Shown one piece after another: positions 1 to 64,000 of a stretch of 64,000 nt of DNA. The stretch is from Kalmusia sp. IMI 367209 (lineage: Eukaryota > Ascomycota > Dothideomycetes > Pleosporales > Didymosphaeriaceae), in the NCBI GenBank assembly GCA_027946365.1, contig JAPEUQ010000005.1, forward strand, positions 186,001-250,000. The letters are read 5' to 3'. Each line of letters starts with the position of its first letter. Position 1 is the stretch's first letter. Both the position numbers and the translations under genes were made by a program. A model generated the notes under the pieces. It worked only from the letters and a program-made list of their open reading frames with translations. It was not told where the DNA came from and made no database searches.

Positions 1-2127
1 CATTCGACTACGTCCTCCTCTGTGTCAAAGCCCTTCCGGATGTATACGATATTGCCAACATCATCGAATCCGTCGTGTCGCCCCAGCACACGTGTATCCT
101 TATGAACACCACACACAGCCTCGGCGTCGAGTCATACCTGGAACAGAGGTTTCCAACCAACGTAGTCTTGTCCCTGGTCTCGGGAGCGGAGATCTCGCAA
201 ATCGGGGCGAGCGAGTTCGAGCACAAGGGCGCGACCGACATCTGGGTCGGTCCCGCCAATAAGAACCCGTCAATTCCGCCGCAGATCCAGTCTGACATGG
301 CGGATGCTCTGGCCATGACCCTCAGTTCAGGGCAGGTCAATTGTAAGGTGTCGCCAAACATCCGCCAGCAACAGTTTGAGCGCATGATTGGGTACGTTAC
401 ACATCAGACCCAACCGACTTTTTGACACTTCGCTAACTGTGGTTCACAGCGCCATTGCTTTCCACCCCGCCAGTGTGCTCTTCGAGACCCCCAACCACGC
501 CGAGCTACTGGACAAGGTCGGTGTGCGCCCGCTTATATCTGGCGTTATGGATGAATTACTTGCGCTTGCTAGCGCCCAGGGCTGCACATTCCCTGCCGAC
601 TATCGAGAAACTACGATGCAGCAGATGACGCAAGCGAGCACCACTAACAGCACTATGTGGATGGATTTCGAAGCCAAGCGTCCAATGGAGATTGAGACAT
701 ACCTGGGCTCGCCCTTGAAGCTCGCCCAAGAGGCCCATGTATCCGTTCCCCGCATTGAGACGCTCTACGCCACTCTCCATCACCTCAACATCGTAAATCG
801 AACCAAGCCCGCCGCGGCTCCCGCTGCGGCCCCTTCCCCTTCAAATGGTGATCAACGCATGCCACCCCCGAGGCTCTCCTCTGCACCGTTGCCTCGAGGG
901 CCGCCTGGGTCCATGATGAATGGTAATGGTCCCATGAAAGGGGGACCACGCCCGGGAAGCCGAGCTCCTTCCATGACCGGTGCGCCGCCCATGATGCGCA
1001 GAGGCCCACCCTCCGGACCTGTAAACGGCTATCCGCCCAGGCAAATGAACGGGATGCCAAACGGCCAACGACGACCCTCGTTTGAAGGGAATGACTTGGA
1101 AGAGTTCAGTCATTTGATGCTCTACGACAACATGGTCGATGATGGCGCCGCCGGTGCCGGGTACGAGAATGGCCCGAATGCTTCTAGTGGCGATCTAGCC
1201 CTACGCGAAAGAGAACTTATGTTGCGACAAAAGGAGCTGCAGCTGAGGGAGCAAGAGCTGAGCATGCGTCGTGGTCCGCGCCGCGGGCCTCCCCCACCTC
1301 CATCGCACATGGGTGGATTCGATGAAGACGAGGATGAGGACGACTATTTTGACCCTATGGCCTCTCGCGGGCCTGGTCCCATGATCGATCCCGATAACTT
1401 CGATATGATGAGTGTTACCTCGAAACGTAACCGCAAGATCCCTAGCGCCAGCCAAATTCGGAAGAACCCTGAGATGGGAATGGGTCCCCCTCAAGGACGA
1501 TCAAGAAATCCGTTTGCACGGCCTGGCCTGAATAAGAATCGAACCAGTGCACGGATGATGGCCGATGTTCCCGGCTTGCACGATTCGATAATGAACAATC
1601 CGCTGATGGGGTACTCGTCAAACCGATACGGCGATGTAGATAGGGGCGCGATGGGCGCTCAATCACGAACCAACTCACTGACTGCAGCCCGACTTGACGA
1701 GCTCCAGCAAGGCGGCAGTTATGGCGCCTATCCTCCCATGAGCCGTCGAACCAGCCAGTCACCTGGCAACCCGCTGAGCCCCGGCCCGAGGCCTATGGGA
1801 CGGCCCTCTCCACCCAATGGGTATGCCCCAAATGGTATGCCCCCCAACGGGATGCCGCCCAACGGCCGCCCGTCCCCACCAGGTATGAGACAGCCAGTCC
1901 CCCGACACCCTCCAGGCCACGGCAACGCAGTAGCACCACAACAAGTGGAGCAATATGCTGGGGTGAGCCAAAACCTTTACCCGCCCAAGTCCCGTCCGCA
2001 AGTTCGCAGTCTGACAGGTTCTGCAAGCGCCAGCGCTGGGAGCGGTAGCACGCAGCTAGATTCCGAAAACTCTGCGCACAGCAGTCAGAGTAGTCTAGGA
2101 CCCCGTCCTCCTCTCGGCGTTCGGTAA
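1..2127 (+). CDS. Ketopantoate reductase-like (ApbA/PanE family) protein with proline-rich tail, 5' partial
   Basis: Exons are 1-391 and 450-2127; the 5' end lies outside the window. The frame starts mid-protein with a Rossmann-type strand (DYVLLCVKALPD), as in the N-terminal NADP-binding domain of the ApbA/PanE family. After the intron (donor GTACGT, branch CGCTAAC, acceptor CAG) comes a helical segment like the family's C-terminal domain (FETPNHAELLDKVGV...), ending near base 800. The remaining about 440 residues are low-complexity, rich in Pro, Gly, Met, Arg and Ser, with an acidic patch (DEDEDEDDYFD) and three tandem PPNGMPPNG-like units near base 1815. The enzyme family makes pantoate for coenzyme A, but the long disordered tail suggests a scaffold or regulatory role, which is inference. 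About 689 codons are visible. Catalytic Lys/Glu residues were not assigned. Confidence 0.8.
392..449 (+). other. Spliceosomal intron in the ketopantoate reductase-like gene
   Basis: A 58-nt intron with GTACGT donor, CGCTAAC branch site and CAG acceptor. Removing it joins the Rossmann half to the C-terminal domain in one frame (GG+C makes Gly). Confidence 0.85.
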
Positions 2128-3978
2128 TAGAGATCTGTTTCATTTCGCATCTGCCGCATTCGACTTGGAGTATGTTTGGAGTTTGCATCAGCACTGTTTT
2201 CGATTCGGCGACACATTGACGAAATCATCTACTGGTTTGAAAGCTGGCGGTGCTGCCACCGACATATCGCTTCTCGGGTTCCTATCATATTGTCGACGGC
2301 TACATCCTTCCTTGCAGGGCATTTCCACCTCGCTTCTTTTCTACTACGAACACGCACCGGAGTTTCTTACAGCACGGCAAGCAACCCGGCTCCTCAGGTC
2401 GAGTATGCAGGGCTGTGGGCCGTGACTGACTGATTGACGGAGGACATTAATGACGGGATATTAGAGTTTGGGCGGTCACTGGGAGGGCAGGACATGTTTG
2501 CACGCACACAGACTGACCTTAGCGCAAGGTCTTTCCTTTCTCGTTCTCTCCTTGTGTTTTTATCAAAGTACATATTGTAGACGCTTTAACGGCGACGTCT
2601 TTTGTTTTCCTTTAAGACAACATTGACTGGGCGCCCGCTAATCCCTTTTGCATGGGTTGGTACCGGTGAGGCTGGGGTTCTTTGGCTTTGTTTTTTTGTT
2701 TCTTTTTCGATACATGCTGCACATGCTACCAGCGAGTGGACTATTCATCGAGAGTGTACTATTTGTGGGAAAAAGAAGAGTGGATATGGGGAGGGATAGG
2801 GAGGGCAGAAAAGTTGTTGTGTTGTTGGCTGGCTGATTGAGTTGGTGGAGATAACAGATGGGCTGGATGGGCTGGATGGAACATATATAGTTGGGGACAC
2901 AAAAGAAGGTTCTCTCCTCGTGCGATGTCGAGACTTTTTAAAAGTGTGCAGTGCTACGTGTTGTGTTGCATGTGTCTACCTCCGTCCTCCTTCTCTTTTC
3001 TTAGTTGTAAGTCCCTGAGGAACGTGCGATGGTGGGGAGAGCGTCTGAATCTAGACGTATGCGGTATTGCTCGCGTTCGGGGTGAGAGTGCCGAGTCGTG
3101 TTTTGGGTTATTGGAATATCGGGTTTCCAGAGGGGAGGGGGTTGCAGTGTTTGGTCCAGGTGGGGAGATGCACAGTCAGTTGGTGGAGGCTCATGCGAGT
3201 TGTAGATAAAAGTAGCCATATCTCGCGCATTGCCAATACTATTATTCGTATTGATCTGGCTGCTGTACATGATGCTTTTTTTCTGCTACATAGCGTTCCG
3301 ACTGGTGTCTAGTTTTCCTGTCCAGAGAGAGGGTCGAATCGCGCTGTTTGGTATGCTTCGAGACGAGATCGGTTGGGGACGGACGTGTGAGTGTTTGTTG
3401 GGCATGTGCGCTTCTAAGACTCTGATTGTAAGGATGTGAAGAAAGTGAGGTGGGGGGATGTTTGAAGGAAGGTGTGCGGAAGTTTTGGCATAGTGGGCGA
3501 GGGCGTTGGATGGGTTTGATGGCGGATGATGTGAAGTGGAAGAATGGGATGCGCTTGCAGGGACGATGTACTGAGATGGGAATAGAAAATTTATGGAATT
3601 GGACGTCCTTGTGTAATGGTTTGGGAGGGAGTGGAAAGTGAGCCGGGTGCATAGTAGGGGAGGATATGTTGAGGAAACGGTAGTTTGGAAGAACACGAAT
3701 GTTTGCTGTGGAGATGGGGTGTAGCAATCTGTCCAGTGTAGTCAAAATGAGCGGTGTAAGCAAAGTGTGAAGGCGAAGGCGAAGGCGATAGTCTAGAAAG
3801 ACAATATCGGACACAAGAAACGCTACAAATATGCTCCCCATCATCCGTTCACAGTCGATGCGTAGCATAAATTCGTTTCTCTTCGATTTGACATATCGAT
3901 GCGCCACGCTCCTCCACAATGCAACTAATGTTCTATCCGTCTATTTCAAGCGTTAGCCCCCTGGCTCGTCTAGCCCAC
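2128..3978. other. Intergenic region, no gene seen
   Basis: 1.85 kb between two genes that both end here (convergent). The + strand is G/T-rich, with short repeats such as GATGGGCTG near 2855 and GAAGGC near 3775. Open frames on either strand are low-complexity and have no recognisable domain. The sequence probably includes the 3' untranslated regions of both flanking genes. Confidence 0.6.
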
Positions 3979-5623
3979 TCATAGCATAACCCAATAATCA
4001 CTCAGTGCATACGCAACCAAACACTCGCTACTCCCTGTGGCAATCTTCCTCAAAGCCCTACAGAACCATCGTTGCAACACCGGATCCAATTTGTGCAGGC
4101 TCGATGCCAGCGCTAGCGGCCACACCACCAAATTTGCCAAATACGGCTTGAACGGCTCGTGTGACATGACTACGGCCGTGGATGGTGCCGGAGAGATACG
4201 CACGTCGTCGAGACAAAAGGGAATGAATGAGGCCAGTGTCTCTGCCGAGGAAGTGAGTTCTGCGAGGAGAGTGAGCGATTCCAAAAAGGTTGAGTTAGTG
4301 GGTGTAGGGTCGAGGTCGAAGATGCGCAGACGCGTGTTGGTAAGGAGCATGCGGAGGGCGAAGTACTCTGTCCACACTGCCGTGTACCCTAGCTTCGCAC
4401 AGCTTGATATCTCAGGAGAGTAGGAGATGTCGTTGGGATAAGTCAAAGTGTCTGTCTCCGGCCTCAAGTGCCTGCGGAAGAACCACTTGGTGGGCAAGTG
4501 CGTCGACCAGTTCTGGAACGCAGCGTCTAGGCTCCGCGCTTCGGCGGCCAGGGCATCGATCTCTGGGATCACGATCAAGGGATCGAACACGGAGGCTTGA
4601 GCCGCTCTCTGGTACCGGTCGTATAGCTGCATGATCTGGATGACGAACCGGTCATACGACAGCGCGATATCCGTCTCGCCGAAAGCCGCACCATCTTCTA
4701 GCCATCCGGGCTGCCGCTCGCGCAGCAGACTCGACCGTATGAGTAACCGCCTCGCTTGCTTGATGACGACAGAAGGCGTGTACTTCCACCGGTTTGCGTT
4801 CCACGCTTGGAGGATGGCCCCTGCACCGTCGAAATGAAACCAGAGTTTCATGGTCGAGAGGGGCTCGGCGGAGTCGCTGTTTTGCTGGATGAAGGACTCG
4901 TAGCGCGCCATGAAATAGGCGGTTAGGAGGTAGGCATCGATTTCATCTGCGTCTAGCGTTCCGCTGTTGATGCGCAGGATCCCACTTTGCATTTTTTTCA
5001 AGAGTTTGACGTAGGCTTTTGAGCTTTCGGTAACGGCGTCCTTCTCTTTCATCTTGACTCCAAATACCGCCAGCGCCACGGCATCAAATGCTATATTTAC
5101 AACCTCGCTCGTCTTCCCGGTCGCCTTCCACTCGTGGAAGCATTCCGTCCACGTCGTCGACATGTCCGGAATGTCCTGGAAAACGGTGAAGTGGTTCTGC
5201 ACATAGTACGCGTGGGCACGTGTTTGGAGGTTGAGGGAAGGCTGCAGGGGGACGAGGGACGAGCGGGGACCCCGCGGGCGGCGTTTGGCGCCCGTGGCGT
5301 ACTCGTTCTCGGAGTGGATGATGAAGTTTTCTGATTTAGCGGCGGCGGCCTCGACGCAGGGACGCTGCGACTTGATGCAGCGCTGGCAGATGGGCTTTGC
5401 GCCGTCGCACTGGGTGGAGTCAGATTGGGTGGAAGCTTAGCCACGGCTCGATCCATGCGGTTAGTTCCCGTGCAGTGATGCAGTGAAATCCCCGGGATAG
5501 ACTTCACCGTGGAGTGCATGGAGACTAATGCCTGAATATTGCACTGGGGTTCCTGGAACTTACTTTGATGCGGCGTGTTCTGCACGTCTGGCACGAGCGA
5601 GTCGGTTGCGTATTAGTTTCCAT
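3979..5623 (-). CDS. Zn(II)2Cys6 fungal transcription factor
   Basis: Exons on the minus strand are 5623-5564 and 5409-3979; the protein is about 496 aa. The 20-codon first exon carries the first half of the zinc cluster (CQTCRTRRIK). A 154-nt intron (GTAAGT ... CTGACTCCACCCAG) follows, and the second exon opens with CDGAKPICQRC...C. Together they give the canonical C-x2-C-x6-C-x6-C-x2-C-x6-C binuclear cluster at residues 11-38. The rest is an alpha-helical region of the type seen in fungal-specific regulatory domains (Fungal_trans_2 class), including the segment AYVKLLKKMQSGILRINSG. It should act in the nucleus as a DNA-binding regulator; the target is unknown. The start is the only ATG giving a complete cluster. 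No neighbouring pathway cluster points to a regulon. Confidence 0.9.
5410..5563 (-). other. Intron splitting the zinc cluster
   Basis: A 154-nt intron, long for this genome, with GTAAGT donor and CTGAC...CAG acceptor. It lies exactly between the RIK and CDG of the Zn2Cys6 motif, a frequent position in this family. Confidence 0.85.
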
Positions 5624-6866
5624 TTCAATAGGTAGACACAGCTCAATCTGGAGGTTTGACGAGGTTTGACGTTCGCGGAGTATCTCCAAAAACGGGAATT
5701 CTTAAGAATATGGTTCGCCTTGTTTGACTACAGAAGGGGTACATCTTAGAGATATAGTAGTCGGTTCGGTGGAATTCCACTGGCTGTAGACCGTTCAGCT
5801 TTAGTTTACATTCTAGCCTAGTCTGAATCAGGCGAAAACCCACGAGGTAGAGTAACAGGGGGGAGCATCCTTCAGTGTAGGATATACCTAAAAGCTGGAG
5901 GTGCCAAACCTTTTTGTCGTTGCTGCTGGTTTGTGTGAACGGTGTGCGCGGTGGAATATACTATCCGCCGGATGATGGACCAATCTGTTGTAGGAGATGG
6001 ATGGTGTGATTAGAAAATACTCGCGGGGTCCGAGATGGAAGGCAATAATGGGGGCTGCAAGTGACGAGAGAACGAATGAGGGAAGTCGTGGGCTTGCCAG
6101 TTGTATACTTTCTCGCCAACACATCACAAGGATGTTATTAACTATGCCGCTTCGAAGCAGTGTGAAGTACGTGTGTCTAAGCCGCGCGTACAGGCAATTG
6201 CATTTAGCCCCAAAGTCACGAGAGCGGCGCAAATAGCGGTGATGAAAGAGCTGAAAAAGATGCAATGCGGGGATGACAACAGTTGGGTAGATCAGTAGAA
6301 TTTATGTCGATGGCTTAGGGGGAAAGACAATAGAAATGACGGAGAGCGATAGCCGTGAAGGGAATGCAGAATGTACCAACCCGCTTCGAAACAGACCTGG
6401 CTATAACCTCTGCCAGATGTACTCGTCAGTCGAGATCAGGTCGACTTGTTGGGCGTGGCGTTGGTCAAGGTGAAGGTGTGGCCATATATAACCAGGTCAC
6501 CTAGTCTGGATGAGCACAACCGTCAGCGATAAGCAATTCCGGCGACGGCTGGGCCCGTCGAGCTGGTACATGCAAGTGATCCGTCAGGTTTCAGCCGCCG
6601 ACGTAACGCTCCCGAACGTGCGGGGAACCGTAGTTCGAGGGGCGGTCCCGAGGTTTACCGTGCTCGTGGCTGTCACGATGTTTCTCGGGCGATGTCCTCG
6701 GCGTAGGCGACCCGCCTCGTTTCAATTGCCCTTCTCGTGCCGCTAGGAGGCACACCCCCTTCCAGACGCGCTGAGACAGCACGCATGGCATCGTGCCTTT
6801 GGGGATGCGTGCAGCGTGCAGAGGCCGGCCCTTCGCATCCTCCCCTCCAGCGCCCCCCTCGATTCC
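5624..6866. other. Divergent promoter region between the Zn2Cys6 factor and glucokinase
   Basis: 1.2 kb upstream of both flanking genes. No domain-bearing ORF is seen. The part near the glucokinase is C-rich on the + strand (6730-6860), as often seen in fungal 5' leaders. No specific regulatory site can be assigned. Confidence 0.5.
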
Positions 6867-8934
6867 ATGGCTAGCATAGGCCCAAAGTCGGCAGCCGCCC
6901 AACCCCGCCTGCCAAATCGGGCCCAACAGTCTCCAACAGCTCCCATGCGACGCCCCTCCGAACGTCACCCCACCCCAGCCCGCTGCGACAAGAGCCCAAG
7001 TCCGCGAGACGCCGTGCCATCAGGCTTTTCGCTGTCGACCCACCACGTCTTCAGTGCCTTGGTAGTCGTGCTAGCGCTTGTGCTGCAACTGCTAGCCCCT
7101 CACCTCCCACACGAGCTCTTGCGCCTCTTCACCACAAAGGACCATTGGCCCCCCGCCGTCACCCTCCGCGAGCCTGCCCTCTACCGCGAACCTCCCATCT
7201 GCCCGAAGCCTGTGCAGAGAATCGAAACCGCCGGCACTTTCAACAGAGACACTGAGCGCAGCATGGCGTTGGCAGAGCAGGCAAAGCGCGTCGCCGACGA
7301 GTTCAATTTCGGGCCTGATGCCGTCAACAAGGCTGTCAAAGAGTTCATACGGGAGATGGGTACCATGCCCCCCATGCAACCCTCGAAGTAGACACTGACG
7401 ACCACAGACGAGGGCTTGCAGCAGGAAGGCACAGAGCTGAGCCAGATCCCCACCTACGTCACTGCGGTGCCCAATGGAACCGAGAAGGTGCGCCCACCAC
7501 CACACACAACACGCTCGCAATGGCATGGCTAATGCACGACAGGGCCTCTACATGGCCGTCGACCTGGGCGGCACCAACTTCCGTGTCTGCTCCATCCAAT
7601 TGCACGGCAACACCACCTTCTCGCTCACCCAGAGCAAGGTCGCCATACCCAAGGAGCTCATGGTTGCGAAGACGTCCAAGGAGCTCTTCTCATTCCTAGC
7701 GAAGCAGATTGAGGAGTTTCTGAAGACACATCACGAGGAACACTATGTCGGGCATGTTAAGCGCAGGGAGACTGGTGGGGCCGTCAAGGAAGAAGAAATC
7801 TTCAACCTAGGTTTTACCTTCTCCTTCCCAGTGAACCAGATTGGTATCAACAAGGGGTTGCTCATGCGATGGACAAAAGGCTTTGACATTGCTGACGCTG
7901 TGGGCAAGGACGTGTGCGCTCTTCTCCAAACCGAAATCGATGCACTGGGCCTACCTGTTCGTGTGGCAGCGTTGGTCAACGACACAGTGGGTACTCTCAT
8001 GGCTCGCTCGTATACGTCCCCCGGCAAGACAGGTACGCTGCTGGGTGGCATCTTCGGCACTGGGACAAACGGTGCCTACGTGGAGAAGCTCGACAAGGTC
8101 ACCAAGCTCACAAAGAGCAAGAGCTCGGGCGACTACGACAAGTCGACGGGCGAGATGATTGTCAACACCGAGTGGGGCTCCTTCGACAACTCGCTCCGTA
8201 CGCTGCCCAACACCCCCTACGATATCGAGCTCGACGCCAAGTCCGTCAACCCTGGCATCCAAATGTTCGAGAAACGCGTCTCAGGCATGTTCCTGGGTGA
8301 GATTCTCCGCCTCGCCATCGTCGGTCTCCTCAAAGATCCCACCTTCCCGCTCTTCCGCGACGAAAACTCGGCGCAGAACGACATCCACAGCACCACGCAG
8401 ATCCACGACTCGTCACCAATATGGAAACAGTGGGGCATTGATACCAGCTTCTTGAGCATCTGTGCGGGAGACACTAGCCCGGGCTATAGAATGGTCAGAC
8501 AATCACTAGACAAAGACTACGGCATCACGGCCGTGAGCGCCGAGGACGCCGAGGCCGTAAGGGCAATCGCCGCTGCTATCGGTCGCCGCGCCGCGCGCCT
8601 CGCAGCCGTTGCCATTGCCGGTATCGTAATCAACACAGGTAGGTTAGACGCGCCCAAGGACACGGCAACGACAGAGTCGAAGGCGGGCATCAACCCTCCA
8701 CGGGGTGACGCCGACCTTGCCGAAGAAGACGTCATCGACATCGGTGTCGACGGCTCCCTCGTAGAATTCTATCCCAACTTCGAAGACCACATCCGCGAGG
8801 CGCTGCGGGAGATTGAAGGTATCGGTGAGAAGGGCGAAAAGCGGATTAGAATCGGTATCGCGAAAGATGGATCTGGGGTTGGCGCTGCGCTGATTGCGCT
8901 CGTGGCGGGGAGAGTAAGCGTCGACACGGAATAG
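6867..8934 (+). CDS. Glucokinase (hexokinase family), possibly with an N-terminal membrane anchor
   Basis: Exons are 6867-7359, 7408-7487 and 7543-8934. It should phosphorylate glucose with ATP, the first step of glycolysis. The core begins MALAEQAKRVADEF (ATG at 7263) and continues SQIPTYVTAVPNGTEKG, then the phosphate-binding LGGTNFRVC. Next come the hexokinase signature LGFTFSFPVNQ...RWTKGFDI, the catalytic Asp in VNDTVGT, GTGTNGAYVE, and the C-terminal nucleotide-binding DGSGVGAALIALVAG. All key residues are present, so it looks active and is closer to fungal glucokinases than to hexokinase I/II. From 7263 it is 522 aa, near the usual length. The same frame is open upstream to an ATG at 6867, adding 132 residues with one hydrophobic segment (SALVVVLALVLQLLAP). 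That would give a 654-aa membrane-anchored form. Which start is used cannot be decided from sequence. Confidence 0.9.
7360..7407 (+). other. Glucokinase intron 1
   Basis: A 48-nt intron with GTACCA donor, CACTGACGA branch region and CACAG acceptor. Removal gives the family sequence FIREM-DEGLQ. Confidence 0.8.
7488..7542 (+). other. Glucokinase intron 2
   Basis: A 55-nt intron with GTGCGC donor and CGACAG acceptor. Removal joins NGTEK to GLYMAVDLGGTN, matching the conserved glucokinase sequence. Confidence 0.85.
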
Positions 8935-9628
8935 AGAGCTATAACGTTGAGCGCGGTGTTTGGGTAACATGTATGGCAGTGTAGAACTTGACAAAATGTG
9001 TGACTGGATATGTAGTCCTACCAATTTAAGCATCTAACGTTAATCGGCGCATCATGTGTATTCAAGATATGCTGTTAATTAACCATATTGTGTGTGATAG
9101 CAGATGTCCCCTATTGATCGATCACCTACATAAGTTGGTACCACTCTCATGCTATAGATCAAATGACACACTGTTAGTCGTGGCAAGTAGCGTTCGTCGT
9201 GAATAAAGGAGAGTTGCTGTTTGTGCTCTCGGGTGCTTCGCAAGATTTGGGAACATCGCAGACGGGAAGGTTTTCAGGATCAGGGAGAAGTCAAGGAAGC
9301 AACGTGTCGAGGTGAAATAGCGTTTTCTCCTCGAGCTTAAAGCTCTTTCACCTCTATCGTAAGGCTGCTTCAGCACACGCTCAGAGGGTCCTTTGAGCAT
9401 ACATTTGTTGCATTAACGATGTGAAGGAATTCCACCCAGAGCAACTCATGTAATCCATCCATAATCTATACGCTACTACTGTCGCACCGCCTAACAGGTA
9501 ATTCGAAGCCCATCCTATTACATTGTGCCCTAAGCCGATTTCGCCTCGCTAAGAAAAAAAAATTCACCACGAACCTGTCTCCCCCCTCCTCTCACACCTG
9601 ACGACACGACAAACACATCAGCAAAAGC
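8935..9628. other. Intergenic region, no gene seen
   Basis: AT-richer than the flanking coding DNA, with the 3' flank of glucokinase at its start. I see no ORF with a recognisable domain and no RNA before the pol III terminator at 9629. Confidence 0.5.
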
Positions 9629-9634
9629 AAAAAA
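9629..9634 (-). terminator. Pol III oligo-T terminator of the tRNA-Lys gene
   Basis: Six T residues on the minus strand, 11 nt after the tRNA 3' end, followed by a further T4 run at 9623-9626. This is the expected RNA polymerase III stop signal and supports the minus orientation and the mapped 3' end. Confidence 0.8.
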
Positions 9635-9663
9635 GAAACCAAGAACGCCCGATGTGGGACTCG

Positions 9664-9714
9664 CTAGAAAGTATGTTAGTTGTGTTCAGAGTAGTATTCG
9701 AACAGTTGACTTAC
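9664..9714 (-). other. 51-nt spliceosomal-type intron inside the tRNA-Lys T loop
   Basis: On the minus strand it begins GTAAGT, has ACTAAC 13-18 nt before the end, and finishes TTTCTAG. Its length and signals match the mRNA introns elsewhere in this window. It separates the GGTT and CGAGTCC halves of the pol III B box. It shows no obvious bulge-helix-bulge for tRNA splicing endonuclease. Confidence 0.75.
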
Positions 9715-9751
9715 AACCCACAGCCTTGGGATTAAAAGTCCCACGCGCTAA

Positions 9752-9763
9752 CCAATTGTGCCA
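9752..9763 (-). promoter_or_regulatory. Pol III A box of tRNA-Lys
   Basis: TGGCACAATTGG on the minus strand fits the A-box consensus TRGYNNANNNG and spans tRNA positions 8-19. Confidence 0.75.
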
Positions 9764-9770
9764 ACCGGGC

Positions 9771-10657
9771 GTGAAGAACCAAGCTGGTTTCACGATGCTC
9801 GATGCGCTTTTCTCAAGATGTAAAGTATATATACGCAAAACAATGTGTTTCTTAGAAGGATGGCGATCGGAACGGTGACTCAGATGCGAAGTTTAGTCGG
9901 GCGGGGGAAGGGTCGTGAGCGGACGAAGTGGGGTAGCGGGGCTGTGGGCGTCATCGAAAGAAAGGCCGAGCACCGGCTCCCTTCTGTGCTTGCGCCGAGG
10001 GCATATGGTTCCACAATTTGATCCTCGCAGATATGTTCACTCATAGATAATTAGGTGCCGCTCATGTATCTCGGCGACTGATTACAGCGCGCGATCTCGC
10101 CGTGACCATCCGGTGCGTCTTAGATGCGCCCGAGCCGAGCATGAGCGAGGAGAAAATGGCTACACTGACTGCGATCACCAAGTTGAAGAGGCCCCACACT
10201 GCGTCAAAGTGTACGAACTTGAAGCGGGCTGGTGTGACATATGCCATCTAGACATGATCATGGTTTCCATTTCGACCAGCCACTTGATTTGTTCGCTCAT
10301 CATTCGCGCCCGGGCACCCGCATGATTCCATCCCATCTCATCATAAGAGCAAGTCATTCCTCTAAGCTTAGCGACTACATTACTCCCTCATCTTGAACTG
10401 TTGAGCTATAGGCGAAAGCATAATTACGGGAGAAACGATTAATTCCAGTACAAGCTAAGCTACGAACCACCCGTCCCCATTCATCACGCAAGACATTGTC
10501 AAACGTGTCTCTGACTTGAGACATATTAATTCCCCTACACCTCCCTGTCCACCTCCATCCTTCCTCCCAATATCATCTAGGCCATCTAAAACCATCACCT
10601 TCTAACCCCGACCTTATGTCTCACTTGCCTTCCATGTCTAGCTAGATCCTGTCCCGT
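9771..10657. other. Intergenic region, no gene seen
   Basis: Upstream flank of the tRNA-Lys gene and 3' flank of the small minus-strand ORF. No domain-bearing frame or RNA was recognised. Confidence 0.5.
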
Positions 10658-10873
10658 TCACTTCCCCATCGCCTGCTCAATTCCCGTGCCTTGGTTTACG
10701 ACGCTGTCCTCACCCTTTGGTCCACCAGGCGCAGGACTATTAGGATCCGACACCTTGAACGTGCCGTTGTCGGATTTGTACAGCGTGGGTGTGTCGGCAG
10801 GTTTCTTGCCTTTGTGCTTGACGAACGCGCGTTTGTTCTTAGAGGTGTGGGCAATTTCGAGCCAGGTCATCAT
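10658..10873 (-). CDS. Small hypothetical protein, 71 aa
   Basis: I do not recognise this protein. From ATG at 10873 it reads MMTWLEIAHTSKNKRAF..., 71 residues, hydrophilic and Lys-rich, ending GIEQAMGK. Codon choice is strongly C/G-ending, like verified genes here, which argues that it is translated. The frame stays open for another 19 codons upstream without ATG, so a further 5' exon is possible. An ATG-led stretch (MSKVDTFG) before a GTATAT donor near 10985 did not splice in frame. No signal peptide or membrane segment is visible. Confidence 0.5.
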   Translation of the reverse strand: MMTWLEIAHTSKNKRAFVKHKGKKPADTPTLYKSDNGTFKVSDPNSPAPGGPKGEDSVVNQGTGIEQAMGK

Positions 10874-12126
10874 GGGAGATTGTGTGTTAGTTGTTGTTAG
10901 TGAAGCAGTCCTGTTTGATGTGGAGCGCAATGGGTGGGTGCCTTTGGGGTAGGCCGACCAGGAGTAGGTGAAGGGTTAATATACCTCCAAAAGTATCTAC
11001 TTTAGACATTGAGATGGAACAGATAGCCAAAAGAGACAAAAGGGAGAGGACAACGGAAGAAAGAAATGTCTAGAACAATGTGCACAATGTCTGACTTCGT
11101 GTTAGCAGGCTGCCAAGGTGCGTTTGGCAAGTGTATTGAGTATTTCTGCGAGACATGGCCGCAGCTCTTTCAGTCACTACCAACGAGCCTCAATAGAGCA
11201 ACCATTGACATGATTTTCTCATGCACTGCAATGCGAAAGGCACTTTTGATTACATGCGGTTGTGCGAATGTCGAAACGCGCGGCTGTTGTCGGTCGTCAG
11301 ATATCGGAAACCCGGAAACTCGTGGTGGTACTGGCACGGCACAAGGATAACAAAGCGGCAGATTACGGCCGCAGGTCGATCGAAGCCCTGTAGGGCTATA
11401 TCCGCGCTTCAAATCCATGCTGGAGAGATCTGTCATGCTGGTACGTGTCCCTCGCTGCACGGCATGCGTCGGTTGCGCACGTCGCAGGAATCCGTCGAGC
11501 ATTGACGGCATGGAAGCGGTAAACACGCCATGCTGCCGTCCAAAACCCAGGAGCGGGGAACTTCCACACCGATAGATCGCCATACAAACACCGTGAAGTT
11601 TTGTGTGTAAGAGCGGTCGGCGCCCCCGTGGAAGGGTCGCGTACGTGACTTGGCTGCTGTAGCGTCGCACCCCGCATCACAGTCGACCGGGGACATCTGC
11701 ACGCGCGTACAGCCAATGGTTTCGCGCAAGAGTCGGTGAGGCCGAACAACAGTCTCCGCGCGCGAAAGCAGTGATGGATTTGAGGTTGTCCGGGAGGACG
11801 TCCGTCTCCCGCTCCAGGCGTCAGCTAGCGCCAGAGTCGTCGCAGTGGGTCGGCAGCGTCAAATGAGAAGCGGAGCTCGCGCAGAGCCGCACTACACTGT
11901 GTTTGCTGGGAACTGTTGGCGTCCATGGCGGTGGATATAAAGAATCGGCGTCTTCTCAAACGGGACGCTTGAAGGATGCGTTGAAACGTAACGAAACGAA
12001 ACCAAACGACATCTCGGGCGCTAATCTCACCCTAAGCAATAACATCCACCAGACGTCGCAGGTCTTCGCGCGAAGACATCGCGACACCCACCAGTGAGTC
12101 CCTTTGCCCTGATTCGCCTGCCATAG
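10874..12126. other. Intergenic region with a TATA-like box near its right end
   Basis: No convincing ORF. A TATAAAG motif at about 11936-11942 lies about 190-490 bp before the zinc-finger-like coding region and could be its promoter. Overlapping frames on both strands have no domain. Confidence 0.45.
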
Positions 12127-13044
12127 CTGCGCGCAATACGGCTGTCCTTGCGAGAGGTACATGAGTACGAGGCTGATGCATGCGCCACACCAGTGCCGCC
12201 GTCCTCGCTGAGGCACCCAGAGAGCCCCACCAGCGTGTTGTCGCTGGCGGGCATCCTCGAGGACTCCATCACACAAACCCCGCTCGGCGAATGGCTTCGG
12301 TCGTCCAACGAGGACATCCACGCGCGCCTGGTGCACTTTTCTTCTTTCTCTGACGGCCCGGGGCCTTCCTCTGCTCCCAGCCCTCCCTACTCGCGCTCGC
12401 GGTCTGTTCGCAGCGCCAGCTCCTCGATGGCGCCCACTTGCGTCCACCAGTCCAACGCTTCCACGCACCCACCGTCCCTCTACAACTTCTCCGAGGCTAC
12501 GCCGACCGAGACGTCGATCAGCACAGGGTTGGCCAGTCGTTTCACAGGGGTGCCGCTGCTCGAGGAAGTGAACGGCGTGCTCGAGCGGCCGTTGAACCCA
12601 TGTCGGACTCCGGTGTACGAGTGCGCGTTCTGGTTCTTGACTTGCACGTATATCTCGGACGATATGGAGGAATGGAAAACACACTGCCTAAGCCACTTTA
12701 AGCTCAAGCAACCACCTACATCGGTTCAATGTCCGCTCTGCGAATTCCAATACACAGATGATGATGCTTGGAGGGCGTGGGGCGCGAGAATGGACCACAT
12801 TGCTTTCGAGCATGCCATGCAAGGCGAGACCCTTCGGACGAGCCGTCCCGACTTCGGCCTGTTCCAGCACCTCTGGCAGCAAAAGCTCATCAGCGACCAA
12901 GACTTGAAGGAATTGAAAGGAGGGAACCACAACTTGACGAGACAACCGGAAAACTATACCGTCACCCACGTTCGTGAGAGAGACAGACGGCGGCAGAGGC
13001 CGCAACATGTCGGCACCATGAGACGATATGCGGGGCGTGCGTAA
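12127..13044 (+). CDS. Zinc-finger-like (C2H2-type) fungal protein, start uncertain
   Basis: The frame is open from a TAG at 12124-12126 to the stop at 13044, about 305 codons. The first in-frame ATG is at 12427 (MAPTCVHQSN), yet the upstream 100 codons look coding (Ser/Pro-rich). An upstream exon with the true start is therefore likely but was not found. The C-terminal half has two Cys/His blocks. The first is CAFWFLTC...WKTHCLSHF and the second is CPLCEF...MDHIAFEH, followed by FGLFQHLWQQKLISDQDLKEL. This pattern is common in Pezizomycotina proteins annotated as C2H2-like nuclear factors. A nucleic-acid-binding role is inferred from the finger spacing only. The tail is basic (RERDRRRQRPQHV). 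Confidence 0.7.
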   Translation: MRAIRLSLREVHEYEADACATPVPPSSLRHPESPTSVLSLAGILEDSITQTPLGEWLRSSNEDIHARLVHFSSFSDGPGPSSAPSPPYSRSRSVRSASSSMAPTCVHQSNASTHPPSLYNFSEATPTETSISTGLASRFTGVPLLEEVNGVLERPLNPCRTPVYECAFWFLTCTYISDDMEEWKTHCLSHFKLKQPPTSVQCPLCEFQYTDDDAWRAWGARMDHIAFEHAMQGETLRTSRPDFGLFQHLWQQKLISDQDLKELKGGNHNLTRQPENYTVTHVRERDRRRQRPQHVGTMRRYAGRA

Positions 13045-14800
13045 CCATTCACCCGTGAGGCTACTGCAACATTGCGGGTGGTACAGTCTGTGTCTCCTAC
13101 CATGCCACGACACTCGCTGACCGACGAGGTGCCTTCGGGTGTCGACCTCGCATCTCCATGCCGGCTGGCTTCCTGCATGTTCGGCTTTCCAGCTTCCTGA
13201 AATGGTCCGCTCGGTTGACTTTTCTTCCTTTATCTGCAACAGTAGCCGTTCCTGATATTTGGTTTGCTTTCAATCATTTCTCGGTTTTCTTGCGTTGTAT
13301 CAGTCCGGTACGAGAGTACGAAGGCATCTCTGGCGTCCTGGACGAAAATTGATAGCGTTTTCTGGTGTTTCCTAGCGTTCCCGCGCGCATTGGATTCTAG
13401 TTGCTGTATTAAATTGAACATTTGGACTTGGTTTGGACGGCATCTGGATGAACCCATGGGACGTAATCACACCTCTGGAATGGCATTTCGCAGTGTGAAA
13501 GAATGTACAGATGCAGTAGCGTAGTAATTGGCGTAGAGGCCGTTCACGTCTTATACCCAGCCCTCAGCATTCCCTCCCAGCCCCTGCTTTGCCTCTTCTG
13601 TGGCCATAGCAACACGCGCCGCGATTCGTCACTTCCAGGCCAATCTCTTTTAGCAGCCTTGCCGTCTGACCGTCGCGTCGCGAAAATTCCCTCAGCCCTG
13701 CGTTGCCGTTATGTCTGCCTTGGGCCCGCTCCCGGTTTGGGTTAGCGGTTACTTGACTAGGAAGGACTACGCGCGTGGTTCGCATCCAGTCCGAGCTGTG
13801 AACGCCTGCGCGACGGGCTACTGTTTGCATTTGTGATAGTGTGAGCCGGAGGGGGCCGATGGAGATGAGGTAATTTCAGCTTCAAAAAGAAATGCGAATG
13901 TGAGCTCCGCTCGTGAGGTGTGCGTCCGTTTGCCCCATCAGTTGACCTGGATGAATTCTTGCTTGTGAGAAGATAAGATGCCCGCCGCTCACATTGCGTC
14001 AAAGCCTGTACTTGCGGGTGAAAGGCAACTGTCACTTCAAGCAAAGCGGATACCTTGTCGTCGTGCCAGTGTAGAAGACTAGTCAGCATAACTGCTCATC
14101 CCTCTCCAAGACTTACGGTCTAGGGATACCGGTCTGTACACGGTCCTGTTGTATGTATTATGTATCTTTAAGCGACTGGACTTAGATGCTATTGGGGACA
14201 CGTGGTAGAGGGCTATGTGAACTTCGCCTTTGGGGACGGCAGTAGTGGTCTTTCCAGTCATTGCTGAAGAGAGCTATCGTGGAGCATGAGGAGGTACAAT
14301 AAGGGAAGAAGTAGCATAAGAAAGAAAGCACCCCGCCTAAGGCTTACTCGGGGGCGCTCGAGTCATTTGTATTACACATGCCATACGCTACCGGCGACCG
14401 ATTTCGAGCCCTAAAATTGTTGAGTTGTTGCCCAGCTGGATATGGCAAGTACGATAAGACAGTACGAGGAACCTGATTACATCTCAAATGACCAACAAAA
14501 GACCAGCCTTGTTTGTCTACTGTAACTTGACGTGAAATCCATTTACGTAGGCGACCTTTTTTCAGTAGCATATTGAAGCTTAGCACGAGCCGAGGCCGTC
14601 GCACCAAAAAGACCCGCGTGTGTTACATGTGGGGGTATATGCTGGCAATCTACATACGTGGTTTTTATTCTGGAATGAATCGATGCACAATGTAGTACCA
14701 GATCATTGGCTTGATACGGCACTGTAGACTCTAGCCCCACGTCTTCCCACAAATTTCACACCACCTGACTCGTATCCTTGATCAGCGACTCAAGCGGATA
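13045..14800. other. Intergenic region, no gene seen
   Basis: 1.75 kb without a domain-bearing ORF on either strand. It covers the 3' flank of the zinc-finger-like gene and the flank of the decayed minus-strand gene. Confidence 0.5.
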
Positions 14801-14823
14801 AACCGCCTTCAACCAAACTACAT

Positions 14824-15456
14824 ACTGAAGACTCGCATTTTCCAAAGTCTTAATGCCGGCCTCAAAATCACACCGTATGCATCGCTCCACAATTCTTCGA
14901 AACTTCGGTCCCACAGGTGGCCACCACGCACGAGTCTGTTTGCGGTGTAATATTCGTCTGGGTCGTTCTGTGTAAACGCTTGAAAGGTTTGCCGCTACGC
15001 AATTTCAAGTAGTCCAATACCAAGGTTGAATAGGGTCTCGATGTAGGTACTGGGACGGGAGCTCGGCGCGCTCGTCGTGGTGTTGCCTTGGATATGCGTT
15101 TGGTTGCTGGCCCCGGGTTGGGGCTTCGATGCGGGTACTTGACATGAATTGATTCCAAGGTGTCATTGGACAGCTTCGAGCCAAAAATGGAAATGCCCTC
15201 GAGTCCCCATGTTGATCAAAGCCAAGTGGTGATATGGAAATGTACATCGCTGGCAGCAATCTTCAATGCTAGTTTGTATTGCTGAAGTAGCTCCAGGGAG
15301 TTTCTTTGCAATCAAAGCGATGAGGGTGATCACGTCTTCAACGGTGTTGCATTGGCGGAAGGAGTCATTACTCTTGGTTCTGGCGGTAGGTAGAAGAGAT
15401 TCTGGGCGACTCAGCGTTAGGTAGTCCCGTATCTTCGTACACGCATTCTCCCGCAT
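14824..15456 (-). pseudogene. Decayed protein-coding gene, unknown family
   Basis: One minus-strand frame reads from ATG at 15456 (MRENACTKIRDYLTLSRPES) for about 210 codons, broken only by TGA after FHFWLEAVQ (near 15165) and TAG after GLLEIA (near 14995). Between the stops the translation looks protein-like (STYIETLFNLGIGLLEIA, then AFTQNDPDEYYTANRLVRGG). Near 14900 a second frame also becomes protein-like (RIVERCIRCDFEAG...LIKDTSQVV, stop near 14766), so a frameshift may be present too. I do not recognise the family. Unrecognised introns could explain one stop, but neither stop has good flanking splice sites. Confidence 0.35.
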
Positions 15457-15490
15457 TTACCTTAGCGGGCTATAATAGATTCAAGTGTCA

Positions 15491-16629
15491 CTACCTTGGA
15501 ATGCTAGGTTCAGTTCGTTTTCCTGTAACTTCTGTGAAAAGACGGTGTCCTTCATGATTAAGTGTGATTGGGAGTAAGTACAACCCTTGAAACTGGTTAG
15601 TCTTGAATTACCCTTTAACAGTGCTCTCAGACAGCATTTCCTGCAAGACCTATAGCCATACTCGTGTCTCGAGCTTGAATGTTCTCAGATGAGAGAAGTC
15701 TTTATCTCCCGTAAGGATTGGAGAAAGCACCGTGACACCCAACTTCATGTGGCCTGGCGTTTAAATCTTATACTGGGAACCTTCAAGGCCCTTCTCGCAA
15801 ACTCCTTTACAAGTCCTAAGATTGTGCTTGATTGAATTGTATGCCTATTATCGTGGTCCTTTTTTTTTTTGAAGTCTACGCTATCGGTTCGATAACTGCT
15901 GGTACCCACAAATCGGTTATTGCCACAGATCCCCTTCCTTCTAGACGATTCATAACATGTAACTCATGTACAGTGTGAGTTAACGCAGGTGCAAGTTCGA
16001 CGACGCCGATAAAGCTGCACCATTAATTGTTGGGGTGTTTGCTTAGTATCGGCTAAAGTACGAGGCCGCGCACCGATACGGCCTTCAGATATGCGTATGC
16101 TTCACAGACTGCGCAATCTGCAACCACGCACCAGGTATTCGTTGGTAGCCGTGAGTGAATCTTGGAGGCGTCTCGATATTCGAGCATTGAGGACCTACGG
16201 GATGCTTCGAGATTGCGTTAATTGAGCAATGGCTTTCCGGGCCATGGTCACACAAATATGCCGGTCAAGCGGCTGGCTAAGGCCACTTATATTACATCGA
16301 TACCCTCCAGATGAAATCAATGGCGCAAAAGGCCAACAGCATCGGCAGTTCCTTGTGCAGTACGAATCTACGAAGTGCTAGCCTGGAGTTGGTGCTTACC
16401 GATCGGATCAACATGTGAATCATAGCGCAGGTTCCAGTCTTGTCTATCATCCTATAATATCGTAAGACACCAAACATACGGTTGTAATTACGTTCCCGCA
16501 GCTACAATCTAAACCATGCGTTAGCCATGGAACTACATAGCGCTCAATATAATCGCACGTTGTCCTCTTTTGCCTTTGTCCGCCCCGTTCCATTCAGCTC
16601 CTTCTTGATACCAGTTGTAAAACATCAAG
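15491..16629. other. Intergenic region, no gene seen
   Basis: AT-rich, with a T10 run at 15860-15869. No domain-bearing ORF. The last few hundred bases would be the promoter of the DUF1996 gene. Confidence 0.5.
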
Positions 16630-17948
16630 ATGCATTGGAGTTCATTGATAGCCTTGGCCCTCGTCGCGCCTTCGTCTGCGCTCGTTCGCTTCGGATGTTC
16701 ACAGCTTGTAGTAGATCGTCTAGATCCGCTTGTCAATCCTGGCCAGGAACCGTCTCCGCATTTGCATCAGATAATAGGAGGAAACTCCTTCAACACGTCC
16801 ATGTTCAAGGAAGATCATGATCTCGCCAAGTTGTCGACTTGCACATCATGTCAACCCTCTGGTATGTGATCGAGGTCGTACCCCTTACAACAGGTATTGA
16901 TATTCCGCAGAGGATTTTAGCAACTACTGGACCGCTTCATTGTTCTTCCGCTCTCGTAATGGCACCTATAAACGGGTACCACAGAAAGGGAATGTCGGAT
17001 TTGAAGGTCAGAGGGGCGGAATGACCGTTTACTACATGCAGGCTTCTCTTGGGGTGAGCAGGCTCGCGAGGAAAACATGACTTCAGAGATGAGCTAACAT
17101 TTGTAGGACTACCAACAAAAATCAAAAGTCAAAGCTTTCCAGCCGGTAGGTTCGCGCACCCTCAGCAACGACAATTGATTCATAGATGATAGGGGTTCCG
17201 CATGCTTATCGGTTCACCGACGGCTTCGACAAAGCCAGAAGCCGACAAGTACCCACAGCTAACTTACACATGTCTCCAAGATATGAATACGCGATATCCT
17301 GAGACTAAAGACTTCCCCGCGAAACCATGTCCGGCAGGCATCATGGTCAATCTTCGCTTTCCAACGTCAGTAAACGCCTTCATAACATCAAAAGCAAAGC
17401 TAAACAGAACAGGTGTTGGAATGGTGTCGATTTAGACTCCCCTGACCACATCTCCCATATGTCGTACCCTGCAAATGGCACCTTCGAGAGCCAGGGCCCG
17501 TGCCCAGCGTCACACCCGGTCCGAGTGGCCCAAGTGATGTATGAGGTTATATTTGAAACCAAAGCATTTAACAAGAAGGCCGATTGGCCAGCTGACGGAA
17601 GTCAACCATTCTTATGGTCGTTTGGTGATACGTAAGTTGGTCCCCCGTGTCTCTTAACATGCTTTTAATAGCCATTTATAGCACCGGCTTCGGCAACCAT
17701 GGCGACTATGTCTTCGGCTGGAAGGATGACTCCCTGCAGAAGATTTTGGACGAGGAGTGCTATGTGCAGTGCAGCTCGATGAAAACGCAGTCGATTGAGG
17801 CGATGAACTCGTGCTCGGTTCCGAGGAAGGTTAATGAAGATATTGGAGATAGTGACTGTGAGTCGACACAAACAGCCCTCCTCGAAAGGAAACTAATCTA
17901 TAACCAGGGCTTGATGCTATCCCGGGTCAAAAGTCGCCAATGATTTAA
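16630..17948 (+). CDS. Secreted DUF1996-domain protein
   Basis: Seven exons: 16630-16861, 16911-17053, 17107-17145, 17193-17365, 17413-17631, 17682-17857 and 17908-17948, giving 340 aa. Residues 1-18 form a signal peptide (MHWSSLIALALVAPSSAL). The rest matches DUF1996 along its length: RFGCSQLVVDRLDPLVNPG, PHLHQIIGGNSF, EDFSNYWTASLFFRSRNGTY, GGMTVYYMQ, GFRMLIGSP, CWNGVDLDSPDHISHMSYP, CPASHPVRVAQVMYEV, GFGNHGDYVFGWKDDSLQ. The final exon restores the usual WLD ending. All junctions have GT/AG with short introns and keep frame. The protein is expected outside the cell or in the wall. Its biochemical function is not established; paired cysteines suggest disulphides. Confidence 0.9.
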
Positions 17949-19638
17949 GCTTATTTTTGACAGTGCTTACCAGGCGGATCAACGAAATTATCTTTTGTGT
18001 TTGTAGGTCAATGATGAATGACTAGATGAAGTCGACCCTTGAAAGTTTGCTGTTTGAATGAGACGACGTATAGATATCTATGTTAGAGTCTACCGCATCC
18101 CAATCGCAACTTAGCTTTTGCGTATCCAGATGTTGTCACATATGCGCTTCAGTTTCAGAGCTTAAGTATTGTCCTTGTGCGCAATTCATAGCCCAGGATG
18201 AATCCACTAAAAGTGAATATTCATGACTTTGTTCTAATACTTTATTTCAACTAGCTCGATCTCACTAGCTAGTCCAAGGAGGCTATATACACCAGCGGCA
18301 CGTGTTCAATGGTCGAATCATTGCTTATTCATGATGTATCAAACGATTCTGATTATATAAATCCACGCATGGTAGAGCTTCTCACTCACTCCATACAATC
18401 AAGCTCGAAAATCCGACGCAACTAAAATGATATCAGTATCCGACGATGGGTTCCTGGCTTGCGCTTAAAACAGCTCACAAATATGCGCCTGGCCAACCGC
18501 ATGGAGTAAGCCATGGGCCGCCCCCTTATACCGATGTACCAAAAGCCATGTAGTGCTCCTCTAGGTGTCTCTGACAGGTGGAAGCACGCATACCAGAAGC
18601 CATTGGACTTGCTGTTCATGGTGAGAGAAGTATCGTAATTCTTTACTACCTACAGTAAATGAAAGAACGATATGCCAAGGACTCATGGGAAGTTATAAAA
18701 TCAAAACACATCCAATCCTCGCTTTTCTTTCTATAAAAACAAATGATTGCTGGTCTTCCACACCGATCCACTAAAACTTACGTACCGAGATTGAATGTGT
18801 CTTTGCGATTCAACTGCGTATATACATAAATCAGAATCTGCCTCGGGCATGATTCAAACGCTTTGGGCATAGTCAGTGTTCTGACCGGAGTTCCAAGTCT
18901 CATGGAGAATTACACATGAACATAATTTTGGTTGTGTGCTACACACGCTGCCGTGTCGCAATCCGAAAATTGTATATATCTCAAGAACTTTACTGTTCTT
19001 TGAGCCATTATTCCGAAAACCCAAGAAGCTGCTTGTCATAGCTTGTTGCCGTTTCGAACGCATATACTAAAATTGAGATGCGACGATGTAATGAGAGACG
19101 TGCTTTGGGGAATCACTATTGGCATTGTCTTAGGGAAAGTGCCTAACAGAGAGTCGAAGGAAAAACATTATGGGGGCTAAGCCATGTTTGCGATGCGCAT
19201 TCATGGCTTCTTAGTTAAGAGTGGTGATGTATATCTTCATCAGTGTTTCATGAACACCATCATTACTGGGTTGTCTTGACGTGAATGCCACTTAGGGACA
19301 CAATACAAACGTAAATATCTTGAAACGTACTGTAGAACGAATTTTCTCAAGATACACATTATTACTCGTCTATAAATGTGCATAGCATAGAAATATGCCG
19401 AGGCAGGAAAACATTCATGTCCATTCATCACTTATTTGTGCTGTTATCTCTAGTGTGTTGTTCATTCATTAGGAATCTATAGATGAGAAAATGAACCGTA
19501 CAATCCGCCTTCCAGTGCCGGAACATACCTACCATACTCCCTGAATCTAGATTAAGAACAATTTCATTCACGCCTTGGAATCGATTGAGGCTGCTGTCTC
19601 ATAGCACCCATCTATCACACTACCTCGATAGAGAACAT
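17949..19638. other. Intergenic region, no gene seen
   Basis: 1.7 kb of AT-rich sequence between two genes that both end here (DUF1996 on + and SDR on -). No ORF with a domain. It probably includes both 3' untranslated regions. Confidence 0.55.
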
Positions 19639-20727
19639 CTAGCGAGCATTGTTCGCCGGTGGCTCTGTCGCCGCGCCCTCAGGCGTAATGTAGCACTTCG
19701 TCATACCACCATCGACTACGAAATCCGTGCCATTGACGAAGCTGCTCTCGTCGCTAGCAAGGAAGAGAACTGCCTGTGCCTGCTCGATCGCCTCGCCAAA
19801 GCGACCAGTCGGGAAGTGGACCTCACGACGGTGACGCTTCGCTGCGTCGTCGCCGAGCCAGTCCTGGAGAAGAGGAGTGCTGTTCACGTCAGAAGCCGCC
19901 ACATTGAGGCGGGATGGAAACATACTTGAGCGGCGCTGGGCAAAGCGCATTGAACCGGTATCCCTCCCTTGCATGGCACATGGCCAACTCCCTCGTCAGT
20001 GCCAAAACCGCGCCCTTGCTCGCTGTGTACGCAAGCTGGGGTGTTGCACTCCCTACAAGCGCGACCACACTCGCTGTGTTAATCACACTCCCCTTCTTCT
20101 TCCCATGCTTCCTAAAACTCAACACCGCATACTTGCTGCCGAACCACACACCCTTGACGTTAATTGCCTGGGTCAAATCCCAGATCTTTTCAGGCGTGTC
20201 GATAGCATCCGCGTCATCCGCATGCATGATGCCGGCGTTGTTGAAGATGACATCGAGACCGCCCCAGGAGTCAACGTGCTCGACCATGGCTTTGACATCG
20301 GCTTCCTTTGAGACGTCGGTGATCTTGGTTTCGAGCTTTTTAGCATCTGGAACTGCCGCCTTGAGCTTCTCGATGGCTTTATCGAGAGCCGGGCCGGAGA
20401 TGTCGGAGAGGAGGACGTTGGCGCCTTCCCGGGCGAAAAGGATGCAGGTCTCCAGGCCAATGCCTCTGAGACCATGTTAGTGGTGAGGAAATGGTTGACT
20501 TGTGGGGTTTTTCTTTCAAGCTTGACGCATATGAATGATGATCCTGTGACATTGGCGAAGAAGATCAAAAATTGATAGCGGGAAAGCAGAAGTAAGGAGA
20601 AGTGAAAGGAACTCGAAACAACTACATGTATCCTTGTGCTTATGCATTTGCTTGCTGATGATGGGGCCTAGTATACTCACCCAGCTGCTCCCGTGACGAC
20701 GCAGTTCTTGCCTTCAAGACGACCCAT
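19639..20727 (-). CDS. Short-chain dehydrogenase/reductase (classical SDR)
   Basis: Minus-strand exons are 20727-20681, 20465-19926 and 19879-19639, giving 275 aa. The NAD(P)-binding TGAAGGIG spans the 215-nt first intron. NNAG (FNNAGIMH), the catalytic Ser in VINTAS and the YTASK of the active site (Tyr-x3-Lys) follow, then CPAPLNTPLL and the usual C-terminal FLASDESSFVNGTDFVVDGG. An Asp (LLSDISG) ends strand beta-2, favouring NAD over NADP. It should oxidise or reduce an alcohol/ketone pair in the cytosol; the substrate is unknown. It is transcribed divergently from the glutamine-synthetase-like gene across 967 bp, suggesting co-regulation. The first intron is long for this window, but both of its ends are good. 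Confidence 0.93.
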
Positions 20728-21694
20728 GTTGAATGTGCTTGATCTTGAGGATGACGTTGAGGTATCGAAGTGTACAACTATATATTTTGGTTAGTGTAAT
20801 GATGGAGGCGTGTAAGCAGAGTGATTGAAAGCTCTTATAAGACACCAGAGCTTATGACTAATTTTGACTGAAGGAGGCGACGTGGGGACGATTCCTTACG
20901 TACAAGAAAGATGGCAAGTGTGCCGGAACCACAGCTTGGTAGACTTACTGGTGTGTCTGAACTCAGTTGAGGAGATCTGCAGCTGGAGGCGCTAAAGGAG
21001 GATTGAGGAGTTGAAGCACTGTGTGTAGAGGCTGAGGGTCACGGGTAGAGACGGTGATAGTGGGACCTGTGCACTCCCGAAGTCGGCCCTGATACCGTCG
21101 GGCTCCAGGGCCAGATAAGAGTCATCCTGCCGGACACGCTTCGTTATTACCCATGCCATTGATAGTGGAAGAAGCTAGCTCTTAGGTACTGTTGCTTCTT
21201 GGATTGTATATATACTACACATTTGTATACAAGATCCCGGCTGGCGGTGCGTTTACGGAGTGTGCAATCACTGCCCCTCCAATGGGAGTGCGGGGTAATT
21301 CGGCGGATAGCTACCGCCAGGACCTAACCTAAGGCTATCAGAGCTTCGCTCCTATGGCAATCGAAGGATTAATTGCTTAGAAGTAAATTGAGGTGATTTG
21401 TGACTTGAGATGTATCTCAATTATAGAGAAAGATCGATATTGAATGTGATGTATGCCAGCCTATAGAAGGAAGCTTGCCCTGCCGCCCCTAGATCATCGT
21501 CATTGGTCCGAGCTTCAGCCACACACGACCAGCTATCCGCTCCAGATCTATCGCGATCAATCCTGTTTATTGAGCTTATCTACACGTCCCTCACTTGTTT
21601 CGCGCTCGCTATCTATTGACTTGCGACCTGTCTCTTTTCATCCTCGTCGAAGACATATACTCTGAAGTTAGATCGGACGGAATATACCGCCACA
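20728..21694. promoter_or_regulatory. Shared divergent promoter of the SDR and glutamine-synthetase-like genes
   Basis: 967 bp between two start codons facing outward. It contains a TATATATA tract near 21208-21213 and AT-rich stretches near both ends. No known binding site is claimed. The arrangement alone suggests coordinated expression. Confidence 0.5.
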
Positions 21695-23290
21695 ATGCCC
21701 ACCGAAGACCCCTCGCAGGTAACCGTCGAGAGCCTCCCCGAGCTCCTCAAGAACGATATCGCCGTCAAAGTCGCCGGCATCGACGTCGATGGCATCCTTC
21801 GTGGCAAGCTCATGGCCAAGGAAAAATTCTTGTCCATAGCGAAAGAAGGCTTCGGCTTCTGCAGCGTCATCTTCGGCTGGGACATGCACGACCAGACATA
21901 CTTCCGCGAGTTGGCCGTTTCCAACAAGGAGAACGGATATCGCGACTTGATCGCCATACCCGACTTGTCGAGTTTCAGACGGATACCGTGGGAGAACAAT
22001 GTCCCGTTCTTCTTGATTTCGTTCCACGATCCGGACACTATGGCCAGCTTGAGCGCGTGTCCGAGGAGTATATTGAAGAGAGCGGTGGACAAGTTGAAGG
22101 AGCATGGGTACGGAGCTATGGCTGGGGGTGAGTGGCGATCTTACGAGCAGGACAGATACTGCGTGTGGTGTTAAATGTCTAACTTTGTGCGCCAGCCGAG
22201 TATGAGTTCTACCAGTTCAGAGCGCCGCAGAGCCACGACGGCCCCGAACGTAATTCCTCCTCGACCGCCTCCTTCTTGCGCGAGAACCCCGTTAATGCGC
22301 TGCCGCCGCTCACAGAGGGCATGTTCGGGTACAGCATAACGCGCCCGGTGCACAACCAGGACTACTACTACGGCATCTTCGACGCATGTGCGCAGTTCAA
22401 TTGCGGCATAGAGGGATGGCATACGGAGTCTGGACCTGGTGTTTTCGAGGCAGTACGTACTACTCACTCCCCCCTCTCCCAGCTTAACTTTTCTTAAGAT
22501 GCTCATACATGTTTGCAGGCCCTCGAATTCGGCGAAATAACCGCCATGGCAGACAAAGCCTCCCTCTTCAAACTCGTCGTCAAATCCCTCGGCTCTAAAC
22601 ATGGCATAACGCCCTGCTTCATGGCCAAACCGCGCGAAGGCCTGCCTGGTAACTCGGGCCACATGCACGTCTCCATCGTCGACTCCAAGGGCACAAACCT
22701 GTTCTACCGCGGCGAAGAGGACCCAAACCCGCCCTACCCCGACGTGCGATATCTGAGCGACCTGGGCCGCCAATTCCTCGCAGGATTGATAGACGGTCTA
22801 CCGGACATTATGCCCATCCTAGCGCCCAACGTGAACAGCTATAAGAGGCTGGTCGAAAACTTCTGGGCGCCTGTGACGGTGAGCTGGGGCCTGGAGCACC
22901 GCGCTGCAAGCATCCGGTTAATATCGCCGCCGACCTCGTCCGCCAAAGCGACGCGCTTCGAAGTCCGAGTCCCCGGCGCAGACACGAATCCGCACTTCGT
23001 GCTCGCAGCCATCCTGGCCCTCGGCTGGCGGGGCATCGAGAAGAAGATGGAGATCCCCATCCCGCCGCTGGGCAAGGGCGAGGACGTGGGCGGCGAGAGC
23101 GACAAGGGCGTGCGCCTGGCGAAGAGCCTGAAGGAGGCGACGGCGCGGTTCATGAGCAAGGATAGTGTCGCGAGGGAGGTGTTTGGGGATGAGTTTGTGG
23201 AGCATTTTAAAAACGAGGGAGCATGAGATTAGGCTTTGGGACGAGGCGGTTACGGATTGGGAGGTCAGGCGGTATATTGAGACGGTGTAG
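21695..23290 (+). CDS. Glutamine synthetase-like (type I fold) ligase with C-terminal frame break
   Basis: Exons are 21695-22127, 22196-22452 and 22519-23226 as read. Family features in order are VAGIDVDGILRGK near residue 26, CSVIFGWDMHD, AEYEFYQF (metal-binding Glu), ESGPGVFEAALEFGE, GNSGHMHVS, ENFWAPVTVSWG and RVPGADTNPHFVLAA. This is the GSI/FluG-C class, which joins ammonia or an amine to a gamma-carboxyl with ATP. As read it stops at 23226 after EHFKNEGA. One base further on, the frame continues TREHEIRLWDEAVTDWEV to a stop at 23288-23290, the normal family ending. The shift lies in the T4A5 run at 23205-23213 and is a one-base insertion or a sequencing error. Neighbours SDR and ALDH suggest a role in amine catabolism, similar to gamma-glutamylputrescine synthetase, which is inference. 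Confidence 0.9.
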
Positions 23291-23502
23291 ATGATGTAGG
23301 GACAAGGCATCGAAGGGGAGTTTCCTGCGTGAGGTTCCCTATATTTATGATATCCTGCGATTTGATCGCGCGTACACGGAGAAATGAGCGAATCTATGCC
23401 ATATTTGGATCTGTCTATATTAGTATCGTGTATCTTACATAGGCCCCCATCATCCCTATTATCTCTACGTCCCTTTACAGCCCCACCAACCCTTTTATCC
23501 CC

Positions 23503-25405
23503 TCAATTTCCCCCAAAATCCCCATACCCCACCCACACCACGCCCTGCGCCATCTTCCACGCTCTCTTTCCCGCCCCCGGCCCCTCCAGCGGCAGGTCCA
23601 TCGGCCCCGGAATACTCGTCTTCACGCCCGGCCAGCGATCCCGCGTAACAGCCTTCATATTGCAAAGACTCCTGAGGCCCTCGGCGCCCGCGAAACGGCC
23701 GTATCCGGAGCCCTTGACGCCGCCGAAGGGCAGCTGCACCATGTACGTGACGGCGAAGTCGTTGACGGCCACCATGCCCGCGTGGACGGAGTGTACGACG
23801 CGCTCGAGGTCGCGGGTAGAGGAGCCGTAGACGGAAGCGCCGAGGGCGTAGGGGGTCGAATTTGCGATGTCGATGGCGTTTTGTACTGAGGTTGCGCGCA
23901 TGAGGGTGAACACGGGGGCGAAGAGTTCGGTTTGAGCGATCTTCATGGTGGGCGTCACGTCGACTAGGAGCGTTGGAGCAAAGTAGGTGCCCTTGGGGAA
24001 GTCTGGGTGGATATAGCGTTTGCCACCGCAAATGAGGCGGGCGCCTTGAGAGACGGCGTCTGCGATGAGGGTTTCCAGGGTGGCGAAGTTGGCAGAGGAG
24101 ATGCAGGCGCCGATGTCGATGGGGGCGTCGTCGGGCGAGGCATTGAGAATGGAGCCTGGGCGGAGGGTTTTGATACGCGGGGTGAGGTGTTCAATTAGGC
24201 GGTTATAGATGTTTGGGAGTGCGATGACGCGCTCGATGCCGATGCAGTTCTGGCCCGCGGATTGGAAGACACCACGCATTAGGATGCTGGAGACGCGTTT
24301 GAAGTCGCTGTTGGAGAGGTCGTCGAGGACAATCGCGGGATCTTTTCCACCTAGCTCAACACAGACGGGTGTTAGGGCTTTGGAGGCAGATGCGCAGACA
24401 TGGTGGGCGACCGGACGAGAGCCGATGAATGTGATGTGTGCGATGCTCGGGTGGGAAGTGAGGTAGTCTGCGGCATTGGGCCAGCAGACGACGGATTGAA
24501 CGATGTCGGGATTGTGGCCGCAAGCAACCAGAGCTGCAGCAGCTATTGATGCGAAATAGCTGCTGGACCAAGCCGTGTTCTCAGAGCCCTTCACGACAAT
24601 AGCGTTGCCCGCGAATATAGACGCAATAACCGGAGAGATCAAGTTATGAAACTGCTTCTCGTGAGAATTCGCAACGCGCAACTGAGACGCATACTGCTTA
24701 CAGGGTAACTAGAGTTTGTCAAAACCGCGTAACACAAATGGGCAATGGCGTACTTACTTCCAGCTCACACAAGCCGCCACAACCCCCAGCGGCTGCCACA
24801 TTACCTCGTGCCACTTATACGCCATCAACAAATTCCCTGGCCTCCTTTCGCTCCTCAAACTATTCTCGCCGTGCTTGATCACCCATCTAAGCTTCTCCAC
24901 GGTGACCAAGATCTCGCCCAAGCTCGCATCCACCATGGTCTTCCCGGAATCCAAACACGCCACCCGCGCAATGGTCTCCTGGTTCTCGAGCACAAACTTG
25001 AGCATCGTCTTGAGCACTTTTCGGCGCTGTGAAAAAGTTGTCTGCGCCCATTGTACTTGCGCTTCGGCAGCTTTGGCGATTGCGCGGTCGATGGAGGCGG
25101 GCGTGGAGGGGTTGATGCGGCCGAGCGACTCGCCGGTTGCGGGGGCAAAGCATTGGATCAGGGAGGAGCCAGAGACCTGCAAGGCGTCAATTACATCCTT
25201 ATCATCATCGTCACCAGCTTCTCACCTTCATAGAGAGCTCTGGCAGCACCTCGCCCTTCCACCCTGGCTTGATCTGCTCTGGCGGCGTGACATGGTAAGG
25301 CACTGCAGCCTCAGGGTCGCTTCGAAGTAGGGAATAGAAGAGATACAAGGTGGCGACACCAATTACGTAGAGCAGCAGCGGGTTGTAGTCCTCGAGACGC
25401 TCCAT
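23503..25405 (-). CDS. Membrane-anchored aldehyde dehydrogenase (Msc7-like)
   Basis: Minus-strand exons are 25405-25226, 25176-24758, 24708-24702 and 24651-23503, giving 584 aa. Residues 10-27 form one membrane span (LLLYVIGVATLYLFYSLL), as in the yeast Msc7 type of ALDH associated with the ER. The catalytic domain shows CFAPATGESLG, VELGGKDPAIVLDD (general-base Glu), the nucleophile Cys in SAGQNCIGIERV, and the C-terminal PFGGVKGSGYGRFAG. The third exon is only 7 nt (TTACCCT). With it the protein reads ACVSWNYPFHNLISP, exactly the family sequence; without it frame and conserved residues are lost. The gene is convergent with the glutamine-synthetase-like gene, 212 bp apart. It oxidises an aldehyde to the acid with NAD(P); the substrate is unknown. 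Confidence 0.93.
24702..24708 (-). other. 7-nt micro-exon of the aldehyde dehydrogenase
   Basis: Flanked by a 49-nt intron (GTAAGT ... CTCTAG) and a 50-nt intron (GTAAGC ... AAGCAG). It supplies the last base of Asn and the codons for Tyr and Pro in the conserved WNYPFHN motif. Confidence 0.8.
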
Positions 25406-26810
25406 GGTGGGCGCGAAGGGAAATGCTGGGTTGTTTGGACCCTGGATTTTTTTTGGATGTAGGAGCGCGACACGAGATCATGAGATGTGTTCTGGCCAAT
25501 CAGAGCACGGTGCCTGGCGGAGAGCTGCTCCGCCGTGCGTTTTGTCCCCGATGAACATATCTCTCGGAGACGACGTATTTTATTCTGCATCTTGTAGGCC
25601 TTGCTGGTGCTCCCCGCGCCGATATGGAGTTATTCATTTTCTGCTGATTTGCCTAATTTCACGAGTGCAGGTTTCACTGTCGTTAAACATATGCTGGTGC
25701 TAAACTACGTAAAGGCGATACCTAGATAGATATGCATACTCAATACAGGCAGACAAAAATAGCAGATTTTCCTCCTGCTAGTCTACTATATTAAACATAT
25801 AGCGAGCGATCCGAGCAAAGGCTACGAAAGACGGTAGCGCATCGAAGTGAACACGAGCTACACGGTAGAAAAGAGCTGGAAGGATCTGGACATTGATCAA
25901 GACTCGCTCGTGAAGGGATACAACAGCGTGGTCGTCAATAGAAAATGGCTTGGATCCCATCTCTCAATAAAGAAGAGAAGATGTAACCAGATGGAATTCC
26001 CACCCAGCTCGGCGTGAAGCTATGCAGGTATCGAACTTGTAGAGAATACTGCAGGGAAATTCTGGCCTACTACGGCCACAGGAGCGGAGACAGAGGTGTG
26101 TTATAGAGGCCTGGGGTCAATCGCAGCACAGTGCGCCTCTTGCACTGTTGCCCCAGCCCTATTGACGAGTAGTAAGCATAAAGCATAGCCTCAACCTCAA
26201 GAAGCGGTCGAAGGACCCTTACTCATGCCTTGATGGGAGGTAGCCGGTGAATCCGCTTCCTAGGGTCTTCGTTGGACACGTGGGGTCCTCAGTACGTGGA
26301 GCCCAACGAAGTAAGCCTCATAGAAGCCTTATAGATGTCAGCGCTAGGGCTATGAGCTGCCGCGGAAACACGTGAGGGTCGGGCAGCACATCAGGCGTGT
26401 TCGCCGATGAAAACAAACCGCCGGCGACCAAGGTTGCCCTCGGACGCGTTTCACCAACTTGGAATGCAAAGCCGTGCAGCAATGCGGGCTTCGCGAGATT
26501 CGCCACTCGAGGGGGCGCCGCGGGCCGGGCCAAAGCCTTGACTCGGGGCAAGTGGGCGCCGGCAAGCCACCGTGACACACGGCTGCTCAACAACTTTGCT
26601 TATTTCGCCAGCGCCGTGACCTCATGCGACCGCAATGGGTGTGACAAACAGCGTTGCTGGGCGTGCGGCTACCCGCCAAACTCTAAACTGAAACCGACCA
26701 ATGTGTCCCAGTCCACAGCCCCGTCATCCGCGGTCCATCCCGCTGACTGCGGGTGAGAAACGCCTTTCGATCGGGATCCCTTCACACGAGGTTTATTCTT
26801 GTTTTGTCTA

Positions 26811-26828
26811 TTTTTTTTTTTTTTTTTT
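26811..26828 (+). repeat. Poly-T tract, 18 nt
   Basis: An uninterrupted run of 18 T in otherwise mixed sequence, in the gene-free region. Confidence 0.9.
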
Positions 26829-27195
26829 GGTTTATGATGGCCACCTGCTGCGTGTGAAGTGCGATGGAGATGGTCCAGCGATCGTTCTTGTAGTGGCGTG
26901 TGGTACGGCAGCGCAGATCGTGTTCCGACAGCTGGTGGTAGTTCCACGACGGCAACCTCGTGAGATGCCCAAGACGCACGGCACCCACTTGGAGCAGCGT
27001 GCGTGCTGCCGGACTGATAAGAAGGCTCCCGCGGTGCGTCAAATGATGGGCTGGTACATCTGGCATCATCCCAGGCTTTCAAGGACGATCAGACAGAGCA
27101 GTACGTAGCCAGGCTGTCCTCCCTACACACCGGTAGCAGGCAGCCGTCAAAAAAGGCCATGATGTGACGGGGTGCGGGCAAGCTGTCAGCAACAG

Positions 27196-27224
27196 GCCAG
27201 CCAGACCAGCCAGACCAGCCAGCC
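27196..27224 (+). repeat. Short tandem repeat CAGACCAGC
   Basis: About three copies of a 9-nt unit (CCAGACCAG phase) in the gene-free region. Confidence 0.7.
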
Positions 27225-27630
27225 CACGCGGGGTCCGATCAGCGCCCGGCATGCATGCAGACGCTCCCCGATACGTCGCAAAAGCGATCCGGGACGTGTT
27301 CCCATTTACGGGGGCGCGTAGACGAAACGTAGATTGCGGTTTATGAAAGTCGACAGGCAGCTGTCCCGAAGCAGGTCAGAGAGGGTGTCCAGTCGTAGAT
27401 TAGCGCTGCGGGCAGGTGAGCGAGCTGCAGGCGGTTGTGTAACGTGTTGATAAATGGGACTGTCGCAGGGGGTCGGCGGCTTTAAGCAGAGGCCCCTGGG
27501 ACATCGTTTCCGCTACCAGCCCTCTGGGCGAACATTGTTGGCTAAATATGAGATGTGCGTCAAGTGAGACAGCAGGCGGATGATGAGAGGATTCCAGCGG
27601 TAAGCATGCAGCGTGATAAGACAACGGACA

Positions 27631-27660
27631 GGTGGGCAGGTGGGCAGGTTGGCAGGTTGG
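27631..27660 (+). repeat. Short tandem repeat GGTGGGCA/GGTTGGCA
   Basis: About four imperfect 8-nt G-rich units in a row. Confidence 0.7.
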
Positions 27661-28696
27661 CGAGCAGCCGTCTTCACGCGAATACGAGGGTGAGGTTGGT
27701 TGGGCGTACAGAGCAAAGCTTCCGAAGTCAGCAGTGCACGGCAGGCGCTCTGGGCGGGCGGCCAAGTGCGTGAGGAGCTTATTATCTTATTTTTGGGGCG
27801 CGCGTCGAGGCGATGAGATGAGAGTCTTGTTGATCCTCTCCGGACGACTGCTGCCAGGAATTGCCTGATGCAGACGTGCGCATCCGGAAGTGAAGTCGTG
27901 CCAAGGCGAGGCTGTCCGTCCTTTCCTCTTTGCTTTGCCCCAGATCCAGCCGCCATGTGGGTAGCGCAAGGCTTGTATTGAGAGCAGGGCCCACCGCGAC
28001 AGCTTCATCTGCATGCAGCGTCCCCAAAGCACGGCGACAAGCTTTCGACATCCAGGGCATCCATCATGCGCTGGAGGCCGTCGCCCGTCGGGGCTATCAT
28101 TTCACGAGTGCCTCTCCACGGAACGATGCATGGACGTTGGCCTTTCCACGATGTGCCCTGGGGGGTAGGTACCACGCGCGCATAAAAGAGAACCCATTGA
28201 CGCGCGCACCCTCACAAAATGATTGCGCCACCTAACGCCACCTAGCGCCATGCACGGGGGAAATCATGTCTGTCTGTCGAACATCAACGTAATTCTCATC
28301 AGTCGAGGAGGAGGGGGGGAGTCAAGGGCATTGTCATCCGCTGGTGGCTGTGCTCACGAGGACTGGTTCCTTTTGTTGATGGCTCGCTTGGCAGGCCTTT
28401 TCGGTTCCATTCGTTTATGACGCGCAGGCCGCCCCTGGATCCACTCTGGCTTTCTCCGGGCGGTCGTTCAGCCATCCAGACACAGCGTTTCACGTGGCGG
28501 CGGCGGCCTCGCAGGAAATCCCTTACGGCGTCGAGAGGATGGCGCGACGGTTCCTGGGGCAAAAGGCTTCGGCGACGGCTGGCCATGGGCTGTCTATGGC
28601 TGCGAGGTGGCAGCGTGGACACGCCCGTCCTGTCCTGAGGGAGGGGGGAGGGGGTGAAGCAACGCGCCTCGGTGACGGCCGCATGGCGGGCATCCA

Positions 28697-28757
28697 ACAC
28701 ACACACACACACACACACGCACACACGCACACACGCACACACGCACATACACGTACA
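28697..28757 (+). repeat. CA dinucleotide microsatellite with CG variants
   Basis: A CA run of about 20 nt that becomes CACACG repeats. It is a likely polymorphic marker. Confidence 0.9.
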
Positions 28758-31099
28758 TGGGCAGAGGCAGCGGTCGAGCTGGCTGGCCTAGACGGTCTGA
28801 CCCGAGGGGACTTCCAGGGGCCAGGTACTGCCGCCCCCAGGCCGGGTGTGTGTCCTAAAAAGGCCCCGGCTGCATGCTAACGCGCACAAATCACCGGCTC
28901 TTGTCAGACTGAGCCAGCGCAGGGTTGTCACACTCTGCCGAGGCGGGAGGCGGAGAAACCAGTGCGTCACAGCACGGACGCTAGCGCTCTAAGAACAGAC
29001 CGGAAGCTTGAGAGTGGGGATGCCACACAAGCGCCTTGGCGTCGCGGGCAGATCTGGCCCACCCTGGCTTGTCGTCGGCCAGCCGCCCCTCGTGCTGTGC
29101 TGCAGCCCGCCCCCGAAACACCACCCACAGCGCCCCCATCGCCCACCAGCCAGCCGCCGCCCACACTCGCACACTCGCATACTCGCACATCCGCCGCGCT
29201 GTGCAGCCGCGTCTGGCGGCCCGGCCTGGGACCCAACGCGACACATGTTTGCACCCTTGCCGCCCTCTGTACAAGACGGGCCGCCGTGCGCCATGCTCCC
29301 CATCGCCATAGAGAAATAGAAGTAAAAAAAAAAAACAAAAACAAAAAAACCAAAAAGGAGAGCCGCTCGCAGCTCGCCAGTGGCGCCTATCTGGGGCCCT
29401 GGTGGGCGGGAAGCTGAGCGATCCGCGACTTGCCTGAGGCCGCCCGTGCCTTGCGCAGTCTGAGTGGTCGTCGTGTCGCGCAGGTCATAAATGAAGCCCC
29501 GCAGAGATCACCACCGAGGCTGGCTGGAGCCCGTTCTGTCTCGAGCAAAGCGGCCTGTCCTCGATGCACGGCGGGCGACGCTCCTCATGTGCGTCCGCGA
29601 ACGGCAGCCATGCCACCAACCCGGCCACAGGCTCCGGAGAGGCGCTGGAAGCAAGTGCTTTGTCACTAGCCGCAACGGCGTCATGTGGGCGAGGCGGAGG
29701 CAGAACCCCGATCGGCGAAATTCAGCGCTAGCGGTGCCGGAACGCGGTAATCGTAGGGTTTCTGGACGAGCCGGAGCGAAATAAGATTGAGAGTTCCTGT
29801 TCGCGTTCCTGTTTGATGAGTTGCTGGCTCGAAAGGGGACCGCTTGTTCGACCGGGGGGCAGGAGTTCGGCCGCGCCTGCGCCTGTCCCACAGCTGCCGG
29901 ACGTCATGGATGCCGCGTTTCAAACGGACATGGCACCTCACCAAAGACGACAACGGCCGTGGAAGCACACCGTGATGGATTGAACGCGCCGTTGGTGGCT
30001 TGTGGGACCGCTCCGCCTGCGTGATGGAGAGAATGCTTGGGTAACACGCGCTGCAAGACAGCGAGCAGGTGCGCTGTCGGCGTGTCTGGGTCATGGAAAT
30101 GAGTGCGTCTTTGCGTCCCTCCAGCAGTGTCCTTACATAGAAACGCCCCACGTTCCTGGCATGGAGGAACGGGCGACCTTCCACGGTAGTGACAACCAGA
30201 CTGCACGCCCGTGTATGTTTGGCGGAATGGATTGCACGTTCCATCGCCTCCTGACCGCTCCGCTGAAGGACACCAGCAGGCTGGCGACCGGCGGGGGGAG
30301 AAAGGGAAGCGCGGACTCCTTATATGCCTGCAGGCGCGCTGATTGCCTCCTCGATGCTGCGGTGCGCCGAATAGCCGTCCTTCAGAGCAACGACAGGGCG
30401 CCAGTGCAACCATATGCTTGCGGCAGGTGGCAGGCAAGGAGTGTGCGCACAGTCGTGTGGGATTGTGGAGGTCGGCTAAGGCGGGCTTTGATGCGCCAGT
30501 GTGGGTCGGTGGCTTGCGCCAGGATCCCTGCCATCCCTGCAATTATGCCACGCCCTGTCGACACGCCATTCCTGAATCGATCTTACCAAAAGTCCATCTT
30601 GGCGAAGGCGTGGGTTAGGGTTCGCAGACGTTGGACGGCGGTTCTTGCGCGCTCTCTCGCCCTGCTCTCCCTCTTCCTCCCATCTCTCGCCCGCTGTGTC
30701 TGGCCCTCACCCACAGCGTGCACCCATCCCACTCCTCTTACGTTGCCGTCTCTGACGCGCCTCCGGTCATCGCGACCACTCTCTGCCCCCCTGCCATCAC
30801 TTCGTCCATCCGACCCGTGTGGTGTCGTTCCCGCCGCCGAGAGCTTCGGCCAGCCTTCTGCTCGTTTACCCCGTAAGTTCGGCTGGCGGGTCGCGAAGAG
30901 CGACAACCACGGCTCAGCGTGGGCATCTCCACTGACATTCACAGACACACCATTTCAACTCATCGTCAATCGGCGTACCTAATAAGCGGGTTTTTGTCCC
31001 GTCGCCGGACGTCTGCCACTCCAAGCTGTTGCATCATCAGCGCTCGCCTGCGGCTTCGTGTCAAGAGACGCACGTGTTGCAAGCAAGCCAGCGCCAGAC

Positions 31100-33985
31100 A
31101 TGGCGAGCCACCAGCAGCCTTCGCCCACCACGGGCATGCCGCCGCATCACGGCGGCCCGCATCTCGGGCATCCGCAGCCAAACGGCCATCCTCAACACAT
31201 GAACCAGCCAAAGACGCCGTCGCAATACCTTGCGCAGCTCACCGAGTCTGTCTGGACCCAGATAGGTACGGCGCACTACCCTGCGACAGCTCTCACGAGC
31301 ATTGCTAATTCGTCCTAGGTTCGCTGTCGGAGCAAATGGCTGACCTCGATGGAGCGATGCAATGCTACGAACAGGCGCTGAAGCACAATCAATGGTCGAT
31401 ACCCGCTATGCAAGGAATTGCCTGTATTCTGCGAACGCGCGACCAGTTTCCTCACGCTGTGGAATACTTGCGCACCATCTTGAAGGTTGACCCCACAAAC
31501 GGCGACGTCTGGGGCAGTCTTGGTATGTCGCCGAGGATCGAACTTCGTCTTTGCTCGCTAAAACATGCTAGGTCATTGTTATTTGATGATGGATGACCTT
31601 CAGCAGGCTTATTCAGCCTATCAGCAAGCACTGTATCATCTGTCAGACCCCAAAGTAAGTTTACGCTACGTTTTAAACAATTGCTTTCGCTGACAACAAT
31701 TTAGGAGCCAAAGCTCTGGTACGGCATTGGTATCCTGTATGACCGATATGGCTCATTGGAGCACGCGGAGGAAGCCTTCTCCCAGGTCATGCGCATGGAA
31801 CCAAACTTCGAAAAGGCAAATGAGATTTACTTCCGCCTGGGCATAATATACAAGCAACAACAAAAGTTCAATCAGAGTCTGGATGTAAGTCTTTTGATTG
31901 ACTACTCCACACCGCATTCTAACCAAGTGTAGTGTTTCAAATACATAGTCACCAACCCGCCGCGTCCTTTGACTGAGGAGGACATCTGGTTCCAAATCGG
32001 CCATGTCTACGAACAGCAGAAAGAGTTTGATTCTGCAAAAGCCGCATATAGGCGAGTTCTAGAGCGTGACCCGAATCACGCCAAAGTCCTGCAGCAACTT
32101 GGCTGGTTGCACCACCAGCAAAGCAGTAACTACGCTAGTCAAGAACAAGCTATCGAGTACCTCGAGAAATCAGTGGCATCAGGTAAGTGCCGTGTACCCT
32201 TACTCAAACTTGGTGCATATCCTAACCTCGGTAATCAGACCAAACGGATGCGCAAAGCTGGTATCTGCTTGGTCGATGCTACATGTCACAGCAGAAGTAT
32301 CCGAAAGCATATGAAGCCTATCAGCAAGCAGTGTACCGGGATGGTAGGAACCCGACATTCTGGTGCTCTATCGGTGTGCTTTACTATCAAATAAATCAAT
32401 ACCGTGACGCGCTGGATGCGTATTCTCGCGCTATCCGTCTAAATCCCAACATCAGTGAGGTTTGGTACGACCTTGGCACACTGGTACGTTCTCCGCGTTT
32501 CCCCACTTTCTTGCTCCACATGTTAACATGGAACAGTACGAATCTTGCAACAACCAAACGGCCGATGCGTTGGATGCCTACCAACGTGCAGCCGACCTTG
32601 ATCCAACCAATGTGCACATAAAGGCGCGTCTTCAGCTACTCCAAAATGGGCAGACAACAGCTGGGCAGCCCAACCAAGGCAGCGCTCCGGTGCCCCAAGA
32701 CGTTCATCCTCAGGCTTACCAGCCTGCGTCTATCCATGGACCCGCTGCTCCTCAGTGGGGTGCGCAACCTCAGCAGCCTCCACAGGGGCCTGCCCCACCT
32801 GCACTGGGTACCTCGGAGTGGAATCGTCCTCTGGCACAAATTCGCGATCCAGGACTTCCTCCCCAGCAGCTAAACCCTTACGACCAGCGCGAGGGCATTC
32901 GTCCCCCCGCGCAACATGGCGCTCAACGACCTCCGAGCCCAATGAAGGAGCCAATGCGACCGTACCAAGAGCCTTCTCGTCCTCCTACTAACGGTCCTGG
33001 TCCCTCTGGCCCTACTGGTCCTCCAGGACCTCCCCCACCTGGTGCCATCCGACGCGGGCTTTCACCGTCTCCCAAGACGCATCATGTTGCCCCCAGCCCC
33101 TATCATCCTCCCCGCCGCAGTTGACACCTCAGGCATCACAGGCGCAACCCCACCTGCCGCCGCATCAGCAACAGCAGCAGCAAGCGCCACCGCCGAATCG
33201 TATCTCCAACCCCAACTACGGCCCTCACGCCAGTAATGGGCCTCCACCTCCTCCCCACCCCAACAGGATTGAATGGCCCACCCAGCCAAGGCCCGAACCA
33301 GGGTTCCATTCCCCCATATGGTCGTATGGGTAGCCCGCCACTGGAAGTTCGACCGATCGTCGAGAACAGAGCCGGCTCACCCCGCAATGGATACCAAGGA
33401 CCTTACCACCACCCTGACCCATCCTCTGCGGGCGGTATTGCCAGCGGCGCCCCACCACCTGCCTCAGCTCTCGCAGCTGCTGAGGCAGCCGCACGCGAGA
33501 GGGAAGACCGTCCTCCCACTGCACCTCCCAAGCGCCATCGTGAGTGGGAGGACAGCGATCACCAGCACTCTAAACAGCCCACGAACGATGAGAAGCGTCA
33601 GAAATTGGAGGAGCCTCATAGCCGTCGCCCTTCGCCACCGCCTCATCGCATGTCATCGCCGCAAGTTCCGCGTCACAGTCCGCAAGATGGGCCCGACCCT
33701 CGTCGCTTCAATGATGGCTACCATCCGTCGGAGGCAGCCCACCATCCTCCTTCGCTGCCACCGATGAACGCCGCGCAATCATTGCCACGTATGTCTGAGA
33801 CTCCGAAGCAGGAGCGAACTGAGCACCATGAGCCGGCCGCGCGCCACATGGAGGTAGATGAGAATTACGATGACGAAGGCGAAGATTCCAAACCTAGCGT
33901 GGCTAAATCAGAGCGTAGCAGTCCTCGCAACACTTCTGTGAACGGCGCATCTCATGCACCAACACCTGTCGAGACAAAGTCTTAG
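31100..33985 (+). CDS. ssn6: Ssn6/Cyc8-like TPR transcriptional corepressor
   Basis: Exons are 31100-31265, 31319-31522, 31572-31654, 31705-31884, 31933-32182, 32239-32483 and 32537-33985, about 858 aa. A His/Pro/Gln-rich N-terminus precedes tandem tetratricopeptide repeats (residues about 40-400), for example WTQIGSLSEQMADLDGAM, VWGSLGHCYLMMDDLQQAY, LWYGIGILYDRYGSLEHAEE and SWYLLGRCYMSQQKY. The tail is Pro/Gln-rich with AAAEAAAREREDRP and an acidic MEVDENYDDEGED. It acts in the nucleus with Tup1-type WD proteins to repress many genes. The tail changes frame twice: a base is missing near the C run at 33110-33113, and an extra base lies between about 33245 and 33269. Both the inner segment (LTPQASQAQPHLPPHQQQQQ...) and the flanks look like Ssn6, so the two shifts cancel. 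They look like sequence errors or compensating mutations. Confidence 0.93.
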
Positions 33986-34854
33986 AAGGGATTCGTAATT
34001 TTTAGCTGCCTTGCAGTACTACACATAGCCCAGACTGTTACTTGCCTTCTACAAGCGTATTTCTCTTTCCTTGTGTTCATATCCTCATGGTTTGGGTTTT
34101 AGTTCTATTCATCCGCTTTACGATGTTTGACTCATATAAGGACGAGGCATTTGTCATACCTTCGGTGGAATTGGTCTTTTACGTGTGTGGCATGTATTAT
34201 TGGAAGAGATTGGTCTCCGGTCACGGCGTGGTTAGGTTAAAAGATATCCAGCATATTTGGTATCTTGGGGCGGTTTTTTTTTTCAAGGCGGTTATGGCTT
34301 CACTCTTCTATGACAGCCAAGAAGGCTAGTCTCGGCGGTCTTATTCTTCTCGTTCGTACAGACCCACGACAGAATGCAATGAAAATTTATTTTGGCTATA
34401 AGAACCCAGCATTTTTGCCTTGCGCGCTCCCAACACGCGAAGAAGAGACGACCACGATCTCCAAACCCTTCTATCCAGCGGTGGTGGCGTGTCGCTGCAG
34501 TCTTTCGGCCCGCCATATTTAGTCTGCCTGGGGTCGTTGCGCAAGCGTCTCGGGCGCTTGTGCGCGACATCGCAAGCATCGACGTCGCGTCTGGTTTGCA
34601 CGGTTGCGTCATCGGTTTGCTCCACCCAGCCAGCCATGCAGGTGACCAGACTCGCGCACCACGGCCTACACACCACGCAAAGCCTCTCTGCTCAAAACTG
34701 CCTCTCGCAACTACGCACAGGCTTCTTCCACCATCGTGCATTCCACCACCCACCAACGCGTCGAACACGCCTCCTCCCTCCGCCCGCGCCCGCGCTCCGC
34801 ATCGCACGCACGCTTCCGTTTCCGAAGAGTTTCCAGACCTGCAACGCATTCAAG
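33986..34854. other. Intergenic region, no gene seen
   Basis: Holds the 3' flank of the Ssn6-like gene, then the promoter and pyrimidine-rich leader (34680-34850) of the next gene. No other domain-bearing ORF. Confidence 0.55.
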
Positions 34855-35361
34855 ATGTCGGACGCCGACTACGAGGCTTTCCTGAACAAGGCGAATGAGG
34901 ACACCGGCGGCGCAGAGGCCACAGCGCAGACTAAGAAGTACGGCACGAAGAGCGTAAACACGGCTGTGCCGCGGGAGCTGGAGAGCGTCACGGAGACGTA
35001 TACGAGTGAGGCCGATGAGCCGTTTGAGGCTGTGGCGCTGAAATACGAGCACGGCTCGCTGTCCAGCCGTATGTCAACATGGGGTCTAGTCATGTGCGTT
35101 AGAGGGGCTAAGGCTAACGGGTGTTTTCCACAGGGCATTTGAAGGAGCTGTTGGGTCACGACGAGGAGGTCGAGGAGTTGAGCGTCAAGAAGTGGGATCC
35201 GAGAGGGCAGTATGAAAGTGTGGTGGAGACGGTGAAGAAGGTCGTTGGTGGGGATGTGAAGGTGTTTAGGGTGGGGTTGGGGGTGCGAGGAGGAGTATTA
35301 CGTTGTTGGTTTAAAGGATGGGAAGGTGCTCGGGTTGAAGGCGTTGAGTGTGGAGTCGTGA
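34855..35361 (+). CDS. Small conserved fungal protein, unknown function, with frame break
   Basis: Exons are 34855-35068 and 35134-35361, about 146 aa. It starts MSDADYEAFLNKANEDTGG and continues VNTAVPRELESVTETYTSEADEPFEAVALKYEHG. After the intron (GTATGT ... CCACAG) it reads LKELLGHDEEVEELSVKKWDPRG...VKVFRVGLG. One base in the G5 run at 35279-35283 must be skipped to continue EEEYYVVGLKDGKVLGLKALSVES and a stop at 35359-35361, a natural C-terminus. Uncorrected, the frame runs on to 35594 with unlikely sequence. I recognise no named family. The protein is acidic and soluble, with no signal peptide or membrane span. The pattern suggests a small nuclear or cytosolic protein. Confidence 0.75.
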
Positions 35362-35662
35362 AGCGGATAATGAGAAGGGATGGTTTGAAAGGCTGGGCTT
35401 GGGCATTGCTGCTGCGGGCATGTCTCGTTTCCGGGAAGGAAATCCCCTGGTCCGACATATATGGGGCGTATATTATGAATGGGAGGTTATGTCCTGGTTA
35501 CTACTTTTATACACATATTGCCTATTTTCTAATCTATCTTCAGGATAGGAGCTCTATTCCTGAATTCACTGTAACGGGTAAAGTAACGATTTGAATAAAG
35601 TTCCCAGGTTTTTCGCGCGCCCACCGTGCTCTTTCGGGAATTCCGTCTTGAGAACCAAGTAT
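35362..35662. other. Short convergent intergenic region
   Basis: 3' flanks of the small conserved gene (+) and of the minus-strand multi-exon gene. Nothing else is seen. Confidence 0.5.
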
Positions 35663-36472
35663 TTACAGTTCCCAGTCGTCGGAGTATGCCGGATCAAGAT
35701 CCCATGGCATGTCTACAACTTTTGCCACCCGCCCTACGTGGTGTCTGCCTAACAGTGTTTCAGTGAAAGTCGCAGGCAATAAGGGGCGAGGAACCACTTA
35801 CAACTATTGAAGAACATGCTATAGATCTTGTGCTCCTCAATGATAACCTCGGCCGTTACATTGTTGGTACGCAACTTTCTCGCTATAGCATGCAAAGTCC
35901 AGAGACCCATTGTAGCCCAGTTCGCCCCAGGCTACACGGTACAGTCTCTAGATCATGGAACGGCTGGTTTTCTCACCTGATGTGCGTCGGCAAACTCAAC
36001 CTTCACTGTCCCGACGAACTTGAGAATTTGCCATGCTTAGTCTTGTTGATCGACTACTTGCAATCATACGAGTCGATCTGGCGATGCTGACTGACACTTT
36101 ACGCCGTACACTTCTTTACACTTCTCCAACGCCTTGTTTGATGCAGCAACGTTCTTGTCGAGATCGATGGCAGAGGCCTCGAAGTCGAGCTGGCCGTCCA
36201 GGTTCTTCTTGGCCTTGCCAACAATGAGTACTTTGTGGGTGACGGGAGTGTCCGGGAGCCTCTGTGTATCAGCACGTAGGAGTCTCCGATCGTTAGGGTG
36301 GCGCCTTTTTGGTCTTTATGGGCTTCTTCTTCTTCTTGGACTTCGCACTGCAACGTCGATATACCTGGGGCTGTCGATGCTGTTCCCCCTCAGGATTTCT
36401 AGTCTGCTGGGGCAGAAACGGCAAGGAGGCCTAGCAAGCCTGTAAGAAGGATGGTGAAGCTAATGCGCGCAT
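35663..36472 (-). CDS. Hypothetical multi-exon protein, 5' end unresolved, possibly decayed
   Basis: Four minus-strand exons join in one frame: 36261-36103, 36018-35977, 35931-35802 and 35748-35663. All introns are GT...AG and 45-84 nt. The translation has the character of a real protein: DTPVTHKVLIVGKAKKNLDG, ALEKCKEVYG, FVGTVKVEFADAHQ, GANWATMGLWTLHAIARK, VTAEVIIEEHKIYSMFFNS, VAKVVDMPWDLDPAYSDDWEL. Upstream, an ATG at 36472 is followed in that frame by a TAG. A neighbouring frame encodes a signal-peptide-like stretch (ISFTILLTGLLGLLAVSAPAD) but has no ATG. A two-base change or a missed exon would explain this. I do not recognise the family; it could be a small secreted protein or its remnant. 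Confidence 0.45.
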
Positions 36473-39033
36473 GTTGTACACAATGCTGTATTTCAAGAAG
36501 GAATTGAGGAATGTAGGAAGTGACTTGACACTGTCTTGTCCTAATGAAGGGAACTGAGATGTGTGGGAGAGGAAAACATTGTACAAGAGACTGTGTAAAG
36601 ACTAACACACAGAATGCACGATGGGATTCTGCTTGAAAGCATAAAGGACCAGCTCAACGAGGGACTGGAGCAAAGATTGTAGAAGTGGGATATAGCTCTC
36701 TCAGAATGACTATCGATGGCATCTTTATACGCAACGAACACCACAAGCAAGGCTTTTCAATACACTCTAGAAGCCCAAGCAACTTTCTACAATAGAACAT
36801 GTGGACGTCCGGAGACACTTCGCTGTTGTGCCTGGTAAGGCTACGCCCGATGGATACGGTACGCCCACGAATGAAACTTTGCTCCTATCCATTTTTGCTC
36901 GTTGGCTACCCACCCAATACCATTCGACTGCTATCTGCCTGCCAGACAACGACTCGTTGTTGAATAGAATAAGACACACTCAAGCAATATCGCAACAATA
37001 TCAGAAGAAACTTCGTCAACTAAGGCTTATGTTCTGCTGTCACGCAAGATCTCAGTGGTACAAGACTATAAGTGGACACTGAGGCGAAACGCACTAGTTC
37101 GCCTTAACACACCAAGTCCAAGCACATAGAAGTGTGAACTCCGCCTGCTCTTCTCTAGTGGTCTCCAGCTTTGTTTGTTTGCAGGATTCGAACACGGTTG
37201 ATCCTTTCTTTCAGTTGGTCATCTCCCATGCTTGTTTTCCTTTCTTTAGTCCGGTCTTGCTCACAAAAGATGCGTTTTACCGCGCAATCTTACTACTGAC
37301 GAACTGATGCGAGGGCGCCTTGTTGACAAGCGGATGATGAACCTAGCGAGGGCGGATCCTAGGACTACGTTCGAGGACGCCCTCACGAAAGGCGACTTTC
37401 GTTTCTTTACTCAGCTTTGGTGCGTCCAGCGACAGGAATGCCAACACAGGATGATATCCTTGATGTTGTGAGCAGAGTCCGGTACCCTTGGGGGTACCGG
37501 CGTAAAGCCAGAGGCGGGCCCCAACGTCGTCGGGCGACCAAGTTCTGAGCGACTGGAGCCTTTGCAAGATGCAAAACCACTGGATGCGCTGCCTGTCTCA
37601 GCACTGCAACCTCTCAACAATTTCGTCACGACTTTCCCACTTCGATGGAACGAGCCTGTGGCTGATGTGGGGTTTTCGGCGATGGAAAGAGGGCTGAGTG
37701 CTGGGTAATTTGTGCCATGGGCAACAGTGGTATGTGCAGTCGTCGTCGACGGACGTGAAGCTTTCAAAACATGGTGAAGTTGGACAGATTCAATTACTCG
37801 AATCTTTAGACCAAGTGCTCGGTGTCTTTTTTCGGTCAGAACCTCCACATGGACCTGCGTGCACTTGTGAAAAGAGTGGACCTGCGTATACTTATTGAAA
37901 GGGGCAACGATTCAGATCGTGGTGATCAACACGGTGGAGGTCGTTCTCAAATCAGCGTCTCGAACATTCAGGCGTACAGGTACTCTAGGTACAAAAAAAC
38001 GATTTCTGAACAGCTGTTTGACCCGACATTCGTCAGCTTCGTGGTGATCAACGTTGACTTGGCGATGCAGGTAATGATTTCCACCATGATCGCTATCGAT
38101 CGTCTCGTTTCAGGTTTGTGGTCCCGCGTTGCTGGGGTGTGCCGTCGACTGTGCCGTTACTGAATGACATCATTGCACACAGCCCCTGGAACGCTTCCTA
38201 CCTTGGTTTTACCAGACGGTACATGATTGTGCTTGGAACGAAAAGTACCGTTAGCTATAACTCCATAGAAGAATGATCGCCTCCGACTTCGCTATCACAA
38301 GGTCCTCCTGAACAGCAAAGCTTCAGCAAATGCAGAATAAAGTGTGGCGCGTGCACGACGAGAAACATCGATTCCCAACAACGAATCACCGCTAGCTGCA
38401 CTGCCATGGATGATCCCCACGCGTCATCTCGGGCGTTTGGGCGCTTGCGACATTTTCCCCGAGTCGCCCACTCGCAGCGTCGACGCTAAACAGGTTTTTC
38501 TTTCTTTCACTTTGATTGTAACCTGCGTTCCTGGATGTGATGAGACAGGCGGGCAATGTCAATAGTGAACGAGGGCTAGGATGCGGCAGGCTCATGCACG
38601 TTGATCTCATCGCAGGTGCGTGTGCAGCGGAAGCGAAGGAGCGCGATAAGACATGTTATCGGTTGCGCAAATGGAAGGATTCTCTCGCGCGAGCTAAATC
38701 GATCGTCAGGATTGCTCCCGCCCGGCACGAGCCTGGGCGGACTCAGTAAAAACGTTGGAGGATACGACTGGCGGAGGGCACGACAGGACAGCATTGGCTG
38801 CGCGCGCTGCACGACGCCCGCGCGGAGACGTCTGCTCCACGATAGGGGTTCTGTAGTCCCATTCTATGTGGTGCAACGCGCAATCTATGGGGACACTGTC
38901 TCCATTGATCCAGGAGACAGCAGGGGCCAGCTTGATGCTTAATTAATGCTACCCTGCCGTTGGTGTCTTCACCCTCTGCGAAGTCGAGAGCGTTTGCTCA
39001 TATGATAGACACGGCGACGCAAGGAGGTCATCT

Positions 39034-39072
39034 GGTACATGCAGTGCACGCAGTACATGCGGTACATGCAGC
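39034..39072 (+). repeat. Imperfect tandem repeat GTACATGCAGTGCACGCA
   Basis: Repeated 9-nt units of the type GTACATGCA, GTGCACGCA, GTACATGCG and GTACATGCA. Confidence 0.75.
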
Positions 39073-39139
39073 CTCGGATGCTGAGTATCGTTTGGTTATC
39101 GTAGCGGGTACGGGGGCGGCGGCGCATGGCGTCGATGCG

Positions 39140-39167
39140 GCTGGCGGCTGGCGGCTGGCGGCTGGCG
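39140..39167 (+). repeat. Tandem repeat GCTGGCG x4
   Basis: Four consecutive perfect copies of a 7-nt unit. Confidence 0.85.
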
Positions 39168-40079
39168 CACGCCATTGTATGCAGCCATCGAAAACCGCTG
39201 CCTGGGTCAGCTCCTTCATCGTGAGGCGGCCGGTACCAAGCTCGAGTGCTATACCGGAGCCAAGCATAGCTGGTTCAAGGTTCCTGTCGACAGGCTGGTC
39301 AACGGTCGTTGGCGGCATAACCCGGGTGTTTCTAAGTGAGCGGCAGTCTGCTCGACAATGACAGCATCTGGCCACGGATAATTTTAGCAAGTCACCATTC
39401 GATGGGCCACCTGCGTAAGCCGCACCAGGGGCGGGTGCATGGCCCGCTCTCATTGGGGCGCCTTCGGTGGAGCTTCCAGATGCTCCCTGAAGGCTTTCTG
39501 CGATAGACTAGGGTCGCCTAGGGGCAGGGGAAAGAAAGCGCGCCAACTTTTCGAACGTCGCCTCGCACCGTGTCCCGGCCGGCCTGTCCTATCCTGCTCG
39601 CCACTGCTCCCCGTAGCTACACCAGCAGTTGCTGCGTCGCATTCACACTCGTTATCCCCAGTTCCTCCAAAAGACAAACTGCCCACGCTCGTTCCTGCCC
39701 CGGCCCTTTCTCCCCCTCCCCCCTGCTGCTTGCCTGCACCGCGTGGCCTGTCCCAGTCTCTACATCGCCCAATTTCACAGGAGCTTCCCACCTCTCCTCT
39801 GCGCAATCGCCCGTTCCTCTCAACTCTCCACGAACGCCCTCTCGCCCCCTCCACCAGCAGCAATACGAAGCAGCTTTTGACCGCGGGTCCTGGGACCATT
39901 TCCAGCGAGGGATTCCGTCCTGCCATTGTCGGTTGCCCTGTCACCGGGTCGCTCCCCCTCCTGGAATTCTTTCGCTGCGTGCCACAGCTACACACAACAC
40001 TCGCTACACCAACAGCCGATCGGCCGCCCTGGCTTCCCTATCATAGCCGCAGCATACTCACCCTATACACTCGCTCGCC

Positions 40080-42272
40080 ATGTCGCCGCCGCTGTCCCCC
40101 CGGGACAACCCACACATTCGCCTCAACTCTGGCACCTCAGACATCCTCGCCGGCTCGTCACCAGAGCCACGGCCGAGGTCCGCGCGCCAGAATACCTCAC
40201 GCTCGTTGACCGCGTCCGCACGCCCTGGCACCGCTCCGGGTCCCTCCAGTCCCGGTCTGCGATCGCCCTCCGGAGGAGCCTCGTTATACAGGAACGAGGC
40301 AGTCGCAGCTTCCGCCGAACATCTCTTGCCGCCCAAGAAGTCAAGAACACGGCCTTTCCGAGACGAATCGCCCATATCGCCGGTTTCGAGGAGGTCGAGT
40401 TGGGATTCCGAGTCGGTAGGGAGCCGCGACTCCCGCTATAGCCCCTTTGCCTCGCCTTTCGACGACTCGAGAGCGCCGTCGCGCGCGGGGAGCGAAGAGG
40501 ACCTGAACACGCAGACGGTATCGGAGAAGTTCAACATCATGCCGTCCGCGGGGCTGCTTCTGTTTCCGGAGGACGTGGAGAAGGACGACTGGCTGCACAA
40601 TCCCGATCCGAATGAGAAGGACAGGAGAGACTGCGACGTTTTCACGAAGAGGGGAGTCGTCAACGTGGGGGCGCTAGTGATCCTTACCGTAGGATTGCTC
40701 GTATTGTTCATTGGGTATCCAGTACTGTATGTATTACTAAGAGATCCTGTGGGATTGGTGCTGACATGTCACAGGACCTTTGTTCACACCTTGACTGCGC
40801 CTGAGAGGACGCCGTGTACAAATAACCCCCTCTGCATTCCTGGCAAAGAACACGAGTCGTTATTGAAGAACATACGTACAGGTCTGATTGATCCTGATAC
40901 GCCCGAAAGCGCTAAAACAAGAAAATCACACAATGGCAAAACACAGCATCTGGTATTCTCGGACGAATTCAACGAGGAAGGCCGCACATTCTACGATGGT
41001 GATGATCCGTATTTTCAGGCTGTTGATATCTGGTATGGTGCGACGATGGATCTGGAAGTAAGTCTCTCTCTTTCAAACAACTTCTTGACAGGGCGTTGAC
41101 AATGTGGTAGTGGTACGAACCGGACGCAGTCTCTACCGGAAACGGTACTCTTAACCTCGAGTTTGCCGACTTCGTCAATCACGGCCTCAACTATCGCTCA
41201 GGCATGGTCCAATCATGGAACAAGCTCTGTTACAAGGGTGGCCACCTTGAAGCCAGTATCTCGCTAGCCGGTAGCGGTGAAGTCAGCGGGTTCTGGCCGG
41301 GTTTCTGGACGATGGGAAATCTCGCCCGCCCTGGTTATCTTGGTTCAACCGAAGGCCTGTGGCCCTACAGTTACCACGACGAGTGTGACGTTGGTATCAC
41401 ACCGAATCAGAGCTCCTACGACGGTCTTAGCTATCTTCCTGGAATGCGACTACCTGCGTGTACTTGCAAAGGCGAAGACCATCCCAGTCCCGGCAAATCG
41501 CGCAGTGCTCCCGAAATCGATGCTTTGGAAGGATCCGTCGTGTTTCTTGGCCCAGGTCAATCGAACCCTGTTGGCTCAGTCTCTCAGTCTTTGCAGGTAG
41601 CACCCTTTGATATCTGGTACCAGCCAGATTATGGTAAGTTTCTCATCACCACAAGAGGAGTCGTAGATTGACCTAGACTAGACTTTGTCGAGGTCTATGA
41701 CCAGCGCGTAACCGAAATGAATGCTTACAAGGGCGGCCCCTTTCAGCAAGCTTTCTCGGGACTGTCGAATCTCAACAACGACTGGTATGATGGCAAAGCA
41801 TACCAAAAATACGCTTTTGAGTACGTGACTGGTGACGACGGCTTCATCACCTGGTACGTCGGAGACTCGCCAACGTGGAGTTTACACGCTCAATCCATGG
41901 GTCCGAACGGCAATATTGGCCAGCGTAAAATCCCCGAGGAGCCCATGTCAGTCATTGCCAACTTGGGTATGTCGAACTCTTTCGCCGCCATCAATCTAGA
42001 AAAGCTTCAGGCCTTCTTTCCAGCAACCATGCGAATTGACTACATCCGCATTTACCAGGACCCAGATGATGACAACCAAGCCCTCACCTGTGATCCGGAG
42101 GGCTATCCCACTACGGAATATATCAGAAAGCATCCCGAGCCTTATGCCAACCCCAACTTGACGGATTGGTACGAATCTCGCTACCTTGTGCTCTACATAT
42201 GCTAACTGTTTCCATAGGAAATCGACCGACTTTGACTGGCCTAAAAATTCGTTCATGGACGGTTGCAGCTGA
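40080..42272 (+). CDS. Kre6/Skn1-like beta-1,6-glucan synthesis protein (GH16 fold)
   Basis: Exons are 40080-40726, 40775-41057, 41111-41633, 41682-42168 and 42218-42272, giving 664 aa. It is a type II membrane protein. It has a long Ser/Pro/Arg-rich cytosolic N-terminus (residues 1-190), one membrane span ([23 protein letters not shown]), and a lumenal SKN1 domain of the GH16 fold. Conserved blocks are [60 protein letters not shown], the catalytic-type [18 protein letters not shown] and [11 protein letters not shown], ending KNSFMDGCS. It is needed for beta-1,6-glucan in the cell wall and acts along the secretory pathway. Intron 1 (48 nt) has no stop and is a multiple of three, so retention would insert 16 residues just after the membrane span. 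Confidence 0.93.
40727..40774 (+). other. Stop-free 48-nt intron 1 of the Kre6/Skn1-like gene
   Basis: GTATGT donor, GCTGACATG branch region and CACAG acceptor. It is readable in frame if retained. Confidence 0.75.
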
Positions 42273-44262
42273 GAAGCTCAAAATCAATGAACTCGTTTAA
42301 TGTCGAAATTCTAGAACCAGGATACACATGCGCTCATGATGACGCTCTCACCTCTACCGGAATACCGCAACAGCACATAATCTATCCGTTTTCTCACCCT
42401 TAGCGACACTGAAGCGACATAGCGTTCCTGAACCGTAAACTCGAAAACATTGTACCCTGATGCATCTGCATTTACAACGGAGTCACCAGACTGGCGTTTC
42501 CCTACGACCTAATCGTTCACCCAAAACCTTCTGGCACCGCGCGCATGGAACTGTTACCGGCTATCACTTCCATCCGCGTCCCGCCTTCTTTCGCTTCCCC
42601 CACACCACTACGCGGCAACCTAGACCTTGTTTTATTTACGTGGGATGGTTTTATCTTGCTGGCGACCAGGTTTACTTTTTTTGCAATTACCTATTTACGG
42701 CGCCAATGTATATCACGGCCTTCTCTTATGCATCGCTGTATAAAATTGGGGGAGTTTTGGATGGGATGAATTGGCATGGTGCGGCTGGACTGGCTTCTGA
42801 CCGCGCTGGTTTCTACGTTCTAATACTAGTTTCTGTGGCGTGGGTGGGGCAATGAACAAGATGCTTTTTCTTCTTCATTCCACCTCAGCTGTTTAGACTT
42901 GCTGCTAAGGCTTTTGCCCGGTTGGCTCAATTGCTTTGAATGCGCTCTTGCATCTGTTGGTATAAGGGGGGGTCTATTGAGTCTCTTGGGGGCGTCTGGG
43001 CGGTGTTCGGTGGGATGCTGAAACGGGAATCATGCGCCTGGTGCTGGCTTCTACGTTTTTAAGTTGTTAATGTTTTGCCGTGGGGGGGGACCCATAGTCG
43101 GGTCGAGGAATACAAGGGGTAGGCGCGGCCGTGAGCGGACCGTCGACGTGGATGATGCATCGAATTGAGATAGTAGATGAATATGAGATATTTATCTGAG
43201 CTCGTAGTCGCTAAGCGGTGATGTGTGAATGTTGCGTTGTGTTGAGATGGAGACAGGATGCATGAGCGAGTCCTGAGGGCGAGTAGGGGTGGTTGGCAAA
43301 ATTGTTTGGTGTGCTACTGTTTGCTTCGACGTGCTTTTGTCGAGACCTTCTTTCTCGGCTACAAGGTAGAAGGTTTTCGAGCAAGGAGCGGGAACTCGTT
43401 TAGACTATCGCTGTTATGGTCCTTGCTTGCTATTCATTTGCCTGTGGAAAATTTCGAGATAATCACGATGAAGAAACAATCTACGACCAGTGGAAAAAAA
43501 AAAAAATGTAAAACGTAGAGGGCAAATGTGGTACGTTTCCATGGAGCAGCGAACGAAGCGTCGAATGGGGAAGGAACTGGTGTGTCGGTGTTGTCGTGGG
43601 AGGGCGGAGTTCACGTGAGATGTGAAAGACTTGGAAACGAGGCATACATACGACGCAGATGAACCGTCATTTTGACGAAGACCTGATGTCTTCTTTCTGA
43701 TCAATTGTCTCTTTGGTATACACACATCCTAGAGCTAGACTACTTCTCGCTCTTTCTTTGTACTCTCGCCTGCTTTCTAGCTGCATTGTTGGATGGGCTG
43801 ACGAGGTTATACATTTCACGAGCATCGCCGTTCTTCTCCCCTGACTAGCTATCCTAAGCGGCGACTCAGTCGGTGCACATGTAGTCATCCAAGCTCTACG
43901 AATATTCGCGAACTTGGAAAAGGGTTTGGGTTGGGGAGCCCGAGCGCAGTGTGGTGCTGGAGTCCGTGGAGCGTGGATCTGCTTTTGAAAGAGGTGACGG
44001 CGTGGTATGTGGAGATGGAAGAGGTCGATAGAAGGGAGGGAGCAGTTGTGGTTGCGGCGACGGTGTTTCTTTGAGATCGGAGGAATAAGAGCGGTAGAGT
44101 TTGGACGGTTGGACGGAAATCAGGCGGAACGAACGCCGCTGGTCTAGTGGTGTGGCATTTACCCTGGGTCGTTGCCTCACCTTCACCTTGATTTAGTTGT
44201 TGTGAGCAAACGGTCATTTCCTGACTAATTTGGTACAATGTATATATTAATTCTCACGCCAT
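42273..44262. other. Intergenic region, no gene seen
   Basis: 2 kb containing the 3' flank of the Kre6/Skn1-like gene and the upstream flank of the coiled-coil gene. Several frames of about 100 codons occur on both strands without domains or good starts. Confidence 0.5.
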
Positions 44263-44318
44263 CACTCCCACTCCCTCACTCCCACTCCCTCACTCCCACT
44301 CCCTCACTCCCACTCCTT
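44263..44318 (+). repeat. 14-bp minisatellite CACTCCCACTCCCT x4
   Basis: Three perfect copies and a fourth with one change, ending 53 bp before the start codon of the next gene, so in its promoter or leader. Confidence 0.9.
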
Positions 44319-44371
44319 GTCCATCTCTACGTTTTAACAGAACTTAAAGATCATCAGTCATACCTTGCGAC

Positions 44372-45038
44372 ATGGTTCGAACCAAGCAGGCTGCGCGTAC
44401 AGCGCGAGGTGATGCTACCAGACCAAGCAACAGTCGAATTGCTAAAACACCCCATGAGAGACTGCGAGCTGCAGTAAGCTACGATGCTTTGTTTACCATA
44501 GAGGAATACTGATAGAAGGGCATAGAAAGATTCCCTGCAAACGTCGTACCACAACCAGTCCAAGCTGCACGAAATGTTTGAGCAGATGATTGCTGAGACA
44601 GAAACGCTCCAACGAGACTACGACCGCTTGCAAGATGGTAACAGACGATTGAACAAAGAGAATGACGAATTGATCCAGGCAAAAGAAGATGCCAAAAAGG
44701 AGCGTGAAGGCATGGAAAGCCACATATCTGATCTCGAAATCAGGGCCAGCAACCATATGTACGAGCTCAACATCTTTTCAATCAAGGAATCCAATCTGAA
44801 AGAACAGATTTCGACGCTTCATCATAAGAATACCGAGCAAGCGCAAGAGGTCGAGAATTTGAAACGACAACTTGCAGAGGAGAAGGACAAGGCCAGGATC
44901 AATAAAGAAACACAGGAGCGTTTGGACAAGATCCGAAAGCAGTGGGCAGACATGACGGTTCTTATGGACGGACATCGATGTGCTGAGGTGAATGAGAAGG
45001 GAGCAATGAAGGAGGAGCCTGTTGAGCTCGATGATTGA
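44372..45038 (+). CDS. Coiled-coil protein with histone-H3-tail-like N-terminus
   Basis: Exons are 44372-44473 and 44526-45038, giving 204 aa. The N-terminus is MVRTKQAARTARGDATRPS, which closely resembles the start of histone H3 (consensus ARTKQTARKSTGG). Residues corresponding to R2, T3, K4, Q5, A7, R8 and G12 match. After the 52-nt intron (GTAAGC ... GCATAG) the rest is a long coiled coil (about residues 45-180), rich in Glu, Lys, Gln and Leu, ending in an acidic EEPVELDD. No histone fold is present. The downstream neighbour has the same second-exon start and the same intron position, so the two are tandem relatives. A nuclear, chromatin-linked or spindle role is possible but not shown. 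The start ATG is the only one in frame that fits the homologous intron. Confidence 0.75.
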
Positions 45039-45492
45039 GTGCGCTGCCCGCAGTCCCTTGGGGCGATCTGCAGATGAAACTGGTGGGATTTTGAGGTACT
45101 CGGGTCTCTAGGCGTGTGTTTTGAAAGCATATTTGGCGCCCTTTGCCCAATTTGGGTGGATATGTCCCATTGGTATGGCATTCGATAGGGTGGTGCAGTG
45201 GTTCGGCCCAACGCCGCATTGATGCCATTAGCCACTCCCAAAAAAAGAAGTTAGATCAGTAGCGAGCAGACCTGTCGTAATTTCGCCTATCTAACGTATA
45301 TGCATGAGACCTAATTTGCTGTTGACGGAAAGATGCGTCGGTGTAAGTTTTGTGCGGCCTCCATTTCGCTCGGATTTTCGGAGCTGAAAGACGTTATATT
45401 TGTAGACATATTATGACTGCAGCAAACGATTATTACAAGTGATTTTAATGAAACAATCAGCCTCATCTGATTCCGATACTGTAGCGATTTGA
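45039..45492. other. Intergenic gap between the two coiled-coil genes
   Basis: 454 bp. It serves as 3' flank of one and promoter of the next. I see no further element. Confidence 0.5.
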
Positions 45493-46220
45493 ATGGACAT
45501 CACCAATCCTTTCTCGTTTCATAACAACGCGAGGGATTCCGAAGGGTCTAATTCCCCGCACAGAATCATACCGATACCAAACAAGGAATCAGATCCGTTC
45601 TTGGAGATGCTCCAGTCGGCCCGGGTCTCCCAGGTCAACCTTACTCGCAGTGAGCGATTGACTCTTGCAGTGAGCAGCACCCTGAAACATTTGCCTATCA
45701 TCAGATAATTCACACAAAGACACAGAGAGATTTTCTGCAAACTTCTCTCGATGCCCAGAAAAAACTGCAGGAGATGCTTGTGGAGCTCGTCGACGATCTC
45801 GAGACCACCAAGACCCGGCTTGAGGACAAGACACACGAGTGCGAAGCCCTCAAATTGAAAGTCCGCAGCATACGCTTGATGTATAAGACCGAAACCACAA
45901 ACTTTCGCGACACGCTGGACGCGCAGCACACTGAGCTTGTACAAATGGGCGTCGAGAAAGCCGATCTTGACGACGAGAAAGTGGCGCTAGAGGCTCAAAA
46001 TCAAGCCTTGCATGCAGAGCTGGAAAGGCTGAAGCGCAGAGAGAAAGGCGATTGTAGTGGTGGCAAGAATGTGCAGCGAACAATGGAGACGATCAAGAAG
46101 AAGGTGGAGGAGATGTCGAAGGATATGGAGGAGAGGAGTGAGAGTATGTTGCAGAGGGATCAGAGGCAGTTGTTACTTCTTGATAAAGATTCCAAGGCAC
46201 GTTCGGTGCTTGGAGAGTGA
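45493..46220 (+). CDS. Coiled-coil protein, tandem relative of the upstream gene
   Basis: Exons are 45493-45669 and 45726-46220, giving 223 aa. The first exon (MDITNPFSFHNNARDSEGSN...) is unlike the neighbour's until its last residues, SERLTLA, against HERLRAA next door. The 56-nt intron (GTGAGC ... ACACAG) is at the same site and phase. The second exon opens RDFLQTSLDAQKKLQEML against KDSLQTSYHNQSKLHEMF in the neighbour. The remainder is coiled coil (LVELVDDLETTKTRLEDKTH...). There is no enzymatic domain, signal peptide or membrane span. Function is unknown; coiled coils suggest partner binding, perhaps with the neighbour. Confidence 0.75.
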
Positions 46221-46739
46221 ATGGGCGGTCATATGTGGCGGTGAAGTTGGTGCCACTGTTCAATTGTTAGGCAAAGCGTGGGCTATCGCTGACGGTGTTT
46301 CTTTGGGGCTATTGCTACTCTGGCGTCTTTTTAGCTCTCGGTGAAGGCGATTCAAGGTATCCAATGATGAAGTGAACCTATATTATTCTAGAAAAACTTC
46401 TAGAGCTCTCTCAATGTCAATGTAGAAATCTGGCGTCGAAGCGAGATATACGTGTAGGATTGGATGCGAGTGGTGTGAATCTCGTCCGTCTCCAGCCCAA
46501 TAAGCGACTAAGCCAATTGTGGGGTCGGATCAACGCTATTTACCACCGAGGTCGTGCATGACGGAGCCTCTCCACGCCGCCCTCAGATTCGCAGCCTTGA
46601 CTCTTGTTTGCTGGTTTCGAAAACGCTTTCACTGCGGGCCCGTCTCGTTTGAAGCCTGCTAGAAGCCATGTTGCCGAACCACTATCACCGATGAGCTGCC
46701 CGCAACCCGCAGCCAGCGTCCTCTACCGCGCCCCCGACC
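46221..46739. other. Intergenic region upstream of Rgp1
   Basis: 519 bp. It contains the 3' flank of the coiled-coil gene and the Rgp1 promoter. Nothing else is recognised. Confidence 0.5.
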
Positions 46740-49323
46740 ATGTCCTCGAACATCCGCGTGTTCGTGCAATGGAAGAACTCGACCGTGTTCGCCGGCGAAG
46801 ACATTGAGTGCACAATTACATTTAAGAACATCGCTCCGCCTGAAGGACGCGACAAGTCACCAATTCGGAAAGCAAACGGCTTTGCGCCTGGCGGGGAACG
46901 CCAGCGCAAGCTACCCCCGGTGCACTCCTCCACACGTCCCTCCGTCTCGCGCAATTCCTCCTTTACCTCCCTCGGGCCGCCACAGCACCTGCGTGGCTAC
47001 CGACCCGCACTGTCTGTACAGACAGGATCTTCCATTGGTGACCGTAGATCACCCATCCCCCACGGCGGAGCGTTCAACAATGGGAGCGCAACCCCCAAAT
47101 ACAAGCATGGTCACGGAAAGTCGCTGTCGATAATATCGCTGGGTACGGATGCCGCTACAGAGGTCAGCCATGAGCGGTCAGCTTCAGCGCGGCGGCCGGC
47201 CCGCGGTCACGGCCGGTCTGCAAGTCTTCAGGTTGTGTCAGGCCGGCCAGGTCCCTTTCCAGGTACTAATTGTCCTTTTGCCCGATAGCACTTGCTCATT
47301 ATGATACAGTCACGTCGCCTGGATACCGTTCTGTCACCCATTATTCACCACGCTCGGGCGGGGGCTCCCCGCCTACCATACACGAACCTTTTAACGAATC
47401 CTCTTTACCTACGCGACCGGCGCGAAGATCACCGGGTGTAGCTACCGCACCTAATACTCCTGCACTCCCGACCACTGGGCGGAAACCATCAGGGTCTTTT
47501 TCACAAAACTTCAAATTTCCCGCCGCGCCTCCTTCAAATGATCCGTCACCCGAACGTCCTGCCCAAAATGATATCGCAAATAGTGCCAGAGCACGATCAC
47601 CACCGAAACGAGACATCTCTCCAAAAGTCCCTCTCGACCCGCCGTCGAACCCGAACGTCGAGTCTCTGTCGCCTATAGCACGAATACTGTCAGGATCAAG
47701 CATGAGTGGAACACCGAGAAGTAGCGGAGAGTTTTACTCGATGAGCAATAATTCGACAGAAACATTGGCATCTGAATATGTGGTGCCTCAGACAGCGCGA
47801 CTGCTCCCAAGAATAATTCACCAGCGTCGAGCGTCGCAATTAGCACCGCCTGGGCAACGGACGCAACCCGAAGCTCTGATGATGGGCTATGCTCAGATTA
47901 TGGGGTCATTCACACTGGATGGCTCTTTGATTAATCAAGCGCCATTTGAGGAGGTCAAGAGAAAGGGGGTGGTAGGTGGACAAGGTGGAGGTGGTGTCGT
48001 TGGTGTGGAGCGCACAAAGCGCGAAAGTGGCTTGTTCGGTGCACTTGGATGGTCAAATATTGGCGAATCCATAGGAGGATTGCTAGGCGCATCAGAGCCA
48101 TCGAGTATCCGAGAGATGAGAGGGATCGCAAGCTCCAAAACGGTGCCGTTGATTACCACTCCGCAGTCTATCCTGTTTGTCGATCTGCAATTAGCTCCTG
48201 GCGAAAGTCGCAGCTACACCTATAGTTTCACATTACCACGAGGTCTGCCTCCTACTCACAAGGGTCGGTCGATGAAGGTTGTCTACCACTTGACCATCGG
48301 TACTCAGCGACCGGGGTCTGCTCGTGACCAGCAGGTCAGACACGTTGAAGTGCCGTTTCGTGTCTTTGGCAGCGTGAACAGTATGTCTCTAGTTTCCATG
48401 TATACGGATGCCACTAATTAGAAGTAGGTCGAGGAGAAATACTGGGGCATGACTTGATGTCTCCATATATCATTTTGCGGGATCAGGCCAAGACGTCCAG
48501 CATCGATGCAGGAGCGACGAACGGCTCTCCCAACAAGAAACCGCCTTTAAAAATCAACCAAGATACAGCAGACTTCACAGAATTCCTAGAATACGTAGAC
48601 AACCTCCTCGACCGCCCCCGCCAAAATTCCAGCATGGGCCTTCTCTCCCCCACCGAAACAATCCCTGGTCGCTCCTCATCCATAGCCCATGAACCGCACA
48701 CCATGAAAGAAGCCATCGACCTCGCCATCCTGCGCAGCAACCTCACCGGTGCCACAAACCAGAGCGCCAACAGATTCGAAATCGCCCGTAGCGGCCGCCG
48801 CGTCGCTGTCATCATGCTCGCACGCCCGGCATACAGATTAGGCGAAACCATGTCTGCCGTCATCGATTTCACGAACTCCGATATCCCTACATACTCCTTG
48901 CATGTCTCTCTCGAGTCATCCGAAAAGGTCGATCCAGCGATAGCGTTACGATCGAACGCGTCTATCTACCGCGTCACCCGCAAAGTGCATGCCTCCTTCT
49001 CCGAAAATGCGCTCTACTCCCAGCGCTTATCCTTCTCACCCACTATTCCCCCAAGCGCGACCCCAGAGTTCATCACAAGTGGCGTGAGTTTGGAGTGGAA
49101 GTTGCGCGTTGAGTTTATTACGCCAAGGCTGACGCACGAGGATGGTGAGCAGGCGTATTGGGATGACCTGCTGGAGGAGGTGGGCGTGGACGATCGCGGC
49201 GTTATATTGGCGGCTGCGGAGAGATTGCCTGCTGAGAGCTTCGAAGTCATGGTGCCTGTCAGGATTTACGGGGCTGTCAGTGGAGCGGTGGAGGCGAAGG
49301 ACGAAGAGGGGATGCCGGTGTAG
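46740..49323 (+). CDS. rgp1: Rgp1-like subunit of the Ric1-Rgp1 Ypt6/Rab6 exchange factor
   Basis: Exons are 46740-47262, 47310-48380 and 48428-49323, giving 829 aa. It begins IRVFVQWKNSTVFAGEDIECTITFKN, the arrestin-like start of the Rgp1 family. A long Ser/Pro/Arg-rich insertion follows (residues about 35-310). The conserved core then resumes: MMGYAQIMGSFTLDGSLI, LFVDLQLAPGESRSYTYSFTLPRGLPPTHKG, MKVVYHLTIGTQRPG, and in the last exon RFEIARSGRRVAVIMLARPAYRLGETMSAVIDF and VSLEWKLRVEFIT. With Ric1, the protein activates the Rab6/Ypt6 GTPase for transport from endosomes to the Golgi. Splice sites are canonical and phases fit. The insertion is longer than in yeast, as in other filamentous fungi. 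Confidence 0.9.
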
Positions 49324-50696
49324 GGAATAGCGCGTTGCAGTGGAGATGATTGACTACTTAGGAGCTCAGAGATACGAGGTCGATGTAGACCTTGCTCATG
49401 AGGAAGCGAGGTTTAATTTATCCTGTAAATGTTGTTGGACAAGTGGATGGTGTATAGTTCGTTGGAGGTGTAAAGAATCGAAGAATAGATGGTGTTGAGC
49501 TGGTGTTGTGTAGTATACCATGGGTTGGCTTGGATTTAGACCCAAGGAAAAGGCCATTGGGTTATTCTTATCATGATTCTTGTATTGAAGATATCCTTGA
49601 GTATATGTTGTATGTGTATAGCTGTGCTTTACCCTGTCTCATTGTGCTTTTTCATGGCTGGAAGACTGGTTGTCAATGCGGTAGTGAATGTGACTCTTCG
49701 GTTAAGCACGTCAAAGAACGGAAACATGACTGAGGTTGCACTGTGGCTGTGAAACTCAAGGTTGCATCACTAGTTATCGACAGCGGTGTTTGTTGTTCCG
49801 TACATGTTTAAAATGCATGATGTTCTTTCAGGTAGTGTGATGATTAGGAAGGTAGATGTGCTGTCGTGATAACGTGGATGGTTCCATGTACTTGTAGCAT
49901 GCAGGATGCAGGTGTAAATGAGGTATCCTGGGTTCACGCACATAGCTATAGACGATGCGATGGCGTTAGGTATAGATAGACTCGAGGTGCGTCACATGAT
50001 TATGCATGAAGCAACGCGCTCATGTTTGAGTCGTCTCAGGGGTATTCATATGCTTAAGCTCGGTTAAAGATAAAGTTCTAGATCTTTACAAATCTTCCAT
50101 CAGTGGACCATCTTTGTACATGTAGTTTGCACTTTCGATACAGTCATTGTCCTATATAGTCAACAGGGCCCTGGGAGTGTACTATCGTATACATTGACGC
50201 TGATCGCAAGATCTACGTGGAGAAGAGCTCGACCTCTGCAGGTCATATCGCCGATCTCCAGCTCCACCGTTCTACCCGATGCTAATATTGGGTGGCGTCA
50301 ACCGCTCCGTTCTACCATCAAACGTTCCTCGGAGGACTGTGCGACTACCTCGAGCTAGGTTAACGGCGCTCGAAGTGGGACTGTTACGCTAGGTTTGCCT
50401 CACTTTAGTACAGCTGCGACTAGTGTAGAGACAATAGTTCATCGAACTCGTCACAATAGACTTTTAAGGCCACCTGCGCGGGAAAACAATAGAGAAGTGA
50501 GGCGCAAATTGACGCTTTTCCTCGGAACAAATGTGCGCGCAGAACTCTACACCAATTGTATTGCATCTATAGTACAGACGAGCAGATATGGTGTCGTAAA
50601 TCATTCATTGTCGTACATGGTTGTATTGTACATGCTCGCGAAGAGCGTGTGCGTGCCATACAGGCCGCTGGGTATCTTAAAGAGCGAATTTCCTTT
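49324..50696. other. Intergenic region, no gene seen
   Basis: 1.4 kb between two genes that end here (Rgp1 on + and rhodopsin-domain on -). AT-rich. No domain-bearing ORF or structured RNA was recognised. Confidence 0.55.
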
Positions 50697-52096
50697 CTAC
50701 TGCCTGTGGTCCAAAATCTCAAAAGGTTCCGTTTCAAACGCCTTGCTCGGAGTCTCACTAACACCCGTCTTTACGCTCTGCGTCCTCTGGCTCCATCTTG
50801 CTTCTCCCTCTGCATTACCCTCCTCGCCCTGCGTGTCCTTCTTGATTGGCTCCATGCCGAATTCCCCTCCGGCTCCGTCTCCGTCTATTTGTTCATTCCT
50901 TAGTTCCGTCAATCCGTCTTTCCCTATCTCCGCTTCGAAATCAAAATCATGCGGGAAGCTGCCAGACCGTTTCGGACGTGATCGCGAATACGTGGCGTTG
51001 TTCGTCGGGTATGTCGTGGCGTATGTGGGGTAAGAAGAGTCAGAGAAGTAGTGCGGCATCATGAAAGTGAAGAGGCGGCGTAAGGCGGGTGCACACGCGG
51101 CGATAATGGCGATGGAGGGTTCGATGATCGAGGTTATCAGGCCGATGTTGTAGGTACGGTCTGTGGTGGGCGCGTAGCGATAGTAGTACACTATCAGGCG
51201 GACCACGGAGGCGATCGTTGCGCTGGCATTTGGAATTAGTGTTAAGTAGATGACATGAATATGAGTCACTCACATCCAGCCTACGCTCATGACGGCTACG
51301 ACGGCTATTTTGGTCTTACGCTTCATTTGGAGGTTCCAGACCATGGCGGTGGGGATCGGCATGATGATGAGGTCCATGAAGATGGAGAGCGCACACGAGG
51401 ACATGATGAATTGGAGGGTGTTGATGCATTTACCGCCTTTAATGGTGTTGCCGTTGGCATCGACGTGGTCCATTTGAGGGCGAAGATAGGCATAGCGGAC
51501 TGGGTCACATTGGAAGATATTGACAATGGAGGTGGAGACGAGGTAGCCGATGTTGATCCAGACTATGGCCAACCATTAGTATCGTGTTCATCACTCGACA
51601 GATAGGACAGGAGACTTACAGACTACGTGTAACGCCCAGCGAATGTGCCAGCGCTGATCTTTCACTCGGAAGAGAAACATGATGATCGATGCACGAATGG
51701 CACCCATCATGGGATGGTAGAACATTTGTACGGCGAAGCTCCATTTCAATGCATAGACTTGCTCTTCGATGGTTTGTTTCGGTATATCAGTCTTGTGGTA
51801 GCCAGTGTGGCTTACGAGAATGTCTATCTCGGGTCAGCCATGAGTGTCCAGTATTTAGTGGCCTCTGGCGAGTATGTGTTCTCAACAATAAGCCTCTGCT
51901 AGCTATTGAACATACATTGATAGATCGTAACTGTCTGGCCAAGCAGCAACAACAGCGAGAGGTGTATGAGCCAGTCATCCCAACCAAAATTTCTACCGAG
52001 ATGGCGAGAAACACTCCTAGCAGCAACGAACAGCGCAGCGAGTATAGGTAGGACGCATGTTACAGCAAGAGCGTTGGCTTGACGGCTCTTACCCAT
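50697..52096 (-). CDS. Rhodopsin-domain (Pth11-like) integral membrane protein
   Basis: Minus-strand exons are 52096-51916, 51823-51620, 51562-51274 and 51222-50697, giving 399 aa. The fungal rhodopsin-domain pattern is clear: a first span (LAVTCVLPILAALFVAARS), GWDDWLIHLSLLLLL, then ILVSHTGYHKTDIP, MFYHPMMGAIRASIIMFLFR, WINIGYLVSTSIVNIFQCDPVR, CINTLQFIMSSCALSIFMDLIIMPIP, KTKIAVVAVMSVGWI, ASVVRLIVYYY and ITSIIEPSIAIIAACAP, about seven spans. A Ser/Lys/Glu-rich cytosolic tail follows from about residue 260. Such proteins sit in the plasma membrane and some act in surface sensing. The ATG at 52096 leaves almost no extracellular N-terminus, so a 5' exon could be missing. The 92-nt intron after TVTIYQ was chosen because it keeps the conserved DIP motif in frame. 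Confidence 0.88.
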
Positions 52097-53150
52097 GTCC
52101 GTGAAGGGAATGCGCCAAAGAAGACTACATTCAATCAGTGTTGGCCTTGAATGTTAATGTGGATCTTTAGTTCAACTATGTACTCACAAAATCAAAAGGT
52201 ATGCATATGCAAAGGCGCCCGCGAAGAGCGTGGAGATCTACAATTATGTCGAAGACAAGTTAGACGGCCAAAGTGGGTAGTTTTTTTTTTCGAGGGACTC
52301 AGGACTGGATACATTTATCACGGGCTTGTCCACCAGTACCGTGCGCCGGCTGAGGCCAGCTCGGAACCAGGCCCTGTTGAAGTGACAAGCAGGTCCCACT
52401 TGCATGGCCGCTCGATTCGGACAATAACTTTGACGATCTGGGCTCGGGGAAGTGTGCCAGGGCAGCCGGCGTCACGTACGCGACGTTGTTCCTGAGTCGT
52501 TCAGACGCATTGAGTTCGCGCTAATCGCGCAACAGCTTAGCGGCCCCCTCGTTGGGCGTGAACAGACGCGGCCGTAGCAGGGACTCCATCAAGTTTTCAC
52601 CCCAAGTGAAACGCCATGCACGAATGTTTCCTCGCCGCGCCATGCGGCAAACTGCCGAATACACGCGGGTGACAGGACAGCGGATGCCGGGTGTTCTGTC
52701 CATCCTCCGGATCGCGACCCATTACTGCACCTCATAGCGTTCCTCACCGCCACTGCACCCAAGATGCGGGGTCAGCAGCACTGCATGAACGAGCGGTGAT
52801 TGCTTCCTATACCGTTACGCGCGGCGGGAGGGACCATCCGCAAGAGCGAGCGCGGTGCCCAATCCTGGCCGAGTCTCTTGTGTATGCAGCAAAGATCGAC
52901 AGTCATCACCAAGCCTACAGGGGGTGTACTGGCGTCACTAGTCATGTCGGTTATTGACGCTGTTTAAACATGTCAGGATCGACTTTTTCGTGCCCTATGC
53001 GAGGCGTACGGGAAATTCGATTCTCAGGCACCCACTCCTCTCAAGAGGGTGACATACCTCGCCAATCATACTAGGGAAAACGGTTTCCTCCAGCCTTCAT
53101 TCTTTTGGTTGAGGTTCCTCGCGCTGGAGAAGGGACACAGGACTAACATC
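52097..53150. other. Divergent intergenic region
   Basis: 1.05 kb between the starts of the rhodopsin-domain gene (-) and the FAD oxidase gene (+). No other ORF with a domain is seen, so it is a probable shared promoter region. Confidence 0.5.
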
Positions 53151-55073
53151 ATGGGTCAACAACATCGAAAAGGGCCGAAATCTGTCTGGCTTGCGACGTT
53201 CCTAGCAGCCTCTACGACCGCTGCCCCAGTCCTTTCGTCGGCAGGACTGTCACGCGTAGTTGACAACACATTAAAGGGTGTAGCCGCAGATATCAAGCAC
53301 CTCTTCCTCTCCGGCACAGCTCCTGTCCATGGCTCGTCAAAATGCAAAGTCTACCCAGGCGACCAGAACTGGCCATCGGATGAGACGTGGTCGAGATTGA
53401 ACCATTTGGTAGACAGCCGACTACTGAGCAAGCCAGATCCTCTTGCATCAGTCTGCTACAATGGTCCGCTTTACGATCCCTCAGCGTGTGCCCAATTGAC
53501 TGCGCACTGGAACGAATCTTACGCCCACTTCGGCGATCCGATCGACATGATGAGCCCGGTCGCCCAGGGTATGACTTGTCTGCCGCCCAACATCTTCGAT
53601 TCGCACAATTGCACTAGGGGAGGCTTTCCCATGTACGTCATCAATGCTACGGAGCCGAAGCACGTTCAGTTCGGAGTCAACTTTGCACGCAGTACTGGAG
53701 TCAGACTGGTGGTCAAGAACACTGGGCACGATTTTCTTGGGAAGTCCGGTGGAAAGGACGCGTTAAGTATCTGGACGCATCACTTCAAGAGCATCGAATA
53801 CATCGAGAAATTCGTAGACGAGAAAGTAGGTTACTCGGGGCCGGCTTTCAAAGCTGGGGTCGGTGTGCAAGCGTTTGAGATCTACAAAGCTGCGCATGAG
53901 AAAGGTCATTCCGTTGTCGGCGGCGAGGGTGAAACGGTGGGTATCTTTGGCGGCTACATTCAAGGTGGTGGGCATTCACCGTTGACCTCATTGTAAGTTG
54001 GAAGTCATGATTAAAGAGGTGAAAAAACACTAATTCGGCACAGATATGGCACCGGAGCTGACCAAGTGCTTGCCTTTGAGGTTGTCACTGCGGATGGTGA
54101 GTTCGTTGTAGCGAACTCCACCTCTCATGACGACCTCTTCTGGGCGATGCGCGGTGGAGGAGGCAGCACCTTCGGTGTCGCAACCTCAGTGACTGTCAAA
54201 GCTCATCCTGACTTCCCCACGACGGCCTCACGCTTTTCTTTCACGTCTGCCAAAATCGGAAACGAAACCTTTTGGGCGGCCATCCGCGCCTACGTAGACT
54301 ACTTCATTCCCAACGCTGATGCGGGTACCTACGCATACTGGACTCTCATCCCCAATGTCTACACCGGCGTCTTCTCGTTCGGCATGTCACCCTTCTTCGC
54401 ACCAAACAAAACCCTCGAAGAGACCAAAGCTCTGCTCCAGCCTTGGTTCACCCGCTTGACCAACCTCGGCATCGAATTCGACCCCAACATCACTCATTTC
54501 AACTCGTACTACGAAGCCTGGCGGAGCTCCTTCCCGCTCGAGACCGTCGGCAAGATCAACGCCACCACCGGCTCCCGCATGTTTCCCCGCGCCAACTTCG
54601 AAACCGAGGAGAAACGCGAGGAACTGTTCCAGAACCTGAAGCAGTCGAGCGAAAACAACCGCGTGCAAGTGCACTTCAACATCAAGGCCGTCGACCCAGC
54701 CAACTCCGACAACGCCGTCAACTCCGCCTGGCGTCCAAACATTCTCTTCTCGCAGCAAGCTCTGCGGTGGAGCCCCAACGGGACTGCAGCCGAGACGCTG
54801 AAAGCTCGACAGGACTTTCAATCTGGCGACATGCAGCGCTGGAGAGACATCAGCCCCGGCGCAGGATCCTACCTCGCAGAAGCCGACCGTCTGGAGCCGA
54901 ACTTTGGCCAGGCATTCTGGGGAGACAAGTACCCCAGGCTGCTGAAGCTGAAGGCGAAGTTGGATCCATATGATGTTTTCTTTGCTACTACGAGTGTTGG
55001 TAGTGAGAGGTGGAAGGTTGAGAGCGTTGATGGACTGCCGAATGAGAACGGCAAGCTTTGTCGTGTTGCGTAA
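53151..55073 (+). CDS. Secreted FAD-linked oxidoreductase (BBE-type)
   Basis: Exons are 53151-53992 and 54044-55073, giving 623 aa. A signal peptide (VWLATFLAASTTAAP) follows a short basic start. The FAD-binding domain has VVKNTGHDFLGKSGGKDALSIWTHH, where the His is the usual site of covalent FAD attachment, and GIFGGYIQGGGHSPLTSLYGTGAD. The Cys of bicovalent berberine-bridge-type enzymes is Phe here, so single His linkage is expected. The substrate domain contains LFWAMRGGGGSTFGVATSVTVKAHPDF, and the C-terminus has the BBE motif NFGQAFWGDKYPRLLKLKAKLDPYDVF. Many N-x-S/T sites fit secretion. It oxidises a small molecule with O2. The substrate cannot be told, and there is no biosynthetic cluster around it. 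Confidence 0.93.
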
Positions 55074-55907
55074 AGATATCCCGGTCCCCTTGATCATTCA
55101 TTCGTTGAAACTATTTCCCTTCTGTTTCTTTGTAGATAATTGTTCTTGGTGCTCGTTGAGCGAGAGCATCGTGTCATGGACTGCGGGTCCGGCTCTAGTT
55201 TAATTTGTATTGTTTGCTGTAAAAATTCGTTCTCTGCATGCATTATTTTCTTCAATGTCAACTACCATTCACAGTATATGACGCTTAGACACGTATCTTG
55301 CTCCTAATGAGCGATTTGAGCGGTTCCTCGGAGGTTAGTTTCTGCTATGACGAATTTTCTTTGCCGTTAATAATCAAATCGGCCCAAGCGTTCATACCAC
55401 GTTTTTACGAGAATTGTCGCGAGATGCTCAGGAAACCGCAACGCAGCGGCTTCAATATCTATTATCCAGAAGGCTTGGACACAGTCTAGACAACAGCGTT
55501 CATCAATCTAAAAAAGACTCTCAATTGGCAGCAGCTAGACTACTGTCTCTCCTCTGCTATCTTATTCCAGAAGGCATACCCGCAATGGGTTCTAGAGACT
55601 ATGGATCGGGTGCCAGAAAGTAGGAGACTCTTGTGGATGTTCAGGGAGTAAGTATCTTTAATTACCGAACCCTAGTTTTCCCTCGGTAATTATATCGCTA
55701 GGTTTGAGGACGCATCAGACTGACCCCAATATCTGTCGCTTATTCGTGTGTAAACGATAAGAACGGCTTTCCTCCTATTCGTCGCTCGATTCAAGAGGCG
55801 TTCTTTGATCATATGAATAAGGTCAAAAAAGTAGATACTTTCTACTACTTAACAGATTTATGTAAGTTAAAAAAAATTTCCATTTATAAATTAAGATCTA
55901 AGCTTCT
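55074..55907. other. Intergenic region with short protein-like remnants
   Basis: 830 bp between convergent genes. Near 55769-55866 the + strand reads PPIRRSIQEAFFDHMNKVKK and a little beyond, and near 55490-55600 it reads SLDNSVHQSKKDSQLAAARL. Neither continues into a full ORF. They may be fragments of an old repeat or gene. The sequence is AT-rich. Confidence 0.4.
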
Positions 55908-57044
55908 TTAGACATTACAGTCCGCCTTAGGAGACGCTGAATCAATTCTCTCATCTCCTTGAGTCAATTTCTCTTCCATTTTCTTCTTCTGATACTCTTC
56001 TTTCTCTTGCTTATATGAATCCCACCACTCCCTAGCAGAAGGTGTCGTCTTATGCGGCATCAAATTCCACGCCAACATACTCTCCTCTTCGTGTTCCTCC
56101 AGTTCTAGTGCAACATACACATCCCTCCTTCTCGATCTCTCAGGCGGGAAATCCTTCCTCACAGCGCGCAAGCGCGTTCCTATAATGCCTTCGTCACATC
56201 CAACATGGAAGTGCGTCACAACAGTAGACACAACCATCAAGAACACGGTGATGAGCTGTGTGGCAAGCCCAGACATACCAAGCGACACAACCTGGACTGT
56301 GAAGCCTATCCATCCGATCATGCGGACGGCGTAGTACGCGCTCTTGTTCTTCACCCCGGGCTTCGATACGAAGCAAGAATAGACCACACCTTCAGGTACA
56401 TGCATAGTTACCATCTTGGCATCGGAAAGAATAACGAGTATCTTCTCTTCTTTCGCACTCGCGTTGAGCTTGTGCACCGCTTCCTCGGCTGCGGTGTCGA
56501 GTGCGTTTCTGTTCTGCTGGACAACGTACGCTCGTACGAGGACAGACAAGACCATCGATACCGCGTTTGCAAAGCCCCACCAGTCGCCTTGAAGGATGGT
56601 AATGGCGAGTAGGGTTGCGTTGACTATGATACCGATGCAGCTTGATAGTATGCCTTCGGTCTTTTGCGGACCCATCCACCAGCCTCGCTTCCTCCGAGAG
56701 CGGTTATCTACCGTCCATTCCACCCTGCTGTTGCTTCTTTCGAACCTTTGAGACATACACCAGCGCGAAAACCAGCCAGCCATGTCCGTGGTCGTGATTC
56801 CAGCTGTGAGGTTGTAAAGTGCGAAGCCAGACTTCGCATCCGCAAACTGGTCGCTGGCGAAGATGAAGGCGCCTAAGAGGGGCAGAAATTCGGTATAGCG
56901 ACTCCGGACAAGGCGGCCTATGGATGCATCGACTTGCTCGGCGCCGATCATGGTTATGATCCCGAGGGCGTCGATACGGAACGGTGACCAGTTGAGGACA
57001 TGATGGAGGGGTAGGGTACATGTTGGCGTTGTACAGTCGGCCAT
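55908..57044 (-). CDS. Multipass membrane protein of unknown function
   Basis: A single exon of 378 aa from ATG at 57044. I recognise no named family. Hydrophobic segments are FLPLLGAFIFASDQF, ILSSCIGIIVNATLLAITILQ, WWGFANAVSMVLSVLVRAYVV, MIGWIGFTVQVVSLGMSGLATQLITVFLMVVSTVVTHF (two spans, given in part), with soluble loops between. The C-terminus (from about residue 290) is charged, with WWDSYKQEKEEYQKKK, suggesting a cytosolic coiled segment. The predicted topology is four to six spans. The style, including a Trp-rich cytosolic loop after KTEGIL, resembles uncharacterised Pezizomycotina membrane proteins found beside HET genes, but I cannot assign a role. Confidence 0.7.
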   Translation of the reverse strand: MADCTTPTCTLPLHHVLNWSPFRIDALGIITMIGAEQVDASIGRLVRSRYTEFLPLLGAFIFASDQFADAKSGFALYNLTAGITTTDMAGWFSRWCMSQRFERSNSRVEWTVDNRSRRKRGWWMGPQKTEGILSSCIGIIVNATLLAITILQGDWWGFANAVSMVLSVLVRAYVVQQNRNALDTAAEEAVHKLNASAKEEKILVILSDAKMVTMHVPEGVVYSCFVSKPGVKNKSAYYAVRMIGWIGFTVQVVSLGMSGLATQLITVFLMVVSTVVTHFHVGCDEGIIGTRLRAVRKDFPPERSRRRDVYVALELEEHEEESMLAWNLMPHKTTPSAREWWDSYKQEKEEYQKKKMEEKLTQGDERIDSASPKADCNV

Positions 57045-57404
57045 GCTTTTGTGGCGCTCTAGTGATAGGCTATATTAAAAGTTGTTTGAGATTTTAGCTG
57101 TCTTCTTATCAGCCTTGTCGTGTCATTAGGTGTGGATGGTATGATATACAGCTGGTCGCTAGTAGTGAGCTCGACGATTTTACACCCAAGCGCCTGAAAA
57201 AGCAGACTGACCGCCAAACGAGACAACATGAACCCAAAAGATGAAATAGAGCGTGGTCGAGCTGTGCAAAGTGGGGTACGGAAGCTTGATAATCTTCAGC
57301 CTCATAAGACCCCATCTGGTGTGCTACCGAGCTAATGCACCTTATAGTAAGCTGCATATGCACGCCAACTCATAAGTTCTCTAGGTAACCTGAACGCCTT
57401 TTCT
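57045..57404. other. Short intergenic region
   Basis: 360 bp between the 3' end of the HET gene and the start of the membrane protein gene (both minus). Nothing else is seen. Confidence 0.5.
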
Positions 57405-59627
57405 CTATCTAATGCAGAAAGTTGCCTTACTGAGTGCGCCTTCGTTCGCTAACTCGATCGCCTCACCGTCCATGAATCCGTGGAGATACGTCTCCTCCAC
57501 CAATGTATACCACTCGCCTTTCTTCCTTAGACTAAATGGTACTTTGCCGCCAAGGAATACGCTGACAATATCACCAACCTGAATGTTGTTTGGGGCGAGA
57601 CCGATCAGCCCCGTTTGTGTTAAGAAAACCCTTTTGTACATGAGGCACATCTCCAAGGCTTCACGCCATCGCTGTGTCGCAACATCGACCTCTTTACGAT
57701 CTCTCATTGATTCAGGTAGTAAACTACGTGTAAGTGCTCGCCTGTGCGCCCAGCGATCAAATATGGAAGCTATGTCCATGTTCGGCTCTATGCGCCGGTC
57801 GGTCGCGTTGGTGAGGTAGGGATTCTGGTCTTGTAAAAGCGTTCTCCAGAAGGCCTCTGGCATTGATTGACCCGTGGGCTGGTATGGTTCATCCCAGTCT
57901 GTGTTTTCTAAGGCTTGTCTCCAGAGCGGCCGCAGAAGATTTCTATTTTTTCTACCAATCCCTGCTACGTAAAGGGAGGTTAGGGGTTCCACTAGTCGAG
58001 CGCGCCAATGCTCAGTGTTAATAGTTCTACTGCTCAGATGACGCTCGCTTTTATCAATGTTCTCATCTTGGAACACGAAGCTCACCGTGTCGATTGGAAC
58101 GCCTGTAAGCTGAAGCTCATCTGAATTTAGGTGATAGTGGTATTTGACCTGGACATCTGTGCCTTTCGCTGCATCATACAAGCGAGTGGAGAGTTGATGC
58201 GAAGGCGTGGTATCCGACCAATCCACAACCCATGAAGGGAGCTCTTTGATCTTCTTTTTCGAGGGGTTGCATGCTTGCAAGACTCGCAAGTCGCGCTTTT
58301 CTAGAATCCAATAACGAGAGAACTCTTTGTAAAGGTCCTGTGTTGTGAGGTAGCCATAATTCACTAGGCGTGAGAAGTGCTCAACATCTTTGCCTGGTGG
58401 ATCTTCATATCGCGCTGCAGCTCCAAGGACACCGAAGATCTTGTCGCGCCTCAGCTGTGTTTCGCGATGCCGCACATTTATGATGATATCCAGTAGATCA
58501 GGCGATCTAGCGATACCTAAACTGTCTAGCACGTGTAGGTATTCACGGCCCGGCATAAGGGCGGATGGGGTCGCTCTCGTTTCCGAAAGATCATGCGCCA
58601 TGACAAGAAGCATCGCGAATCTCAGTTTTGCCCATGGAAGCGTTCGATCCCCAATATACACTGTGGCCTTCTTGGCGAGCTCTTTCTCTTGCCACGTCCA
58701 TACGCGGTCAAACCATCTTCTTGAAAGTAGGCTACGGAGAAAATCCCATGCCATACGATCTGTTCGTATCCGAACATCGATGCCATCGAAGAACGGTTTG
58801 CATTGATCTGACTGTAGCCATTCCCAGAACATCTTTTGGTCGAGCGCATCTGGTGTAGCTTCTGCCTCATTGAGGATGCGATACCAATAATTCCTAAACC
58901 CAGGTGGATGGTTCGTGTCGTACCAGTTTGTGAATGCATCAATCATGTCCTTGATCAAGCTTAATGCTGTATCAAGCCCAGGCTTTCGTTCTCCCAACCA
59001 GATTGGCACATCTTTAGCCTCGCCATATACTTCGCACATCAACCTTACCTGCTCCGTGCGCTCCACCGGATCAGCTTCATTGATGCATATACTGTCAATC
59101 CATATGGCACTCTCAGCGTGAGTGGTACGGAAGCGACGTAGCGCCTCCATAAGATTACGTTTGACCGGGAATGCGATGTCGTTCACCATGACTGTTGTCG
59201 TTTTCTCCCAAGAGTCCTCCAATCCTTTATGCGAGTATTTCGAGCTCACGTTCGAATATGGATTTCCTCCAGTATAGGATAATGCTTCGTATGGAGGATG
59301 ATTGTCAAGGCTGCAATGACCCATGACCATCTCGATAGTGCTCTGAGGATCGGCGCTTGGCATAATATAGAGCAACCGAATTTCTCGCCTCTCGAACCCA
59401 AGCCTCCTGCTGAAGAGGGTATCATTGTAGTCATGTATTGTCAATTGCTGTCGTTGCAACCAATTTGTTGTCAGCCCGTGCTTTGCGAGCACTATTTCTG
59501 CCGTCCATCTTAGTCCCGTGCAAGAAAATGACCGCCTCTTTAGATAAGTACGGAAGGTAGAATTAGACCAAACAAACGAGCCCTTCAATGTACTTCGAGC
59601 AATCTTATTCAATGGTACAAAAGTCAT
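57405..59627 (-). CDS. Heterokaryon incompatibility (HET) domain protein
   Basis: A single exon of 740 aa from ATG at 59627. HET-domain blocks are present: EIRLLYIMPSADPQS, YEALSYTGGNPYSN, VMVNDIAFPVKRNLMEALRRFR, IWIDSICINEADPVERTEQV, MCEVYGEAKDVPIWLGE and SRRWFDRVWTWQE. The second block usually reads ALSYxWG; here it is ALSYTGG, losing the conserved Trp. Downstream sequence (RHRETQLRRDKIFGVLGAA, LPSWVVDWS, GLAPNNIQVGDIVSVFLGGKVPFSLRK) is also typical of these proteins. They trigger cell death after fusion of unlike strains or act in other self/non-self responses, in the cytosol. No N-terminal partner domain is evident in the first 80 residues. It lies beside other variable gene types. Confidence 0.92.
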   Translation of the reverse strand: MTFVPLNKIARSTLKGSFVWSNSTFRTYLKRRSFSCTGLRWTAEIVLAKHGLTTNWLQRQQLTIHDYNDTLFSRRLGFERREIRLLYIMPSADPQSTIEMVMGHCSLDNHPPYEALSYTGGNPYSNVSSKYSHKGLEDSWEKTTTVMVNDIAFPVKRNLMEALRRFRTTHAESAIWIDSICINEADPVERTEQVRLMCEVYGEAKDVPIWLGERKPGLDTALSLIKDMIDAFTNWYDTNHPPGFRNYWYRILNEAEATPDALDQKMFWEWLQSDQCKPFFDGIDVRIRTDRMAWDFLRSLLSRRWFDRVWTWQEKELAKKATVYIGDRTLPWAKLRFAMLLVMAHDLSETRATPSALMPGREYLHVLDSLGIARSPDLLDIIINVRHRETQLRRDKIFGVLGAAARYEDPPGKDVEHFSRLVNYGYLTTQDLYKEFSRYWILEKRDLRVLQACNPSKKKIKELPSWVVDWSDTTPSHQLSTRLYDAAKGTDVQVKYHYHLNSDELQLTGVPIDTVSFVFQDENIDKSERHLSSRTINTEHWRARLVEPLTSLYVAGIGRKNRNLLRPLWRQALENTDWDEPYQPTGQSMPEAFWRTLLQDQNPYLTNATDRRIEPNMDIASIFDRWAHRRALTRSLLPESMRDRKEVDVATQRWREALEMCLMYKRVFLTQTGLIGLAPNNIQVGDIVSVFLGGKVPFSLRKKGEWYTLVEETYLHGFMDGEAIELANEGALSKATFCIR

Positions 59628-59744
59628 GTTGGCCTAATGATGATGCAAGGCTGCACTCGATGGCATTTCGCGAGGCTGAGCGTCATTAGTTCAGATGTCT
59701 GCCGCACGAGCTAATAGCACACCCACTTTAAAGGAGGATTCTGG

Positions 59745-60086
59745 TCATCTTCGGAAAGGAATTCTGCCAATATGCCATTTGAAGAGAGTGTAAGGGGCAT
59801 CAGCGACGAACTCCGCACAATCAAAATGCCATTTCAGCTGCGCTGAGCAAGCAGGCAGGGTTGGCCCCCACCTACCTTCTTCGGAGCGCCTACCGACACG
59901 CTCAAAAAGGAAGCGCCAACCGAGATAGCACAGCCTCATCAGCTCCGGGGAACATGTTTCTGCGTAAGATCGGGCAATGGCAATCAAGCAGAGATACATC
60001 TCAACGAAGTACTGACCCTTTGCTAGTTGAACGAGCTCCAAAGATATACAAGAGTCGGCTCGAGTAAAATGGTAATTTTCACACAT
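59745..60086 (-). CDS. Hypothetical protein, 113 aa
   Basis: A minus-strand frame from ATG at 60086 (MCENYHFTRADSCISLELVQ) to TGA at 59745. I recognise no domain. The composition is protein-like, with six Cys and several Trp (LMRLCYLGWRFLFERVGRRS, AQLKWHFDCAEF). The frame continues without ATG upstream for about 24 codons, so it could be a fragment of a larger gene. It lies just upstream of the HET gene on the same strand. Confidence 0.3.
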   Translation of the reverse strand: MCENYHFTRADSCISLELVQLAKGQYFVEMYLCLIAIARSYAETCSPELMRLCYLGWRFLFERVGRRSEEGRWGPTLPACSAQLKWHFDCAEFVADAPYTLFKWHIGRIPFRR

Positions 60087-60365
60087 TTTGATAAGAGAGG
60101 GCTTGATCGAAGATGCAAAAGCGCTCAAAAATGATGTAGAAGAACCGCGACATGCTCTAGAGTAGACCGGAGACTATGGCAGTGGTCACTGTTCTTCGAC
60201 TAGCTTATTGTAGCGAAAGAAATGGCGTTCGAATCTTTCAAGCGTTGTATCTAGTTGAGACAACCATTTCTAAAACGTATACTGGTTTTGTGCTCTCATT
60301 TCAGGATCAAGTTTCATCCCTATCTTCAGTGCTCAGGTAATTTATTACCTTGAATGAAAGAATAA

Positions 60366-60638
60366 GGAATTGAAGTGTCTTCCTTCAATGGTGTTGCTCC
60401 TATCACTATCGCCAAGAGTGGTCCTCTTGATGCCATACCGGCAAAACTTGCTGAAAAGTACAGTGTGAGCACTAGCGTTGTGTTGCTCCGATGGCATATT
60501 GAGCAGAACGTTGTATCCGTCACGACAACAAGTAACACAGAGCGGATGGCAGTTTACCTGAAGACTGTCGATCTCAGACTCAGTTCTGACGAGATTGAAG
60601 AGATCAGTCGAGTCGGCAAAACGCATCATCTTCGCTAA
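60366..60638 (+). pseudogene. C-terminal fragment of an aldo-keto reductase
   Basis: After a TAA at 60363-60365, about 90 codons read GIEVSSFNGVAPITIAKSGP, then AIPAKLAEKYSVSTSVVLLRW, VSVTTTSNTERM and VDLRLSSDEIEEISRVGKTHHLR. This matches the last third of fungal aldo-keto reductases (the NADPH-binding TTS/NTERM region and the C-terminal helices). The catalytic Asp, Tyr, Lys and His of the N-terminal barrel are absent, and no start codon is present. No matching upstream part is visible in any frame, so this is a truncated remnant. Confidence 0.75.
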
Positions 60639-61000
60639 TATGAGAGCACTTCTTTGATTCCGAGGATCGGTCGTAAGGGATTTTGTAGTGTGCAAAAACC
60701 ATTTCTTGAGGATATATCATGGATATGGCTAAGGACTGGCCAAAATGGAAGCGGGGGATTCACCAAGGGTGCAGGGTTCATTGAATTGGTATTCACTCAT
60801 GTTTACATGCTGTACATAGACTCAAGCATCTCATAAGACACGTTCAATGTCCTTTCAAGATTGAAACTAGAAGATTTTAATCGAGATATGAGCCTTCAAA
60901 GTGAAGACAACTAGGATAAAGGGAACGAAGGCGAACAAGGTGACGAAGGTCGGGTCTCTGTCGTGTAGCTACGAGATATTCAAGCAATCACCTATGAGAC
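60639..61000. other. Intergenic region, nothing recognised
   Basis: About 360 bp between the reductase fragment and the ankyrin frame. AT-rich, no feature seen. Confidence 0.5.
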
Positions 61001-62443
61001 CTATCTTTGCCACCAATTCTTATTAAAAGGAGAAGAAGGATCACTAAGAAGCGTGATCATCTTATCATGACCTTTCCACCTGGCTTGATCTAGTGGAGTG
61101 CGACCTTTTTCTTGTTGGGTAGACTTGTCAGCCCCAAGCTCAAGCAACTTTTTAGCGATCAGGATATTTCCAGACGATGCTGCAGCATACAGCGCTGTTT
61201 CTCCGTGTATATTTCTTGCATTAATGTCTATTCCATATCCGAAGAGCATGTCAATCACTTTCAAGTTCGTTATTGACGAGCGTGCGAGGAGGTGTAATGC
61301 AGTATCAACGTTGCCAGAAATCCGGCGAAAGGATGTGTCTGTACTGTACTCTTCCAGAAGTTCCTGAACTATATGGTCAAGGTTCTTCCTAATAGCCACT
61401 CTGATGACATATGCAATGGTAGCATCATCAACCCTGTAGGAGATTAACGTGAAGAGCATTCGATGATCGCCGGAGTCCATCGCTAAGCTAAGCGGTGTCG
61501 CGTGATTGTTGTTGCCTGATCCGATATTTGCACCACTTTCGAGAAGAGCCACGGCAGCATGGATGTGATTGTGAAAGATAGCAAGGTGTAAAGGCGTATT
61601 CCCATCACAATCGCGGAGATCGGTTGACGCACCATGAGCTAGCAAAAGAGGAATGTGCCAGCCGATCTGTTCATACTTTAATACCGCATGGTGGAGTGCT
61701 GTCGTTTTGTCTTCTGCAAGTTGTCCGTTGACATCAAACCCCGCACGTAGTAGCATGCGTGCCGACAGGGACCGATCATGGATTATCGCGAAGATGCACA
61801 AGGGTATCGCAGTCTCCTGCTCCTTAAACTTGGCGTTCCTGTCCAGCAAGACCTTGATAAGCGGTACGTTTTGGCTCTCCACCGCGCGATCCAGCGGCGA
61901 CCAAGTCTTTTTCTTTACCGATAACCAGCGTATGTTTCCCAAGGAGGGCCAATTTGCTAACGAGAAGATAGATCGGCGCATGCTTTCCAAGGCTGATGTG
62001 GGACGGCTTGTTGTTCCCAAAGGAGCCCAATCCACACTGCTGGTATCCACAGCTGCACCATAATCTAAGAGGATTTTTACAATTGCATGAACTTGAGTAA
62101 GCTCACTGTAGTATGATCCAACCAATTTCATGGCCTTGTTTGGATTGCTCTGGCAGGCCGCTAAGCCTCCGACTACTCTTCTCTCTAGCCATCTTTGCGC
62201 GGTTTTAACAACGTCCTGTTGAAAGTGTGTATCGGAAGTTTTGGCCAATTCTTTCTCAATTAGATAATCGTAGTAATATTGACCAGGATATGGAGGGAGG
62301 GGTTTATCGGCAAACTCTTCGCGCGACAATAGAATCGGTGGATCGGTGTAGGGTGCGTGCACCCGCGAAGGCCCTTCTGAACTACCGGTATAAGGCAAGT
62401 AATCGTTGCCAATTGGTCTCCTACATGGTGGGTTCTTCAAATT
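61001..62443 (-). CDS. Ankyrin-repeat C-terminal half, in frame with the upstream kinase-ankyrin ORF
   Basis: 480 codons in the same minus-strand frame as the ORF ending at 62444, separated from it only by TAA at 62446-62444. The first 100 codons are open but have no ATG (first Met is in NKAMKLVGSYYSEL). This argues that the segment was translated together with the upstream part. Ankyrin units are visible: WSPLDRAVESQNVPLIKVLL, TALHHAVLKYEQIGWHIPLL, GNTPLHLAIFHNHIHAAVAL, TPLSLAMDSGDHRMLFTLIS, ETALYAAASSGNILIAKKLL and RTPLDQARWKGHDKMITLL. It ends PSSPFNKNWWQR. The repeats would bind a partner protein. It is either the C-terminus of one protein broken by a nonsense change or a separate gene with an unseen start. 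Confidence 0.7.
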   Translation of the reverse strand, partial: NLKNPPCRRPIGNDYLPYTGSSEGPSRVHAPYTDPPILLSREEFADKPLPPYPGQYYYDYLIEKELAKTSDTHFQQDVVKTAQRWLERRVVGGLAACQSNPNKAMKLVGSYYSELTQVHAIVKILLDYGAAVDTSSVDWAPLGTTSRPTSALESMRRSIFSLANWPSLGNIRWLSVKKKTWSPLDRAVESQNVPLIKVLLDRNAKFKEQETAIPLCIFAIIHDRSLSARMLLRAGFDVNGQLAEDKTTALHHAVLKYEQIGWHIPLLLAHGASTDLRDCDGNTPLHLAIFHNHIHAAVALLESGANIGSGNNNHATPLSLAMDSGDHRMLFTLISYRVDDATIAYVIRVAIRKNLDHIVQELLEEYSTDTSFRRISGNVDTALHLLARSSITNLKVIDMLFGYGIDINARNIHGETALYAAASSGNILIAKKLLELGADKSTQQEKGRTPLDQARWKGHDKMITLLSDPSSPFNKNWWQR

Positions 62444-62446
62444 TTA
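62444..62446 (-). other. In-frame TAA between two ankyrin segments
   Basis: The only stop in more than 2990 bases of otherwise open frame (64000 to 61004). The context is GAA-TAA-AAT. A C-to-T change of CAA in a CpA setting would produce it, as in repeat-induced point mutation or simple decay. Confidence 0.7.
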
Positions 62447-64000
62447 TTCCCGGTTCTTTATGCACTGTAAGCACAGACAATCTTCCCAGAATTTAAATAA
62501 TCCGTCTTCGCACGTGTCTTTAGCATACACACGGGTATGATTTGGGCAGGGACAGAAGCTGCGCACAGCGAGGGCGAAAAGACAAGGTCTACATAGACAA
62601 TCAGGCATAGATTTACCCATCATACTCTTGACAATCTCGTTCGAATCAGATAGTATTGCCTTGAACTTTGGCGTACTTTGCGATATGTCAGTGTCAGCTC
62701 GAAGGAGTTTCATGGTCTCTTCATCTTTTGTAGATTCTATCGGGAGGCGCCCATAACGATCGGCTAAGTCACACTTAGCTCCTTGGATGATCAATTGGCG
62801 GACGATATCGACAGAATCCGAGAGACATGCATGGAGAAGCGGCGTTAGACCTATAAGATCTTGTTTGTTGATATCAATTGACGAGAGGTGCGGAATTATA
62901 ATTTGGGCAACATCAAAGAAACGAAAGCGCACTGCTAAATGTAGCGGAGTGTAACCTAGAATGTTCTGAAAGCCAGTCTGAGCGCCGTTTTGGATAAGCA
63001 ATTGGACGATCTGAGTTTTTCTACTGAAAGCAGCAAAATGCAACGCCGAGTTTTTGTGTATGGTCACATCGTTTATAAGGTCGGGCCTCTGGCGAAGTGT
63101 TATATCAACGATATATTGCGACAACACAATATTCTTAAATGTGCAGGCAGCCAGGAGAATATTAAATCCTTTCTGATCGACTAGTAGCATTGTGCACAGT
63201 TCGAGTACGTATGAAGGCCATTCAGTGCTGTTATTCTTGAGTTCCAGCAGGTCGTTCTCAAAGCGTTGATGATTTGTCAAGAAGGCATCTCGAAGTGCTT
63301 TAATCACAATAGCCTTTAGTGAATCGGTGTCATCCGAGCTAATCGAGGAGAGTAACGGGAGCTCTGGGCCGATAGATGCTACTTGATCCTGCATTGGATC
63401 GACTCCCGTGTTATGACCAAGGTCATTAGGAGCTGTTGATGCAGATATTGAAGGCTCTCGGACCTCAGCTTTAGGCGTAGCAGATTCTCCAAGCGTCCAT
63501 GACCTAATCAATTCGTCCAACTCCAAAGGAATAGACGAGTAATTGACTTGCAACTGATAGGCAGGTGTTTGTTCTGAGCTTGACTGGCAAATTGAGGGTT
63601 GCGTGGTCGAGTCATTAGACCGAAGTACCGATTCTTGATTGTCGCTTGTTTCACATGATTTTGTAGGCAGAGATGGTTTGATAGAGGCTAACTGAGGCAT
63701 AGGTACACCCATGGAGGACATTGTTGTAATATCGCTTATAGTCGGGACACGCGCGGTCTCGAAAACACCGTTATCGGATCCATTGTCCTCCGGAGATGTA
63801 TCGTCTGAACAAAGGTCTTCAAAACAACAAGATCGACCATACCGTATGGTACTAGTCTGCTCCTCTAGTATGCAGCTGTACAAATCATCTGCTGTAGGTC
63901 GGCTGCCGATGTCCAAGGCTGTCATGGCTCCTATCCATCTGTAAAGTGCCGCATTGATATCGGTCGCGTCCTTGCGTATTAGGTCAAGCCAGAGATTGAT
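62444..64000 (-). CDS. Protein kinase-ankyrin repeat protein, 5' partial
   Basis: The frame runs off the right edge of the window. Its first visible residues, INLWLDLIRKD and then WIGAMTALDIGSRPTADDLYSCILEE, match the end of a protein kinase C-lobe (the conserved Arg of helix I in RPTADDL). A Ser/Thr-rich linker follows (about residues 45-210). Ankyrin repeats come next: NSALHFAAFSRKTQIVQLLI, YTPLHLAVRFRFFDVAQIII and LTPLLHACLSDSVDIVRQLI. The end is a Cys-rich block (DCLCRPCLF...CPCPNH...CEDG...CLCLQC) that could bind metal. TAA at 62446-62444 stops the frame, but the same frame continues as ankyrin sequence. A signalling protein is likely; the upstream kinase catalytic residues are outside the window. 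Confidence 0.8.
   Translation of the reverse strand: MNLWLDLIRKDATDINAALYRWIGAMTALDIGSRPTADDLYSCILEEQTSTIRYGRSCCFEDLCSDDTSPEDNGSDNGVFETARVPTISDITTMSSMGVPMPQLASIKPSLPTKSCETSDNQESVLRSNDSTTQPSICQSSSEQTPAYQLQVNYSSIPLELDELIRSWTLGESATPKAEVREPSISASTAPNDLGHNTGVDPMQDQVASIGPELPLLSSISSDDTDSLKAIVIKALRDAFLTNHQRFENDLLELKNNSTEWPSYVLELCTMLLVDQKGFNILLAACTFKNIVLSQYIVDITLRQRPDLINDVTIHKNSALHFAAFSRKTQIVQLLIQNGAQTGFQNILGYTPLHLAVRFRFFDVAQIIIPHLSSIDINKQDLIGLTPLLHACLSDSVDIVRQLIIQGAKCDLADRYGRLPIESTKDEETMKLLRADTDISQSTPKFKAILSDSNEIVKSMMGKSMPDCLCRPCLFALAVRSFCPCPNHTRVYAKDTCEDGLFKFWEDCLCLQCIKNRE

Follow-up and report, generated by a model that had tools for sequence, protein, structure and literature searches.

Putative spliceosomal introns in four nuclear tRNA genes of a Kalmusia genome, placed in the T or variable arm

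The 64,000-nucleotide stretch of DNA analysed here (the window; C26:186001-250000 of a 42.8-Mb genome in 30 contigs) contains a tRNA-Lys(UUU) gene whose T loop is split by 51 nt carrying the signals of a spliceosomal intron, and both tRNA-His(GUG) genes and one tRNA-Ser(AGA) gene found elsewhere in the genome are interrupted by inserts with the same signals. We consider it likely, from the comparison of these sequences, that the inserts are true spliceosomal introns, that RNA polymerase III (pol III) transcribes the tRNA genes which carry them, and that the Lys locus is a working gene. This suggests that the mRNA-splicing machinery must also splice some essential tRNAs. Introns of eukaryotic tRNAs are treated as the task of one dedicated endonuclease and a ligase acting at position 37/38; if the present reading is true, pre-mRNA splicing would be a requirement for making some tRNAs, and tRNAs would provide a fold-defined place for studying the origin of new spliceosomal introns and the survival of a split internal promoter.

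The tRNA-Lys(UUU) gene and its insert

A sequence-only reading of the window had placed at 9646-9770 a tRNA-Lys(UUU) split by 51 nt in its T loop, and the fold of the outer parts confirmed this (Table 1). Once minus-strand positions 9714-9664 are omitted, 9770-9715 and 9663-9646 join into a tRNA-Lys with the anticodon TTT, in which, as judged by eye, the acceptor stem (7 of 7 pairs, including one G-U), the anticodon stem (5 of 5) and the T stem (5 of 5) are paired as that reading had stated, while the D stem has a single A12-C23 mismatch. The insert sits between T55 and C56, inside the T loop, and the T loop TTCGAGT is regained only by the exact removal of GT...AG. Since the junction bases permit no sliding, the boundaries of the insert are set by the tRNA fold alone, and they coincide with GT and AG. 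The GTAAGT start, the CTAAC near the end and the final TAG that had been described are all present, with 13 nt from the branch A to the last base of the insert (the A counted), and the oligo-T noted downstream of the gene is a T6 run. The unspliced precursor gave no cloverleaf fold in structure prediction. An alternative T arm drawn from the B-box-like word of the intron itself was also considered and rejected, as no stem was seen by eye.

Table 1. Features of the tRNA-Lys(UUU) locus (window coordinates) and positions of the three other interrupted nuclear tRNA genes (contig coordinates)
Feature	Position	Strand	Details
5' exon of tRNA-Lys(UUU), 56 nt	9715..9770	-	tRNA positions 1-55, with one additional base in the D loop
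Insert with spliceosomal intron signals, 51 nt	9664..9714	-	GTAAGT 9714-9709; CTAAC 9679-9675; branch A 9676; TAG 9666-9664
3' exon of tRNA-Lys(UUU), 18 nt	9646..9663	-	C56 to discriminator G73
B-box-like word GTTCGAAT within the insert	9696..9703	-	lacks the final C of the B-box consensus
T6 run, putative pol III terminator	9629..9634	-	further T4 at 9626-9623
TATA-like word TATATA	9826..9833	-	starts 63 nt before the tRNA 5' end
tRNA-Ser(AGA), L054	C11:717554-717688		insert of 54 nt, GTACGT..CTGAC..TAG, at the end of the variable arm
tRNA-His(GUG), L056	C27:659754-659893		insert at 53/54, GTAGGT..CTGAC..CAG
tRNA-His(GUG), L057	C1:1650189-1650330		insert at 53/54, GTAGGT..CTGAC..CAG

The insert was also said to have the length of the protein-gene introns in the window, and its 51 nt indeed fall within the 48-56 nt of the five introns of a TPR protein gene, whose removal leaves one open frame rich in TPR repeats. 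These introns start with GTATGT, GTAAGT (three introns) or GTACGT. In four of them the A of a branch-like word lies 11-14 nt before the intron end; the fifth matches none of the words tried. The gene lies at window 31400-32700 on the plus strand and is intron-rich; Pfam gives only TPR families for it, and we take it to resemble Cyc8/Ssn6. Strings of the form GTRNGT..CTRAY..YAG with a length of 45-80 nt have 26 start sites on both strands of the window, or about 2 per 10,000 bases, and counted as start-end pairs they number 30, the average over 20 first-order simulated controls being 16.1. Against this background, chance would not be expected to put an intron-like string at the very place that the tRNA fold requires to be removed, and three further tRNA genes of the genome show the same pattern.

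Genes interrupted in this way escape annotation tools, and the Lys gene is an example. With the insert in place, ARAGORN reported no tRNA anywhere in the window and Rfam none above its cut-off; when weak matches were included, the Rfam tRNA score of the locus was 24.7 bits against a cut-off of 29. Running a tRNA finder with and without the 51 nt was a check proposed in the sequence-only reading; after the insert had been removed, ARAGORN reported a tRNA-Lys(ttt). ARAGORN also accepted neighbouring removals (64 in a scan), and thus the ends of the insert are not fixed by ARAGORN alone. A custom tRNA model (R1) scored the locus at 31 bits, a value that is not independent, as the 18 rows from which the model was built include these joined exons.

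Interrupted tRNA genes elsewhere in the genome

A search of the genome with the Rfam tRNA family, in which the 63 best of 1270 first-look candidates were scored, gave at least 61 matches, 18 of them on a 28.7-kb contig (C22) taken as the mitochondrial genome and 43 nuclear; the window gene was absent from the 61. Altogether 54 nuclear tRNA genes were read, namely these 43, nine from pattern matches, the second tRNA-Ala gene of locus L048 and the window gene, and several isoacceptors are absent among them. Among the patterns used, a first general tRNA pattern, which was unable to match GGTAG D loops, gave 26 matches against 8 in its control, and a pattern combining a B box with T4 gave 152 nested matches against 13. 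GT-AG inserts away from position 37/38 were present in four of the 54 genes. All four inserts have GTRNGT, CTRAC and YAG, are 51-71 nt long, hold no T run longer than three, and have their branch A 12-13 nt before the 3' boundary. The boundaries can slide by one base in the His genes and by two in the Ser gene, and not at all in the Lys gene. The proposal of a spliceosomal-looking intron in a tRNA gene, now strengthened by three more such genes, is the best reading of the Lys locus. A search for relatives gave no match among viral contigs or among bacterial and archaeal genomes.

The exons of the two tRNA-His(GUG) genes are identical over 71 nt, with one T-C mismatch in the anticodon stem as judged by eye. 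Their inserts (69 and 71 nt, longer than the five TPR-gene introns) differ in 12 of 74 aligned columns, none of which lies in the first 16 or the last 23. Both inserts share a predicted hairpin, CCTCT..AGAGG, at about bases 9-27, just after the 5' splice site, and its loop differs between them. A pattern of branch site, 3' splice site and T loop matched six places in the genome, two of which are the His genes, and eight in the reversed-pattern control; the four others (C5:1168681-1168703, C12:2584196-2584218, C23:1692702-1692728 and C27:1053316-1053340) are at the control level and look like chance. For tRNA-Ser(AGA), one of the three genes read is interrupted and the copies L021 and L033 are uninterrupted. 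In the interrupted gene, the acceptor and T-stem pairs are all intact. It differs from L033 at four bases, and two of these turn the acceptor pair G7-C into A7-T, a compensatory change.

Function, transcription and removal of the inserts

The interrupted Lys and His genes are probably functional, because neither an uninterrupted tRNA-His nor a second nuclear tRNA-Lys(UUU) came out of the pattern searches, although a divergent further gene of either kind may have escaped them. For tRNA-His, a 24-base pattern spanning the D arm and the anticodon arm, in which as many as three mismatches were tolerated, matched only two places in the genome, both of them the interrupted genes (reversed control, 0), and a DNA search with one of these genes found only the other besides itself. 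A comparison of the tRNA-Lys(UUU) loci of the genome, another of the checks proposed earlier, led to the window gene, the mitochondrial tRNA-Lys(UUU) and a doubtful third place. One pattern, which combined the A box, the D stem and the TTTT anticodon and left room for an intron at 37/38, matched only the window gene and the mitochondrial one (reversed control, 0), and a pattern of the TTTT anticodon with an intact T arm matched the mitochondrial gene and the doubtful place, which contains a T5 run (reversed control, 7). The Lys acceptor pattern with up to two mismatches matched 17 places, comprising four tRNA-Lys(CUU) genes, the window gene and 12 places at one or two mismatches, and the seven of these 12 that were checked by eye showed no tRNA. 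A DNA search with the joined exons returned the window gene only; this search was weak, in that the related tRNA-Lys(CUU) genes were also missed. The AAA codon is in use, since a hexokinase frame at 7441-8934 has 6 AAA codons beside 22 AAG codons. This hexokinase shares 95% identity, across 93% of the query, with those of Didymosphaeria variabile and Bimuria novae-zelandiae, which places the fungus in the Pleosporales and probably in the Didymosphaeriaceae. At C23:2419344-2419362 on the minus strand, GCACAGTTGGCACAATTGG has 13 bases in common with the 5' part of the window tRNA-Lys and is absent from the matches of the A-box and anticodon pattern and from those of one further search.

The sequence-only reading had named a gene disabled by insertion as one possibility. 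A dead Lys copy, and perhaps a dead Ser copy, split by an intron-like insertion, with AAA read by a tRNA-Lys(UUU) that was missed, seems unlikely to us. The number of candidates scored in the Rfam search leaves room for a missed gene, as do the one non-mitochondrial place in the anticodon and T-arm pattern and the five weak acceptor-pattern matches that remain, but two Lys patterns gave no second nuclear gene even though both caught the mitochondrial tRNA-Lys(UUU), which serves as an inner control, and a T5 run such as that in the doubtful place is a pol III stop. The mismatch in the Lys D stem would also fit a decaying copy, against which stand the tRNA fold retained by the exons and the compensatory change in the Ser gene. 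Because of its two uninterrupted sisters, the interrupted tRNA-Ser(AGA) gene may be dispensable; dispensability cannot explain the interruption of both tRNA-His genes found.

Transcription by pol II was also suggested earlier. The insert of the Lys gene splits the gene's own B box, and an A box and a downstream T4+ run are present. The B-box consensus is GTTCRANN followed by a final C; the intronic GTTCGAAT matches GTTCRANN and lacks this C. It may be a chance occurrence, because by our own estimate about 2% of all stretches of 51 nt should contain a GTTCRA word. The AG of the His introns, together with the TTCGATTCC that follows it, rebuilds a B box spanning the 3' splice site, and the interrupted tRNA-Ser(AGA) gene has its B box downstream of the insert, so that B-box words are retained in all four precursors, the one in the Lys precursor being intronic and incomplete as described. 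Runs of T4 or more begin 12-25 nt downstream of all four genes, with no T4 inside the inserts. Three of the four genes have a TATA-like word 58-63 nt upstream, which in L056 is no more than TATAATG, and L057 has none. Of 44 nuclear tRNA genes examined for such a word, 18 carry one in the 100 bases before the gene. These promoter and terminator features are no proof of pol III transcription, with which they nevertheless fit. If pol II transcribed these genes, it would bring the spliceosome with it, and the spliced RNA would then be trimmed to a tRNA; spliceosomes do usually act on pol II transcripts, and the split B box of the Lys gene would be in line with such a route. We regard it as very improbable, since the downstream T runs, the inserts free of T4 and the B-box words in every precursor point to pol III, and the upstream TATA-like words occur as at other tRNA genes of the genome. 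Pol II is therefore not needed to account for the genes, and splicing of a pol III transcript is described for the U6 RNA of fission yeast (PMC10484740).

The signals common to the four inserts point to the spliceosome as the agent of their removal. Under the preferred reading of spliceosomal introns in pol III genes, the tRNA-Lys(UUU) gene would be transcribed by pol III into a precursor with a GU-AG intron in the T loop, and the spliceosome would excise this intron by the two-step lariat route. The T arm would form only from the joined exons, and tRNA maturation would follow. The intron may further supply, in its B-box-like word, a replacement for the B box that it splits. Both tRNA-His(GUG) genes and the one tRNA-Ser(AGA) gene would share this arrangement, their B box being kept either at the 3' splice site or beyond it.

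Alternatively, the inserts could be ectopic tRNA introns cut by the tRNA endonuclease and joined by a ligase, as in some algae, their spliceosomal look being accidental. An ordinary 37/38 intron of the endonuclease type was rejected from the positions of the inserts, which are 55/56, 53/54 and the end of the variable arm. Other eukaryotic genomes do have tRNA introns in unusual places, namely those of the red alga Cyanidioschyzon merolae and of the nucleomorph of Guillardia theta (PMC4033280, PMC3978253), and the latter source describes many in Guillardia that have no defined bulge-helix-bulge. In C. merolae these introns belong to the bulge-helix-bulge type, and the accessible text mentions no spliceosomal signals for either organism, which sets both apart from the inserts found here. 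In a simple test for a bulge-helix-bulge, run as it was with no positive control, the true junctions formed at most three of four central pairs (Lys and Ser) or two of four (His) with incomplete flanking helices, and this candidate was rejected; sliding the Lys cuts by one base improved the pairing little and would spoil the T loop. Furthermore, a review (PMC4033280) describes cleavage by the tRNA endonuclease of yeast as strictly confined to 37/38, and the GT, branch and AG signals in all four inserts would be left unexplained. We give this explanation hardly any weight.

Finally, the Lys insert had been described as perhaps a newly inserted introner copy. Introner-like elements, which van der Burgt et al. 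reportedly described in Dothideomycetes in 2012, are defined by many similar copies; a DNA search of the genome with the Lys region found only itself, and a search with the His region found only the two His genes. Within the limits of this DNA search, no second copy of the Lys region was found that would support the idea, and introner-like elements were rejected for the Lys and His regions, neither of which has the several similar copies expected of them.

Relation to known introns

Tani and Ohshima in 1989 and Frendewey et al. in 1990 are said to have described an mRNA-type intron in the U6 gene of Schizosaccharomyces, and the title of the 1990 paper reportedly mentions a match to the tRNA B box within the U6 introns. 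Spliceosomal introns in ascomycete rDNA were likewise reportedly described by Bhattacharya et al. and by Cubero et al., both in 2000. The Schizosaccharomyces U6 gene resembles the present case in that it is transcribed by pol III, encodes a structural RNA and carries a spliceosomal intron, with a reported B-box match in the intron; it differs in that U6 is itself part of the spliceosome and has its intron near the catalytic bases, whereas the hosts here are three tRNA families and the internal promoter is split. The rDNA introns of ascomycetes, described as spliceosomal in two sources (PMC8527467, PMC11889510), are also GT-AG introns in a structural RNA gene that is not transcribed by pol II, but their host is a pol I gene present in many repeats, in contrast to single-copy tRNA genes.

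A literature search, with most subscription papers and all preprints outside its scope, found no report of spliceosomal introns in tRNA genes, and the accessible parts of PMC12730881 and PMC11782384 report none. A spliceosomal intron in a structural RNA gene that is not transcribed by pol II is thus of a known kind, and what would be new are the tRNA hosts and the fact that essential isoacceptors are affected. On balance, we lean towards the broader view that both His codons and AAA depend on the spliceosome, in that every cytosolic tRNA-His gene and the sole tRNA-Lys(UUU) gene would have spliceosomal introns in the T arm, with the Lys intron forming part of the pol III promoter through its B box.

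Canonical 37/38 introns likewise reside in nuclear tRNA genes and are common in the same genome, but the four inserts differ from them in lying in the T or variable arm, in carrying spliceosomal signals and in showing no bulge-helix-bulge. Introns at 37/38 were seen in many nuclear tRNA genes, including those for tRNA-Gly(GCC), tRNA-Glu(CTC), tRNA-Lys(CTT) and some tRNA-Ala(AGC), and their sequences vary between tRNA copies that have the same exons. Two tRNA-Ala(AGC) genes with differing canonical introns form a tandem pair in L048 (167-271 and 297-387; on C17, from 153016), 25 bases apart with no T4 between them, and are possibly transcribed as one dicistronic precursor.
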